From contig JAQULZ010000002.1 in the NCBI GenBank assembly GCA_028718375.1, positions 1 through 64,000 of the forward strand: 64,000 nucleotides of DNA, written 5' to 3'. The stretch is from Victivallaceae bacterium. Its GTDB lineage: Bacteria > Verrucomicrobiota > Lentisphaeria > Victivallales > Victivallaceae. This document shows, one piece after another, positions 1 through 64,000 of this stretch; the stretch's first letter is position 1, and the number at the start of each line of letters is the position of its first letter. The notes below the pieces were generated by a model. It saw only the letters and a program-made list of their open reading frames with translations. It was not told the origin of the DNA and searched no databases. Made by a program: the position numbers and the translations under genes.

Positions 1-309
1 ACCAAAAAAACGATGAAGTTTGCAAAAAAATGCAAATATTGCAGAATAAAAATCGCTGTGGTTATCACTTTGACTTGTCAACGGCAATGGGAAACTCCGA
101 AATCAGGAGTTTTCGGTCAAGCACTAGATAGGAAATTGCGAAATATAATCCATCCGCGAAAATAGAAAAATCCAGCCGGGTGTATTCCAAGGGAAACTTT
201 TCGTGTATTTCGTGGTAGATAAAAAATCTCCGGCAGGATTGGTAAATTCCGGGATTCGGGTTACTATATAGCTTTGATTCGGACAATGAAATAATACGGG
301 AGCCCCTGG

Positions 310-1623
310 ATGGATAATAATAAAGACGCGGTATTGATGGATAAAATCGTTTCACTGGCAAAACGCCGCGGGTTCATTTTCCAGAGTTCGGAAATTTACG
401 GCGGGATCAACGGTTTTTGGGACTATGGTCCCTACGGGGTTCGGATGAAACGGGCGATCGAACAGCTCTGGTGGCGCGAAATGGTCGAAACCCGCGACAA
501 CGTTGAAGGACTCGATTCGACCATCATCTGCCATCCGCAGGTCTGGAAGGCTTCCGGCCATCTCGACCAGTTCAGCGACCTGATGTGCGACTGCCGCGAC
601 TGCAAAGCCCGGCACCGGGTCGATATGATGGAAGACCCGAAAATCTGTTCCAACTGCGGCGGCGGCAATTTGACCGAACCGCGCGAGTTCAATTTAATGA
701 TGAAAACCTTTGTCGGCCCGGTTTTCGATGATGAACATACCGCGTATCTGCGCGCCGAGACCTGCCAGCCGATTTTCGTGGATTTCCATAACGTGCGCGT
801 GGCCTCCCGCCAGAAACTGCCGTTCGGCATCGCCCAGATCGGCAAAGCGTTCCGCAATGAGGTCAACCCGCGCAACTTCATTTTCCGGTCGCGCGAATTC
901 ACCCAGATGGAAATGGAATTTTTCTGCGATGAGGCCGAGGGCATGAAGTGGTTCGAATACTGGAAGGAGCAGCGGATCCGCTATTACCGGGAAAAACTCG
1001 GTTTCGGGGACGATTTCATGCGCGTTTATGAACATGAGAAGCTGGCCCATTACGCCCGGGCGGCGATTGACCTCGAAGTCAGATTCCCGTTCGGCTGGGG
1101 AGAACTCGAAGGCATCCATCACCGCGGTACCTGGGACATGTCCCGGCATCAGGAATTTTCCGGTAAGGAACAGCATTATATCGACCACGACGGCCAGCGC
1201 AAAATAATGCCGACCGTCATTGAAACTTCCGTTGGCCTCGATCGTACCTTCCTCGCTCTGCTCGGCAAAGCCTACGCCGAGGAGCCGGTCGAAAATGAGG
1301 AAATCCGCACCGTACTGCGGTTCCCGGCCGTAATCGCTCCGGTCCAGTTGGGGGTACTGCCGTTATCCAAAAAACTTTCCGGACAGGCCGGAGAGCTTTA
1401 CCATAAGCTCAACCGCTATTTCCGCTGCGAATTCGACGAAACCGGCAGCATCGGCAAGCGTTACCGCCGCCAGGATGAAATCGGCACGCCGTTCTGCCTT
1501 ACCTTTGACTTCGATTCCCTCGAAGACAATGCCGTAACCATCCGGGACCGGGATTCAATGCGGCAGGACCGCGTTCCGGTGGCGGAATTGCGCGACTATC
1601 TGGAAAGCCGGATTGACGGATAA
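310..1623 (+). CDS. glyS: Glycyl-tRNA synthetase, homodimeric class II type
   Basis: ORF protein MDKIVSLAKRRGFIFQSSEIYGGINGFWDYGPYGVRMKRAIEQLWW... with typical GlyRS motifs; actual start may be 340. Confidence 0.96.
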   Translation: MDNNKDAVLMDKIVSLAKRRGFIFQSSEIYGGINGFWDYGPYGVRMKRAIEQLWWREMVETRDNVEGLDSTIICHPQVWKASGHLDQFSDLMCDCRDCKARHRVDMMEDPKICSNCGGGNLTEPREFNLMMKTFVGPVFDDEHTAYLRAETCQPIFVDFHNVRVASRQKLPFGIAQIGKAFRNEVNPRNFIFRSREFTQMEMEFFCDEAEGMKWFEYWKEQRIRYYREKLGFGDDFMRVYEHEKLAHYARAAIDLEVRFPFGWGELEGIHHRGTWDMSRHQEFSGKEQHYIDHDGQRKIMPTVIETSVGLDRTFLALLGKAYAEEPVENEEIRTVLRFPAVIAPVQLGVLPLSKKLSGQAGELYHKLNRYFRCEFDETGSIGKRYRRQDEIGTPFCLTFDFDSLEDNAVTIRDRDSMRQDRVPVAELRDYLESRIDG

Positions 1624-1633
1624 TTTTAAAATT

Positions 1634-1943
1634 ATACCAAGTTGCAATATTACTATATCTGGTTCTTCGACGGCTTATGACATAAGTCGGAACCCCGCTT
1701 TTGTCCAGTTCCAAAACTGCATAAACCGTTCGCTTCCGCTCTCTGTTTATAAGTTTTTCCACTTGACCAAAACGAGAACCCGACCGGCAGGGACTTTGCT
1801 TTCAGGGAAAAACAAACGGTTTGTTTTCCCTGAAACATACGGATTCCCTGTTCTGTGGAGTCATACCGTCAAGTCAAAAATTGTATAAATTCCCGAAGGG
1901 GCGCGGCATAGCCGTATTATGCCAAATTTTTGCAACTTGGTAT
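1634..1943. repeat. MITE-like structured non-coding element with 14-bp perfect terminal inverted repeats
   Basis: ATACCAAGTTGCAA (1634-1647) and TTGCAACTTGGTAT (1930-1943) are perfect inverted repeats; internal hairpin TTTCAGGGAAAAACAAACGGTTTGTTTTCCCTGAAA (1800-1835). Confidence 0.6.
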
Positions 1944-1948
1944 TATGA

Positions 1949-2188
1949 CTATTTTTTGAACAGGATGCACATGGCGTTGCAGCGCGGGCAGCGGGTCAGG
2001 TGGGCATGCTCGTCTTTTACCAGGAATGAATAATGGCAGGAATGGCAGCGGAACAACCGGTTATTGCTGATGCTCCAGTCGTGTTTTTTTATCCGCCGGA
2101 GTTCGCGGACCCACAGCACGGCGATCGTTATCAGCCACAGGAACAGATATATCAATAAACCGGTGGTAAGATGACTGATGCCGATCAT
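1949..2188 (-). CDS. Small membrane protein with C-terminal zinc ribbon (CxxC...CxxC)
   Basis: N-terminal hydrophobic segment, then FRCHSCHYSFLVKDEHAHLTRCPRCNAMC; start chosen at MIGISH. Confidence 0.6.
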   Translation of the reverse strand: MIGISHLTTGLLIYLFLWLITIAVLWVRELRRIKKHDWSISNNRLFRCHSCHYSFLVKDEHAHLTRCPRCNAMCILFKK

Positions 2189-2955
2189 TCCGCCGCCTCG
2201 CTGCGCCATTGAATGTTGAGCCGGGAATCCCGGCAATCCGGCGCCACTGTTTCCAGATGCAGCATCAGTTCCCGCATTACCGCCAGGTCGAGATTGCGGT
2301 TGCCGGAGGAAGTAATGAGCGTAACGCGCGGCAGCAGTTTGATCTTTCCCCAGCGAAAATCAACGGTTATCGGTTTCACTCCGGCTTGCTCCGCCTGTTC
2401 CACCAGAGCCGGCGGCAAAGTCAGTTTAAGGGGTTTACCCCCGCTGGTGATCAAAGGATATGCCGGCGGCGGCGAACCGGACAGTAAGACCGCGGCTTTT
2501 ACGGCTGCCGGCATTCGTCCCAGGTTATGAAAGATGAACCCCTGGGCCGGCTCGTTTTCCGGCGCCTGGTGCAGCGGCAAATTCTCGAATTTTTCCGGAA
2601 CGCTTGCCGGAGCTTCCGGTATGACCGGCCGGTAATTCAAATCCGGCTGCGCCCGGCGGAAGTTAACCTGCGGATTCAGTTGATTATAACCGTATTTGGC
2701 GTTGGGCGCGGCGATCAGAGTGGGATCGTGATATTCCAGCCAATTCAGCAATTCCCGTCTTTTTTCGGGGGGCTGGTTGCCCAGATTGAGAAAAAAGACT
2801 CCCGCGGTACGGGTGTTGTTATATACTTTTTCCGCGGGGGTATAGGCAAACAGCCCCACCAGCAGGCCGTGAATCGCTAACGCCAGTATCACCGCGGCAA
2901 AAAATATCCGGCGCGCAGCGCGGATTTTTTTTTTAATTTTTGGGTTCGTCGGCAT
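2185..2955 (-). CDS. Hypothetical single-TM proline-rich protein in the TolA/TonB position of an ExbB-ExbD operon
   Basis: N-terminal TM (IFFAAVILALAIHGLLVGLFA), overlaps ExbD gene; TonB/TolA-like role inferred from position only. Confidence 0.55.
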   Translation of the reverse strand: MPTNPKIKKKIRAARRIFFAAVILALAIHGLLVGLFAYTPAEKVYNNTRTAGVFFLNLGNQPPEKRRELLNWLEYHDPTLIAAPNAKYGYNQLNPQVNFRRAQPDLNYRPVIPEAPASVPEKFENLPLHQAPENEPAQGFIFHNLGRMPAAVKAAVLLSGSPPPAYPLITSGGKPLKLTLPPALVEQAEQAGVKPITVDFRWGKIKLLPRVTLITSSGNRNLDLAVMRELMLHLETVAPDCRDSRLNIQWRSEAAE

Positions 2956-3406
2956 CGAATTCCGTTTCTTCCTGTTGCTGTTGCGGGGTGGTCGCAATGA
3001 TGGCGGCGACATTGGCGTTTTCAGCCAGGGCCATGAGTTTGGCTACCACTCCGAAAGGGATTAAGCGGTCGGCGCGGATAATCACGGTGCCGGAAGCGGA
3101 AAAATTCCGGACTTCGGCCAGCCGCTGTTTGAGCTGTTCCCAGGTAACCTCTTTTTCATTAAAGTAAATCAGGTATTTGTTTTCGCCGTGCGCCAGGGTA
3201 ATGACGGATTTCTCGATTCCGAGGTTTTTGGTCGTCGCGGTCTGGGGCAGGTTGACCTTCACCCCGGAGACCTGAACGAACGAGCTGCCGATCATGAAGA
3301 AAATCAACAGGAGAAACAGCACATCGACCATCGGCGTCAAATCCGGACGCCCGCTGAGCGGAGTGAGTCTCGATTTAAAACTGCGCGCATAGGAAGTGGA
3401 CTTCAT
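2933..3406 (-). CDS. ExbD/TolR family biopolymer transport protein
   Basis: LTPMVDVLFLLLIFFMIGSSFVQVSGVKVNLPQ is characteristic of ExbD/TolR. Confidence 0.93.
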   Translation of the reverse strand: MKSTSYARSFKSRLTPLSGRPDLTPMVDVLFLLLIFFMIGSSFVQVSGVKVNLPQTATTKNLGIEKSVITLAHGENKYLIYFNEKEVTWEQLKQRLAEVRNFSASGTVIIRADRLIPFGVVAKLMALAENANVAAIIATTPQQQQEETEFDADEPKN

Positions 3407-4056
3407 GCTTCCTCCGCAATCTCGCTTTTTTCTCTGGAAACGGGACCGTGGTGTTTGAAGAAATGAGTTATTTCGGAAGCCGCCTTTTCCATGTCCAGAA
3501 CGATTGAGTTCAGCCGGGCAACCAGATAATTATAACCGAGGTAACAGGGAATGGCCACGCACAAACCCGCCGCAGTTGTAATCAGCGCCATACTGATGCT
3601 TTTCGACAGATCGGCGGCCGAAAGATAGACGTTCTTGTCATGGATGACTTCAAAAGCGACCATCATGCCGAGCACCGTTCCGAGCAGTCCCAGCAGCGGC
3701 GCCACGTAACCGATGGAAGCCAGAACGTTCAGATGTCGTTCCAGCCGCGGTATTTCCACCAGGTTGCTGTCCTTGATCACCTGTTTGAGATCGGCGCTGC
3801 CGCGCTCGTAAGCCAGGATCGCCGCGGCCAGAATCCGGGCGGCCGGGCCCGGCGTATTGTCGCAAAGGCTGATTGCCTCGATGAACCCGCCGCGTTTGAG
3901 TACGTTGAGCACCCCTTTGATCAGTTCCTTGACATTAATCTGGTCGCGGTGAAACTGAAACCATTTTTCAATAAAGACGATCATCGCCACCAGGCTGCAC
4001 AAAAGAATCGGCCACATTACCGGGCCGCCGTCGGTCATCAGTTTTACAAATAACAT
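3403..4056 (-). CDS. MotA/TolQ/ExbB family proton channel protein
   Basis: APLLGLLGTVLGMMVAFEVI...ALITTAAGLCVAIPCYLGYNYL. Confidence 0.94.
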   Translation of the reverse strand: MLFVKLMTDGGPVMWPILLCSLVAMIVFIEKWFQFHRDQINVKELIKGVLNVLKRGGFIEAISLCDNTPGPAARILAAAILAYERGSADLKQVIKDSNLVEIPRLERHLNVLASIGYVAPLLGLLGTVLGMMVAFEVIHDKNVYLSAADLSKSISMALITTAAGLCVAIPCYLGYNYLVARLNSIVLDMEKAASEITHFFKHHGPVSREKSEIAEEA

Positions 4057-4065
4057 GATCCGTCC

Positions 4066-6594
4066 TCAATTTTCCGTGTCTTCGAGACTGTATTTGGTTT
4101 GGATATTCCGGATGAAACCGTCGAAATCCTCGCCGGTTTTCAATTTCATTTTCTTCAGCAGCCGATATACCCGGATTGCTTCCCGCGCGGCTTCCGGTGT
4201 GTTCATCTTCAGATACATCAGGATGGCCGCGTCGGCGGCTTTGGCTACCCATACCGGCTTTGCCTTAAGTCCCTTTTCCTGATCGACCTGATAATCATAG
4301 AGCAGCTCATTATACAGATCAAGAGCGTCATTTTCATTGTTGAGCAGTTCGTAACAGCGTCCGAGTTTGTATTTGGTCTGGTTGCGGATCGACGGGGACA
4401 AGGCCTTCCCGTCCAGCAGTTTTTTATACCCCTGGGCGGCTTTTTTCAGCAGTTTCAGGTCGAAGGTGGTGTTGTAAAGACTGTAATTGCAGTCGGCCAT
4501 GCGGCCGAGGCAGGCGATTTCAAAATCGGATTCGGGACATAAACGCGCCGCCCGCCGGTAATAAAGTTCCGCCAGGGCGTAATTGCCTTCCCTGGAGGCG
4601 ATGTCGCCGGCCAGGAACAGCGCATTGGTATTGAGGTTGTCCTGAGGATATTTCCGGAACAGTTCTTCGAGGTCTTGCAGGGCCTCCCGGGATTTGCCGG
4701 CGCGGAACCGCACCAGCGCGCCGTCATACAGTAACTGGGCGGAGATCTCCGGCTTGGCGGCATATTTTTTCAGCATTTCCCGAATCCAGTTTTCCGCCTG
4801 CTCATATCGGCCGCGGTTGCGCAGGCAGTCGATGAACCAGAATTCCACGGCGAGACAATAATCGGAGTCAGGGTAGTCCCGTTCCATCAGCCGGATGAAT
4901 TTTTCCATTTCGTCCTGCTTCCCGAGCTGGTAGCAGGCCATGACGGTTTTATACAGGGCGTTCGGGGTATATTCGTTTTTGGGGTACTGCGCCGGGAAGT
5001 TCTTTAACCGGTCTACGACTTCGGTGTATTTCCTCTGGGCAAACAGGATTTTTCCGGCGGCGAACAGGGCTGCCGGGGTGAATTCACTTTGCGGGTGAAG
5101 TTTGGCGAAGAGCAGATAATTTTTCAGGGCGGCGTCGGTCTGGCCGAGTTTTTCCTGGCAATAGGCCAGATAATATTGCCCGGTGGCGGCGAATACCCGG
5201 TTCGTTTTATCCTGGCCCAGACGGGCGGCTATGTACCGGGCTTTTTCGTAATGCTTCAAGTGCAGTTGGGAGAGCAGAGCCCAGTAGGCGGCGCGGTTCT
5301 GCCAGGGGGATTGTTCCGCCATCGCTTCCCCGAAAGCCAGGGCCGCTTCGGCAAAATTTTTATTTTTGTAGTACACCTGTCCCTGTAAATATTTGCCTTC
5401 CATCCTTTCGGCCGTGTTGACGGCGGTCTGGTAGATTATCGACAGCATCCGGATGGCTTTGTTCATATCATTGTTGAGCTCGTAAATCAGTGCGGCTTCC
5501 CGGGCGACGGTGATGCGCTGAGCCGGCGTCAGCCGGGGTTCCTTGAGCATGGCGGTATAGACGGCGAGCGCTTCGGAAAACTGTTTCTCCGCCGCCATCA
5601 GGCGGGCGCATTGGAGCTGGACGTTCAGAGTTTTGGGATCATCATAATAAATCTGGATATATTTCAGGGCGGTTCTGATGGCCTGGCTGTTCTGTTTGGT
5701 TTTGACGTAAGTGTTGATGAGCAGCAGCAGACTGTCCCGGCGTTCCCGTTCATCCGGGGCGAACCGGAAAGCGTCGTGCAGGAACATTACGGCGTCGGCC
5801 GGATTGTCGTTTTTCAGGAAGTGCTTTACCGCAATTTGAGTAATTTTGTACACCAGCGGATTGGGTCCCGGCTCAATATCCTTGATGACGCCCGCGTAAG
5901 TCTGCCGCAATTCGGAAAATTTTTTTTCCTTGATCATTTGCAGCAGAAAAAGCAGCTTCACTTCGAAGTAACCGGGATTACCGCTGAACCGTTTGCTTTC
6001 GGCGAAAAGTTTTCTGCTCTTTATCAGCTCTTCCCCCATGATCAGGCAGTATAATTTCTGGAGGAAAGCGGTGAATTCCCAGGACGTGCCTTTTGCCTGC
6101 AATTCCAGCGCGGCATAGACTTTGGCCGCTTCCCGCCAATGTTCCTGCCGTCTCAGGCTGAGTCCCAGGGTGGAGAGCATCTGGAAATGCAGATCCCCTT
6201 TTTCGGGCTGTTCCTTCAAACTGGAACGCAGTAAGGTTTCGGCATCCCCGTACCGGCGCTCCAGCATCAGGATACCGGCCCGGTAAAGCACTTTCAGCTT
6301 ATTGTCGTCAAAAGGAAAGGCTTTGGTGAAAGCGGCGAGTTCGCGTTTGGCCTCGGGCACATCCGAAGCGCTGATATAGGCGGCGAGCAGCCGGATATAG
6401 GCGTCCCGCAAGCTGTTCCGGTCTTTTCCCGCAGCCGATTTGTACTCCTCGTAAAACCCGACCGCCCGTTTGTAATCGCGGGCCTTGAGCGCGGCGTCGC
6501 CCAGTGCCCGCAGCCGCGCCGCGTCTTCGGCGTCCAGGCCGTTGCAGAAACCGCATAACAATAACCCGGCAATGGTCTTAACCGCAGTTTTCAT
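4066..6594 (-). CDS. Large TPR-repeat secreted protein
   Basis: 842 aa; signal-peptide-like N-terminus and numerous TPR-like repeats. Confidence 0.85.
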
Positions 6595-7679
6595 ACTTCA
6601 TTACTCGTTTCCATATCGTCTTCATCCGCAGCGGAAGTTTTGATTACGGGATTGACTTTCGACCTGATCGCCTGGAGTATTCGTTCCTGGAGTTCGACGC
6701 TGTCCTGCAACAATATTTTGGTGGCTTCACGCCCCTGACCGAGCTGTTCGTCGTTAAATGAGAACCAGGAGCCGCGTTTTTCGATGATGTCGTTGTCCAG
6801 CGCGACGTCAAGGATGGAACCGGCGCGGGAAATGCCTTCGGAATAGATGATGTCGAATTCGGCGCTTTTGAACGGCGGCGCCAGCTTGTTTTTGATGACC
6901 TTGACCCGGGTGCGGTTGCCCAGCACCTCGCCGGCCGCGTTTTTAATCTGACTGATCCGGCGGATATCCATGCGGATCGAGGAATAGAATTTCAACGCGT
7001 TGCCGCCGGTAGTAGTTTCCGGGTTGCCGAACATCACGCCGATTTTCATTCGGATCTGGTTGGTGAAAATGATACAGGTACGGCTGCGGTTGGCGGCTCC
7101 GGCCAGTTTGCGCAGCGCCTGAGACATCAGCCGCGCCTGCAATCCCATATGGGAGTCGCCCATCTGGCCTTCCAGTTCGGCGCGCGGAATCAGTGCCGCG
7201 ACTGAATCGATCACCAGCACGTCCACGGCATTGCTGCGCACCAGCGTATCGGTGATGTTCAGGGCGTCTTCCCCGCAATCCGGCTGGGAAATCAGCAGTT
7301 TATCAGTATCGACGCCGATTTTCCGGGCGTAAACCGGATCAACGGCATGTTCCGCGTCGATAATCGCGGCGGTGCCGTTGGCGCGCTGGGCGTTGGCGAT
7401 TACATGCAGGCATAAGGTGGTTTTCCCGGAAGATTCGGGGCCGAAAATCTCGATGATCCGGCCGCGCGGCAGACCGCCGATTCCCAAAGCGATGTCCAGC
7501 CCCAGAGCTCCGGTGCTGATGGTCGGCACATCCGCATACATCCGGCTGTCGTCGCCGAGCCGCATGATGGCGCCTTTGCCGTAGGTTTTCTCTATCTGAT
7601 TCAGAGCGAGCTCCAGATCCCGGCTGCGGTCTGCGTCTTTGTCCCATTCCTTCAGCGGCGATTTTCTTTCTTTTGCCAT
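6591..7679 (-). CDS. recA: Recombinase RecA
   Basis: [19 protein letters not shown] Walker [25 protein letters not shown]; start MAKERK at 7679. Confidence 0.98.
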
Positions 7680-7723
7680 TTTACTGTTCCCCTTTTCGGT
7701 TTCGCCGGTTTCAGCGTAATGAT

Positions 7724-10255
<2,532 letters not shown>

Positions 10256-10372
10256 TTATCCGTTACCTTGATAAGGTACTGCATATCCGGCTTTTTACAA
10301 GCCGAAGAACCGGTATCCGCGGGCTTATTTCACGAAAAATGTTTTCGAATTTCCGGCTCCGCCGGAAAGCGG

Positions 10373-10783
10373 TTAAGGCGGCGCCAGGAAATTAAACGGC
10401 GGATACGGAATATTGCGCAGTATCCCGTACAGCAGTACTACTGCCAGCAGCATCACCGCCGCCCGAAGGCGGATTCGCGGCGGCGGCAGTTTCCCGCCAA
10501 AAACTTCCGCAATCCAGGTCAGCAGCCAGTATCCGGCGAGCGGGAGACAAGAGACCAGCAGCGGATTAAGTCTGAAGGCGGCGGCGAAATCGCCGTAGGC
10601 CAGCCGGGTCAGAGCCCGTCCGGCGCCGCAGGCCGGACAATAATAACCGAACCATTTATGGCTCAGGCAGACCGGATAAAATCCCGTTTCACCGGCCGGG
10701 AAAGCGCGCAGCCAGGCGATTCCTCCGAGGATGATTACGCTGAATACGGCAATTTTAATTCCGGCCCGGGTTTTATTATTCAT
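10373..10783 (-). CDS. DUF2752 family membrane protein
   Basis: GYYCPACGAGRALTRLAYGDFAAAFRLNPL motif. Confidence 0.8.
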   Translation of the reverse strand: MNNKTRAGIKIAVFSVIILGGIAWLRAFPAGETGFYPVCLSHKWFGYYCPACGAGRALTRLAYGDFAAAFRLNPLLVSCLPLAGYWLLTWIAEVFGGKLPPPRIRLRAAVMLLAVVLLYGILRNIPYPPFNFLAPP

Positions 10784-10930
10784 TTTCAGCTTCCGGCGGT
10801 GAAAATAACGGAAATCCATCCCAATCCGGCTTGAATAAACCGGGAAAGGGTTTTCATTAACTATTTAATAGCATGCCGTGAGGACAAATTCCACTGCGGC
10901 AACCGATTTTAACTGATTCCCGGCCGATCT

Positions 10931-11527
10931 ATGCTTGATAAACCGGAAGACAAATATATTTCGATCCTGACCGGCGATTACTGCCGCCTGGATGACCGCT
11001 TCACTCTGACCGGCAAGACCATCGAACTGGATCTGGGCTGCGGCAAAGGTTCGTTCTCGACCCGATTGGCGGAACGCTGCCCGGAACGGCTGATTTTCGC
11101 CGCGGACGTGATGATCGGCCGGCTGCGCAAACTTCAGAAGCGCAATGCGCGCGCCGGGATCGCCAATGTCCGCCCGCTGCGGGTGGAGGCCGCGCAACTG
11201 GTGGCGATGATTCCGGACCGGACGCTGACCCGGCTGCATATCTTGTGTCCCGATCCCTGGCCGAAGGAACGCCACCGCGCCCACCGGCTGTTGAGTTCGG
11301 AGTTTGTCGGTCAGCTGCACCGGGTACTTAAACCCGGCGGACACTTTCATTTTTCGACCGATGACCCGGCTTATTATGAGGCGGTGCGGCGGATCGTCTC
11401 CGGCAGCGGACTGTTCCGGAAGCAGTCGAAACTGCCGGCGGAGCTGGCGGCGATCAGCAGCGATTTCGAGTTGCGCTGGAATGAACAGGGTAAAACCGTC
11501 CGCCATTTGCTGTGGGCGGCCCGCTGA
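10931..11527 (+). CDS. trmB: tRNA (guanine(46)-N7)-methyltransferase
   Basis: ELDLGCGKGSFS...LHILCPDPWPKERHRAHRLL...GGHFHFSTDD. Confidence 0.95.
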   Translation: MLDKPEDKYISILTGDYCRLDDRFTLTGKTIELDLGCGKGSFSTRLAERCPERLIFAADVMIGRLRKLQKRNARAGIANVRPLRVEAAQLVAMIPDRTLTRLHILCPDPWPKERHRAHRLLSSEFVGQLHRVLKPGGHFHFSTDDPAYYEAVRRIVSGSGLFRKQSKLPAELAAISSDFELRWNEQGKTVRHLLWAAR

Positions 11528-11666
11528 ACCGTCGCCCGGCAATTATTAATTAACGCCGAATTACTTGAAAGAATGCCGGAACGTGGTATCTTTACCGATA
11601 TGGTTTGGTTTAAGCTGAAACGCAGAAATATTTATAACCTGAACATTGTGCATCTGAAAATTTGTC

Positions 11667-12752
11667 ATGAAAAATTTACTCACAGCGCTGGTCATTTCCG
11701 TTATTTTCTGGCTGGTATCGGGGCCCGAGGCTCGGGCGGCGGAATATAACGTCAGCATCAAAGTTTTTTCCGGCGAAAAAAGCATCCCGCGGCAGCCGTT
11801 CAGTTATTATATCGACTTCAACCGGGAAATCAGCCCGGCTTCGGTGAAAATGACGATTACCGGTAAAAAGACGGAAATTCCCGTTTATATTCTGCCGGTA
11901 GCCAAATACCGGGCGAAAATCTACTTCATGCCTCCCCGCGACATGGATGAGGACAGCGAAAGCGATTATGTATTGAGTTTCGCAAGCGGGGAATGGACTG
12001 ACCGGCCTTGCGGCGATGCCGCTTTCGGCAAGACGCTGGTCATCAATCCCAATCTGATTCCGAATTACAGTTTTGAACAGGTCGAAAAGGCGGCAGACCG
12101 GTTTCTGACCTGGACCGGTAAAGTCAGTGTCAACCACTGGACTTTGCAGGATTTCGGCCGGGAGTTCATTGCGTTTAATGACCTGAAATCGACTTGCCGC
12201 GTATCGACCAAAGAGGCTTTCCACGGCGTCCGCAGTCTTTGCTTTACCAATGGCAAACTGCGTAAAATCATTACCGGCGGGCAGGAAAGGGAAGTACTCG
12301 TTTCCGGTTCTGCCAGCCTGACCGGCTACCTTCCCCTGAAACCCGATACCGCCTATAAATTGTGTTTTTTCGTCAAAATAACCACTCGGGTCGATAACAG
12401 CATGAATTTTCAGGGTGTCGGCGTTTCGCTGACTTTTCTGGACGGGGACGGCAAGCCGGTCAGCAACAAGGCCTTGTTCAGCGCCCTTTATTCGATCAAT
12501 GCTCTGCCCCCTGAAAATTACCTTAACCGCTGGGTATACGTGGAAGCGTGCGATGTTTCAACTCCGGATACCCGTTTCGGACATCTCGGCATCGCCGAAA
12601 AAATTTCCGGTGTGACTTATATCGATATGCTTGAACTTCGGGAAATCAGAAACTGCAACCAGCCGGAAATCATCGTCGGTAAGATCGTCGATCTCACTCC
12701 GAAAAAACCGGAACCGGTACTGAGACGGGCCGACGGCACGCCGTTAAAATAA
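11667..12752 (+). CDS. Secreted hypothetical protein with carbohydrate-binding-like fold features
   Basis: Signal peptide, then beta-rich sequence (NLIPNYSFEQVEKA...); family not identified. Confidence 0.6.
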   Translation: MKNLLTALVISVIFWLVSGPEARAAEYNVSIKVFSGEKSIPRQPFSYYIDFNREISPASVKMTITGKKTEIPVYILPVAKYRAKIYFMPPRDMDEDSESDYVLSFASGEWTDRPCGDAAFGKTLVINPNLIPNYSFEQVEKAADRFLTWTGKVSVNHWTLQDFGREFIAFNDLKSTCRVSTKEAFHGVRSLCFTNGKLRKIITGGQEREVLVSGSASLTGYLPLKPDTAYKLCFFVKITTRVDNSMNFQGVGVSLTFLDGDGKPVSNKALFSALYSINALPPENYLNRWVYVEACDVSTPDTRFGHLGIAEKISGVTYIDMLELREIRNCNQPEIIVGKIVDLTPKKPEPVLRRADGTPLK

Positions 12753-12762
12753 GCCGCCGGAC

Positions 12763-14598
12763 TTATTTTTTCCTCTTCAGATATCTCAGGAAAAATTCCC
12801 GTATCAGCGGGGCGCAAGTCCGGCCGCCGGAGACTCCGTCCTCTACCAGGATGGCTGCCGCATAATTGGTTTTTCCGGACTTGCCGAAACCGATGAACCA
12901 GGTGTTCAGGCGGCGTTTGCCTTGGACGTTAAGTTCCGCAGTACCGGTCTTGCCGGAGAGGTCGATCAGCGGGTTTTTAGCCAGTTTGCCGCTGCCCTCG
13001 GGGCCGTTCACCACCAGATGCATTCCCGCTTTGACTATTTCCAGGTTTTCGGCGGCAGCCGCCAGTTGGCCGTTGATCTGCGGCGCCGTCCGATACAGAA
13101 CGATGCCTTCCGGGCTGCGGATTTCCTGGAGCAGATACGGACGGTAAAGCGTGCCGCCGTTAGCGAGAGCGGCCGCATAAACCGCCATTTGCAGCGGGGT
13201 TACCAGGATATAGCCCTGGCCGATGCACAGAAAAGCCGTGTCACATTGATTCCAGCGGAAACCGGTGCGCCGCTTTTTGGTTTCGCGGGCCGGCAACTGC
13301 CCCCGCCGTTCGGGTAAACCGATTCCGGTCGGAGCTCCCAGACCGGCACTGGCGAACACGGTGCGCAGATTCTCCATTTTCAGCTTCATTCCCTGTTCGA
13401 TAAAATAATCATTGCAGGAGCGTTCCAGAGCCTGCCGCAAGTCCGTCCGTCCGTGCCCGCCGTGCCGCCAGGACGCGCAGCGGATACTGGCTGTTTTGCC
13501 GATTACCGTTTTCCCGTCGCAGTCAACGGTTTCATCGGGTTTGACGCCGTGCTTTAACAAAGCCAGAGCGACCAGCGGTTTGATGATCGAACCGGGAGTG
13601 TATTCGCCCAAAAGCGCCCGGTTGAACAGCGGCTTGCCGGGGGCGAAGAGCAGTTTCCGATAGGCTTCAGCGGTGATTCGGGGAGAGAATTGCTGCAGAT
13701 CGAAAGCCGGAGCGGATACCAGAGCCAATACCGCGCCGGTATCGGCGTCAAGCAGGACGAAGGCCCCGCGCAAATGTTTCAACAGCTCCGCGGCGATCCG
13801 CTGAGCCCGCCAGTCCAAAGTCAAAACGACGTTATTGCCGCTCAGGGGCTTGATTTCATCAATCAAAGTCTTGTAGACGAAACCGAGGCGGTCGACCTGT
13901 ACCAGGCTGAACCCCGGATAACCTTTCAGGCCGCGCACCGTATTATCCGAGAACGGCAGCGTGTCGAATTGTTTCTCAATACCGCTCACCCCCTGGAGAT
14001 CGGGCAGGTAATAAAAATATTCCTGCCGGTCGCCGGCTTGTCGGGGATCCTCCGGCCGCGTATAACCGATGACCTGCGCGCCGACGTCTCCGGCGGGGTA
14101 AATTCGTTTGCTGCCGGGAATGATGCCCAAACCTTTCACGGTTTCCGCCAGTTCGAAGATTTTCGCCATTTGCCGGGGAGTGATATCGTCCGCAACCTTG
14201 AACGGGAGGCCGGGGCGGGTGTTCATATGCCGTTTTAGGTCAGGAGCGGTTATCCGGCGGCTCCGGTCGAAGATGGCGTCTATCCGGAGCAGGGCGTTTT
14301 CAATATAGGTGATGGTATGACTGCGCCCGCGCGGCTGCCGCATTTCCTCGAAATACAGGTAGACGTCATAGGACGGCGCATTGTCCGCCATTACGTGCAG
14401 GTCGGAGGTCAGGATTTTCCCCCGCGGCGCCGGAATCCGGATCCGTCGGATCGACTGCCGGGAAATCTGCCGCTGATGGACGGCGCCCTGCCGAATCTGT
14501 TCCTGCCACAGTTTAACTGCCAGGGCGGCGTACAGGAGCGCCAGCAGCAGGCCGATAATCAGAACGCGGTTGCGGTGTTTTAATAATAATCTTCTCAT
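12763..14598 (-). CDS. mrdA: Penicillin-binding protein 2
   Basis: TPGSIIKPLVAL (SxxK), SCNDYF (SxN), SGKTGTAE (KTG); next to mreD/mreC. Confidence 0.95.
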   Translation of the reverse strand: MRRLLLKHRNRVLIIGLLLALLYAALAVKLWQEQIRQGAVHQRQISRQSIRRIRIPAPRGKILTSDLHVMADNAPSYDVYLYFEEMRQPRGRSHTITYIENALLRIDAIFDRSRRITAPDLKRHMNTRPGLPFKVADDITPRQMAKIFELAETVKGLGIIPGSKRIYPAGDVGAQVIGYTRPEDPRQAGDRQEYFYYLPDLQGVSGIEKQFDTLPFSDNTVRGLKGYPGFSLVQVDRLGFVYKTLIDEIKPLSGNNVVLTLDWRAQRIAAELLKHLRGAFVLLDADTGAVLALVSAPAFDLQQFSPRITAEAYRKLLFAPGKPLFNRALLGEYTPGSIIKPLVALALLKHGVKPDETVDCDGKTVIGKTASIRCASWRHGGHGRTDLRQALERSCNDYFIEQGMKLKMENLRTVFASAGLGAPTGIGLPERRGQLPARETKKRRTGFRWNQCDTAFLCIGQGYILVTPLQMAVYAAALANGGTLYRPYLLQEIRSPEGIVLYRTAPQINGQLAAAAENLEIVKAGMHLVVNGPEGSGKLAKNPLIDLSGKTGTAELNVQGKRRLNTWFIGFGKSGKTNYAAAILVEDGVSGGRTCAPLIREFFLRYLKRKK

Positions 14599-15128
14599 AG
14601 CCGGTCGCGCAGTTCAGGCCGCCGTTTACCGGCCCGGGTGAACAAGGGCAGTTTCAGTTGTTTTCCGATCCTGTCGAGTATCAATACCAGCAGCGGCAGC
14701 AGCCATGCATTGATACCCGACGTGAAAATAGTTACGGGCAGCAGTTCCTTAACTGCGGCGCCGGGATCGGCGTCGTAAAGGAGTAATTTATAAATCCAGA
14801 CCGGCAGAATGCTCACCAGCGCAATGACGATCCCGGGCAGCACGCAGTTCCGCAAGTACCGCGTTTCGTTTTTCCGCCGCCAATATTCCGCGAAAACCGC
14901 TGCTGCCGGGAACGCCCAGGCGGCCAGGAAAAACTCGCGGCCGTAAGCTAAATCCAGGGAAATCCCGCTCAATACCGCCCAAATTATCCCATAGCGCCAG
15001 GAATAAGCGATGCCGATATAAAAAATTCCTCCGATGCATAACGGCACTTGCAGGGCGCAACTGCCGGCCAGCACTTGCAGCCAGAACAGGATCAGCATGA
15101 TACTCAATGAGTAAAGCTTAGCTGTCAT
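14595..15128 (-). CDS. mreD: Rod shape-determining protein MreD-like
   Basis: Hydrophobic multi-TM protein between PBP2 and MreC with overlapping start/stop. Confidence 0.75.
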   Translation of the reverse strand: MTAKLYSLSIMLILFWLQVLAGSCALQVPLCIGGIFYIGIAYSWRYGIIWAVLSGISLDLAYGREFFLAAWAFPAAAVFAEYWRRKNETRYLRNCVLPGIVIALVSILPVWIYKLLLYDADPGAAVKELLPVTIFTSGINAWLLPLLVLILDRIGKQLKLPLFTRAGKRRPELRDRL

Positions 15129-16000
15129 AAGTTCCTCTTGGCGCGGGGAATCGCCAGCACCACGAAATGCAGGTTGTCCAGCGGCGCCGCCGGGATAATT
15201 TTAGCGGACAAATAAAGTTCATTGGAGAAAATCTGGTTTTTCGAGTCCAGGCTTTTCAGCCGGCCGATCAGGAAACCCGCCGGAATCAGATGTTCGAACC
15301 CGGAAGTCAGACACGCTTCCCCGGGATGGAAGTGTTTCCGGGCGGACAGAAAACTGATATTTATTTCATCCGGCCGGCGGGACTGGCGGCTGTCGCCGTT
15401 GATGATGCCGTGAGTCCGGGTTTCCGCCAGGTAAGCGGAAATGCGGAAGCACGGGTTCAGGACGCTCGTCACCTGGGCGGAATGCCGGGCGGCGTCCCGG
15501 ACGACTCCGGCCAGGATAGCCTGGCGCGGATATTCCGGATTGAAACACAGCACCGGCGTCCCGGCGATAATTCCGTCCTCAGTACCGCGGCTGACGGTAA
15601 AACCTTCCTTCCACCGGAGAGGATCCCGGAGAATGATCTCCGCTGCGACATAATCGCAGTTCGGATGGAGGGGAAATTTCAGCAGCCGGCGCAGCCGTTC
15701 GTTTTCAATCGCCAGTTCGCCGAGCCGGGCAACCTGGGCCGCGAATATCCGGTTGTCGGTTTGCAGCCGGTCGATTTTGGCGGCTAACTCCGGTTTGCTG
15801 TACAAGCGCAGGCTTTCGTCCGCGGCAAAATATCGGGCCCCGGCCGGAAATTTTAGGTAAGGATAAAAGAAATCATTCGTTATCCTGAACCATGTCAGCC
15901 GCACCGTCTGGAATCCCGCCACCAGGATCACGACCAGCAGGGCGGCGGCAATCAGTCCGTAATTCCAGCGGTCAAAATTTCTGTTTTTCAATCCGGCCAT
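15125..16000 (-). CDS. mreC: Rod shape-determining protein MreC
   Basis: Single TM, coiled coil, beta domain (AEIILRDPLRWKEGFTVSRGTEDGIIAGTPVL); start MAGLKN at 16000. Confidence 0.88.
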   Translation of the reverse strand: MAGLKNRNFDRWNYGLIAAALLVVILVAGFQTVRLTWFRITNDFFYPYLKFPAGARYFAADESLRLYSKPELAAKIDRLQTDNRIFAAQVARLGELAIENERLRRLLKFPLHPNCDYVAAEIILRDPLRWKEGFTVSRGTEDGIIAGTPVLCFNPEYPRQAILAGVVRDAARHSAQVTSVLNPCFRISAYLAETRTHGIINGDSRQSRRPDEINISFLSARKHFHPGEACLTSGFEHLIPAGFLIGRLKSLDSKNQIFSNELYLSAKIIPAAPLDNLHFVVLAIPRAKRNL

Positions 16001-16028
16001 GATCCTCTCGAAATTCCAGCGGTGAAAA

Positions 16029-16853
16029 TCAAATTTTCGGCTTATCCCTTTTTCCGGAACCGTAAGGGTAAGGCAGAAAATCCAGTTTATCCTCACCCAG
16101 GACTTTCGCCAGGCTGTGTCCGATAGTGTGGATGTAACGGAAACTGTTTGAACTTACGGCGAAAGTGAACAACATCAGCGACGCCAGTTCCAGGATTTGT
16201 TTTTTATTCCATAATTCGCATTTTGCGGAATCGACCTCCGGCAGTAAACGCCAGGAATTACCGGGCGACAGGACTTTTCCCCGGTCGTCTATCAGCAGGA
16301 AATTATCCATGACCCGGACTATTCCCAGTTTCAAGCCCCACTTGGCGGCCAGTTCCGACGCCAGGGCGCAGAGAATGAAATCCGCTCCGACCAGATCGTC
16401 AAGTATCGGGCCCAGACAAAAACTTTCCGCCTGCAGTTCATCGGCCGGCGTGGACTCAAAACCGCATTTCCGCATGAAATAGGCGATTTCGGTAATGTTC
16501 TTCGGCGCGAACCGTTCGCTGGCCCGACAGAAACGTTCCCAAAGCTCACGCAGAAGACCTTCCGAGTCATTATCGTACCACTGGAGATGCACCGCGATCA
16601 GACCGTCGATCATATCCGGGTCTTCGGTTTTCAGCAAGGCCGCGAATTCCCGGCGGCGGCGGCGCATCGTGATAATCGCCTGGAGCTGATGGATACGCTG
16701 GCGCAGCTGCGGCTCCGGACTCTCCTGGTGCCGGGCCAGATATTCGGCGATCTCAGTTTCATGCTTAAGCAGTTCGGCCATGGCTTCCTGCACGACTTCA
16801 ATATTGCGGTCGTCCAGGAGATTAATCAGGCTTTCGAGTTTATTCCGCTTCAT
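16029..16853 (-). CDS. Hypothetical protein, possibly SirB1/transglutaminase-like
   Basis: HEAT-like N-terminus and C-terminal region loosely like SirB1 N-terminal domain; weak. Confidence 0.4.
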   Translation of the reverse strand: MKRNKLESLINLLDDRNIEVVQEAMAELLKHETEIAEYLARHQESPEPQLRQRIHQLQAIITMRRRRREFAALLKTEDPDMIDGLIAVHLQWYDNDSEGLLRELWERFCRASERFAPKNITEIAYFMRKCGFESTPADELQAESFCLGPILDDLVGADFILCALASELAAKWGLKLGIVRVMDNFLLIDDRGKVLSPGNSWRLLPEVDSAKCELWNKKQILELASLMLFTFAVSSNSFRYIHTIGHSLAKVLGEDKLDFLPYPYGSGKRDKPKI

Positions 16854-17640
16854 TTTTCCCGGCCTTTGGTTCAGGGAAAATGCCGCGCAGGGCGTCGGAC
16901 GCGATTTTTTTAACGTCTTCGGGGAAATCGGCCTTGACGATCCACTGCAGAAAGCCCGGATTGTTCACGGCGATATCGCGCAGCGGCGTCCCGGCGTTCC
17001 GGCCGAAATTGACGATTATCCGGTCGCCCTGCCATTTGAACCGGTTGCCGGAATCAATGGCGTCCGGATCGCTCAGATCGCAGAAATCATGGAGTCCGGC
17101 GACGTCGTGCGGCAGGTCCGGATACATTTTAAGCTGTCCTTCCAGGACTTCGACGGTCGCCAGCGTATCGGCTTCGGCGCTGTGGGCGTTTTCGACCGTT
17201 TTGCCGCAGAAGAACTCATAGGCGGCGGTGAGCGTGCGGGGAAATTTCTTGCAGAAAATATGATAAACGTCCACCACCTGCCGGTTTTCGGTGGAAAAGG
17301 TCAGTCCGCAGCGCCGGAACTCGGCGGTCAGCACCGGAATATCGAATTTCATGATATTGTACCCGGCCAGATCGCAGTCCGCGAAATAGTTGAATAAATT
17401 AGCCGCGATAAGCTCGAAAGCCGGTTCGTTTTCGACATCCCGGTCATAAATTCCGTGAATTTCGCTGGCTTCCGGAGGAATCGGCATCTGCGGATTGATC
17501 CGCCGGGTCGTCACCTGTTTCCTGCCGTCGGGAGACAGCTTGACTACCGATATTTCCACAATCCGGTCGCCGGTTATCGATACGCCGGTAGTTTCCAGGT
17601 CGAAAAATATCAGGGGACGAGTCAATTTTAAATAATCCAT
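16840..17640 (-). CDS. 3'-5' exonuclease, DnaQ/DEDD family
   Basis: LIFFDLETTGVSITGDRIVEISVVKL, DLAGYNIMKFDIPVL, HSAEADTLAT (ExoI/II/III motifs). Confidence 0.92.
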   Translation of the reverse strand: MDYLKLTRPLIFFDLETTGVSITGDRIVEISVVKLSPDGRKQVTTRRINPQMPIPPEASEIHGIYDRDVENEPAFELIAANLFNYFADCDLAGYNIMKFDIPVLTAEFRRCGLTFSTENRQVVDVYHIFCKKFPRTLTAAYEFFCGKTVENAHSAEADTLATVEVLEGQLKMYPDLPHDVAGLHDFCDLSDPDAIDSGNRFKWQGDRIIVNFGRNAGTPLRDIAVNNPGFLQWIVKADFPEDVKKIASDALRGIFPEPKAGKNEAE

Positions 17641-17957
17641 GGCAGAATCCTCGGGCGCAAATGTGCCTGTATACTGTTTTCAAGTTGAAAAATACGGTTG
17701 CGTAATCTCAGAACATCTTTATTCCGTCATAAAAAACATAGCGTCTTTTTCAGCTTATACCAGTAATATTTTCCGGAAAATATCGATTAAGATGGCGAAA
17801 AATAACGACTTTTAATTTGTATTTTCCATAATCGCCGATTAATATATAAACGTCAGTATTGACCTTTGAAGAACCAGAGTTATCGAGCAAATGAACGATG
17901 CTGCCTTACTCTGGATTTTTGTTGCAGCGAACAGTTAAATTTAATTCGGGGCTATTA

Positions 17958-19097
17958 ATGGCTAAAATTTTTCTTACGGGGATAACCGGGCTGGTCGGCA
18001 GTTCTTTCGTTACGGGTTTGCTAAAACAGCGGGATGACGTTGAAATTGTCGCTTTGACCAGAGCCGGTGCAGCCCGTACAGCTGCCGAGCGGGTGGAAGA
18101 CGTAATCCGGGAACAATGTGCGCTTGAAGAATGCCCGGAACTGGCGGATAAATTCCTGAAGTCGATCGAAGTAATTGAAGGCGATGTTACTGACCTCGTT
18201 CCCGAAAAATTCGCCGCCCTGCCGGAACTGACCGGCGTCGATACGGTTTTTCATTGTGCGGCGGACGTCAATTTGGGCAAAGACCCTGCGGGTAAGACTT
18301 ACCGGATCAATTATCACGGTACGGAAAACGTCATAGCCGTGGCGAAGCTCCTCAAAGTCAAAGCGCTGCACTATGTCTGTACCGCCTATATCGCGGGCCG
18401 CCTCAAGGGACGCGCGATTGAAGACCGCCCGATCAATTCCGGCTTTCACAATCCCTATGAGCAAAGTAAATATGAAGCTGAAATGCTGGTGCGTAAAGCG
18501 GGCATTCCGTTTTCGATTTACCGGCCGTCGATCATTATCGGGCGGCGCAAGGATGGCAAGATCCGCCGGGCGCTGGCTTTCTACCGCATTCTCGAGTTCA
18601 TGGCTAAACTCAAAAAGCATACCTGCTCAAAAACCAATCAGGATCCGACCGGTTGGGTCGCTTTGAATCTGCATTTCAGCGCGGCTAACTCCAATCATAT
18701 TTATTTTGTTCCGATCGACTATATTCAGGAATCCATTGTCCGGTTATTTCATTCCCCGGTATGCGGCAAAGCTTTTCATATCACCGGAGACAGTCCGGTT
18801 TCCACGCTGCAGATACTGGAGGCCATGTGCAGGGTGCTGAAGCTCAGGAATGTTTCTGTTGGAGCCGACAATCATGACCCGACCCGGGACGAAAAACTGC
18901 TGACCCGTTTCCTGGGCGATTTACTGCCGTATTTTTCCACGGACATTATTTTCGATCAGCGCAACGTCCGCGAAGTGGCCGGCGACGAAATCCTCGACTG
19001 GCCGATCGGCCTGGAAGGTTTGGTGACCATGATGCGCACCTACTATCGCGATTTTTTCCCGAATGTTGAATGGCTGCAGCAACTGGTGGTTGAATAA
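17958..19097 (+). CDS. Extended SDR / thioester-reductase-like NAD(P)-dependent protein
   Basis: FLTGITGLVGSSF Rossmann motif, NPYEQSKYEAE catalytic YxxxK; start MAKIFL at 17958. Confidence 0.85.
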   Translation: MAKIFLTGITGLVGSSFVTGLLKQRDDVEIVALTRAGAARTAAERVEDVIREQCALEECPELADKFLKSIEVIEGDVTDLVPEKFAALPELTGVDTVFHCAADVNLGKDPAGKTYRINYHGTENVIAVAKLLKVKALHYVCTAYIAGRLKGRAIEDRPINSGFHNPYEQSKYEAEMLVRKAGIPFSIYRPSIIIGRRKDGKIRRALAFYRILEFMAKLKKHTCSKTNQDPTGWVALNLHFSAANSNHIYFVPIDYIQESIVRLFHSPVCGKAFHITGDSPVSTLQILEAMCRVLKLRNVSVGADNHDPTRDEKLLTRFLGDLLPYFSTDIIFDQRNVREVAGDEILDWPIGLEGLVTMMRTYYRDFFPNVEWLQQLVVE

Positions 19098-19109
19098 CGG
19101 CGCCGGGCG

Positions 19110-19904
19110 ATGGTAATTGATTTTCACACCCATTATTACCCCGACAATATAGTTGAGCGGGCGATGGCTAATGCCCGCAGTTTATTCGGCATGGAACCCG
19201 CAGCCGACGGCACTCGCGCCGGTCTGGTGGCGTCAATGCGGCGGGCGGGAATCGATTATTCTTTGGCGCTGCCCCTGGCCAACACTCCCGACAATATCCG
19301 CGGAGTCAACCGCTGGGCGCAGTTGAACAATCAGCCGCCGGTTTTTTTACTGGGTTCCATTCATCCGCGGGCCGCAAATCCGGCCGCGGTAGTTTCCCGG
19401 CTTGCAGCGATGGGCTTCAAGGGGCTTAAAATGCATCCGGAATACCAGGATTTCAGTTTTGAAGACGAAAGCCTGGAACCGATTTGGGAAAGCTGCATCG
19501 CCAATGATCTTTTTGTGCTGACCCATGCCGGCCGGGATATCGCCTTTCCCGCGCCCTATCGTTCCGATCCCCGCCGCCTGGAAGCGTTTCATAAGCGCTT
19601 TCCGGAATTGAAACTGGTGTTGGCGCATTTGGGCTCATGGGGGATGTGGGATGAAGTCGAAGCGCGGCTGGCCGGATTGCCGGTCTGTCTTGATCTGGCC
19701 TTTACCCTGGGAGCGATAAGCGATGAACAACTGATTCGGATTATCCGTAAGCACGGGGCGGAACGCATTTTGTTCGGTACGGACAGCCCGTGGTGCGACC
19801 AGGACCGGGCGCTCCGGCATTTTCGCGGGTTGCCGCTGACCGGCCGGGAAAAGGAGCTGATCCTGGGAGAAAACGCGGCTCAGCTCTTAAAGCTGGCCGT
19901 TTAA
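19110..19904 (+). CDS. Amidohydrolase family metal-dependent hydrolase
   Basis: VIDFHTHYYPDNI, GLKMHPEYQDF, FVLTHAGRD, ILFGTDSPWCDQ. Confidence 0.9.
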   Translation: MVIDFHTHYYPDNIVERAMANARSLFGMEPAADGTRAGLVASMRRAGIDYSLALPLANTPDNIRGVNRWAQLNNQPPVFLLGSIHPRAANPAAVVSRLAAMGFKGLKMHPEYQDFSFEDESLEPIWESCIANDLFVLTHAGRDIAFPAPYRSDPRRLEAFHKRFPELKLVLAHLGSWGMWDEVEARLAGLPVCLDLAFTLGAISDEQLIRIIRKHGAERILFGTDSPWCDQDRALRHFRGLPLTGREKELILGENAAQLLKLAV

Positions 19905-19930
19905 TTTTACCGGTAAGAACCAGAATTTTC

Positions 19931-20626
19931 TTATTTCATCCGGCGCGAAAATACAGTTGCCATGCCGTTGGGGGAGAAATTGACCAGCATTATGGCCAGC
20001 GGTTGCTTTTTCAGGAAGATTTCACCCTGTCCCCGGTAGCCGGATGAAGCTTCGCCGGTCATCGGCGTCCAGCCCTGCGCCCGCAGCGACCGGTTGACTT
20101 CGGCCAGAGCCTGCGCCGGTGCGGCGGCAGTTTTGAACCTCCCATACCAGGAGTCGCGCTTCGGGAAATACAGGTACCGCAGAGGGACGCCGTCGGAAGT
20201 GATCGTCAATTCGTCCGGCCAGGATTTGGGCCGGGGAAGTTGCGGCGGCAAGGTCATGGCAAGCTGCAGGATCGGTAAAAAATCGCCGAAATATACCAGC
20301 AGTAAACGCTGATGGCTGCCGTCCGGAAATAACTGCTTGACCAGTACGGTATCACCGCCGGCGGCAAATTCGGCGTCCGGGAATTGTTTCCGCAGCAAAG
20401 TGAGGATTTCAGTCAGATTCATTCGGACCAGGCTTAATTTCAGCTCCGTGCCGGCGCCGTTAATGTGTAACGGTTCGGTTAAGAGCGCGGTCGATTTGAG
20501 ACAGGTATCCAGGCTGCCTCCGGAAGCTTTCCCTTTCAGTCGCAGGGTGAATACTTCCGCCCGCGCTGTGACGCACCAGAAAACACTGACTGCAATTACG
20601 AGCGTACTGAACCGCATAAATATCAT
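19931..20626 (-). CDS. Hypothetical secreted protein
   Basis: Signal peptide (FSTLVIAVSVFWCVTARAEV); ORF overlaps next gene by 4 nt. Confidence 0.6.
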   Translation of the reverse strand: MIFMRFSTLVIAVSVFWCVTARAEVFTLRLKGKASGGSLDTCLKSTALLTEPLHINGAGTELKLSLVRMNLTEILTLLRKQFPDAEFAAGGDTVLVKQLFPDGSHQRLLLVYFGDFLPILQLAMTLPPQLPRPKSWPDELTITSDGVPLRYLYFPKRDSWYGRFKTAAAPAQALAEVNRSLRAQGWTPMTGEASSGYRGQGEIFLKKQPLAIMLVNFSPNGMATVFSRRMK

Positions 20627-21372
20627 AGCTTCCAGAGCTTGCGGGCCGCCCAGTCATAAGTCCGCGGAAAAGACCGGGTAAACCAGAGAAAAAAGATATA
20701 AATCCGCGGATAGAGCACCGAACGGCGGCCGCGTTGATAAGCCCGGTAGACGTGGCACGCCAGTCCCGGTGGATTGGAACCGCCGTCGGGGGTATCCGGC
20801 GGCGTACGCCGGCCGAGCGCCCGCTTGGAAAAGCCGGTGGTATTGATGCGTCCCGGCGCCACATTCAGCACCCGGATACCGTAACCTTTCACTTCCGCAC
20901 GCAGGGTGTCGGAAAACGCGCAGACCGCGTATTTGGTGGCGCAATACGGTCCCATGCACGGCACATAGGTCAGACCGGCGACCGAGGCGATATTTATTAC
21001 CGTGCCCTGGCTTTCCTGGAGCAGCGGCAGGAAGGTGCGCGTCATATTGACCAGCGCGAAAAAATTCAGTTCGAACAAATCCCGCACTTCCACCTCGCTG
21101 AATTCCTCCCAGGTGGCGTAATTGCCTTTGCCTGAGTTGTTGATCAGGACATCCAGCCGGCCGAATTCTTCCCGGACCCCGGCCAGCAGTTCCCGGCAGG
21201 CGTTTTCCCGGGTAATATCCGTTTTGAACCAGCGGTCGAGTTCGATGGCGGGCTCCGACCGGCAGGCGCCGATTACCCTGAAACCTTTTTCCTTGAAAAC
21301 CTCGGCCATCGCTTCCCCGAGACCGCCGGAAACTCCGGTTATCAGGGCTACTTTCTGCTGTGCTGCGCTCAT
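20623..21372 (-). CDS. Short-chain dehydrogenase/reductase
   Basis: VALITGVSGGLGEAMAEVF, INNSGKGNYATWEE, YCATKYAVCAFSD. Confidence 0.93.
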   Translation of the reverse strand: MSAAQQKVALITGVSGGLGEAMAEVFKEKGFRVIGACRSEPAIELDRWFKTDITRENACRELLAGVREEFGRLDVLINNSGKGNYATWEEFSEVEVRDLFELNFFALVNMTRTFLPLLQESQGTVINIASVAGLTYVPCMGPYCATKYAVCAFSDTLRAEVKGYGIRVLNVAPGRINTTGFSKRALGRRTPPDTPDGGSNPPGLACHVYRAYQRGRRSVLYPRIYIFFLWFTRSFPRTYDWAARKLWKL

Positions 21373-21387
21373 TTTAAAATTTTTTCC

Positions 21388-22272
21388 TTATTCTTTCGAA
21401 TTCTGGTCGAAGAAAGTAATTCCCGCATAGCTGACGCAATGCGCGTAATTCGAGGTCAAATCGCCGGAGGTGGTGTAATGTACCAGTTCCGCGCCGCTGG
21501 TATCCTTATCAGCGGTCTGCTCCAGTACCGCCAGCAGAATCTGGATCGCACCGTAACCGCAGATGGTCGCCCGGGTCTTGTCCAGATATTCGCAGAAACC
21601 GTGCAGGTCATTGTTGATAATCAGTTGGACCGCGCCCAAATCGAGCAGCCGCAGCCGTTCCTTGATATTTTTGTTGAACGGGACATAATTGAAGGAATGT
21701 CCGTAATGAGTGAAATCGGAACTGATCACCCAGAGAATATCTTCCCGCCACCAGTTTTTCAGCACGGCGGCGATATGACGGGCGGAATTTTCATCGATCA
21801 GACCGCTGATTATCGGAATCAGTTTGAACTCCGGGAAGAAATGTTGCAGCAGGGGCAGTTCGACTTCGAGCGAGTGCTCTTTTTCATGGGCGTCCGACAT
21901 ATAGGCAATGTAGTCATTGCCGGTACCGGCGATATTCGCGACGCTTTCCAGGTCAACCGGAATATCTCCCAGGGGCGTCCGGTAAGTGTCGAATTCCGCC
22001 AGGGCAATGCCGCGAAACGGGACGCGATGGGATGGAGCGATGACCAGAATTTCGGAATAATTCCCGTCAATCGCCCGCAACAGCGTTTTGATTGCGGTTT
22101 GAGCGGAAAAGCAATATCCGGCGTGAGGCAGGATTACCGCCCGGATATGTTCGCTGGTGCGCTCGGTGTTTAATTCTTTCTGGACGACTCCGGTAAGATA
22201 TCTGTGCAAAGAAATTTTATTGCTATCGTAAAACTGTCCGGCGAAACATGGTTTTCTGGTTCCCAATGACAT
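21388..22272 (-). CDS. amrB: AmmeMemoRadiSam system protein B (MEMO1 family)
   Basis: RKPCFAGQFYDSNK, VILPHAGYCFSAQTA, SSDFTHYGHSF. Confidence 0.93.
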   Translation of the reverse strand: MSLGTRKPCFAGQFYDSNKISLHRYLTGVVQKELNTERTSEHIRAVILPHAGYCFSAQTAIKTLLRAIDGNYSEILVIAPSHRVPFRGIALAEFDTYRTPLGDIPVDLESVANIAGTGNDYIAYMSDAHEKEHSLEVELPLLQHFFPEFKLIPIISGLIDENSARHIAAVLKNWWREDILWVISSDFTHYGHSFNYVPFNKNIKERLRLLDLGAVQLIINNDLHGFCEYLDKTRATICGYGAIQILLAVLEQTADKDTSGAELVHYTTSGDLTSNYAHCVSYAGITFFDQNSKE

Positions 22273-22495
22273 TTTTCCGGTCTCCCTGTTAGCTGAACTC
22301 CTCTATAATATTATATAGAGTAATCGAAAAATCGGGGAATTTCAAGTTTTTTTTTGAAATGATTTGCCGCAGATAATTTTTAACTGCGGCTTTTTCAATG
22401 TCCAGGTTTCCGTTTAAACGGAGCTGATTTTTTTGGATTCAGGATTTGATAAAAACTTATCCGGAAACTATTGTGTAATTATGGAAAATATTTTC

Positions 22496-23401
22496 ATGTC
22501 AGCCTTTAAGCGGGCGGCGCTGATCGCGCCGGCCGGCGGCGCTGACCGGGAAACGGTCGCTGCGGCGGTCGAAATGCTCAAACGGGCCGGGCTGCAGGCC
22601 AAAGTAATGCCGCATGTTTTTTCCGGTGCTCCGGAAGGTTATCTGGCGGCGGATTTGAAGGGGCGGCTGCAGGATTTGCACGGCTGCTGGCGGGACAAGT
22701 CGATCGACCTGATTTTCTGCGTCCGGGGCGGTTTCGGTTCGGCGCAGTTGCTGCCGCATATTGATTGGGAATTATTGCGCAGCCGCAGAATTCCACTGAT
22801 CGGTTTCAGTGACATTACCGCGCTGCATATGGGGATGCTGCGGAAAAAAGCCGGTATTCCGGTTGCTGCTCCCATGCCGGTCATGTTTCGGGAAGCGCTG
22901 TTCGATAATACGGAAAGCGAATATACCCGGCATTTCATGCGCCTGGCGCTGGCCGATCGCATTCCGGCCGGCACTGAACTTACCCGGCCGGGGAAGGAGG
23001 AGTTCAATGTTATCAAGCCGGATTATGCGCTGGGACAGCCGGTTGCCGCCACGCTGAGCGTTTTGGTCAGCTTATGCGGGACGCCGTGGTTTCCGAAACT
23101 GCGTCATAAAATTCTGATCCTCGAAGACATCAATGAACCGGTCTATAAACTCGACCGTTATTTGACCCAACTGGCGCAATGCGGCGTTTTTGCCGAATGC
23201 GATGCAGTGTTTTTCGGACAATTCACCGCTTGCGGCGAGGAAAAAGACCAGTACGCCTTATTCAGCCGTTTTGCCGAACATATTCGGGGAGCGGTACTGG
23301 CCGATTTCCCGTTCGGTCACCGTTTCCCCGGCATCTCGCTGAATATGCGGCGGCATTTGCGGCTGGAAAAAAACGGCAAAATTTTTCTGATCGACACCTG
23401 A
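22496..23401 (+). CDS. ldcA: LD-carboxypeptidase (S66 family)
   Basis: ALIAPAGGADRE, IDLIFCVRGGFGSAQLLPHID, GFSDITALHMG, HRFPGISLN. Confidence 0.93.
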   Translation: MSAFKRAALIAPAGGADRETVAAAVEMLKRAGLQAKVMPHVFSGAPEGYLAADLKGRLQDLHGCWRDKSIDLIFCVRGGFGSAQLLPHIDWELLRSRRIPLIGFSDITALHMGMLRKKAGIPVAAPMPVMFREALFDNTESEYTRHFMRLALADRIPAGTELTRPGKEEFNVIKPDYALGQPVAATLSVLVSLCGTPWFPKLRHKILILEDINEPVYKLDRYLTQLAQCGVFAECDAVFFGQFTACGEEKDQYALFSRFAEHIRGAVLADFPFGHRFPGISLNMRRHLRLEKNGKIFLIDT

Positions 23402-23564
23402 TGTCAAATCTTAAGTAGTTACCCGGGTTGCGATTGTTTACGGTGATTTGCAGTAATGCATTATTTACCGTTCAGGGCGAGATTATTTTTTTTGTTGAGG
23501 CTTGAAAAATCATTAATAACACTTTATTATTTGGGGTAAAGAAAATTTTTAAAAAGGTGGCATA

Positions 23565-24074
23565 ATGGACAAACTGGTTTATCAAACAGTTCCGCATGTA
23601 ATGCTGGCAACAAACATTTTTATTAATGTTCCCGTGATTTTAAAGTTTGAAGAAACTAATTTGATCGAAGTTATAGAAGAAGCTCACTTGGGATTTACTA
23701 CTTCAATACCGATTTACCATTCGGACGGAACCTATTTAGCAAAAGTAAGGGGGACGAGAATATACCCAACCGCTGCCGGTAAAAAGGCGGGTTTGGAAAT
23801 AGACAAAAGAGCGGAAGAATGGGTTTGCACAATGAATAAACAAACGTTGTTTGAAATTCGTCATCAACCTTCAGATGCATTTAAAGTGTCTGCTGAGCTT
23901 TATACCCCCACGGGGTATTTTGTGAAATGTCCCGATGCTGTTTTACCTGAGATTATTGATCCGGAAGGAGCAACATTAATGATAGGAGGAGTCAGAATCT
24001 CAGGATGTACCTTTTCGGGAGGTAAAATTGGTATTTGGTTGCACAAGGACGGAGAATGTTTAATAGGTTGTTAA
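23565..24074 (+). CDS. Hypothetical accessory protein
   Basis: 169-aa ORF with RBS AAAAAGGTGGC upstream; visibly more AT-rich than neighbours. Confidence 0.7.
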   Translation: MDKLVYQTVPHVMLATNIFINVPVILKFEETNLIEVIEEAHLGFTTSIPIYHSDGTYLAKVRGTRIYPTAAGKKAGLEIDKRAEEWVCTMNKQTLFEIRHQPSDAFKVSAELYTPTGYFVKCPDAVLPEIIDPEGATLMIGGVRISGCTFSGGKIGIWLHKDGECLIGC

Positions 24075-24160
24075 TATAGAATAACCACTTATTACCCGTA
24101 CCCTTGAACGGATTGCAACTTGTTGATACCAATTGTGTTTGTCAAATTGTGCCTTTTTTA

Positions 24161-25951
24161 TTATTTTCCGATGAACATTGTTTTTGCCCGGCGGTATTCG
24201 GGATGATTGGGGAACAGCTCGTTGGCTTGCAGCAGGTGTTTTTCCGCTTCCGCCCGGCGTCCCTGAAGTTCCTGCAAAGTAAACAGCCGAAAATGATACG
24301 CCGCACAATGCGGTGCCAGTTGCAGCGCCTTTTTGTAGCAGGATTCGGCGCGCCCGAAATGCCCCGTTTTCAGGTAAAACGCTCCCGCCATACTATACGG
24401 GAACGGCGAATAGGGCCGGGCCCGGACTGCCGCTTCCAGTTTTTCGCCTACCTCGTACGGGTTGACCTTCACGGCTGCCGCGGGAACTGCCTGGTTCGGC
24501 TGGCAAAGGTCCGTGAGCTTGGATAAGATATATTCCGACCGTACCAGATGCCAGCCGCCGCCGATTGCGGTCAAGGCAATGAGCAGTGCGATTGAAGCGG
24601 CGATCAGCCGGGGCAGGGGGCGGGCTTTCTCCGGCCGGGCAATTTCACTTGGCATGACCAGCAGCAGAGTTACGGCGGCGGCGGTTCCGATAAGGCCGGG
24701 AACCTGCAGATCGATATCCATCATCGCATGAAAGATGAACGCAGTCAGTCCGAAAAACAGGGCGACTTCCTCCCGCAGGTAGTGATGTCCGGCAATCAGC
24801 GGGCGGATTTTTTTGAATCCGGTCCGGAACGGGTAAAACAACGCCCCCGCGGCCGCCAGCAGGGCAAAGATTCCGGCTTCGCCGCCGCAGGCCAGCAGCA
24901 GGTTGTGGGGCGTATGCGGGGCCTCCGGAGAATCGACGGCTTTCAGGCGCATGTAGTCGTAAAAGAAATCGCCCCAGCCGGTACCCGTCAGCGGCTGATT
25001 CAGCAGCAGTTTTGCCGAGACCTGGAGGTAGTCCAGCCGCACGATCATCGACTGGAAACCGCGGCCGAATTCGCAAATGTAAATTACTCCGCCGATCACC
25101 GCCAGCGGGGCCAGGATGATCACCGCCCGGCGCAGCCATTTTTTTACGGGAAAAATGATAATGAACACGCCGGCCGCCAGGATCAGCGACAAAAACGCGC
25201 CGCGCGCCTTGGTGGCGAAAAAGACGAACATCAGGCACGCCGCTGCTAGCGGCATGAAAATCAGCCGCGCTGCCCCGGGCGGCTCAACCCGGGCGCACCA
25301 TTTCCACAATACCACCAGGCCCAGTGGGCCGGTCAGCAGCAGGTATCCCGCCAGCGAATTGCAGCCGGTGAACGGTGCGCTGACCCGGTCGTCGAAAATC
25401 CGGGCTTTCAGTGCTTCGCCGACGTAAAGACCGCCGGTTTTTTCCTGATGGGCGATATATTGGCGCATTTCCGCAAATCCGGAAAAGTATTGTTCCAGTC
25501 CCGCATAAAGCACTGCCGCCAGACCGGCCAGGAGGGAAAAAGTCAGCAGTTTCCCGGCGCCGGGAAGGTTGCGGAGCAGCAGATAAACGCTCAGCGCATA
25601 AGCGGCCAGTCCGAACAGATGGATGATTTCCATGATCACGAAATCCCATACCGTCGCGCCGATGATTCCCGGCAGCGCTGCAAAAGCCAGGAATACCCAC
25701 CAGAATACGGTTATCGAGGGTGCGTCTTTGCCGGGGGAAAATGGGAACGCCAGCAAGGTCAGCAACAATAATATTCCGGTTAAAAACGGGAAAAGAAATA
25801 CCGGCCAGGTGATGATCAGATAAACCCAGAGCTGATTGCTGAACAAACCGGTGGTTTCGGGAACCCCGGCAATGCCGCCCAATTTTACCGGCAGCAGAAA
25901 AGTTGCCAGCATAATCAAAGCCGTGACCAGGTAACGAAAATACTGTTTCAT
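24161..25951 (-). CDS. O-antigen ligase-like polytopic membrane protein with C-terminal TPR
   Basis: Multiple TM segments; LTGTGWGDFFYDYMRLK...APHTPHNLLLACGGEAGI Wzy_C-like motif; TPR at C-terminus. Confidence 0.85.
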   Translation of the reverse strand: MKQYFRYLVTALIMLATFLLPVKLGGIAGVPETTGLFSNQLWVYLIITWPVFLFPFLTGILLLLTLLAFPFSPGKDAPSITVFWWVFLAFAALPGIIGATVWDFVIMEIIHLFGLAAYALSVYLLLRNLPGAGKLLTFSLLAGLAAVLYAGLEQYFSGFAEMRQYIAHQEKTGGLYVGEALKARIFDDRVSAPFTGCNSLAGYLLLTGPLGLVVLWKWCARVEPPGAARLIFMPLAAACLMFVFFATKARGAFLSLILAAGVFIIIFPVKKWLRRAVIILAPLAVIGGVIYICEFGRGFQSMIVRLDYLQVSAKLLLNQPLTGTGWGDFFYDYMRLKAVDSPEAPHTPHNLLLACGGEAGIFALLAAAGALFYPFRTGFKKIRPLIAGHHYLREEVALFFGLTAFIFHAMMDIDLQVPGLIGTAAAVTLLLVMPSEIARPEKARPLPRLIAASIALLIALTAIGGGWHLVRSEYILSKLTDLCQPNQAVPAAAVKVNPYEVGEKLEAAVRARPYSPFPYSMAGAFYLKTGHFGRAESCYKKALQLAPHCAAYHFRLFTLQELQGRRAEAEKHLLQANELFPNHPEYRRAKTMFIGK

Positions 25952-27249
25952 TTTGTCCGCTCCCTCCGCTGTAGCTGTTTCACCAGTTCCGGGATGAGCT
26001 GATCCACGTCACCCGCCCCCAACACCGCCAGCAGCAATTTTTCCGTTTTTGCGGAGAGGATTGCGGCGGGCATTTCCGCCCAGTCCGAATCCAGATACTC
26101 AGCTTGGGGTCCGATGCGTTCCGCTAACGCGCGCGAATCCGTTTTGCCCGTTTCCGTCCAGGCGGCGAAGACCGGAACGACGAATACCGAATCAGCCCGG
26201 TTCAGTTCCCGGGCGAAAGCGTCGATATATTTCGCCAGCCGGGCGTAGCGGTGCGGCTGAAAAATTACCCGCAGATGGTGGTGCGGGTAATTCAGCCGCA
26301 GCAGTTCGAGCGACCGGGCGACTTCGGTAGGGTGGTGCGCGTAATCTTCGATCAGAGTGGAATCCGGCGATTCAAAATGTACCGTCATCCGCCGCGCCAC
26401 TCCGGGAAAGGCATTGACTGCGGATTTGGCCGCGGCAGCCGGAATGCCGAGTTTTTCAGCGGCACAGACGGCGAGGGCGGCATTGATTTTCATAAAGCCC
26501 CGGAAATCAAGGCCGGGCATTTCCGCTAAAGCGGTTTCGTCCAGTTCCAGGGCGTCGGGGTGACCCGCGAATAATTCCGCGACAGTGGCGTTCCGGACGT
26601 AAATCAGCGTTTGCGCCTGCCGCCCGAAACGGGCGAAATTAGCCAGTAACGCCCGGCTGCCGCCGACGCTCCAGCTGTGGTCGTCCTCCACATTGACGAC
26701 CACGCCGAGGACTGATGAAAACAGCGCGTTGGTGCCGTCGCTTTCGTCCACTTCCGTAACGAAAATATCGCCGTCGCCGGCGTTATGATCCGGAAAAGCG
26801 TTGACTTTGCCGCCAACCAGGTAGCCGCAGGATACCCCGCAATGACGCAGCATCCAGCTGAGCATCGCGGCAACCGTGGTTTTGCCGTGCGACCCGCTGA
26901 CTGTAACCGGCCGCGAATACGAGGCGGCGAGCCGGGCCAGGAATTCGCCCCGGCGTCGGCAGGGAATATCGAGCTGCCGCGCCCGTACCAGTTCAGGATT
27001 GTCCGGAACAATGGCGGACGAGTATATTACCAGATCGGTACCGGAGGGCAGGTGTTCGGCGGCATGCCCGCAATATATTGCCGCACCTTCCCGGCTCAGT
27101 TGCGCCGTCTTGGCGTTGAGGCATAAGTCCGAACCGCTTATTTTATAGCCGCGCTGGAGCATGATCCCGGCCAGCGGCGCGGTTCCGGCGCCGCCGATGC
27201 CGATAAAATGAAGCTGCCGTAAATCGGTGATTTCACTGGCGACCGTCAT
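25948..27249 (-). CDS. murC: UDP-N-acetylmuramate--L-alanine ligase
   Basis: HFIGIGGAGTAPLAGIMLQRGYKISGSD, VSGSHGKTTVAAMLSW, EDYAHHPTEV. Confidence 0.96.
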   Translation of the reverse strand: MTVASEITDLRQLHFIGIGGAGTAPLAGIMLQRGYKISGSDLCLNAKTAQLSREGAAIYCGHAAEHLPSGTDLVIYSSAIVPDNPELVRARQLDIPCRRRGEFLARLAASYSRPVTVSGSHGKTTVAAMLSWMLRHCGVSCGYLVGGKVNAFPDHNAGDGDIFVTEVDESDGTNALFSSVLGVVVNVEDDHSWSVGGSRALLANFARFGRQAQTLIYVRNATVAELFAGHPDALELDETALAEMPGLDFRGFMKINAALAVCAAEKLGIPAAAAKSAVNAFPGVARRMTVHFESPDSTLIEDYAHHPTEVARSLELLRLNYPHHHLRVIFQPHRYARLAKYIDAFARELNRADSVFVVPVFAAWTETGKTDSRALAERIGPQAEYLDSDWAEMPAAILSAKTEKLLLAVLGAGDVDQLIPELVKQLQRRERTK

Positions 27250-27251
27250 GT

Positions 27252-29324
27252 TCAGTTTTCTTGAGAGGTTTTATGGGGTTGAAATTGAGTTTTGAATAAT
27301 TTTTTGTAAATTCCGCCCGCAGCGAGTAATTCTTCGTGCGTACCCCGTTCGACGATTTTGCCATTGTCCAGGACGATGATCAGATTGGCGTTCCGGATCG
27401 TGCTGAGCCGGTGGGCGATCGCAAATACCGTCCGGTTCTGCATGGCGTGATTGAGCGCCTCCTGGACAATCCGTTCGGTAACGGTGTCGAGGGCGCTGGT
27501 GGCTTCATCGAGAATCAAAATGGGGGGATTCCGGAGCACCGCCCGGGCAATCGCGATCCGCTGTTTTTCGCCGCCGGAAAGTTTCGAACCTTTTTCCCCG
27601 ACCTCGGTATTGTAGCCCTCGGGATGCCGCCCGTCCACGATGAATTTATGAGCGTTGGCTTTTTTGGCGGCTTCCTCGATTTCGGCGGGGGTGGCCTCCG
27701 GGCTGCCGTAAGCGATGTTTTCCGCGATGGTCTCGTTGAACAGGATCGGATCCTGGGTAACGATGCCGATGTGACGGCGCAGTGATTTTATCGACAGGTC
27801 GCGGACGTCAATGCCGTCGATCGTGACGGAACCGGAATTCACGTCGTAAAAGCGGGCGATCAGATTGGCGATCGTGGTTTTGCCGGAACCGGTTTCACCG
27901 ACCACCGCCACCAATGATCCTCGGGAAATTTTAAAACTGATGCCGTCCAGTACCCGGTGCTCCTGATAGGAAAAAACTACGTCATTGAAGGCGATTTCAT
28001 TCCGGAATTCCCGCAACGTAATCGCTCCTGATTTTTCCCTGAGCCCGGTATCGGTATCGATCAGATCGAAATAGCGGTCGGCGGCAGCCATGCTGCGCTG
28101 CAGGTAAGTCGTCACTTTCGCCAGGTCTTTGATCGGGCGGTAAGCCATGATCGCGGGCGCCAGCAACGCAACCAGCACGGTGAAATTGACGTCCCGGCTG
28201 TAGGAATAAACCAGGAATACCAGGGTCGAGGCCACCGCTACGATTTCCATCAGCGGGCTCATCAGCAACTGAAGCTTGAGCGCCCGGATGATGGTACGGA
28301 AATATTTCCGGTTGATTTTGCGGAACCGCTGCTGTTCCAGCTCTTCGGTATTATAAGCCTTGACGATCAGGATACCGGTGAAAACTTCGTGCATCCGCGA
28401 GATGACCTCCGCAATCGCCGCCAGCGACGATTTATAGATGTGGCGGATTCTGCGTCCCAGGATCGCCACCGGCACCACGATCAGCGGCGTACCGATCAGG
28501 ATTACCAGAATGAGGACGTAATTATGACTCCTTATGCTGAGCACATAAATTGCGATAATACAGGACAATATCTCGATCGGACAGCGGGTGGCGTCGGCAA
28601 TGACATTGGCGACGGAGGTCTCGATCGTGGAAGTATCGTTGGTACAGCGGCTGATCAAATGCCCGACATCCATTTTGCCGTAATATTTGAGCGATTGTTC
28701 CAGCAGCTTGTCGAACGCCTCATTGCGCAGATCGGCAATGACCTTGGCCCCTACCCAGCGGGTGTAGTAACGGTTGGCGTAGGTGGCCAGGTTTTTGATC
28801 GTCCAGCCGAGCACGAAAGCCAGCACATAAAGCCCGAAAAACTGCCAGGCCATCCGTCCGGAAGCCGTGCAGACCGGAATGGCGAAGCGTACCGGCCAGG
28901 TGATGACGACTTCGCGTTTACCTTTGACTTCGACCGGCAGCCCGAATTTTTGAGAATATTTTTTCAGTTTTTCCAATGACGAAGTCAATTTCGGATCGGG
29001 ATCGGAAGGATTGAGAATATTTTCGACCGCCTGGAGTTTTTCTTCCCGGGAGAGTTTCCGGCCTTTGGCGGCCTCGATACGATCAACGATCTGCATGGTT
29101 TTTTTACTGATGTTAATAGTCCGGCTGTGGCGGTCAGCAGGCTGTTCCGCGGCCGTGAGCAGTTCCGGGATGATCATGAGGCTGCCGAACAGCGACCCGC
29201 CGACCAGCAATCCGGCAATGACCCCAAGTGTCAGTCGAAACCAGTAAGGGCGGGTGTAACGGAGCAGTCTTAAATAACTCTGGGCTTTGAATTTTTTTTC
29301 ATTTTCCTGTCGTTTATTCATCAT
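27252..29324 (-). CDS. ABC transporter, fused permease/ATPase (MsbA-like)
   Basis: GETGSGKTTIANLIARFYD Walker A, LSGGEKQRIAIARAVLRNPPILILDEATSALD; N-terminal TM domain. Confidence 0.95.
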   Translation of the reverse strand: MMNKRQENEKKFKAQSYLRLLRYTRPYWFRLTLGVIAGLLVGGSLFGSLMIIPELLTAAEQPADRHSRTINISKKTMQIVDRIEAAKGRKLSREEKLQAVENILNPSDPDPKLTSSLEKLKKYSQKFGLPVEVKGKREVVITWPVRFAIPVCTASGRMAWQFFGLYVLAFVLGWTIKNLATYANRYYTRWVGAKVIADLRNEAFDKLLEQSLKYYGKMDVGHLISRCTNDTSTIETSVANVIADATRCPIEILSCIIAIYVLSIRSHNYVLILVILIGTPLIVVPVAILGRRIRHIYKSSLAAIAEVISRMHEVFTGILIVKAYNTEELEQQRFRKINRKYFRTIIRALKLQLLMSPLMEIVAVASTLVFLVYSYSRDVNFTVLVALLAPAIMAYRPIKDLAKVTTYLQRSMAAADRYFDLIDTDTGLREKSGAITLREFRNEIAFNDVVFSYQEHRVLDGISFKISRGSLVAVVGETGSGKTTIANLIARFYDVNSGSVTIDGIDVRDLSIKSLRRHIGIVTQDPILFNETIAENIAYGSPEATPAEIEEAAKKANAHKFIVDGRHPEGYNTEVGEKGSKLSGGEKQRIAIARAVLRNPPILILDEATSALDTVTERIVQEALNHAMQNRTVFAIAHRLSTIRNANLIIVLDNGKIVERGTHEELLAAGGIYKKLFKTQFQPHKTSQEN

Positions 29325-30445
29325 CCGCCCAGGATTTTTTCGATCGTTTTAACCACATATTGGCGTTGCTCGAAGGTTGATTCCGGGAAAATGGGCAGGG
29401 CGAGAATTTCGCCGGATACCTGTTCGCTTACCGGCATATCCCCGGCTTTATAGCCCAGACTCCGGAAGCATTCCTGCAAATGCAGCGGCAGCGGATAATA
29501 AACCGTGCAGCCCACTCCGGCTTGGCGCAACTGGCTGCAAAGTTCGTCGCGCCGCCCGTTCTTGACCAGAATGCAGAACTGATTGTAAATATGGCGGACG
29601 GGGTATTTCGCCACGGCGGGCAGTTGGATTTGACCGGCGGCTTTGGATTCGGCGAAAAGCGCCCGGTATTCAGCGGCGTTCGCTTCGCGGGCGTTGCTCC
29701 ATTTATCGAGTTCGCGCAGTTTTATGGACAGTACCGCCGCCTGGAGCGCGTCGAGCCGGAAATTACCCCCGATATGGTGATGAATATAAGTGGAACCCTG
29801 GCCGTGATTGCGGAACATCCGCAGGAGTTCGATACGTTTTTTGTCATTGGTGGTAACCATCCCGCCGTCCCCGAAGCAGCCCAGGTTCTTGCTCGGGAAG
29901 AACGAGAAACAGCCGTAATTGCCCATACTGCCGGCGCGCCTGCCGTCGAATTCGGCGCCGATGGCCTGACAGGCGTCCTCGATAACGACCAGCCGGTGTC
30001 TGGCGGCGAGGGCGTTGATCGCGTCCATGGCGCAGCATTGCCCGAACAGATGTACCGGGATGATCGCTTTGGTTTTGGGGGTTATTTTTGCCTCGATTTC
30101 GCCCGGGTTGATATTGAAGGTGTCAGGATCGATGTCGGCGAAGACCGGAGTTGCCCCGACCCGGGAGATAGCCCCGACGGTGGCGAAAAACGTAAACGGG
30201 GTAGTGATCACTTCATCGCCCGGCCCGATATTTTCGACCATCAGGGAAATGATCAGGGCATCCGAACCGGAAGTTACGCCGCAGGCGAATTCCGTACCGC
30301 AGTAACGGGCGATTTCTTCCTCAAGTTTTTCCACCTTGTCCCCGAGAATGAAATGCTGGGAATCGCAAATGGCGCTGATTTCCTGCATTATTTCCGCTTT
30401 CAGGCTGCGGTATTGGTCCTTTAAATCGAGTAATGGCACCTGCAT
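29321..30445 (-). CDS. DegT/DnrJ/EryC1/StrS family aminotransferase
   Basis: CGVTSGSDALIISLM, VIEDACQAIGAEFDGRRAGSMGNYGCFSFFPSKNLGCFGDGG. Confidence 0.96.
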   Translation of the reverse strand: MQVPLLDLKDQYRSLKAEIMQEISAICDSQHFILGDKVEKLEEEIARYCGTEFACGVTSGSDALIISLMVENIGPGDEVITTPFTFFATVGAISRVGATPVFADIDPDTFNINPGEIEAKITPKTKAIIPVHLFGQCCAMDAINALAARHRLVVIEDACQAIGAEFDGRRAGSMGNYGCFSFFPSKNLGCFGDGGMVTTNDKKRIELLRMFRNHGQGSTYIHHHIGGNFRLDALQAAVLSIKLRELDKWSNAREANAAEYRALFAESKAAGQIQLPAVAKYPVRHIYNQFCILVKNGRRDELCSQLRQAGVGCTVYYPLPLHLQECFRSLGYKAGDMPVSEQVSGEILALPIFPESTFEQRQYVVKTIEKILGG

Positions 30446-30623
30446 GATTGATCGCTCCCGTATTAGTTGAATTCAATCGGCATCATAAGATAAACCGGTT
30501 TATGGTTTATGTCATGCCGAATTGATATTTTTTTATGATATTTCTCCGCCCGGATGCCGGAAAAAGGTATAAAAAAATCCGCGGTACGTTATATTATTCC
30601 AAAAGACTCCGGGAAAAGTCGGT

Positions 30624-31823
30624 GTGCGGTTGAGCAATAAATTAAAACTGGAAATAGAAACCCTTACCTTCGGCGGTTCGGGACTGGGGCGCCTCGGCGG
30701 CAAGGTATGTTTTGTACCGCGCGCTCTCCCGGGCGAAGTCGTCGAAGCGGAAATCTGTAAAGAAAAGCCGGACTATTGTACTGCCCGTTTGCTCAAAGTC
30801 CTGAAACCCGCTCCGGAACGGATTCCGGAGGTTTGTCCTTACGGCACGTTCTGTCCGGGCTGCGCTTATCAGCAGCTGGATTACGGGTATGAAAATGAAC
30901 TGAAGGATCGCCAAATGCGGGACTTTCTCGGCCGCAGTCTGCCGCTGGACGGCTGTGAATTCGGCCCCCCGCTGGCGCCGGAGAATCCGTTTGGCTGCCG
31001 CAATAAACTGGTGCTGCACGTGGAAAAGTCCGGCCCCAATACTGCGCTCGGCTATTTGTCCGGCAATAACCAGACGGTGCTGGATGTGCCGCAATGCCTG
31101 CTGGCTGGCGACGCCATCAATGAAAAACTGGCGGAACTGCGCCGGGATAACGGTTTTTTTCACAGTTTGCACCCGGGACAGACCTTGACTTTGCGCTATA
31201 CCCGGCAAAACGGGGTAATCTGCTGGCGCAACGCCCCTCCGGCCGGGATGAGCTGGCTGAAGGAAGAACTGCCGTTCGGGGAATTTTCAGTGCCGGCGGG
31301 CAGCTTCCACCAGGTGAATACCTTCGGCGCCGCCGCGCTGGTTGATGACGCGGCCGCGATTTTCCGGCGGGAAAGACCGGAAACCGTGGTGGATGTGTAT
31401 TGCGGCTCCGGATTGTTCGGAGTGACGGCGGCGGTCGCCGGGGTGCCGGAAATCATCGGAATCGAACTGGACGTTCAGGCCGCGGCGGCGGCGCGTTACA
31501 ATCTCAGCCGGCACGGTGCGGCCAGGGTTCGGATTGTCGCCGCCGATGCCGGAGAAACTCTCGCCCGATTGGCCGGGAAATTGCCGGAATCGGCGCTTTT
31601 GGTGGTCGATCCGCCGCGCGGAGGGCTGGACAAAAAGGCGAAAACCGGCCTTGTCCGAAGTAAGCTCAAACGGCTGATTTACGTATCGTGCGGTCCGGAT
31701 ACGCTGGGCCGGGACTTAAAAATGCTGCATAATGACGGTTTCGATTTGAAATTCGCCCGAATGATTAATATGTTTCCACGCACAAGTCATTTTGAGATTT
31801 TTAGTTACTTAACGAGGGACTGA
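30624..31823 (+). CDS. TrmA/RumA-family RNA (uracil-5-)-methyltransferase
   Basis: TRAM-like N-terminus, Fe-S CPYGTFCPGCAYQQL, VVDVYCGSGLFGV, LLVVDPPRGGLD, LIYVSCGPDTLGRD; GTG start. Confidence 0.94.
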   Translation: MRLSNKLKLEIETLTFGGSGLGRLGGKVCFVPRALPGEVVEAEICKEKPDYCTARLLKVLKPAPERIPEVCPYGTFCPGCAYQQLDYGYENELKDRQMRDFLGRSLPLDGCEFGPPLAPENPFGCRNKLVLHVEKSGPNTALGYLSGNNQTVLDVPQCLLAGDAINEKLAELRRDNGFFHSLHPGQTLTLRYTRQNGVICWRNAPPAGMSWLKEELPFGEFSVPAGSFHQVNTFGAAALVDDAAAIFRRERPETVVDVYCGSGLFGVTAAVAGVPEIIGIELDVQAAAAARYNLSRHGAARVRIVAADAGETLARLAGKLPESALLVVDPPRGGLDKKAKTGLVRSKLKRLIYVSCGPDTLGRDLKMLHNDGFDLKFARMINMFPRTSHFEIFSYLTRD

Positions 31824-32497
31824 TGAACTACGATATGCTGCGGGGGCATCGCGCCCGTCTGCGGGAAAAATTTCTGAACAGCGGCATGAAAGCCCTGCAC
31901 GACTATGAAATACTGGAATTGCTGCTGACGTTCGTAATTCCGCGGCGCGACGTCAAACCGATTGCCAAAGCATTATTGGATAAGTCTAAAAAACTGTATG
32001 TGGTGTTTGACGCCTTGCCCCGGGAACTGCGGCAAATTAAAGGCATCGGCGAAACCGCACCGGTCTTATTCGTGTTTGTGCGGGAACTGTGCACCGCTTA
32101 TCTGGAATCGAAAGCTTTTGATGTGGATTGCGTCAATTCTCCCCAGGCGGTGATCGATTTCTCCCGGATGAAAATAGGCGGCAAACACAACGAATTTTTC
32201 ATGGTGCTTTACCTGAATACCCAAAACCATATCATCGATTACGACTGTCAGGAAGGGACCGTCAACCGCGCGGCGGTTTATCCGCGCAATATCGTGCGGC
32301 GCTGTATGGAACTTCATGTCTGCGGCATCATTATAGTGCACAACCACCCCAGCGGTGTGTGCGATCCGTCGCCGGCCGATCGCCGCCTGACCGAAAGCAT
32401 CAAAAAAGCCGTTGACATGGTGGAGGTGAAACTGCTGGATCATATCATCGTGTCGAGAGCCGGCTACAGCAGTTTCATTGAAATGAAAATCTTATAA
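31823..32497 (+). CDS. radC: RadC-like JAB-domain protein
   Basis: LRGHRARLREKFL...HDYEILELLL, IIIVHNHPSGVCDPSPADRRLT, LLDHIIVS. Confidence 0.95.
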   Translation: MNYDMLRGHRARLREKFLNSGMKALHDYEILELLLTFVIPRRDVKPIAKALLDKSKKLYVVFDALPRELRQIKGIGETAPVLFVFVRELCTAYLESKAFDVDCVNSPQAVIDFSRMKIGGKHNEFFMVLYLNTQNHIIDYDCQEGTVNRAAVYPRNIVRRCMELHVCGIIIVHNHPSGVCDPSPADRRLTESIKKAVDMVEVKLLDHIIVSRAGYSSFIEMKIL

Positions 32498-32502
32498 GTC
32501 TA

Positions 32503-32931
32503 TTATAAGATGACTACATGCGGCGTCAGCAGTATCTTGAAGATATTTTTATCGTTTTTGCGCGTATAACTGACTTTATTGGCCATTTTGCAAGTCAGAT
32601 AGATTCCGATTCCGCCTAGCGGACGGTTGATGATGTCGGAACTTACGTCCGGAGCCGCTGTTTCCAGCGGATTGAATCTATGACCGTCGTCGATTATCGT
32701 CAGGGTGATGACTTGGTCGGTTATTTCCAGCCGCACTTCAATCTCATGCATCGCGTGGTCATCATAAGCGTATTTGATGATATTGGTAAGCATTTCTTCC
32801 AGGCAGACATTGAGCGCGAAGACCAACTGGTCCGAAAAGTTGCTGTTTTCCGTAATTTCACTGATTTCCGAACAGAGCAGCTCCAGTTCAGTGAAAGTGT
32901 TTTTTATCCTGAATATGTGATAATTGGCCAT
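32503..32931 (-). CDS. Anti-sigma regulatory factor, RsbW/SpoIIAB-type HATPase
   Basis: CLEEMLTNIIKYAYDD...TLTIIDDGHRFNP...GGIGIYLTCKMANKVSYTR. Confidence 0.92.
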   Translation of the reverse strand: MANYHIFRIKNTFTELELLCSEISEITENSNFSDQLVFALNVCLEEMLTNIIKYAYDDHAMHEIEVRLEITDQVITLTIIDDGHRFNPLETAAPDVSSDIINRPLGGIGIYLTCKMANKVSYTRKNDKNIFKILLTPHVVIL

Positions 32932-32946
32932 GGCTGATGAAAAAAA

Positions 32947-33291
32947 TTATTTTTGCGCCAGGAGCAGATGAAACGCATCCGGTTCATTCTTGACTATCGG
33001 CAAGACCGTCGATAAGCCGGCAGTATGCAATGCCGTTTCGACCAGGGGCGGCACTGAATGCAAAACGATTTTATGACCTTCGTTGTCAAGTTTTTTGGCG
33101 GCGCTGAGCAGCATCCTCATTCCCAGAGACGCGATGAAGGTAACTCCGGAAAAATCCAGTACCAGCGGTTGTTTACCCGAAGCCAGCCGGGAAAAATCCA
33201 TTTCGATTTCCCGCACTCCCGCTACATCCATCGACCCGGACAGCAGCAAATGGGTGATTTGATCTACCGATTCAAGCTGGGTAAGTTTCAT
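32947..33291 (-). CDS. Anti-anti-sigma factor (STAS domain)
   Basis: KQPLVLDFSGVTFIASLGMRMLLSAAKKLDNEGHKIVLHSV. Confidence 0.92.
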   Translation of the reverse strand: MKLTQLESVDQITHLLLSGSMDVAGVREIEMDFSRLASGKQPLVLDFSGVTFIASLGMRMLLSAAKKLDNEGHKIVLHSVPPLVETALHTAGLSTVLPIVKNEPDAFHLLLAQK

Positions 33292-33317
33292 ATTTTTACG
33301 CTCCTTTTAGATAAATA

Positions 33318-33762
33318 GGTTCTGTCAAAAATTATAGGCGAAGTTTTTATTTATGTTATTGATTATTAATATATTGCGTAAATTTCCCCCTTTTGCTGAC
33401 TGAAAAACAAAAGCTTTTTTGTTTTTCAGAACACTACCCATTTCACTTTATCGCTGCTTCGTTGTCAATGGCCAAAATCGTATAAATAGCGACTGTAAGG
33501 AGCGGCTTTATGCCGATTTTGCGCCTTGACAACGAAGTGGCGATAAAGTAACGTTATGCGTCCAAATCCAGCTCGACCGCTCAGCATTTTCAAAAATACA
33601 CTTCGTTCTTTTTTGAAAATATCGCTTTTCGAGGGCGGTACTCTTCGAGCGCGGCAAGCCGCGCAATACTTTCGCTCATTGGAGATGAGCGACCAACGCT
33701 TTCGGCCGTTGGATCACCGAGGCGTTGCATCCGCCTTTTTTCATGTTATTTTTGACACTACC
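33318..33762 (+). mobile_element. MITE-like element, copy 1 (445 bp)
   Basis: Ends GGTTCTGTCAAAAAT... and ...ATTTTTGACACTACC; flanked by direct 8-bp repeats GATAAATA (33310-33317 and 33763-33770). No transposase ORF. Confidence 0.88.
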
Positions 33763-33779
33763 GATAAATAAAGTTGATT

Positions 33780-34430
33780 TCACTTAGTAATTGAATTTTT
33801 TTTAAGGCTGACCGCCGGAACTTTGCTTTTGATCTTCGCTTCATATTGCCGGATCGTTTTTATATCCCCATTGATGGCGAAGGCCAACCGGGCGGCGCAC
33901 TTGCTCAGCCCCGCGACGAAGTAATCCGGTCCTTCATTTTCCAGTTTGGCGCTGAAAATCTTTGAATTGCTGAATACCGTCCTGATGATATTTCCGGAAG
34001 CAGTCTTGATCACATAATTGACTCCCAGGGAAACGGTATTATTCTGTAAATCGATCCTGAACATAAAGACGTTCCCGAAGATAGTGAATTGCGGACTTTC
34101 CGGGGTTATCCCGTCCTGGATGAATGCTCCCTGCAGATAACGGGTAATCAGCAGGCAGGGAGTCTGAATCCATTTATGGTAATCGTCGATGACGACTTCG
34201 CAATTGTTGTTGCGGTAAGTCATTTTGTATTTGACCGGTTCCGTCGAGTCGAACGGCATGAAGGTCACCTGAACGTTCCGCAGCACGATTTCGGGCGGCG
34301 TCGCCAGGTCGTAGTATTTAACCGCAACATAGGGTTTCTGACCGAAACCGAACAAACAGCCGGTAACGGCCAGCGGCAGCAAACCTGCGACCGGCAGGAT
34401 ATAAAATAATTGCAGTAATTTTTTAGTCAT
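33780..34430 (-). CDS. Hypothetical lipoprotein
   Basis: Lipobox LPLAVTGC; start MTKKLLQ at 34430. Confidence 0.7.
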   Translation of the reverse strand: MTKKLLQLFYILPVAGLLPLAVTGCLFGFGQKPYVAVKYYDLATPPEIVLRNVQVTFMPFDSTEPVKYKMTYRNNNCEVVIDDYHKWIQTPCLLITRYLQGAFIQDGITPESPQFTIFGNVFMFRIDLQNNTVSLGVNYVIKTASGNIIRTVFSNSKIFSAKLENEGPDYFVAGLSKCAARLAFAINGDIKTIRQYEAKIKSKVPAVSLKKNSITK

Positions 34431-34511
34431 GAGCCGTCTCCTTCCGGGCAAAAAAATGTTCTCCATTTACAATACTTTTACAATCCACAAATGTAAAGCG
34501 CAATGATTGGT

Positions 34512-35567
34512 TTATAACGGCGGTATTTTCAAAACCTGCCCGGGCCGTAGCGCCCGCTCGGCCGGCAGAATTTCCCGATTCGCGTCGAAAATCGTTTGAT
34601 AATACCGCGCCGAACCGTAGAATTTACGGGAAATACTGCTGAGCGAATCCCCTTTCTGTACCGTGTAACTCCGCACTCCGGCGGTCTCCGGTTTCGGGAC
34701 GGCGTTTTCAGTTTTTTTCGGGATGAACGGCGGGGCGGCGGCCGGAGTTTGAGGGGAGGGGGAAACGGTATCGCTTTTTGCCCCGGGTTTGACCGCGGCT
34801 TCAGGCAGGCCGCCGGTTTTCAGGGAGTCCACCGGTTGGGCTTCCGGCTGATTTTCCGGCTGAGTTTTTTTGACTTCCGGTTTCGGGAGTTCTCCGGGAG
34901 CTGCTTTTTCTGCTTTGGGCGCGGGAGTTTGAGCTGCTTTTTCCGTTTCCGGCTGAGTTTTTTTGACTTCCGGTTTCGGGGCGGACAATTCCCTGATCCG
35001 GCTGCGGGCCTGCTCCAGTTCGGCCAGAGTTTTACGGTGGGCGGCCTTTAACTGAGCAGATTCAGCCAAAAAAGTTTTTTCTTTGGTTTCCAGTTCCCGG
35101 GCGTATTTGACCAGGCGCTCCCGGAGGCTGGTCAGTTTTTCCAGTTTCCGCTGCGTCGTATAGAGCTCGTTTTGCAGGGCGCTGACGTCTTCCGGATCGT
35201 TGTAGTTCAGCCGGGTGCGGTAATAATATTTCCGGCGGGCGGCTTCGAGCCATTTTTTCACGTTGGGAGCTTCGGGGGAAGTCGGCGCGTATTCCAGAAA
35301 GCGCTCATAATGATAAACCGCGTGCAGCGGCTGATCCAGGTTTTCATCATAAAGGGAAGCCAGCAGGAGATGGGTTCGGGACGAATCGGGTTTGATCGCC
35401 AGATAGCGGTTGAAATACTTTACCGCCTGTTGAATTTCGTTGGCTTTCTGGGCTTTTACCGCGAGTTTGAACAACGGATGTGAACTTTCATCGGCAGTCT
35501 TGAGGCTGCAGCCGGTTAGGAGCGCCGCCAGCGCCGCCGGCATCAGAATGGTGCTTAACCGTTTCAA
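34512..35567 (-). CDS. TPR + LysM domain lipoprotein
   Basis: Lipobox LAALLTGC; C-terminal SYTVQKGDSLSSISRKFYGSARYYQTIFDANREIL LysM; internal repeat PKPEVKKTQPE x2. Confidence 0.88.
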   Translation of the reverse strand: MKRLSTILMPAALAALLTGCSLKTADESSHPLFKLAVKAQKANEIQQAVKYFNRYLAIKPDSSRTHLLLASLYDENLDQPLHAVYHYERFLEYAPTSPEAPNVKKWLEAARRKYYYRTRLNYNDPEDVSALQNELYTTQRKLEKLTSLRERLVKYARELETKEKTFLAESAQLKAAHRKTLAELEQARSRIRELSAPKPEVKKTQPETEKAAQTPAPKAEKAAPGELPKPEVKKTQPENQPEAQPVDSLKTGGLPEAAVKPGAKSDTVSPSPQTPAAAPPFIPKKTENAVPKPETAGVRSYTVQKGDSLSSISRKFYGSARYYQTIFDANREILPAERALRPGQVLKIPPL

Positions 35568-36265
35568 AAACTTCTCTCCCTACTTAAAAAATTCAGCAGC
35601 GCCGTTCCGCAGACCGCGGCGGTTTCAACCCGCATTACGTACTGCCCGAGGTTCAGTGGAAACGCCCCGGCCCCGGTTATTTGCCGTTCTTCTTCAGCGG
35701 AAAAACCGCCTTCCGGACCGACCAGCCAGGCCACCTCGCTTCCCAACGCGGGCCGGAGGCGTTCATTATTCCCCTTGACGGCGCCGTAAAATGCCGTCAT
35801 GGCCGCGGTTTTAATCATTTCCAGAGCCCTGTTCAGGGAACAGGGCGGAAAGAGTTCGGGGAGAAACGGGTTGCCGGACTGCTTGCAGGCTTCCCGGAGC
35901 AGACTCTTCCAGCGGTCGTTGACGCGCTCGGGAACGGCGACGGAATAACGGCTGACGACCGGGTGAATAGCCCATACTCCGGCTTCGGTACACTGAACCA
36001 GAAGCTGATCCATTTTGGCGCGTTTGGGAGAGGCGGCAAACAGATGGATTTTTATTCCGGGTTCCGCCTGACGAATGACATTTTTTAGGATGATCTTCCG
36101 CTTTTCGCCGATTTCAGCTTGGGCGCTGCCGCCCTTGCCGTCCAGCAGACCGATTACTTCACCTGGCGCCGCCCGCAGGGTTTTGAACAAATGCCGGACT
36201 TCGGCCGGCGGCAGCGAAACCTCATCACCGGCTTTGCCGAGTTCAGCGCTGTAGAAATTATGCAT
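35564..36265 (-). CDS. rsmE: 16S rRNA (uracil(1498)-N(3))-methyltransferase
   Basis: HLFKTLRAAPGEVIGLLDGKG, LLVQCTEAGVWAIHPVVSRYS, WLVGPEGGFSAEEE, LNLGQYVMRVETAAVCG. Confidence 0.93.
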   Translation of the reverse strand: MHNFYSAELGKAGDEVSLPPAEVRHLFKTLRAAPGEVIGLLDGKGGSAQAEIGEKRKIILKNVIRQAEPGIKIHLFAASPKRAKMDQLLVQCTEAGVWAIHPVVSRYSVAVPERVNDRWKSLLREACKQSGNPFLPELFPPCSLNRALEMIKTAAMTAFYGAVKGNNERLRPALGSEVAWLVGPEGGFSAEEERQITGAGAFPLNLGQYVMRVETAAVCGTALLNFLSRERSF

Positions 36266-36462
36266 AAGCACCGGTTCCCCGTTGATAAAACACCGGAAAT
36301 AATCTATCACCGGTAAATTCCCGATGCAATGCGCAAACCGAAATTTCTTACGTCAGACAGCAACTGGTTGACATTTTTTTTATGGATAAAAATGCGGTTG
36401 TTCCCGTAAAACGCGGCGGGACGCATGAATCAGAAACCCTTAATCAACAAAAGGAGAAGTAA

Positions 36463-37077
36463 ATGGATGTAACGGAAATTCTCAAAAAGGCGGCGGCGGG
36501 AAAGACGCTTTCCGGCGAGGAACGCCGTGCCCTGAGTGAATTTCACCCGCAGGGAATTCCCCAAAGCCGGCTGGACGCGGAAATTGCCAAACGCCAGGAG
36601 GTCGAGCAACGGAACGGCGAATTGAACCGGACGCTCAGCAAGTTGAGTTCCCGGGTCGAGGAGCTGGAAAACCGTGACCTGCCGGAATATGAGAAACTCA
36701 AAAAAAATTACGGCAACGAAGTCCGGCAACTGCGGGAGCAGATCTCGTCGCTGACCTCGGAACGGGATTCCGCCGGCCGGGAACTGGAGCAGATCAAATT
36801 CCAGCAGCAAGTCGGCCAACTGGCGGAAACGAAGCAGTTCAACGATCCCGAATATCTGGGGTTTCTGCTCAAAAAGGCCAACGTTTCTCCGGAAGAACCG
36901 GACCGGGTCGAGGACTTCATGAACCGGCTGCGGGAAAGTTCCCCGAAATTGTTCCGGCTGGAACTGCGTTCCGGCAGCGGCAGCAGTCCCGGCGGGCCGG
37001 AAATGGAGTTTTTTACCGCCAAGCAAAGCGGAGACATTACCGCCATGCTGGCCAATGCTCCGGAAGTAATCAACTGA
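36463..37077 (+). CDS. Phage scaffold-like protein (GP20-type), coiled coil
   Basis: GIPQSRLDAEIAKRQEVEQRN...coiled coil...SGDITAMLANAPE; RBS AAAGGAGAAG; directly upstream of capsid gene. Confidence 0.75.
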   Translation: MDVTEILKKAAAGKTLSGEERRALSEFHPQGIPQSRLDAEIAKRQEVEQRNGELNRTLSKLSSRVEELENRDLPEYEKLKKNYGNEVRQLREQISSLTSERDSAGRELEQIKFQQQVGQLAETKQFNDPEYLGFLLKKANVSPEEPDRVEDFMNRLRESSPKLFRLELRSGSGSSPGGPEMEFFTAKQSGDITAMLANAPEVIN

Positions 37078-37110
37078 TTTAACCAACTGATTTGAAAAAA
37101 GGAAAAAATT

Positions 37111-38262
37111 ATGGCTTTGTACACTTACAGTTTCGTCAATAAAAAGCGCGATCTTACCGATGTGCTCTCAACCGTCATCAAGGATGAACCCCGGTTCATC
37201 GCCAATTTCAAGCGCGTCGAAGACACCGCTCAACAGAAACACGAATGGCTCGAAGACCAGATCGCGGGGCGCGCCGTTACCGCGACCGCCGTGGATACTT
37301 TGGTGGTTACCGCTTCTCCGGCGGATGTCGCCAAACTCAAAGTCGGGACCCTGCTGGTGATTAAAAACGATTCGGCGCTGTTCAAAGTTACCGTCATCAA
37401 CAGCAGCACCGCTTTTACGGTAGCGCTTGCCGCCGCCAACGGTTCAAGCACCACTACCCCGGTCGCCGATGACGTGATGAGTATCGTCAGCTCTCCGATG
37501 AGCGAAGGCAGCGCAAACGGCGACGGCGAAGAATCCTATCACCTCAGCGACAGCAATTACAACTGCACCCAGATTTTCCGCAAGGACATCATTCTGACCG
37601 GTTCCGCGCTGGCGATCAACATTCTGGGCAATGTCGACAACCAGATCAACCGCCAGACCGCGTTCGCCCTCAGCGAAACCGCCCGCGATCTGAACCGGGT
37701 CGCTCTGTTCGGACGCCGGGTCGAAGCCGCGTCCGGGACCAGCGGTGAAATCGGGGGACTGTATTATTTCGGGACCAATTCCGATTTCCTGAGCGTTGAC
37801 GCGTCCAGTCTCGCATTGGACAGCTTCATGGTCAATGACGCCGCCCAATGTATCCTCAGCGAAGGCGGCGAACCGTCCCAGATTCTCTGTTCTCCCGGAC
37901 AGGCGCGGGTGCTGTCCAACGAATTCCGGGACAAGCTGCAGATCGTCCGTTCCGACGAAAAACGCGGCGCTTACGTAGCGGTGGTGATCAATGAGATCAA
38001 CGGCCGCGCCATGACCATCACCGCGGATCCGGATGTACCGGACACCGACGCCTGGGTCATGGATGTCGCCGGCTTCGGGTTGTCCAACCTCAAGGGACGG
38101 GCGCTCTCCGACGAAGACGCCACGCCCAAGGGGTTCGACGGCATCAAACGCATGGCGCTCGGCGAACTGACGCTCGAATTCAAAAACGCGCGTCAGCGCC
38201 TGTGCCGGATTCACAGCCTGCAGGCCAGCGCCGCCGCTTTAGCCGCGCTTAAGAGTGCTTAA
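37111..38262 (+). CDS. Major capsid protein, DUF5309 / SU10-type HK97 fold
   Basis: NCTQIFRKDIILTGSALAI...ALSETARDLNRVALFGRR...ILCSPGQARVLS...DPDVPDTDAWVMDVAGFGLSNLKGRAL...GELTLEFKNARQRLCRI, matching the DUF5309 pattern. Confidence 0.85.
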   Translation: MALYTYSFVNKKRDLTDVLSTVIKDEPRFIANFKRVEDTAQQKHEWLEDQIAGRAVTATAVDTLVVTASPADVAKLKVGTLLVIKNDSALFKVTVINSSTAFTVALAAANGSSTTTPVADDVMSIVSSPMSEGSANGDGEESYHLSDSNYNCTQIFRKDIILTGSALAINILGNVDNQINRQTAFALSETARDLNRVALFGRRVEAASGTSGEIGGLYYFGTNSDFLSVDASSLALDSFMVNDAAQCILSEGGEPSQILCSPGQARVLSNEFRDKLQIVRSDEKRGAYVAVVINEINGRAMTITADPDVPDTDAWVMDVAGFGLSNLKGRALSDEDATPKGFDGIKRMALGELTLEFKNARQRLCRIHSLQASAAALAALKSA

Positions 38263-38289
38263 TAACCTGTAGTACCTCATTTTTTACCT

Positions 38290-38340
38290 GGGGGGCTATG
38301 TTTGTCAGCTTAAAAACCGGCAGGCATAGTCCTCTTTTTT
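38290..38340 (+). terminator. Terminator-like hairpin after the capsid gene
   Basis: GGGGGCTATG...CATAGTCCTC stem followed by TTTTTT. Confidence 0.55.
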
Positions 38341-38388
38341 CGATCCCGGAATAACTGATATCTCACTTAAATTACGGAGGAATCTCTC

Positions 38389-38751
38389 ATGATCAATATC
38401 ACCAGTGTAAATGAATACCTCGCTTTGCATCTTCAGGCGGATTTCTGGAGCTCACTGGACGACAATAAAAAAAATGCAGCGTTCAAGATGGCGGTCGACG
38501 ATGTTTGCGGCTGTCTGGGGATAACGGAAATCGATCCGGCCCGGATTTTCCAGATATGCGCGGTCGGCGAACAGGCGGTTTTCCTGGCCGAACATTATGA
38601 CAGCTTCAATTCCGCCCGGCAGATTACTTCGGAAAAGATTGACGGAGTAGGAACGCGGGAATATAATTACCGCCCGCTTTCCGCATTCAGCCCGCGTGCC
38701 CTGGCCTTCCTGGAACGGGAAGCCGGAGTTTTGAATATTTCGAGGGGATGA
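38389..38751 (+). CDS. Head-tail adaptor (gp6/DnaT-like) candidate
   Basis: 120 aa; ...GEQAVFLAEH...ITSEKIDGVGTREYNYRPLSAFSPRALAFLEREAG resembles phage head-tail connector pattern; RBS ACGGAGGAATC. Confidence 0.6.
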   Translation: MINITSVNEYLALHLQADFWSSLDDNKKNAAFKMAVDDVCGCLGITEIDPARIFQICAVGEQAVFLAEHYDSFNSARQITSEKIDGVGTREYNYRPLSAFSPRALAFLEREAGVLNISRG

Positions 38752-38966
38752 GAGCCGGGAAGCTCCGCGATATGGATATATATTATTTTTTTCACCCTTA
38801 AACTTTGTAAGTGCTAGCAGGACAGACAAATATGATTTTCAGGGGTAAATCCGGGATTCGATATCCAGGGGGTTGAAGTTCCCGGATAAAAATTAATCAG
38901 GAAATTTATTTGGCATTGCCGCGGCAGCTTGCAAGCTAACCCAATCGCAAAAAGGAGTTTTTGAGT

Positions 38967-39407
38967 ATGGACTCAAGCACGGTATCGAAATTGTTCGCTT
39001 CAGAAACCATAATCGTTGGTTACAAGGGCAAAACGCTCGGCGGCACGGGGGCTATGCCGCAATGGGAGATCGAGCCGGTAATCAATGAAAACCGTTATTT
39101 CAGACCGAATGACGGGGTGTTGGCAAAGTTGACGGTAAGCAGTTCAATAAGCCTGGAATTTGAAGCGCTGAATCCCCAGCATCCAGATAAATCCGGGGTT
39201 TTATATTTCCCGTATGATTTTGACAATACGCCCGGGGAACTGACTTTTCTGCCCCTGAATCCGGGAAACCGGACGGCTTATTATTTTCCTCTGGCCGAAC
39301 TGAAAAACCGGCCGGAAATGATCCGGGATAATCGAGTCCGCTGGAAATTTGAAATCTTTTCCGACGCGAACGGCGTGTTCATGGAAAAGGTGCTGGCCAA
39401 TAATTGA
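38967..39407 (+). CDS. Small beta-rich virion-like protein, paralogue A (possible tail-tube-like)
   Basis: IIVGYKGKTLGGTGAMPQWEIEP...; RBS AAAAAGGAG; paralogous to the next ORF. Confidence 0.6.
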   Translation: MDSSTVSKLFASETIIVGYKGKTLGGTGAMPQWEIEPVINENRYFRPNDGVLAKLTVSSSISLEFEALNPQHPDKSGVLYFPYDFDNTPGELTFLPLNPGNRTAYYFPLAELKNRPEMIRDNRVRWKFEIFSDANGVFMEKVLANN

Positions 39408-39432
39408 AATATATCCATCCAGGAGAACTGTT

Positions 39433-39897
39433 ATGATTTACCATGCCGAATTTTTCGAGGAGGGGCCGTGGATCGTCGCGTATAAAGGAACGGCGGTCGG
39501 AGTGACGGCTGAGCTGCCGCGGTTCAGGTTTGAACCCGGATTTTATGAGTCCCGGTGCGATCGGAGCGAAGGCGAGGCGGTTTGCAAAATCATCGCCCAC
39601 CTGAATCTTACCGTTTCCGTGAATGTTCGGGATATAGCTGAAACCTTCGCCGGTTTTTCCGCTTCCGGCCCGGCCGCGGCCGGAGTGGTTTTCAGGAAAG
39701 AGGTGCTCCGGACCGGAGGCGAACTCCGCCTGACTCCCCTGGTCGGCGGCGGCAAGACCGGCTATCGTTTCCTCCGGACGGTACTTATTTCGGAAGCCGC
39801 TCAGGCTTACCGGAGTATGGACGGAAAATGCCTTAAACTTGATTTCGAGGTTCATGAAAATCCGGAAGGCGTATTACTGGAGAAGTTTTTCTTATGA
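39433..39897 (+). CDS. Small beta-rich virion-like protein, paralogue B (possible tail-tube-like)
   Basis: WIVAYKGTAVGVTAELPRFRFEPGFYESRCDRSEGEAVCKIIAHLNLTVSVNV; RBS CAGGAGAAC; ATG at 39433. Confidence 0.6.
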   Translation: MIYHAEFFEEGPWIVAYKGTAVGVTAELPRFRFEPGFYESRCDRSEGEAVCKIIAHLNLTVSVNVRDIAETFAGFSASGPAAAGVVFRKEVLRTGGELRLTPLVGGGKTGYRFLRTVLISEAAQAYRSMDGKCLKLDFEVHENPEGVLLEKFFL

Positions 39898-39914
39898 ACT
39901 GATTAACAGACTTC

Positions 39915-39943
39915 GTGTCTCCGGGAAACCGGGGACACTTTTT
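39915..39943 (+). terminator. Rho-independent terminator ending the capsid operon
   Basis: GTGTCTCCGG-GAAA-CCGGGGACAC followed by TTTTT. Confidence 0.85.
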
Positions 39944-39952
39944 CATGGAGGG

Positions 39953-40504
39953 CTATTCTTGCAGACTTTCGAAAAATTCAGCGAAACCCTGTTTGTTCGG
40001 GTTGAAAGTGATGTAATTTTTCCGGGCGTATTTTTGAATGCCCTGCGCGGTTACTTTGTCAAACGGCCCGGTTAAAAGTACCCATTCATCGTTTTCGTCC
40101 GTCAAGTGTTCCGGGGTATAAAATTCATAAAAACGGCCGTCGATCAGCAGCGCCATCGGCTGATTCCGGAAATGCATTGACAACTGAATCCATTTGAGGA
40201 TACCGGGATAATCGAGTTTCAGAGAGAGGTCGTAAAAGTCCTTCTTGTCCCGGCGCGGAATCAGCTTGACCTGCTCAATATTATGGGAAGAAAAGAACTG
40301 ATTGGCGTTTATCCAGATTTCCCGGCCGTCAAAAGTGACGATTTTCTGTTCCAAGTCCTTGGCCCGGGGATACTTGATGATCTGGTGAAAACTTAAAACA
40401 TATCTGTTTTTCGGCTTGGGAGTCATCGCTTCGTCAAGAATCTCACAGCCGGCAATAAGCATCGCCGCCGCCGCCGCCGCCGATAATAAAAATCGTTTAT
40501 ACAT
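39953..40504 (-). CDS. Hypothetical lipoprotein
   Basis: MYKRFLLSAAAAAAMLIAGC lipobox; (GCC)n run in signal peptide. Confidence 0.7.
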   Translation of the reverse strand: MYKRFLLSAAAAAAMLIAGCEILDEAMTPKPKNRYVLSFHQIIKYPRAKDLEQKIVTFDGREIWINANQFFSSHNIEQVKLIPRRDKKDFYDLSLKLDYPGILKWIQLSMHFRNQPMALLIDGRFYEFYTPEHLTDENDEWVLLTGPFDKVTAQGIQKYARKNYITFNPNKQGFAEFFESLQE

Positions 40505-40535
40505 ATTTCCGCCTGTAATTTGTCTGCTCCGAATA

Positions 40536-41909
40536 CTATAGCATGGCTTCATGCCATTTTCTATAGAAAGATGCCAAACTAATTCCAAGTTTTTTGGCCG
40601 TGAGGTTTTTGTCTCCGCCGGAACGCTCCAGAACTTTTTGCATATAGAAACGTTCCTGACTCTGGAGATATTTTTTCAGCGACAGAAGATCATCCAGTTG
40701 GTCGTCGATGGTTTGTTCCAGGTTGATTTTGGCGGCGGCGGTTTGGGTAGTCAGTTCCGGCGGCAGTTCCTCGCAGGTGATTTCCCCGGTTTCGTTCGCT
40801 ATCACCAGCCGTTTTACCAGATTCTTCAGTTGCTTGATATTTCCCGGCCAATCGTCTTCGCATAAAACTGCCAGGGCCTGGCTGCTGATTTCGACCTCTT
40901 TGCTGTTCTGGTAGGTAAAGCAGGAAAGGAAATGTTCCACCAGCGCGGGAATATCCTTGCGGCGTTCCCGCAGCGGCGGCAGCAGAATCGGAACCATGCT
41001 CAATTTGCGGTACAGGGTTTCACAAAATTCCCCGGCGGCGGTCTGGCGGCGTAAATCGCAGGCTGAACCGACAATCAGCCGAACCTCAATATCGACGATT
41101 TTCGGGCTGGCGACGAGCTGGATTTTCTTGTTTTGCAGCAGGTACAGCAGTTTGATCTGAATGTTTATCGGCAGGACGTCGATGTTATCGAGGAACACCG
41201 TACCATGGTTGTTTTTTTCAAATATGCCCGGAATATGCTGCGCCTTCTGCGAGCCGATTTCCCTGGCATACCCGAAAAGTTCGGATTCCTCCAGGTTTTC
41301 GGGCAGACCGGCACAGTCGACCTTGCAGAAACTATACTGGCGGCGTTGACTTTTGGCATGAATGACGCGGGCGATGGTTTCTTTACCGGTTCCGATCTCG
41401 CCGCTAAGCATAATGGCGGAATCGGTTTTGGCTGTTTTTTCGATCAGCGTGTAAATCTGCAACATGGGTTCGGAAGAAACCGACATGAAATTGAATTCGT
41501 CGGTTTTCAGAAAGTTCCGTTTATACAAACGGTTTTCAATATAAAGATTTACATAGGAAAGAGCAATTTTGAGCGACAGGAGCAGCGCCTCCGGATTCAG
41601 GGGCTTGGTCGCATAAGCCACGGCGCCGCTTTTTATCGCTTTTTGAGCGGTATTGATCCGGTGGTCATCGACGATGACCATGATCGGCAGAAATTCCTGG
41701 AAACAATGAATGGAAGTCAACAGTTCATGGTTGAATACATTGTTCGGGGGAAAATCGATCAATACTAAATCATGCGGGACTTTCCGAATAGCGTCGATCG
41801 CTTTATCCGGTGCGGAAAAAACTGAGACCTCATAGGAGTTATTTGTTAATAAGGTACTTAAAGTATCGCTTAAAGCGTCATCCTGGCAGAATATCAATAT
41901 TTTCGGCAT
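40536..41909 (-). CDS. NtrC-like response regulator (receiver + AAA+ + Fis HTH), degenerate
   Basis: Receiver ILIFCQDD...LVLIDFPP...ATKPL; AAA+ SGEIGTGKETIARVIH; LPPLRERRKDIPALVEHFL; HTH NLTAKKLGISLASFYRKW. Confidence 0.92.
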   Translation of the reverse strand: MPKILIFCQDDALSDTLSTLLTNNSYEVSVFSAPDKAIDAIRKVPHDLVLIDFPPNNVFNHELLTSIHCFQEFLPIMVIVDDHRINTAQKAIKSGAVAYATKPLNPEALLLSLKIALSYVNLYIENRLYKRNFLKTDEFNFMSVSSEPMLQIYTLIEKTAKTDSAIMLSGEIGTGKETIARVIHAKSQRRQYSFCKVDCAGLPENLEESELFGYAREIGSQKAQHIPGIFEKNNHGTVFLDNIDVLPINIQIKLLYLLQNKKIQLVASPKIVDIEVRLIVGSACDLRRQTAAGEFCETLYRKLSMVPILLPPLRERRKDIPALVEHFLSCFTYQNSKEVEISSQALAVLCEDDWPGNIKQLKNLVKRLVIANETGEITCEELPPELTTQTAAAKINLEQTIDDQLDDLLSLKKYLQSQERFYMQKVLERSGGDKNLTAKKLGISLASFYRKWHEAML

Positions 41910-42113
41910 AATCATTCTCCTCAATAGCTTTAATTTAACCAAGACAGTTACTTCCGTGAAAAAATTTAATTCAACCTGAACTAACTTTCAAGTTAAATAC
42001 GGCATTTAACTTCCTGAAATCCGGATTCCCGGACAATTCCGGTTATTTGTCACTAAAAAAATTGGACAAAATCACAAAAGCAGGTTATTTTTTTACGGCC
42101 TTGGGTAGATATG

Positions 42114-42181
42114 AACCACGAAATACACGAAATACACGAAAAAAAGGATTTAAAAAAAGAACTTTCGTGTCTTTCGTGGTT
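42114..42181. repeat. Palindromic ACCACGAAATACACGAAA...TTTCGTGTCTTTCGTGGTT repeat
   Basis: Inverted arms visible directly; related sequences at 198-216, 60019-60120 and about 62600-62616. Confidence 0.75.
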
Positions 42182-42200
42182 ATAAAAAAAGGTATTGTTT

Positions 42201-42524
42201 ATGGCAAACGTACAACGACTGGAACTGAATTGGATCGGCAAGGGGAGATGGCCGCAGCTCGAGCCGCGGATTTTGCTGGAGGAGCGCGACAAATCCTACG
42301 GCAGCCGCCATACTGAGAATATGCTGATCCACGGCGACAATCTGCTCGCCTTAAAAGCTCTCGAACAGGATTACGCTTTCCGGGTAAAATGTATTTATAT
42401 CGACCCGCCCTACAATACCGGCCAGGCCTTTGAGCACTATGATGACGGGGGGGAACTTTCCCAGTGGCTGAATCTGATGGCACCGCGGCTGCACCTGCTT
42501 CACCGGCTGTTGAGTTGCCTGTAA
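42201..42524 (+). pseudogene. N-terminal fragment of site-specific (adenine) DNA methyltransferase
   Basis: MANVQRLELNWIGKGRWPQLEPRILLE...NMLIHGDNLLALKALEQ...CIYIDPPYNTGQAFEHYDDGG with DPPY motif, then truncated. Confidence 0.85.
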
Positions 42525-42812
42525 TCATGGATGAACCAAAAGTTCTAAGAGAAAAAATCAGGCATATTGTTAACGAGCTGAATATTCTGTTTGTGAAAGC
42601 ATTGGGATATAAATCAAAAAATGATTTTTTCGAAGAATTTTGGTTTATTATTAATTCCAGGACTTGAATGGAAACATATCTGGCGGGGCCGTCCTGTTAC
42701 TCACGTTTCACTTCCCGTTGACTATTTCTGACCGCCTTGCAATTCCCTTCGTAACGGTTATATTTCATAACAGATGAGCGTTTCCAATTTTTAAACCGGT
42801 GCGGGGGACATT

Positions 42813-43388
42813 ATGAAAAACTATTGCTTTTTATTTGCTTCGCTGGCGGTGCTGATTTTGCTGCCGGCCTGTGAAACTTTGAACAGTTCGCAGAGTAATC
42901 AGTTTGCCAGTTCCAATCAGGATATTATCGAGTTGCGGAATGACGTCGCGGTTTTGAAAAGGGCGGTTGCCAATCTGCAGGCCGGTAACGAACAAATCCT
43001 GAAAAATCAGTCCGCGCTCCAGTCCCAGATAAATTATGTGAACGACCGGAATCAGCAGCAGAGCAAAGCCTTGAGCGACTTGCGGCAGGCGCTCCGGCAG
43101 GAATGCGCTCGGCGTCAGGCGGCGATGACCCGGGTGATCGAGACGGTGGCCGATCAGACCGCTAAAACGGTGAATTCCGTTGCCGCCCGGCGTCCGGAAC
43201 CGGCGGCGGCAGCGAGTTCTCCCGCCGGAGCTCCGGGAGTTTATTATAAGCACAAGGTTGGAGCCGGCGAGACTTTAAGCGCGATTGCCCGGGCTTACAA
43301 AGTATCCGTCGAGGACATCCGGTCGGCGAACCGGATCAAAGGCGACATCATTCGGGTCGGACAAATTCTGCACATACCTAAAAAATAA
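42813..43388 (+). CDS. LysM domain lipoprotein with coiled coil
   Basis: Lipobox LILLPAC; C-terminal YYKHKVGAGETLSAIARAYKVSVEDIRSANRIKGDIIRVGQILHIP. Confidence 0.9.
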   Translation: MKNYCFLFASLAVLILLPACETLNSSQSNQFASSNQDIIELRNDVAVLKRAVANLQAGNEQILKNQSALQSQINYVNDRNQQQSKALSDLRQALRQECARRQAAMTRVIETVADQTAKTVNSVAARRPEPAAAASSPAGAPGVYYKHKVGAGETLSAIARAYKVSVEDIRSANRIKGDIIRVGQILHIPKK

Positions 43389-43398
43389 TCTTTATTAT

Positions 43399-46300
43399 AT
43401 GGCTACTGACGATACGCTTTTACGGTCGGGAAAAAGATCGTTATCGGCCGCGTTCTTTTTGGGGCTGACTAACGTAAGTGCGTTTTTTATCCTGGCCGCA
43501 TTAAATTGTTCACCGGTTTTAAGCGGTCGGATGGCATTCATTTTCCGGAGCGGCTGGTTTTATCTGCTGCCGGTTTTTCTGTTATCCGGTCTGGTGCGTT
43601 ATGCGCTCGGGACTTTTGCCCGCCGCAACATCATTGTCTTAGCCCGTGCCGGTGAAGTCCTCATCATGGGATTGAGCTGGCTGTTCATACTGCTTTTTCC
43701 GGGGGCTTTCAAAAGCTGGGGCGCGTTGTTCATTGTGTCGCTGCTCGGTGTTGAGGGCGCGTTTTTATATCCGGCCGCCCGGGGAGTGTACGCCGATTGG
43801 TTTGCTCCCGAACGTCTTGCCCGGATTTGCGCTTCCCGAATATTGCTCGCGACCGGGGGAATAATTGCCGGCGGCGCCGGTGGAATGCTGCTTTACCAGG
43901 ATGCCTTTCGGGGCCGCGGCGGTTCACTGGCTTTGGCGGCCGGATTATTCTGCGCGCTGAGCGTCCTGAACCTTATCCTGACCCTGCACGCTCCGGCCGA
44001 AACGGCGGTCCGGCCGTCGGGCAAATTCGAATCCGGAACCGCCGGCATTTTTTCCGCGGCCTGCCGTCTGCCGTCCGGCAATCGTTTATTGCGCCTGGTT
44101 ATGGCAGCCGAAGGTTATCTCCTGGCGGCGGTGGTTTTTATCGAGTGGATACTGGTAATCTTCGCCGCCGATAATTTCATTCCGCAGACTCGTCCCGGAG
44201 CGGCTTACAATCTGTTGCTGGCGGCGTTGCCGCTTGGTTTCGGGCTGGGAACGTTCTGCAGCGGTTTCGTCGGTCGGAACGGCTTTGATATCGGTATGAT
44301 GCCCGTCGGCGCCGCCGGTTTGATTATTTTTTCGATCCTGGCGGGACTGTTTCCCGGTCAGCCGCACCTTTACCGGGGAATTCAGATCCATTTTCCGCTG
44401 CTGGTTTTTACTTTTCTGGCCGGTTTTTCCATCGGGGCGGCATTGGTGCATCTGCGGGCGTGGCAGCTGCGTTTCGTCAGCCGGGAAGACCGGGCGGTAA
44501 CCGATGCCGTCCGCCATTTCCGGTTCGGTACGGCGGCGCTTTCGGCCGGTATCCTGGTTTACGTTTTGACGGTTTACGGTTCCGGTTCGGTAAGACTGCT
44601 GGTTTATTTCGGGATAATTTCACTTTTCCTGCTGATACCGGTATTATGGCGGGAACCGCAATTCATCATCCGGCTGCTGATTCTGATTTTGAAACATTCG
44701 CTTTACCGGCTGCGGGTGGTCGAAAAAGGAACGATACCTGCTGCAGGCCCGGCGCTGCTGGTGGCTAATCACGCCTCGTTCGTCGATCATCTGCTGATCA
44801 CCGCCTGTACGGTGCGGCCGGTGCGGTTCATGATGCACGAAACTTTTTACCGTTACCGCTGGCTCTATCCGTTTGTAAAATGGGCGGGAATAATCGAAGT
44901 GCCCCAGGCGAAACCCAAGCAACTGCGGCAGTTGTTCCGGAAAACCCATGAAATATTGCGCAACGGGGAAATACTCTGCGTGTTTCCGGAGGGGCGCATT
45001 ACCCGGAACGGCATCATGTCGGGGTTCAAGAAAGGTCTCGCTTCGATCATCCCGGAAGGCCTGGACGTTCCGGTAATTCCCTTGCGCATCGGTATGCTCT
45101 GGGGAAGTATCTTTTCCTATTTCTACGGTAAAATAAAATTCCGCTGGCCGGAAGAAATGCATCATCCCGCAACTATCACCATCGGCAAACCCATTCCTCC
45201 CGACACGCCGGGATACCTGGTCCGGCTGATGCTTTCGGAAATGGCCGCGGAAACGGAAGTCGTTCCCAACGACCGCGAACGTCCCATCCATTCCCAGTTC
45301 GCCTATCTGGCGCGCCGTCATCCGTTCCGGAAAATATTCAGTGAATACGACGGGACGGTCTGGAAGGAACATGGTAATTTCCCCATTCTGGTCAAAGCCA
45401 TCCTGCTCAGTTGGGAAATCCGGAAGATCACGCCTCCCGACTGCCGCTATGTCGGCGTAATGCTGCCGAATTCCGCGGCGGCGGCGGTGGTATTGCTGGC
45501 GGTGCTGATGGCGGACAAAACTCCGGCGGTACTGAATTTTACGGCTTCGGAAGCGGCAATCCGGGCGGCGATGGCAAAGGCGGATTTGACTTGCGTCCTG
45601 ACCAGCCGCCGTTTTCTGAGTAAATTAGGTTTTGAACCGTTCTCCGAAATGGCCATGCTCGAAGACCTGGCGGGCAAGCTCGGCAAAGCCCGCCGCTTTG
45701 CGGCCGCCGCCCTGGCGGCGCTGCTGCCCTGGCGGGAACTGATGAATATCGTTTCACCGCAGAGCTATCAGGACGTCAACCGGACGTTGGTAATTATTTA
45801 TTCCAGCGGTTCGAGCGGCGACCCTAAAGGGGTGATGCTGTCCCACCATAATATCAACAGCGATATTTATTCGCTGATCCGGATTTTCAACTGGCAGCTT
45901 TCCGACCGGGTGATCGGCAATCTGCCGCTGTTTCATTCGTTTGGTTTTTTTATCAGTTTCTGTCTGCCCGTAGCGCAGCATACGCCGGTGATCCTGCTGC
46001 CCAATCCGCTCGACGCCAAAGCGGCGGGTTATGCTTTGAAACGGTTTCGGGTGACGGCGATGATGGCGGCGCCCGGTTTCCTCCAGGCCTATATGCGCCG
46101 CTGTCCGGCGGAGGATTTTACGTCGCTGCGGTTGGTGATCACCGGTGCGGAGCGGCTGCGGCAGGACATTGCCGACCAGTTCCGGGAATTGACCGGATTG
46201 AGCGTGGCCGAGGGTTACGGCTGCACCGAACTGTCGCCGGTGGTGTCCGTCAATGTGGCGAGTTCGATCCTCGACCTCGGCACCAGCATCGGGAAACCGG

Positions 46301-46857
46301 GCAGCGTTGGAACGTCGATGCCGGGAATCGCCACGAAAATCGTCGATCCCGAGACTTTTGCGACCCTGCCGCCCGATACTGACGGTATGCTGCTGGTCAA
46401 AGGGCCGAATATAATGCAGGGTTATCTCAACGAACCGGAAAAAACCGCCGAAGTCATGCATGACGGCTGGTATATTACCGGCGACATTGCCCAGATGAAC
46501 GCCAGCGGCCAGATCACCATTACCGGCCGCAAATCGCGGTTCAGCAAGGTTGCGGGCGAAATGGTGCCGCATGAGCTGGTCGAAAAGGAAATCAACGAAA
46601 TCATCCGTTCCGACGCCTGCCGGATCGGGGTCTGCGGTGTCGAAGACCGTAAAAAAGGTGAAAAACTGCTCGTTTTCTATTCGGATGAAAAACTCGACCC
46701 GGCAACTGTCGTGCAGGAATTACGGGCGCGCCGGCTGCCTAATCTGTGGATACCGAAAGCGGAGGATTTCGTCCGGGTCGATCATATTCCGCTGCTCGGC
46801 AGCGGCAAGCTGGACGTCGCCGGGCTGAATAAACTGGCCGGAAAATTCCGGCATTAA
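43399..46857 (+). CDS. MFS transporter - 1-acyl-glycerophosphate acyltransferase - acyl-ACP/CoA ligase fusion (LplT-Aas-like)
   Basis: N-terminal polytopic region; LLVANHASFVDHLLITA (PlsC NHxxxxD), VFPEGRITRNG; AMP-binding TLVIIYSSGSSGDPKGVMLSHHN. Start MATDDTL at 43399. Confidence 0.92.
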   Translation: MATDDTLLRSGKRSLSAAFFLGLTNVSAFFILAALNCSPVLSGRMAFIFRSGWFYLLPVFLLSGLVRYALGTFARRNIIVLARAGEVLIMGLSWLFILLFPGAFKSWGALFIVSLLGVEGAFLYPAARGVYADWFAPERLARICASRILLATGGIIAGGAGGMLLYQDAFRGRGGSLALAAGLFCALSVLNLILTLHAPAETAVRPSGKFESGTAGIFSAACRLPSGNRLLRLVMAAEGYLLAAVVFIEWILVIFAADNFIPQTRPGAAYNLLLAALPLGFGLGTFCSGFVGRNGFDIGMMPVGAAGLIIFSILAGLFPGQPHLYRGIQIHFPLLVFTFLAGFSIGAALVHLRAWQLRFVSREDRAVTDAVRHFRFGTAALSAGILVYVLTVYGSGSVRLLVYFGIISLFLLIPVLWREPQFIIRLLILILKHSLYRLRVVEKGTIPAAGPALLVANHASFVDHLLITACTVRPVRFMMHETFYRYRWLYPFVKWAGIIEVPQAKPKQLRQLFRKTHEILRNGEILCVFPEGRITRNGIMSGFKKGLASIIPEGLDVPVIPLRIGMLWGSIFSYFYGKIKFRWPEEMHHPATITIGKPIPPDTPGYLVRLMLSEMAAETEVVPNDRERPIHSQFAYLARRHPFRKIFSEYDGTVWKEHGNFPILVKAILLSWEIRKITPPDCRYVGVMLPNSAAAAVVLLAVLMADKTPAVLNFTASEAAIRAAMAKADLTCVLTSRRFLSKLGFEPFSEMAMLEDLAGKLGKARRFAAAALAALLPWRELMNIVSPQSYQDVNRTLVIIYSSGSSGDPKGVMLSHHNINSDIYSLIRIFNWQLSDRVIGNLPLFHSFGFFISFCLPVAQHTPVILLPNPLDAKAAGYALKRFRVTAMMAAPGFLQAYMRRCPAEDFTSLRLVITGAERLRQDIADQFRELTGLSVAEGYGCTELSPVVSVNVASSILDLGTSIGKPGSVGTSMPGIATKIVDPETFATLPPDTDGMLLVKGPNIMQGYLNEPEKTAEVMHDGWYITGDIAQMNASGQITITGRKSRFSKVAGEMVPHELVEKEINEIIRSDACRIGVCGVEDRKKGEKLLVFYSDEKLDPATVVQELRARRLPNLWIPKAEDFVRVDHIPLLGSGKLDVAGLNKLAGKFRH

Positions 46858-46861
46858 TCGT

Positions 46862-47857
46862 TTAGTTCAGGCGTCTGACGGTTTCACGGCTGACCAGCCG
46901 GACCGGTACCGCGAGCTGATACGGCGGTTTACCGGCCACCGTATGTTTTATGGCTTCGATGAGCTGGTCGGCGAACAGTTCCTCGCATAAATCGACCGTC
47001 GTAAACGCCGGCCGGGCGAATCTGCCCCAGTACAGGTTGTCAGTGCCGATCAGGCTGACGTCACCGGGAATGTCCAGACCGTTGGCGGCAAAACCCCGGA
47101 TTGCCGGAAACATGAAGTTATCCGCGAAACAATAAAACAGCGACGGCAATGCTTTATGGCGGGACTGCGCCCGGACGAATTGTTCGGCTTCGGCGTGATT
47201 GTATGGCGGACGCCATTGGAATTCTGCCGGGCAACTGCCGCCGCCGGCAATAAAATTTTCTTTAAAGCCGTTGAATCGGGGCGAGTTAACCTGGTGGGGA
47301 AAAAGCATTCCGGCCCGGCGATGTCCCATTTTCAGGGCATGTTCGGCGGCCACTTTCCCCGCGGTGTAATCATCACAAAAGACGTTTACGCATTCCGGGT
47401 TGAGCCCTCCCTGGCCGAGGATAACTTTCAGTCCGTGCCGGGTAAAATATTCGGCGATTTTCGTGGAATTGCAGATGTAAACATCCATATCCATGGCCTG
47501 GAGCTGTTGTAACTGCAGATATTTTTCTTCGGTTGAACCCTCAGGATTGAATTCATGCAGCGATAATTCTATTTTCGCCTGGGATGCCTGGCGCTGCAAA
47601 TGATTGTAAACTTCGGCAAAGAAGGAAGTATTGAAATTGAAATACTGGATCTGGTGAGTCAGGTAGGCAATCCGCAACCAGCCCAACATATCAGTCCGGG
47701 GAATTTTCCGGTAATTCATCCGGGTTGCCGTCTCAATTACCTTATGCCGCGTAGTTTCACTGATTCCCTGATTGCGGTTGTTAAGTACAAAGGATACGGT
47801 CGCGGGGGAAATTCCCAGCCGTTCGGCAATATCCCGGACTGTCGTTTTTTTCGCCAT
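46862..47857 (-). CDS. LacI-family transcriptional regulator
   Basis: TVRDIAERLGISPATVSFVLNNR HTH and periplasmic-binding-like domain. Confidence 0.95.
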   Translation of the reverse strand: MAKKTTVRDIAERLGISPATVSFVLNNRNQGISETTRHKVIETATRMNYRKIPRTDMLGWLRIAYLTHQIQYFNFNTSFFAEVYNHLQRQASQAKIELSLHEFNPEGSTEEKYLQLQQLQAMDMDVYICNSTKIAEYFTRHGLKVILGQGGLNPECVNVFCDDYTAGKVAAEHALKMGHRRAGMLFPHQVNSPRFNGFKENFIAGGGSCPAEFQWRPPYNHAEAEQFVRAQSRHKALPSLFYCFADNFMFPAIRGFAANGLDIPGDVSLIGTDNLYWGRFARPAFTTVDLCEELFADQLIEAIKHTVAGKPPYQLAVPVRLVSRETVRRLN

Positions 47858-47869
47858 TGATGTCGTGGT

Positions 47870-48958
47870 TCAGTACCTGCCAAGTTCCAATCCTTTATCT
47901 ACAAAATAGCGATAAGTTTCATAATTGCAAGTCTCCGGAATGGAATGATCCGAATGAAGTATATATCCGAACCCCTCCTTGACCGCCGGAATTTTAGTTT
48001 CAAGTTCGGTTCGGATAGCATCCAGGTCGTTGGCAACCAGATTCCTGGCGTCCATGCCGCCGCATAGTACCAGCTGGTCGCCGTATTCACGTTTCAGTTT
48101 CAGCAAATCCATTCCGGCTTTGATTTCGATCACCTGGAGGCAGTCGATACCGGACTCGATCATGCCGGGGATCAGCGGTTCGACAAAACCGCAGGAATGC
48201 ATGATTACCGGCAGCCCGAGCGAATGAGCATAGGCAATGGTTTTCCGGTGTCCCGGCTGAATTATCTCCCGGTACATGTCCAGCGAGATGAACGGACGTC
48301 CTTTGAACCCCATGTCCTCGTAAAACCAGATGCCATCCGGTTTCCCTTCTGCTGCAAACAGCATTTCCATCAGATTGACCAGCAGTTCAGAATAAGTCGC
48401 AACCATGTCTTTTATCCAGTCCGAATCAAGCGCCATGCCCATCAGCATGTGTTCGTGACCGCAAACCGGATGCATCAGTTCAAAGACGTTGGCCGAGGAC
48501 TGAAAATAAAAACACTGTTTTTCGGCGGCCTGCCGTTTCTGGCGGCGGTAGCCGGCAAAATTGATCCGATCCGGCGTCGGCTGCAGATGCGGTTTAATAT
48601 GTTCTTCCCAACCCTGCCGGTTCTGGACCAGAAAATCGACGTGTTCCGGGGTAGTGTCATGCAGTTTATGGCGCCGCAATACCGCGCCGTTTCCATCCCG
48701 TTCCAGAATGGTTTCTTCGTTTTCTTCCAATATCTCGTTGACAAAATCGACTTGAGCCTGCAGCTTAAGTCCCGGAGACGGGATCATATCCAGATTGAAA
48801 TGTTCCGTCAAATCTTCGTTCAGCCCGATATGACCTTCACACTGCCATTTTTTCAGCGTGTCACCCCAGAAATGTTCAAACAATCCGATCCGGTCGACCG
48901 GTTCGCGTTTCAGTATTGCGGATATCCGTTCCCTGCCGGTTAATTCATTCATCGCCAA
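47870..48958 (-). CDS. Uroporphyrinogen decarboxylase-like (URO-D/MtaA family) protein
   Basis: LTGRERISAILKREPVDRIGLFEHFWGDTL...VIMHSCGFVEPLIPGMIESGIDCLQVIEIKAGMD. Confidence 0.88.
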   Translation of the reverse strand: MAMNELTGRERISAILKREPVDRIGLFEHFWGDTLKKWQCEGHIGLNEDLTEHFNLDMIPSPGLKLQAQVDFVNEILEENEETILERDGNGAVLRRHKLHDTTPEHVDFLVQNRQGWEEHIKPHLQPTPDRINFAGYRRQKRQAAEKQCFYFQSSANVFELMHPVCGHEHMLMGMALDSDWIKDMVATYSELLVNLMEMLFAAEGKPDGIWFYEDMGFKGRPFISLDMYREIIQPGHRKTIAYAHSLGLPVIMHSCGFVEPLIPGMIESGIDCLQVIEIKAGMDLLKLKREYGDQLVLCGGMDARNLVANDLDAIRTELETKIPAVKEGFGYILHSDHSIPETCNYETYRYFVDKGLELGRY

Positions 48959-49054
48959 TGCTCCTTGTTAAAATAATTACTAAATATTTTAGTACAAGCA
49001 AGGCTCATTGTCAAGAGAGGCCGGTTAAATATCGAATTTTTTTTACGGAGAAAT

Positions 49055-50086
49055 TCAGAGGCCGGCGGAACCGGTTTCAGCGCCGCGTTTTTTTTTCACC
49101 CGGGAGTAAAATGAGTTTTTGACCACCCGGGCGTAATCCGGATAGCGTTGTTTCAGGTTCTCGTCGAGGCCCTGCGGAATGTGGGCAAAGCGTTTGTAAA
49201 GCCATAAATACTGTTCCGGATAGCGGCGGATGAACTGTTCGGAAATACTGATCAGTTCCTGGGTCATTTCCTCCGGTTCATATTCTTCAGGCGGTTTGGA
49301 CAAATGGCGGTATTGCGTGGCTATGATCCCATCCTCGCGCCGCAGCGAAACTCCGAAAATCACCACTATTTTGATCTTGTTCGCCTTCCCGAAACGGAAA
49401 AATTCCGCCGGGGCCTGGCTGCACGGCACCGGCAGCCCGAAAAAATTCACGAACGCTCCGCCTTCCCGAACTTTGGTATTCTGGTCGATCACGATGCCGA
49501 TATTGCAGCCCTGCCGCAGCGCCCGGATGCTCGCCCGTAGCGCTCCCCGGGAAAAAATGACCTGCAGACCGGGGGTGGTTTCGCGGTTGTCTAAATTTAA
49601 CAGCCGGTTCAGGTACGGATTGCGCAGCGGGTTGACGATCACCGCCGTTTTTTTCCCGGAATAATAAGTAACGATCAGGGCCGAAGCTTCCCAACTGCCC
49701 AGGTGCGGATTGACCATGACCAGGCGTTCGCCGCGGCTGCCGTGATACTCCAGAATTTCGGCTACGTCCGGGGGAATAACGGTGCATTTTTCAATCCGCC
49801 GCCGGTTGTTGTTCATCCAGAAGAATTCCAGCATATTGCGGATGGTGTTCACCAGGCTGGACCGCCCGATGCGCCGGATTTCCGGGGCGGATTTTTCCGG
49901 GAACGCGGTTTTAAGGTTGGCATTGATTAGCGTGCTGACCGGCGGCAACAGATAAGCCGCCCTCCCGAAACCGACCGCCATTATTTTAACCATGAAGTGC
50001 GGCTGCCATCTCAGAAAAACGTAAGCCGCCAGCGCGACAACATATTCCGCCCGGTAACGGATGGTACGTAACAGCCGGGACATCAA
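49055..50086 (-). CDS. Lysophospholipid/lipid A acyltransferase (LpxL/HtrB-like)
   Basis: NPHLGSWEASALIVTYYSGKKTAVIVNPLRNPYLNRLLN...GIVIDQNTKVREGGAFVNFFGLPV. Confidence 0.9.
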   Translation of the reverse strand: MMSRLLRTIRYRAEYVVALAAYVFLRWQPHFMVKIMAVGFGRAAYLLPPVSTLINANLKTAFPEKSAPEIRRIGRSSLVNTIRNMLEFFWMNNNRRRIEKCTVIPPDVAEILEYHGSRGERLVMVNPHLGSWEASALIVTYYSGKKTAVIVNPLRNPYLNRLLNLDNRETTPGLQVIFSRGALRASIRALRQGCNIGIVIDQNTKVREGGAFVNFFGLPVPCSQAPAEFFRFGKANKIKIVVIFGVSLRREDGIIATQYRHLSKPPEEYEPEEMTQELISISEQFIRRYPEQYLWLYKRFAHIPQGLDENLKQRYPDYARVVKNSFYSRVKKKRGAETGSAGL

Positions 50087-50868
50087 CTGCGCCTTCGCCG
50101 CGGGAGATTGGTAATGAAAATCCGGTCTTTGACGAAATTCAGACCGTTGGCGAACAGCAGACTTTTCCGGCAGGCGATCGCGATATTCTGGACCAGCAGG
50201 TTTTTATTTTCCGGCCGGCAGTTCAAGGCTTCCGGGGCTTTGATTTCTTTAACTTCCAAATTGCTTTTGACGGCCAGCAGCCCGATGCCGTCGATGAGCT
50301 CATGCGCCTGAATGGCGCCCTCCGGAAATGCTACATACAGAAAATCTGCGCTCTGCGACTGCCGGATCAGTTCCAGCCGGCTGCCTTTGTACAGGTTGTG
50401 CTGTAATTTTTCAATCTCGCGCCGGCATTTATGGTAATCGGCATTCCGGCTCTTCCCGTAATCCCAGCAGGCATATTCGTCAAACAGGGTATCATTGCCG
50501 CGCAGCTCGGGCTCGGTTTGTTCAATCAGCTTTTCCAGCTCCGCCTGCCAGGCCTTCAGCTCCCTCAATTTTTCCAGGATCGCTGCGCGGTTGCTGCAAT
50601 CCGGCCAGCAATGATCCCGGTCAGTGCAGATTTCCACCAGAACGGTTTTTTCAACCTGCCGCCGCCGACCGGCCGGAAGCGCCCAGAACGCGGCGACATC
50701 GACCTGATATCTGGAAATGCGGGTGGCTACTTTCGTGGCGATGCCGCTTGGATTTTGGGCCGCCAGCCATTTCAGCACCGCCTGTTTCATTTTCAGGGGA
50801 GGAAAAAATGATGCGGGATTTACCGGGGCGTCCCCGAATAAATTAAAAAAGGTTTGCAGCTTGGTCAT
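50083..50868 (-). CDS. Hypothetical protein
   Basis: 261-aa ORF overlapping the acyltransferase start. Confidence 0.6.
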   Translation of the reverse strand: MTKLQTFFNLFGDAPVNPASFFPPLKMKQAVLKWLAAQNPSGIATKVATRISRYQVDVAAFWALPAGRRRQVEKTVLVEICTDRDHCWPDCSNRAAILEKLRELKAWQAELEKLIEQTEPELRGNDTLFDEYACWDYGKSRNADYHKCRREIEKLQHNLYKGSRLELIRQSQSADFLYVAFPEGAIQAHELIDGIGLLAVKSNLEVKEIKAPEALNCRPENKNLLVQNIAIACRKSLLFANGLNFVKDRIFITNLPRRRRS

Positions 50869-50920
50869 ATTTTACCTTAAAAACCGTTATTGAGCAAATT
50901 GTCCCGCCCCAAAATCAAAC

Positions 50921-51553
50921 TCAGTTCATATCGCGGAAATTCACGACATCAGCATCTTTTTTAGACGGTTTGGGCTGTTTAAATGAAGCCGGCTGCTGAA
51001 GTTTTTCCAATTTTTTCGACCAGCGGTGCCATTTTTTCTCGAATGCCGCCGGATCAAAACCTTTGGGCAGATTCTTGTCATATTTGATGAATGAAGCCCG
51101 GACGATTCGGGTATAAGAACTCGGTACCGGGTCATTGCGCTTCTGCTTGTACTGCCCGTAATACTGATCGAAATTGTCGTATAACTGATTCCACCCGGAA
51201 TTGGTCACGCTGCCTTCGGACCACAGACTGACGGAATCCTGATTGAGGAGAGTGTTTTCCGAGACGCCGGTAGGGACAATCTGGTAAGCGGTAATCAGTA
51301 CGGCGTCCGCACCTTTTTTTTCAGCTTCCTCCTGCAGCCGCAGGTAAATCTGTTCCCGGGTAAAGTCGTCATAACGGCCGGAAGCCACCCCCTGACCCAT
51401 TACCAGATACTTTTTATCCGGAAGGTCTTTGACATGTTCATAGATGTTGACCTGGCCGGTGGGGGTGAAGGCGGTGCCCTGATATTGAAAATTTATACAG
51501 CCGGTTCCGGCAAAAACCAGTAATCCGGCCAGAAAAACCATTATTTTGCGCAT
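50921..51553 (-). CDS. Hypothetical lipoprotein
   Basis: MRKIMVFLAGLLVFAGTGC lipobox. Confidence 0.7.
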   Translation of the reverse strand: MRKIMVFLAGLLVFAGTGCINFQYQGTAFTPTGQVNIYEHVKDLPDKKYLVMGQGVASGRYDDFTREQIYLRLQEEAEKKGADAVLITAYQIVPTGVSENTLLNQDSVSLWSEGSVTNSGWNQLYDNFDQYYGQYKQKRNDPVPSSYTRIVRASFIKYDKNLPKGFDPAAFEKKWHRWSKKLEKLQQPASFKQPKPSKKDADVVNFRDMN

Positions 51554-51690
51554 ATTACCTCGGTTGTTATTGACAACTTCGGTAAAAATAAACGCTGAAA
51601 GGATTAAATTCAAGAAAAAAACTGTTGTTAATATTTTATTTTCGCCGGGAATCGTTTATATTTAATAATATAATGAATTCCGGAGCGGAA

Positions 51691-52461
51691 ATGAAAAATT
51701 CAATATTGGTGATATTGGCGGCATTATTCCTGGCCGTCCTGCTTACGGCATGCGAGACGCCGCCGGAACAGCCGCTGGTGGAGAGTTTCCGGTCGCGGCG
51801 AAAGGCCGTTTCTTCCCAGGCCGTTAACCTGGCCGGCGATATCGGGGACGCTTATACGGATAAAGAGGCGGTGAAAAAATATCTGGATTCCTTTATCCGG
51901 AAAAATCCGCAGGTTGCCGAAGTGACTCTGGCATCAGCTCCGCTGGCCAGGTTTCCGTTTTCCGTCGGCCTGGCGCAAGTTAAACGGGCTGAGCCGTCCC
52001 CGGCATACGACTATGATCCCCGGCGGGACTTCAATTATTCGGACGACATGATCTGGTATCGCAAATTATTGAAGGAAAAAGACGCTTTCTGGTATCGGCC
52101 TTCGCCATCGGCTGAATCCGGGGAAATAATTTCCTACATCTATCCGGTCTGCAACCGGGTGAATCCGGCGGTCATGCTTTATACCCTGAAACTGGATTAT
52201 GAAAAAGAGGACAATCCGGTACTGTTCTGGAATGTCATCCAGAAATTTTATGATCAGGAATTGTTGAAACAGGAAGAGAAACAGCTCTGGGAATATTCCC
52301 AGTTGAAAGAGGAAGCGGAACAGAAACAGCAGGCCGCCGAGCTGGCCCGAAAATTCGAGCAGGCCAAGGCAGCTTATGAACAGAAATCCAAAGAGCTGGA
52401 AAAAGCCGCGGCAGAACGACTGAAATTATTGGAAAAACAACAAAACAGCGGCCGTAAATAA
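51691..52461 (+). CDS. Hypothetical lipoprotein with C-terminal coiled coil
   Basis: MKNSILVILAALFLAVLLTAC lipobox; long Glu/Lys/Gln-rich C-terminal helix. Confidence 0.7.
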   Translation: MKNSILVILAALFLAVLLTACETPPEQPLVESFRSRRKAVSSQAVNLAGDIGDAYTDKEAVKKYLDSFIRKNPQVAEVTLASAPLARFPFSVGLAQVKRAEPSPAYDYDPRRDFNYSDDMIWYRKLLKEKDAFWYRPSPSAESGEIISYIYPVCNRVNPAVMLYTLKLDYEKEDNPVLFWNVIQKFYDQELLKQEEKQLWEYSQLKEEAEQKQQAAELARKFEQAKAAYEQKSKELEKAAAERLKLLEKQQNSGRK

Positions 52462-52684
52462 CCCGGTAATCTGCTTTCCTTCTTGTCCGTCAGGATTCAA
52501 ATTCGGTATAATCAGTTACTTCCACTTTTATTGCGTTAACCGATTGTTAGAAAACCCCCGGTTTGTTATGATTGTTTTAGAATCCGGTTTGATAATAATA
52601 AATGCTATTGCGCTTTCGATCGCCCGGATTATAATGATGGTATAACCGGTACTGAAAAAGCTCGCGCCGGGAAAAAGAAAATAA

Positions 52685-53136
52685 GGTAGTGTCAAAAATA
52701 ACATGAAAAAAGGCGGATGCAACGCCTCGGTGATCCAACGGCCGAAAACGTTGGTCGCTCATCTCCAATGAGCGAAAGTATTGCGCGGCTTGCCGCGCTC
52801 GAAGAGTACCGCTCTCGAAAAGCGATATTTTCAAAAAAAACGAAGTGTGTTTTTGAAAATGCTGAGCGGTCGAGCTGGATTCAGACGTATAAACATTACT
52901 TTATCGCCACTTCCTTGTCAAGGCGCAAAAGCGGCATAAAGCCGCTCCTTTCAGTCGCTATTTATACGATTTTGGCCGTTGACAAAAAAGCAGCGATAAA
53001 GTAAAATGGGTAGTGTTCTGAAAAACAAAAAAGCTTTTGTTTTTCAGTCAGCAAAAGGGGGAAATAGGGAAATTTACGCAATATATTAATAATCAATAAC
53101 ATAAATAAAAACTCGCCTAGAATTTTTGACAGAACC
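52685..53136 (-). mobile_element. MITE-like element, copy 2 (452 bp), inverted relative to copy 1
   Basis: GGTAGTGTCAAAAAT...ATTTTTGACAGAACC; flanks GAAAATAA / AAAAATAA (7/8 match target duplication). Full-length homology to the reverse complement of 33318-33762. Confidence 0.88.
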
Positions 53137-53261
53137 AAAAATAACAAAAGGAAAACAGGAAGGAAAATACTGAAAAACTGAGAATTGAAAAACGAAGAAT
53201 CGAAAACCGAAAAAAACAGACCAGGCAAAAAACAACAACCAAACAAAAAGGAAAAGGAAAA

Positions 53262-54239
53262 ATGAATAAGCAAAATAAAAGCAGCTTCACACTGATAGAA
53301 TTGCTCGTAGTGATAGCTATTATTACGCTATTGGCCGGAATGCTGCTTCCCGCGCTGGGTCACGCCCGGGACAAAGGCAAATCCATCTCGTGTCTGTCCA
53401 ACGAAAAACAAATCGGTGCGGGCATGATGATGTATGTCGGCGACAACGAAGGTTTTTACCCGAGGGCCTACTTCTATATGGATAACTCAGGCGGCGGCGG
53501 CGGTTATTTTCACTGGAGCGGAGCGATCCGGGATTACTGCCAGGGCAGGGTATTCGTTTGCCCGGGGGATACTAACGGCGGCTGGGCTCCGACCAACCAC
53601 AACAACGACAGCGACGGGCTGAACTACTGGGATGAGCCGGTACAGGTCCCCCTTGCCCAAAAGAACCAGGCTGACGGCATTAAGGATAAGCAGGCTCCTA
53701 ATATGTCCTATACGGTCAACGAAGTCTTTTGTCCCCGGTTTAAAAAATCCTCGCTTGCGAATAAACTCTGCCAAGTAAAACAAAACCGGGTACGAAAACC
53801 GTCCGGCGAAATCCTGGTCGCCGAATATACTTCCAACGTAGTCTGCATCACCGATCAATCCCAGTCTGGCAGTGGCGGTCAAGATGTCGTCAAATCGCAC
53901 CGTCCGACCAATGGTATTGCCAACGGCTCCGGGGTCTTTGATGGTGAAAACGACACCACTTGTACTCCGGTCGCCCTGACCGAAGCTGACGCGATTGACG
54001 CCCGCAATCAATCGATCGCCGCCGGCGGCGTTTCCGGACACCACCATATCGTCTATTCCGCCTGGGACCGGCACCAGAACCGCCAGAACTATGTTTTCAC
54101 AGATGGCCACGCCGCTCCCAAAACGCTGGCTGAAACCTTGAATCCCGCGGACTTCATGTGGGGAAAAAAGGTTTACAGCTGGTGTCTGGCAGGAGAGAGC
54201 GAACCGGTCGTTACCTCTGCCGGTAACCCGGTTCAGTAA
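53262..54239 (+). CDS. Type II secretion/pseudopilin-like protein (prepilin N-methylation, DUF1559-type)
   Basis: [61 protein letters not shown]. Confidence 0.92.
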
Positions 54240-54242
54240 ATC

Positions 54243-54548
54243 ATCGCCGGCGAGTTTCCCGGCCGCCGCATCCATATCGGGATGGACGAAACCCACGATC
54301 TCGACCGCGGCCGGTTTCTGGATTTATATGGCTATGAACGCGGTTTCGACATTTTCAACTGCCACTTCGCTCAGGTCGAAAAAATGTGTGAAAAATACCG
54401 TCTGCGGGCGATGATCTGGTCGGATAGGTATTTTCGCATGGGCAATCCGGAACAGAATTATTATGACCTGAAGACGAAAATTCCTCCGGAGGTCATCGAA
54501 AAGCGATGTTCTCTAAAATCAGCGGAGCGAATTTTTAGAGAACAATGA
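54243..54548 (+). pseudogene. Internal fragment of a glycoside hydrolase (GH20-like)
   Basis: IHIGMDETHDLDRGRFLDLYGYERGFDIFNCHFAQVEKMCEKYRLRAMIWSDRYFRMGNPEQNYYD, lacking N- and C-terminal portions. Confidence 0.65.
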
Positions 54549-54560
54549 GCGGGCGAGCCA
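54494..54560 (+). repeat. Stem-loop module related to the MITE internal hairpin
   Basis: TCGAAAAGCGAT + GTTCTCTAAAA...TTTTAGAGAAC + TGAGCGGGCGAGC; flanks shared with MITE copy 2, stem sequence differs but stays paired. Confidence 0.65.
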
Positions 54561-54598
54561 CACGAGAAACGCTGGATATCGACTTTTGTCGGCCCCGT

Positions 54599-55036
54599 CT
54601 ATTTCTTTGCTTTGGGAAGATTTCTGTCTATCGCCGCATAGATTTTTTCGCTCATGGCCTGGTTGCCGAAAGTACCGATGCGAATACCGACTTTACTCTG
54701 GCCGTTCTTTTCCAGGGAAGCGGTGACGGTAACCGTACTGTCTTCGGCGGTCTTGCCGACGATTTTGGCTTCCAGGGTGTTGGAAGTGGAAGAAGTCAGC
54801 TTAATATTCTGTTCCTTGAACGCCGCTTCCGTCGCGGTCTGAACTTGCTCGGGGTTGGCTTTGACGGTACTGGTCAGTTTCCCTTCGTAATAAGCGGTGC
54901 CGGCAACTCCGGCGCCGGCGCCCAGCAGCACCGCGAAACAGCCGCTCCCGAGTACCGTGATTACAACAGCAGCGCTCAGGATCAGGAGTTTTACCAGCGG
55001 ACGGGTAGTGTTTTCGGACTTTTTCATCATCGACAT
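54599..55036 (-). CDS. DUF3568-type lipoprotein
   Basis: VLGSGCFAVLLGAGAGVAGTAYYEGKLTSTVKANPEQVQTATEAAFKEQNIKL. Confidence 0.8.
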   Translation of the reverse strand: MSMMKKSENTTRPLVKLLILSAAVVITVLGSGCFAVLLGAGAGVAGTAYYEGKLTSTVKANPEQVQTATEAAFKEQNIKLTSSTSNTLEAKIVGKTAEDSTVTVTASLEKNGQSKVGIRIGTFGNQAMSEKIYAAIDRNLPKAKK

Positions 55037-55222
55037 CCTCTTTTTTAATATTTAGACTGATACGGCAGCAAAACCAATTTGCTCCCTCAGGACAGAACAA
55101 TAACTCAAAAAATAAAATTTGCAAGAAAACAAGTCCGGCTTGCCTCGTGAAAAATGGCATAATGAAAAATTTCCATTATATTTCATTAGCTTTATCAGAA
55201 TAAATCAGCGGAGCAACTGAAG

Positions 55223-56395
55223 ATGATTAAAATATTATTGTCGGTTATTTTATCAGCGGCGGTATTTTTTCCCCTGACGGCGGGGAATCCGGAAAACCTG
55301 ACCATCGTTAAACGGGCCGATAACGGCTGCGGTATTTTGTGTACCTATAAGCAGAAAAAAAGAATCTTATTTCTGGAAGGTTCTCCCGAACAAATGGGAC
55401 AGGCGCACGGCCAGTTGCTGAAATCAGACATTCGCCTCATGGAAGCGATCATGCTGGCGGTGGCGGCGGGTTATCTGATCGAGAAAAAAGACAATTTTTT
55501 CACCCGGATCGCGGAAGTCATCCGCCGTACCACGCCTTTCATCCCCCGCCGGTTCCTGGCCGAATGCGACGCCGTGTCCAAAGCCGCCGGGATTACGCCG
55601 GAGTCCGGGCGCCGGATGAACTATTTCCCGGAAATGTTTCATTGCAGCGGGGCGGCGGTGTGCAATGCCGCGACCACGAAAGGGCAGGTTGTCCAGGCCC
55701 GCGTCCTGGATTACATGACCGACATCCGGCTTCAGGATCATGCGGCGCTCATGGTGTTTATGCCGGCCGGTTACAATAACTGGGTAAGCATCGGTTTCGC
55801 CGGTTTCGTGGGAACGGTGACCGCGATGAACGAAAAAGGTCTGGCGATGGGTGAAATGGGCGGCGACGGTCAGGGCAGGTGGGACGGTCTGCCGATGAGT
55901 TTTCTGATGCGCCGGATCATGGAGGAATGCGGAACGGTTGAAGAAGCGGTTGACCTGATGAAAAAAGTGCCGCTGACCTGTGATTACTATTACATCCTGT
56001 CGGATAAACACAAAAATATGTGCGGGGTCGTCGCGTTGGCCGGTTCGCCGTTGCGTCTCCTCTGGCCCGGCAAACCGGATAAACTGCTGCCGCCGGTGCC
56101 GCAAGACTGCGTTTACTTTTCCAAAGATGACCGCGCCCGGGTGCTCAGCCGGCGGCTGCACGACAATTTCGGTAAAATCGATGCCCTGCGGATGATCGAA
56201 ATCATCAAACGGCCGGTGGCGATGGATTCCAACTTGCATGACGCGGTATTCCTGCCGGAATCCCTGACTTTTTATTTTGCCGATGCCGACAGCAAAACTC
56301 CGGCCTGCTTTATGCCCTATTGCAAGCTGAACCTGAGGGAACTGATCGAGTTCTACCGGGTAGATAAGGCAAAACAACCGCTTGAAAAACGGTAA
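55223..56395 (+). CDS. C45-family (acyltransferase/NAAA-like) autoproteolytic hydrolase
   Basis: GSPEQMGQAHGQLL...CSGAAVCNAATTKGQVVQARVLDY...GFVGTVTAMNEKGLAMGEMGGDG. Confidence 0.82.
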   Translation: MIKILLSVILSAAVFFPLTAGNPENLTIVKRADNGCGILCTYKQKKRILFLEGSPEQMGQAHGQLLKSDIRLMEAIMLAVAAGYLIEKKDNFFTRIAEVIRRTTPFIPRRFLAECDAVSKAAGITPESGRRMNYFPEMFHCSGAAVCNAATTKGQVVQARVLDYMTDIRLQDHAALMVFMPAGYNNWVSIGFAGFVGTVTAMNEKGLAMGEMGGDGQGRWDGLPMSFLMRRIMEECGTVEEAVDLMKKVPLTCDYYYILSDKHKNMCGVVALAGSPLRLLWPGKPDKLLPPVPQDCVYFSKDDRARVLSRRLHDNFGKIDALRMIEIIKRPVAMDSNLHDAVFLPESLTFYFADADSKTPACFMPYCKLNLRELIEFYRVDKAKQPLEKR

Positions 56396-56399
56396 GTCG

Positions 56400-56882
56400 T
56401 CAGGGACCAAGCGCTTTCAGCAGTTGGGCGACGGTTTGGCCGCGGTCCGGAAAACTCCGGCCGGGAATCAGTTCGGCCAGCGGTTCGAGTACGAACCGCC
56501 GCCGCGCGGCGCGCGGGTGGGGAATCCGCAAACCCGGCAAATCGATGATTTCGTCGCCGAATAAGATTATATCCAGATCGAGCGTCCGCGGCGCATTGAA
56601 ACCATGGACTCGCGGCCGGCCGGCGGCGGTTTCGGTTTCCTGACATAGTTTCAGCAATTCGCCGGGCAGGCCGTCCCATTGCCCGACCATTGCCGCGTTA
56701 ATGAAGTCCGGAGTGCCGGGCGGGCAGTTTTCCGGACTGCTGCGGTACAAGGCGGACATTCGGATATTTTTGACCCCGCCGCGGTGCAATCGTGCCGCCG
56801 CAAAACGAAAAATCGCCGCACTGTCGCCGATATTTCCGCCCGCCGCCAACACTATTTCAGTTAATTTCGGTTGCATTGTCAA
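56400..56882 (-). CDS. folK: 2-amino-4-hydroxy-6-hydroxymethyldihydropteridine pyrophosphokinase
   Basis: LAAGGNIGDSAAIFRFA, RPRVHGFNAPRTLDLDIILFGDEII, IPHPRAARRRFVLEPLAEL. Confidence 0.94.
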   Translation of the reverse strand: MTMQPKLTEIVLAAGGNIGDSAAIFRFAAARLHRGGVKNIRMSALYRSSPENCPPGTPDFINAAMVGQWDGLPGELLKLCQETETAAGRPRVHGFNAPRTLDLDIILFGDEIIDLPGLRIPHPRAARRRFVLEPLAELIPGRSFPDRGQTVAQLLKALGP

Positions 56883-56953
56883 TCCATTATTCGAAAAACC
56901 GGATTACGGAGTTATATTTCGGAATAATATATAACGGAATGATTGATTTTTAA

Positions 56954-57913
56954 ATGATTGATAAAATACGTCTTTATTTTTTGGGTTCCGGAAATATTGC
57001 AGTACCCGTACTTGAAGTTCTGGCAACGGCGGAAACGGTTGAGTTGCTCGGGGCCGGTACGCAGGTTGACCAGCCGGCCGGAAGGAAAAGACAACTTACC
57101 CCCACGCCGGTCGGACAATTCGCCGCCGCCGCCGGAATTGATGCGGATAAGCTAGCCTCGGTTCGGGACGCGCAGTTCATGAATAAAATGCGTTCTCTGA
57201 AACCGGATTTCATTGTCGTCGCCTCGTTCGGACAAATTCTGCGCCCGGAACTGTTGGAAATTCCCGTCTGCTGCGGCCTGAACGTGCACGCTTCGATCCT
57301 GCCGAAATACCGCGGCGCAGCTCCGATTAGCGCCGCTATTCTCAACGGCGACGCTGAAACCGGAGTTACGTTCATGAAAATGGACCAGGGGCTGGATACC
57401 GGAGATATTTACGGGGTCGTCAAAATTCCGCTGTGCGGCGATGAATATGCCGATGCGCTCGAAGAACGGCTGGGAATTCTGGCGGCGGAACATATCGTCG
57501 AAATTTTGCAGCAAATAAAATGCGGACGACTGGCGCCCCGGCCGCAGGATGAAGCGCAGGCGGTGCTGACCCGCAAGGTGAAGAAAGACGACGGCCGGAT
57601 GGTTTGGACTTTGCCGGCGGCAAAACTGGCTGCGCTGGTACGGGCTTATCACCCGTGGCCGGGAGCGTATTTTTCTCTGCCCGGTCAACCGGAACCGCTG
57701 CTCGTCAGGATTACCGCCGCCCGGCCGGCAGCATGCCGGAGCGGGAAACCCGGTGAAATTCTGCAGGCGGATAAAAAAGCGCTGATGGTTGCCTGCGGCT
57801 CCGGCGCGCTGGAAATTTTAAAACTGATACCGCAGGGAAAAAAGGAAATGTCCGGGACGGCATTTTTGAACGGTCACCCTTTACGGGTGGGAATCGAAGT
57901 TGAAAATGGATGA
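56954..57913 (+). CDS. fmt: Methionyl-tRNA formyltransferase
   Basis: CCGLNVHASILPKYRGAAPISAAILNGDAETGVTFMKMDQGLDTGDI. Confidence 0.96.
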   Translation: MIDKIRLYFLGSGNIAVPVLEVLATAETVELLGAGTQVDQPAGRKRQLTPTPVGQFAAAAGIDADKLASVRDAQFMNKMRSLKPDFIVVASFGQILRPELLEIPVCCGLNVHASILPKYRGAAPISAAILNGDAETGVTFMKMDQGLDTGDIYGVVKIPLCGDEYADALEERLGILAAEHIVEILQQIKCGRLAPRPQDEAQAVLTRKVKKDDGRMVWTLPAAKLAALVRAYHPWPGAYFSLPGQPEPLLVRITAARPAACRSGKPGEILQADKKALMVACGSGALEILKLIPQGKKEMSGTAFLNGHPLRVGIEVENG

Positions 57914-57946
57914 AAAAATTTATCGCTTAAAAGGACAATAAAATCA

Positions 57947-59608
57947 ATGGATACGGCAAAAAAGCGGATAATACTCAGTTGTGAAACTCTCGAAACCCGG
58001 TTTGCGCTGCTGAACCACGGCAAACTGGAGGAATACGAAATCGAACGCGCCAGCAACGGTCCCAAGGCGGGCTCGGTGTACCTCGGCAAAATCGTAAACC
58101 TTGAACCGTCGCTGCATGCCGCGTTCGTCGATATCGGCATGGATAAAAACGCCTTCCTGCATTACTGGGACATGCTGCCGGCTACTTTTGATCTGAAGGA
58201 CAAAATTGTGGAAAATGCTCCGGAAAACAAAACCGGGGACAATAAGAAAAAAACCCGGTTTTCGGAACAACTCAATTCCTTGCTGAAACAGGGCGGCAAA
58301 TCTCATCAAATACGCGAAAAAAACAGAAAACGCCAGGTACAGCAATTCACTGTTAAAGACATTCCCGCGCTTTTTCCCCCGGGTACTGAACTGCTCGTTC
58401 AGGTAGTCAAAGAGCCGATCGGAACTAAAGCTGCCCGGTTGACGACCAACATTTCCATTCCGGGGCGTTATCTGGTGCTCCTGCCTTATTCCGAACATTT
58501 CGCGTTGTCCAGCAAAATCGAGTCCAAAGCGGAACGTTCCCGGCTGAAAAAAATCATTTCCGAACTCGATGTTCCCAAGGGTATGGGCGTTATTTGCCGT
58601 ACTGTGGGCGAAGGACGGAAAGCGGTGTTTTTTAAACGCGACCTCGATATGCTGCTCGATTACTGGCGCAAGGTCGAAGAGATACTGGAAAAACATCAGC
58701 GGCCGACTGAAGTTTACCGGGAGCCGAATCTGATTGAACGGACGGTGCGCGACCTGATGACCGACGACATTGACGAAATCCAGGTGGATAACGAGGAAGC
58801 TTATAATCAGATCCGCAATCTGCTGTATAAGTTCGGGGGGCGCAAAATGAGCGCGAAAGTGGCGTGTTACCGGCGCGCCAGGCCCATTTTTGAACATTTT
58901 GACATCAAAAACCAGATTAACCAGATTTTCACCCGGGAGGTGCCGTTACCCAGCGGCGGCGGGGTTTGCATCGATGAGACCGAAGCCCTGATTGCCATTG
59001 ACGTCAATACCGGCAAAGGCAAAGGCAAACGGGTGGGTGAACAGCCGGAAGTCATTCTCCAGACCAATATCGAAGCCGCCGAAGAGATCGCCCGCCAGTT
59101 GCGGCTGCGCAATGTCGGCGGTTTGGTGGTGATTGACTTTATCGACATGCGTTCATCCCGGGACCGCGAGACGATTTTCAAACTCATGCGCAAACTGGTC
59201 AAGAACGACCGGGCCAAATCGACCATCCTGCCGCTCAGCCGGCTGGGATTGATGGAAATGACCCGCCAGCGCGAACACGAAAGTCTGCGGAATACCGTGT
59301 TGGATCGCTGTCCCTACTGCAACGGTACCGGCCATGTAAAATCCTCGCTGTCCATGAGCGTGGAAATCCAGCGGCGGCTGCATTCGCTGTTCAAATCGCG
59401 CGGCAGCAAAGCGGTGCCGGTGCGGATTTTCATGCATCCGGACGTTCTGACCCGGCTGAAAAACGAGGATGCGGAGCTGTTCGTGAGCCTCGAACGGCAA
59501 TACGGCCGGGATTTGAGTTTCCGGGCGGACAGCACCATGCATCACGAGGAATTCAAACTGGTGGATCCCGAAACCGGCCGGATTTTGGAACATGCTTCGG
59601 ATCACTAA
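57947..59608 (+). CDS. Ribonuclease E/G family
   Basis: GSVYLGKIVNLEPSLHAAFVDIGMDKNAFLHYWD, EALIAIDVNTGKGKGKR, GGLVVIDFIDM, RCPYCNGTGHV. Confidence 0.96.
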   Translation: MDTAKKRIILSCETLETRFALLNHGKLEEYEIERASNGPKAGSVYLGKIVNLEPSLHAAFVDIGMDKNAFLHYWDMLPATFDLKDKIVENAPENKTGDNKKKTRFSEQLNSLLKQGGKSHQIREKNRKRQVQQFTVKDIPALFPPGTELLVQVVKEPIGTKAARLTTNISIPGRYLVLLPYSEHFALSSKIESKAERSRLKKIISELDVPKGMGVICRTVGEGRKAVFFKRDLDMLLDYWRKVEEILEKHQRPTEVYREPNLIERTVRDLMTDDIDEIQVDNEEAYNQIRNLLYKFGGRKMSAKVACYRRARPIFEHFDIKNQINQIFTREVPLPSGGGVCIDETEALIAIDVNTGKGKGKRVGEQPEVILQTNIEAAEEIARQLRLRNVGGLVVIDFIDMRSSRDRETIFKLMRKLVKNDRAKSTILPLSRLGLMEMTRQREHESLRNTVLDRCPYCNGTGHVKSSLSMSVEIQRRLHSLFKSRGSKAVPVRIFMHPDVLTRLKNEDAELFVSLERQYGRDLSFRADSTMHHEEFKLVDPETGRILEHASDH

Positions 59609-60014
59609 CAGGATCATCATACCCGACGGGGAACTGAAGGAGGAATTTTTTCTGGCTTCGGGGCCGGGCGGACAACATGTCAACAAAGTCGCTACCGCAG
59701 TACGGCTGCGTTACCAGTTGCGCGCTTCCGGAGCGCTGCCGCCGGACTTGCGGGACCGGCTGCTGGAACGTCATTACGCGCGGCTGACCGCGAATGGGGA
59801 GTTGTTAATTGAAGCGCGCCGGTCACGGCATCGGGAAATCAACCGGCTCGATGCTGCGGAACGACTGAAAAAACTGATTCTCGGAGTGCTTCGGCCGCCG
59901 GTTCGGCGCCGCCCGACCAAACCGACTTGCCATTCCATCAACCGCCGGCTGGAAACTAAGAAAAAACACGGCCTCAGCAAAAAACTCCGGATGCAACCGC
60001 CGGTTCCGGATTGA
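59592..60014 (+). CDS. arfB: Peptide chain release factor-like / ArfB family peptidyl-tRNA hydrolase
   Basis: LASGPGGQHVNKVATAVRLRY (GGQ motif), basic C-terminal tail; overlaps RNase G/E stop. Confidence 0.88.
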   Translation: MLRITNRIIIPDGELKEEFFLASGPGGQHVNKVATAVRLRYQLRASGALPPDLRDRLLERHYARLTANGELLIEARRSRHREINRLDAAERLKKLILGVLRPPVRRRPTKPTCHSINRRLETKKKHGLSKKLRMQPPVPD

Positions 60015-60018
60015 TTTT

Positions 60019-60120
60019 TAACCACGAAACACACGAAAATTTGAAAAAAAATTGGAGGAAAGAAAATAAATTTTATCTTCTATATTTTTGATAAATTTTT
60101 TTTCGTGTATTTCATGGTTA
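60019..60120. repeat. Palindromic AACCACGAAACACACGAAAA...TTTTCGTGTATTTCATGGTTA repeat
   Basis: Second copy of the dispersed inverted-repeat motif seen at 42114-42181. Confidence 0.7.
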
Positions 60121-60130
60121 ATCAACAAAG

Positions 60131-61147
60131 TTATTTTTTTTGCATGCCCTGGCAGATGGTGATTGCGGCTACGCCGTAGATGTCTTCAGCGGAACAGCCG
60201 CGCGATAAATCATTGATCGGCCGCGCCAACCCCTGGAGAATCGGGCCGTAAGCTCCGGCTCCCGCCAGACGCTGGGTCAGTTTGTAGGCAATATTTCCGG
60301 CATTGAGGTCAGGAAAAATCAGTACGTTCGCCGCTCCCGCCAGTTCGCTGCCGGGTGCTTTGGAACGGGCTATGGCCGGTACCAGCGCCGCGTCGCCCTG
60401 GAGTTCGCCGTCGGCGATGATGTCCAGGTTTTCCGCTTTTATTTTAGCCTTGAATTTGGCGGTTGCCGCGATAATTTTGTCGAGCAGTTCGTGTTTGGCG
60501 CTGCCGTAGGTGGAAAAAGACAGAAAAGCTACTTTGGGAGTTTTGTCCATCAACGCCCGGTAAGTATCGCTGGTGGCCCGGGCGATGTCGACCAGCTGAT
60601 CCGCATCGGGATTCGGATTAACTCCGCAATCCGCATACAGCAAAACATTGTCGCCGGATTCCGTAGGTGTTGCCAGATCCATGACGAAACAACTGCTGCC
60701 GATCGTAATGCCGGGCGCCGTGCCGATACAGTTGAATGCCGCCCGCAGCATGTCGGGAGTAGAGGCAATACTGCCCGCAACCAGACCGTCAACCAATTGA
60801 TTTCGGGTCATCAGCGCGCCGAAAAAAATCCGGTTGCTGATTGCGGTTCGCGCTTCCTCGAGAGAAATATTCTTTTTTTTGCGGAGTTCCTTGAACTGCT
60901 CGGCATAGGCTTCGAAAAAATCACAGGTCAGATGATCCAGAGAGTTGAATTGGCGGGCGGTTACGCCGGCTTTTGCGCAGGCGGCGGCGATTTCCGTTTC
61001 CGTGCCGATGACAGTGACTTCGGACGCGACCCGGTTTTCAACAATCATGTTGGCGGCAGCGACTACCCGCGGGTCCTGGCCTTCGGGCAGTACCAGCTTG
61101 GCGGCGGCCCGGCGGGCGCGGGCAATGAATAAATCGATAGCAGACAT
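60131..61147 (-). CDS. pta: Phosphate acetyltransferase
   Basis: AAKLVLPEGQDPRVVAAA...VDGLVAGSIASTPDMLRAAF...VFLSFSTYGSA-like ...DGELQGDAALVPAIA...NVLIFPDLNAGNIAYKL. Confidence 0.95.
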   Translation of the reverse strand: MSAIDLFIARARRAAAKLVLPEGQDPRVVAAANMIVENRVASEVTVIGTETEIAAACAKAGVTARQFNSLDHLTCDFFEAYAEQFKELRKKKNISLEEARTAISNRIFFGALMTRNQLVDGLVAGSIASTPDMLRAAFNCIGTAPGITIGSSCFVMDLATPTESGDNVLLYADCGVNPNPDADQLVDIARATSDTYRALMDKTPKVAFLSFSTYGSAKHELLDKIIAATAKFKAKIKAENLDIIADGELQGDAALVPAIARSKAPGSELAGAANVLIFPDLNAGNIAYKLTQRLAGAGAYGPILQGLARPINDLSRGCSAEDIYGVAAITICQGMQKK

Positions 61148-61161
61148 TTACCGGTATCCTT

Positions 61162-62376
61162 TTATTTGACGGGAGCGGAATGGCTGATGGAAGCAGCGAC
61201 GCTCCGGGCGATCATTAGTTCTTCGTTGGTTGGCATGACAACCACTGCGGTTTTACTTTCCGGGGTTGAGATGATCCCTGCTTTCCCTTGGGTGTCGTCA
61301 TTTTTCTTTTTATCGATGGTGATGCCGAGACAGGCCAGACGGGAAATGATTTTCCAGCGGACATATGAACTCCATTCGCCGATCCCCCCGGTAAAAATGA
61401 TCGCATCGGCCCCGCCTAACAGGGCATAATAGGAGCCGATGTATTTGACCACGCGGCGAGTGAACATCCGGCGGGCCCGCAACGCCTGCTGGTCGCCGTT
61501 TTTTTCGGCCGCAATAATATCGCGCATGTCGGAACTGCCGATACCCGCCACCCCCAACAGACCGGACTTCTTATTTAGAATCGTGTCGATCTGATTGCGT
61601 CCCTGGCCGAGTTCGATCAGCCGGAGGACAACCGCAGGATCGATATCCCCGCACCGCGTGCCCATGACCAGACCTTCGAGCGGAGTCATACCCATGCTGG
61701 TATCGATGACGCTGCCGTTGCTGATCGCGGCCATGCTGCAGCCGTTGCCGAGATGACAGGTGATCAACTGCATTTGTTCAAACGGCTTGTTGAGGTATTT
61801 GCCGGTGGCGATCGCGACAAAGTGGTGGGAAGTGCCATGGAAACCGTAGCGGCGGATACTGTATTTGGTATAGAGGTCATAGGGAACCGCATAGAGATAC
61901 GCTTCCGGAGGCATGGACTGATGAAAGGCGGTGTCGAAAACTGCGATATTGGGAACTCCCGGAAAGATGGTTTCGCAAGCCTTGATTCCGTCGAGGTTGG
62001 CGGGATTGTGCAGCGGAGCCAGCGCGAAACAATCGCGGATGGCATCCTTGACGTTGGCATTAACCAGGGCGGGTTTGGTAAAGCGTTCACCGCCGTGGAC
62101 CACGCGGTGACCGATGGCCTGTACTTCCGATAAATCCTTTATCACCCCCGCTTCCCGGTCAACGAGAATATCGCAGATGCTTCTCAGGGCATCGGTATGG
62201 TTTTTCACCGGCGGGTCGAATTCCTGCTTCAAATCGTCATGGCGGGAATAAATTAAATGGGGGGTTTCGGTTCCGACTCTTTCCACCAGGCCTTTGGCCA
62301 GGACTTTTTCGTTAGTCATTGCGAACAGGGTGAATTTCATCGATGAACTGCCTGCATTCAATACCAGGACTTTCAT
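61162..62376 (-). CDS. ackA: Acetate kinase
   Basis: MKVLVLNAGSSSMKFTLF, GHRVVHGGERF, FDTAFHQSMPPEAYLYAVPYDLY, RRYGFHGTSHHFV. Confidence 0.97.
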   Translation of the reverse strand: MKVLVLNAGSSSMKFTLFAMTNEKVLAKGLVERVGTETPHLIYSRHDDLKQEFDPPVKNHTDALRSICDILVDREAGVIKDLSEVQAIGHRVVHGGERFTKPALVNANVKDAIRDCFALAPLHNPANLDGIKACETIFPGVPNIAVFDTAFHQSMPPEAYLYAVPYDLYTKYSIRRYGFHGTSHHFVAIATGKYLNKPFEQMQLITCHLGNGCSMAAISNGSVIDTSMGMTPLEGLVMGTRCGDIDPAVVLRLIELGQGRNQIDTILNKKSGLLGVAGIGSSDMRDIIAAEKNGDQQALRARRMFTRRVVKYIGSYYALLGGADAIIFTGGIGEWSSYVRWKIISRLACLGITIDKKKNDDTQGKAGIISTPESKTAVVVMPTNEELMIARSVAASISHSAPVK

Positions 62377-62633
62377 GTTCCTTCCTTGTTTTGTACGGTT
62401 ATCCACTATTGTCTCATGCAATATGCCGGATACGGAAACAACCCTGGCCCCTGTGTTCTGATCCGAAAACATTGCTCAGTAATATAGAACAATAATTTCC
62501 ATTTCCAAATGAAAATACCCTGCCTTGAGCAAGTTTTTAACATCTTTCCCGGTTGCTGTAAGACGCTCGAAAAAAGAGTTTTTTTATTTTTTGCAAACTT
62601 TCGGGTATTTCGTGGTTTTCGCGGTTGAAAAAA

Positions 62634-64000
62634 TTAAAAATCCGGTTGATTCCGGTTTCGTTTGCGGTCAAGCGCGTTCAACCGGATTTTCCGCAGCCGG
62701 ATGCTGGCGGGAGTAACCTCGACCAACTCATCGTCCTCGATATATTCCAGCGCCTGTTCCAGGCTCATTTCAAGGTGCGGCGCAATTTTTAGATTGCGAT
62801 CGGAGCCCGCCGCCCGGATATTGGTCAGGTGCTTGGTCTTCTGCAGATTGACCATCAGTTCCCCTTCGCGGCTGTTTTCCCCGACAATCATGCCCTCGTA
62901 AGTTTCGGTATTGGGCGGGATGAAAAACACCCCGCGCTGCTGTAAGGCGTCAATGGCGTAAGCCGATGCCGCGCCCTGGCCCATGCTTACCAGGGAACCG
63001 GCGACCCGGTGCGGGATTTCTCCCTTGAACGGCGCATATTTCAGGAAGCGGTGCGAAACGATGGCTTCTCCGGCGCTTAACGTCAGGGCTTTGCTCCGCA
63101 GACCGATCAGACCGCGGGTGGGAATTTCGAATTCAATCAACTGGCGTTCGCCGCGGGCTTCCATATTGGTCATTTCGCCTTTGCGCTGTCCGACCAGCTC
63201 GATGATCCGGCCGGCGCAATCATTCGGCACGTCGACGGATAAAATTTCAACCGGTTCGTTCCGAATGCCGTTCAGCGTCTTATAAATCACCTGCGGCTTG
63301 GCGACGCTCATTTCATAGCCTTCGCGGCGCATGTTTTCGATCAGGATCGCCAGGTGCAACACCCCGCGCCCGCTGACTTTGAACGCCTCGCCGCTGATTT
63401 CTTCAACCTGCAACGCCACATCTCTTTCCTCTTCCTTGAACAGCCGTTCGCGCAGGTGGCGGCTGCTCACATATTTACCTTCACGCCCGTAAAAGGGCGA
63501 GTCATTGATCCGGAACAGCATGGAAATAGTGGGTTCGTCGATGGCGATCAGCGGCATCCGGTCAGGGTGTTCCGGATCGGTTATCGTGTCGCTGATATCA
63601 ATATCTTCAATGCCGACGATCGCACATAAATCACCGCATCCGACCCAGTCGGTCTCTTTTCTGCCGAGTCCTGCAAAAACGAACAACTGTTTGATTTGAA
63701 TGGGTCTGACGAAATTGTCGCGCTTGATAATGCTGAGCGGAGTATTGGTCCGGAGTTTACCCCGGTAAACCCGGCCGATGCCGATGCGCCCGACGTAGTC
63801 GGAATAATCCAGAGACGCAACTTGGGCCTGTACCGGGCCGTCCACGATTTTCGGGGACGGGATGCAGTCGAGAATCGTCTCCATCAAGGGCAGGATGGAA
63901 TTCCGGGGTTCGGAGTCCAAGTCTCTTACCACCCAGCCGTCCCGGCCGCTGGCGTAAAGCGTGGGAAAGTCAAGCTGGTCGTCATTCGCGTCCAGCTCGC
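62634..64000 (-). CDS. typA: GTP-binding protein TypA/BipA (N-terminal part beyond window end)
   Basis: [35 protein letters not shown]...; reading frame continues upstream of the listed ORF as [29 protein letters not shown] to base 64000. Confidence 0.95.

Follow-up and report, generated by a model that had tools for sequence, protein, structure and literature searches.

The window, a stretch of 64,000 nucleotides from a Victivallaceae genome, contained five co-directional and intact open reading frames between positions 36463 and 39897, each with a Shine-Dalgarno-like sequence upstream, predicted to encode a capsid scaffolding protein, an SU10-type major capsid protein, a head-tail adaptor and two tail-tube proteins, B1 and B2 (Table 1). 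The start of B1 was set at the ATG at 38967 and not at an upstream TTG. An earlier note on this DNA had described the five reading frames and had named the scaffold and the DUF5309/SU10-type capsid protein, and all of this was recovered on re-examination, with the Pfam matches given in Table 1. Its head-tail adaptor agrees with the position of the gene in relatives and with a structure model (pLDDT 88) weakly similar to the phage T1 portal-adaptor and to YqbG, although a Pfam scan of the protein gave no match. The same note had recognized two paralogous small beta-rich proteins, which are present, but had missed that they are tail-tube proteins. This identity was assigned because the B2 model retrieved the tail-tube proteins of phiCD508 and siphophage R4C in a fold search (E<=0.001), and because the HMM family of B1 and B2 includes a gene placed between the tail terminator and the tape measure in related phages. 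At the same threshold, B2 also matched tail-tip, collar, connector and baseplate structures (Bxb1, Diffocin, Mu). Sequence searches of the PDB with the adaptor, capsid, portal, tube and X proteins gave no useful match. The clean terminator reported behind B2 does have a 10-bp stem and a T-run, but in a scan of the region such sites were no more frequent than in shuffled sequences. The surroundings were housekeeping genes, as had been stated, encoding RsmE (PF04452), a LysM protein and a sigma-54 response regulator. Between the regulator and a LysM lipoprotein gene lies a truncated DNA methylase fragment (42195-42524, + strand, 109 aa, N6_N4_Mtase PF01555, E 9.7e-8), which resembles the beginning of a restriction-modification gene, cut short.

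Table 1. Location of the particle genes and associated features in the window, on further contigs of its genome and in strain zth2
Feature	Location	Strand	Basis or remark
Shared upstream element GGTTGACATTTTTTTTATGG	window, 36366..36385	+	97 bp 5' of scaffold start
Capsid scaffolding protein, 204 aa	window, 36463..37077	+	PF06810 E=3.8e-10; phrog_194
SU10-type major capsid protein, 383 aa	window, 37111..38262	+	PF17236 SU10_MCP E=2.1e-43, residues 8-369; phrog_1328
Putative head-tail adaptor, 120 aa	window, 38389..38751	+	place after capsid gene in relatives; weak fold match
Tail-tube protein B1, 146 aa	window, 38967..39407	+	HMM family including tube genes of related phages
Tail-tube protein B2, 154 aa	window, 39433..39897	+	fold search with structure model (pLDDT 76); 36% identical homologue in phage contig L388
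Intrinsic terminator-like hairpin and T-run	window, 39915..39938	+	10-bp stem
Portal	C11:1101-2480		one copy in window genome; g15-derived probes
Large terminase	C139:3671-4897		one copy in window genome; g15-derived probes
Tube/terminator fusions, zth2	CP071032, 0.739 and 1.276 Mb
Terminases, zth2	CP071032, 1.604 Mb
Scaffold-capsid-adaptor-B1-B2, zth2	CP071032, 1.774 Mb
Portal, zth2	CP071032, 1.786 Mb
X, zth2	CP071032, 2.605 Mb

The earlier note had taken the capsid operon to be an orphan without packaging machinery and had suggested searching the remaining genome for a large terminase and a portal. Gene comparison detected neither in the window, but each was encoded once elsewhere in this genome, on a contig of its own, so that the operon is not an orphan. 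The window genome is a fragmented MAG, 87% complete. Genes outside the window were predicted with a simple purpose-made caller, and genes of the compact g15 head cluster described below served as probes. The portal gene is followed by a head-closure gene of about 99 aa, and a small terminase gene lies ahead of that for the large terminase, which keeps the motifs GGSRSGKT (Walker A), YFNECSE and VGVDPAV and matched 5oe8/5oea in a PDB sequence search. Searches with tail-tube and terminator profiles revealed a fused tube and terminator gene of 282-297 aa, located away from the head genes; it lies on contig C84 in the window genome, next to a further tube protein of 142 aa, and is present in two copies in strain zth2. 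We assigned the fusion to the capsid-operon system because in a same-genus contig (L176) it directly follows scaffold, capsid, adaptor and tube protein. Tube-domain genes thus number four in the window genome (B1, B2, the fusion and the 142-aa protein), the same number as in zth2.

With two phage tape measures as probes, no tape measure of the dispersed set was detected in zth2 or in most carriers, and neither its lysis genes nor its regulator were found. Contigs C137, C29 and C197 of the window genome (L252, L253 and L254), with a decoration protein, a major tail protein and a tape measure, were considered as its tail module and rejected, as they appear to be prophage sequence of an ordinary kind, distinct from the set and also with three consecutive antirepressor paralogues. 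A protein of 433-463 aa in g7 and g19 (L310:7061-8452, L311:5732-7036, L312:7492-8793, L324:8714-10015) has the tail terminator domain as its C-terminal third and may contain three terminator-like repeats.

As judged from gene content, a gene set for a phage-like particle is split into at least five separate pieces, of which the capsid operon is one; the others in the window genome lie on C11, C139, C84 and C104, the last with gene X (below). In zth2 (G012, CP071032), which is assembled as one closed contig, the parts occupy six places (Table 1) over about 1.9 Mb, a span that exceeds known phage heads. In G021 they lie at 0.518, 0.569, 1.858, 2.242 and 2.585 Mb of one contig. The pieces adjoin host genes: X is next to rpsO and the portal next to a CvfB-like S1 protein in the window genome, and pieces in zth2 adjoin aminotransferase-like and shikimate-dehydrogenase-like genes, named from their sequence. 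Conserved synteny of the capsid operon with rsmE, which had been proposed as a check, was not found, since the surroundings of the locus vary even inside the genus. Some genomes have two of the parts side by side (portal and terminase in G025, X and terminase in g7, X and terminator in G005 and G022), indicating that the grouping of parts is fluid.

The sequence GGTTGAC(A/G), with a T-rich run behind it, was present about 40-115 bp 5' of the scaffold, portal and terminase starts. It was first spotted by eye in these upstream regions and counted afterwards, when it was found in 51 of 67 leaders of the dispersed genomes as compared with 16 of 468 control leaders (Fisher 1e-42). The tail-gene leaders, which had no part in spotting it, carried it in 11 of 11 cases. 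We found no conserved sigma-70 -10 box downstream of the element, which points to a dedicated sigma factor or activator, and the scattered operons are apparently switched on together. The window itself has eight GGTTGACR sites, where shuffled sequences gave 3.2 (sd 1.7); of these, the site at 36366 alone lies ahead of particle genes, the others being at 8461, 12128, 32260, 45774, 49630, 58437 and 60787.

When the pattern was searched in six genomes, zth2 gave eight matches, of which five were the known operons and a sixth lay ahead of X, a previously undescribed protein of about 490 aa that is also encoded behind the element in the window genome and in G003. Pfam and PHROG scans of X gave no significant family. 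With g15 left out, X was present in 32 of the 35 terminase-positive genomes of the family and in none of the 9 terminase-negative ones; it also occurred in another family, in three genomes that all have head genes, and in 35 of 199 genomes of the class overall. The element had thus predicted a further member of the set, since the distribution of X bore the prediction out. X is most likely a tail-tip protein, because in phage contig L388 its homologue (41% identity) follows a complete series of closure, neck, terminator, tube, chaperone and tape measure genes. Downstream of X lie a gene of 166-171 aa in zth2 and relatives and then one of 264 aa in zth2 (L386:2976-4273, L385:1-148, L387:2979-3494), which may belong to the same operon and encode parts of a tail fibre or tip.

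Of 150 related genomes, 73 carried a relative of the capsid gene, among them most genomes of the family to which the window belongs; those with named records belong to Victivallaceae/Victivallales of Lentisphaerota. The same parts recur in the majority of family genomes and also in a second family. Capsid, portal and terminase were jointly present or absent across 79 family genomes (Fisher 2.5e-13 to 3.3e-12), an association that is partly trivial within g15, where the genes are linked. Among 18 genomes, the trees of these three proteins had 6-7 of 15 splits in common with that of rpoB (shuffle maximum, 3), and a Mantel test of the particle proteins against rpoB gave 0/1000. These comparisons suggest that the particle genes are broadly vertical and co-diversify with the host; as the trees agree only in part, a degree of horizontal exchange may have occurred. 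The dN/dS check that the earlier note had called for gave 0.067 for the capsid between the window genome and G003, far below 1, with 0.084 for the portal, 0.17 for the scaffold and 0.045 for rpoB; overall the values ranged from 0.02 to 0.2, which shows purifying selection on the particle genes. Identity between the same two genomes was 87.8% for the capsid and 90.1% for rpoB, while the tail proteins change faster (within-genus identity of 62% for B1 and 40% for B2). In the terminase tree all dispersed forms fell into one clade (support 94), apart from the prophages and from the g15 clusters, which grouped with L032 and L044; the capsid and portal trees gave the same groups, less cleanly. The family also contains complete prophages related to the set (L032, L044, L048 and L144). 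Single in-frame stops, due to sequencing error, decay or read-through, were observed in otherwise conserved copies of the portal (G061:C54, G056:C8, G014:C183, G008:C58) and of the tube protein (G011:C53, G027:C34).

Gene transfer agents (GTAs) are defined by caudoviricete-derived proteins that form tailed-phage-like particles, encapsidation of mostly random pieces of host DNA, a genome that is endogenized in the host, often at several loci, and that cannot be packaged whole into one particle, mostly vertical inheritance with co-diversification with the host, and delivery of the packaged DNA to other cells (Kogay et al. 2022, PMC9662315). Three of these six properties were found here: multi-locus endogenization, mostly vertical inheritance and phage-derived proteins predicted to form particles, since the scaffold, capsid, portal, terminase and tube proteins all have homologues in phage families. 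We propose, with a probability of roughly three in four, that the capsid operon is the capsid piece of a host-domesticated, co-regulated and dispersed GTA of Victivallales (Lentisphaerota). The genomic evidence gives good support to the view that the gene set would work like a GTA, and we infer that the particle packages and delivers host DNA. A regulator acting on GGTTGAC(A/G) would turn on all pieces at once in some cells, scaffold and capsid protein would build a procapsid on the portal, and the terminase would load the heads with pieces of the host chromosome by headful filling, as we propose because a phage genome to recognize is absent. Closure, tube, terminator and X would then finish the tail, and the released particles would inject host DNA into related cells.

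A more far-reaching form of this proposal, which we put forward tentatively, is a fully exploded GTA whose units lie apart and are held together only by the common regulator, and whose tail has lost its tape measure; the tail would be short and of fixed length, made by stacking the different paralogues B1, B2, the 142-aa protein and the tube/terminator fusion, with X at the end. Speculatively, stacked non-identical rings would explain both the lack of a tape measure and the four tube-domain genes.

All the evidence for domestication would fit equally well a phage-derived particle with a role other than transfer, such as a killing particle that packs host DNA, like PBSX of Bacillus, or a storage or delivery shell, and the fast-evolving tail proteins could mirror changing targets. 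However, the portal and a terminase with intact motor and nuclease motifs have been kept, which a shell alone does not need and which points to DNA packaging, and we consider such a role improbable, though the strongest of the rivals. The co-inheritance of these two genes with the capsid also speaks against the domesticated shell without packaging that the earlier note had offered among three options, and led us to reject an encapsulin-like shell without portal and motor. Of these options, that of a GTA part dispersed over several loci is the one that our results support. The satellite remnant, the third, is at odds with family-wide conservation, purifying selection, dispersal and the common upstream element, which agree with the note's argument against simple prophage decay.

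That the genes are surviving remnants of one or several decaying prophages is very unlikely, even though their phage origin is certain, the family harbours complete related prophages and a few copies elsewhere contain in-frame stops; the reading frames are intact, dN/dS is low, the parts are retained in most family genomes and a second family, and they are jointly present or absent and have a common upstream element. We give as little weight to a satellite of a phage, or a chromosomal island that forms capsids, with a helper supplying the machinery: the compact g15 head cluster, without adjoining tail genes, resembles one, but the window-type parts lie at separate chromosomal places, have tail genes of their own and belong to a distinct terminase clade.

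The proposed GTA resembles the RcGTA-type agents of alphaproteobacteria (Rhodogtaviriformidae) in its phage-derived head and tail genes, chromosomal location, vertical inheritance and distribution over several loci, although the capsid families are unrelated as far as known. RcGTA retains a main structural cluster, as, to our knowledge, do the described GTAs, whereas in the Victivallales set even capsid, portal and terminase lie apart. In BhGTA (VSH-1) of Brachyspira (Brachygtaviriformidae), the only identifiable terL, conserved and single copy, lies outside the 16.3-kb structural cluster (PMC9662315), so that the terminase is likewise detached from the structural genes; unlike the Victivallales set, the remainder forms one cluster, and the phylum is different. 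The phages and prophages of Lentisphaerota (L032, L044, L048, L144 and L388) have homologues of the capsid, portal, terminase, closure, terminator and tube proteins, and L388 also has one of X, but their genes form a contiguous block with a tape measure and fall into a separate clade of the terminase tree. Capsids of the reference phage set were only 24-27% identical to the window type.

Literature searches retrieved no GTA for Lentisphaerota. The cultured strain zth2 and strain WC36 release hexagonal particles of <100 nm upon polysaccharide addition (PMC11361711). The deposited phage zth2-2 (OL791268), considered as their source in zth2, encodes none of these parts and matches no examined stretch of zth2, and the particles therefore cannot be assigned to the dispersed gene set and serve as a lead only. 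If true, a head-and-tail particle whose genes are split among at least five co-regulated operons would show the reach of phage domestication. Such dispersed genes would evade cluster-based prophage finders, and the combination of one upstream element with co-occurrence offers a recipe for finding similar systems.

The compact head cluster of genus g15 encodes a small terminase (phrog_309), a portal (phrog_145), a scaffold, a capsid protein, an adaptor, a C5 protein and a large terminase (PF03237/PF17289). These seven genes were found in L061, L062, L068, L069, L070, L075 and L076, one cluster per genome, in changing surroundings, often next to a divergent repressor-like gene and without adjoining tail genes, and their leader also bears GTTGAC(A/G). 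The cluster may represent a second domestication or a satellite. A catalogued viral contig, L033 (IMGVR_UViG_3300022661_003906), carries a portal and a terminase identical to those of the g15 cluster of G050 and is probably host DNA.
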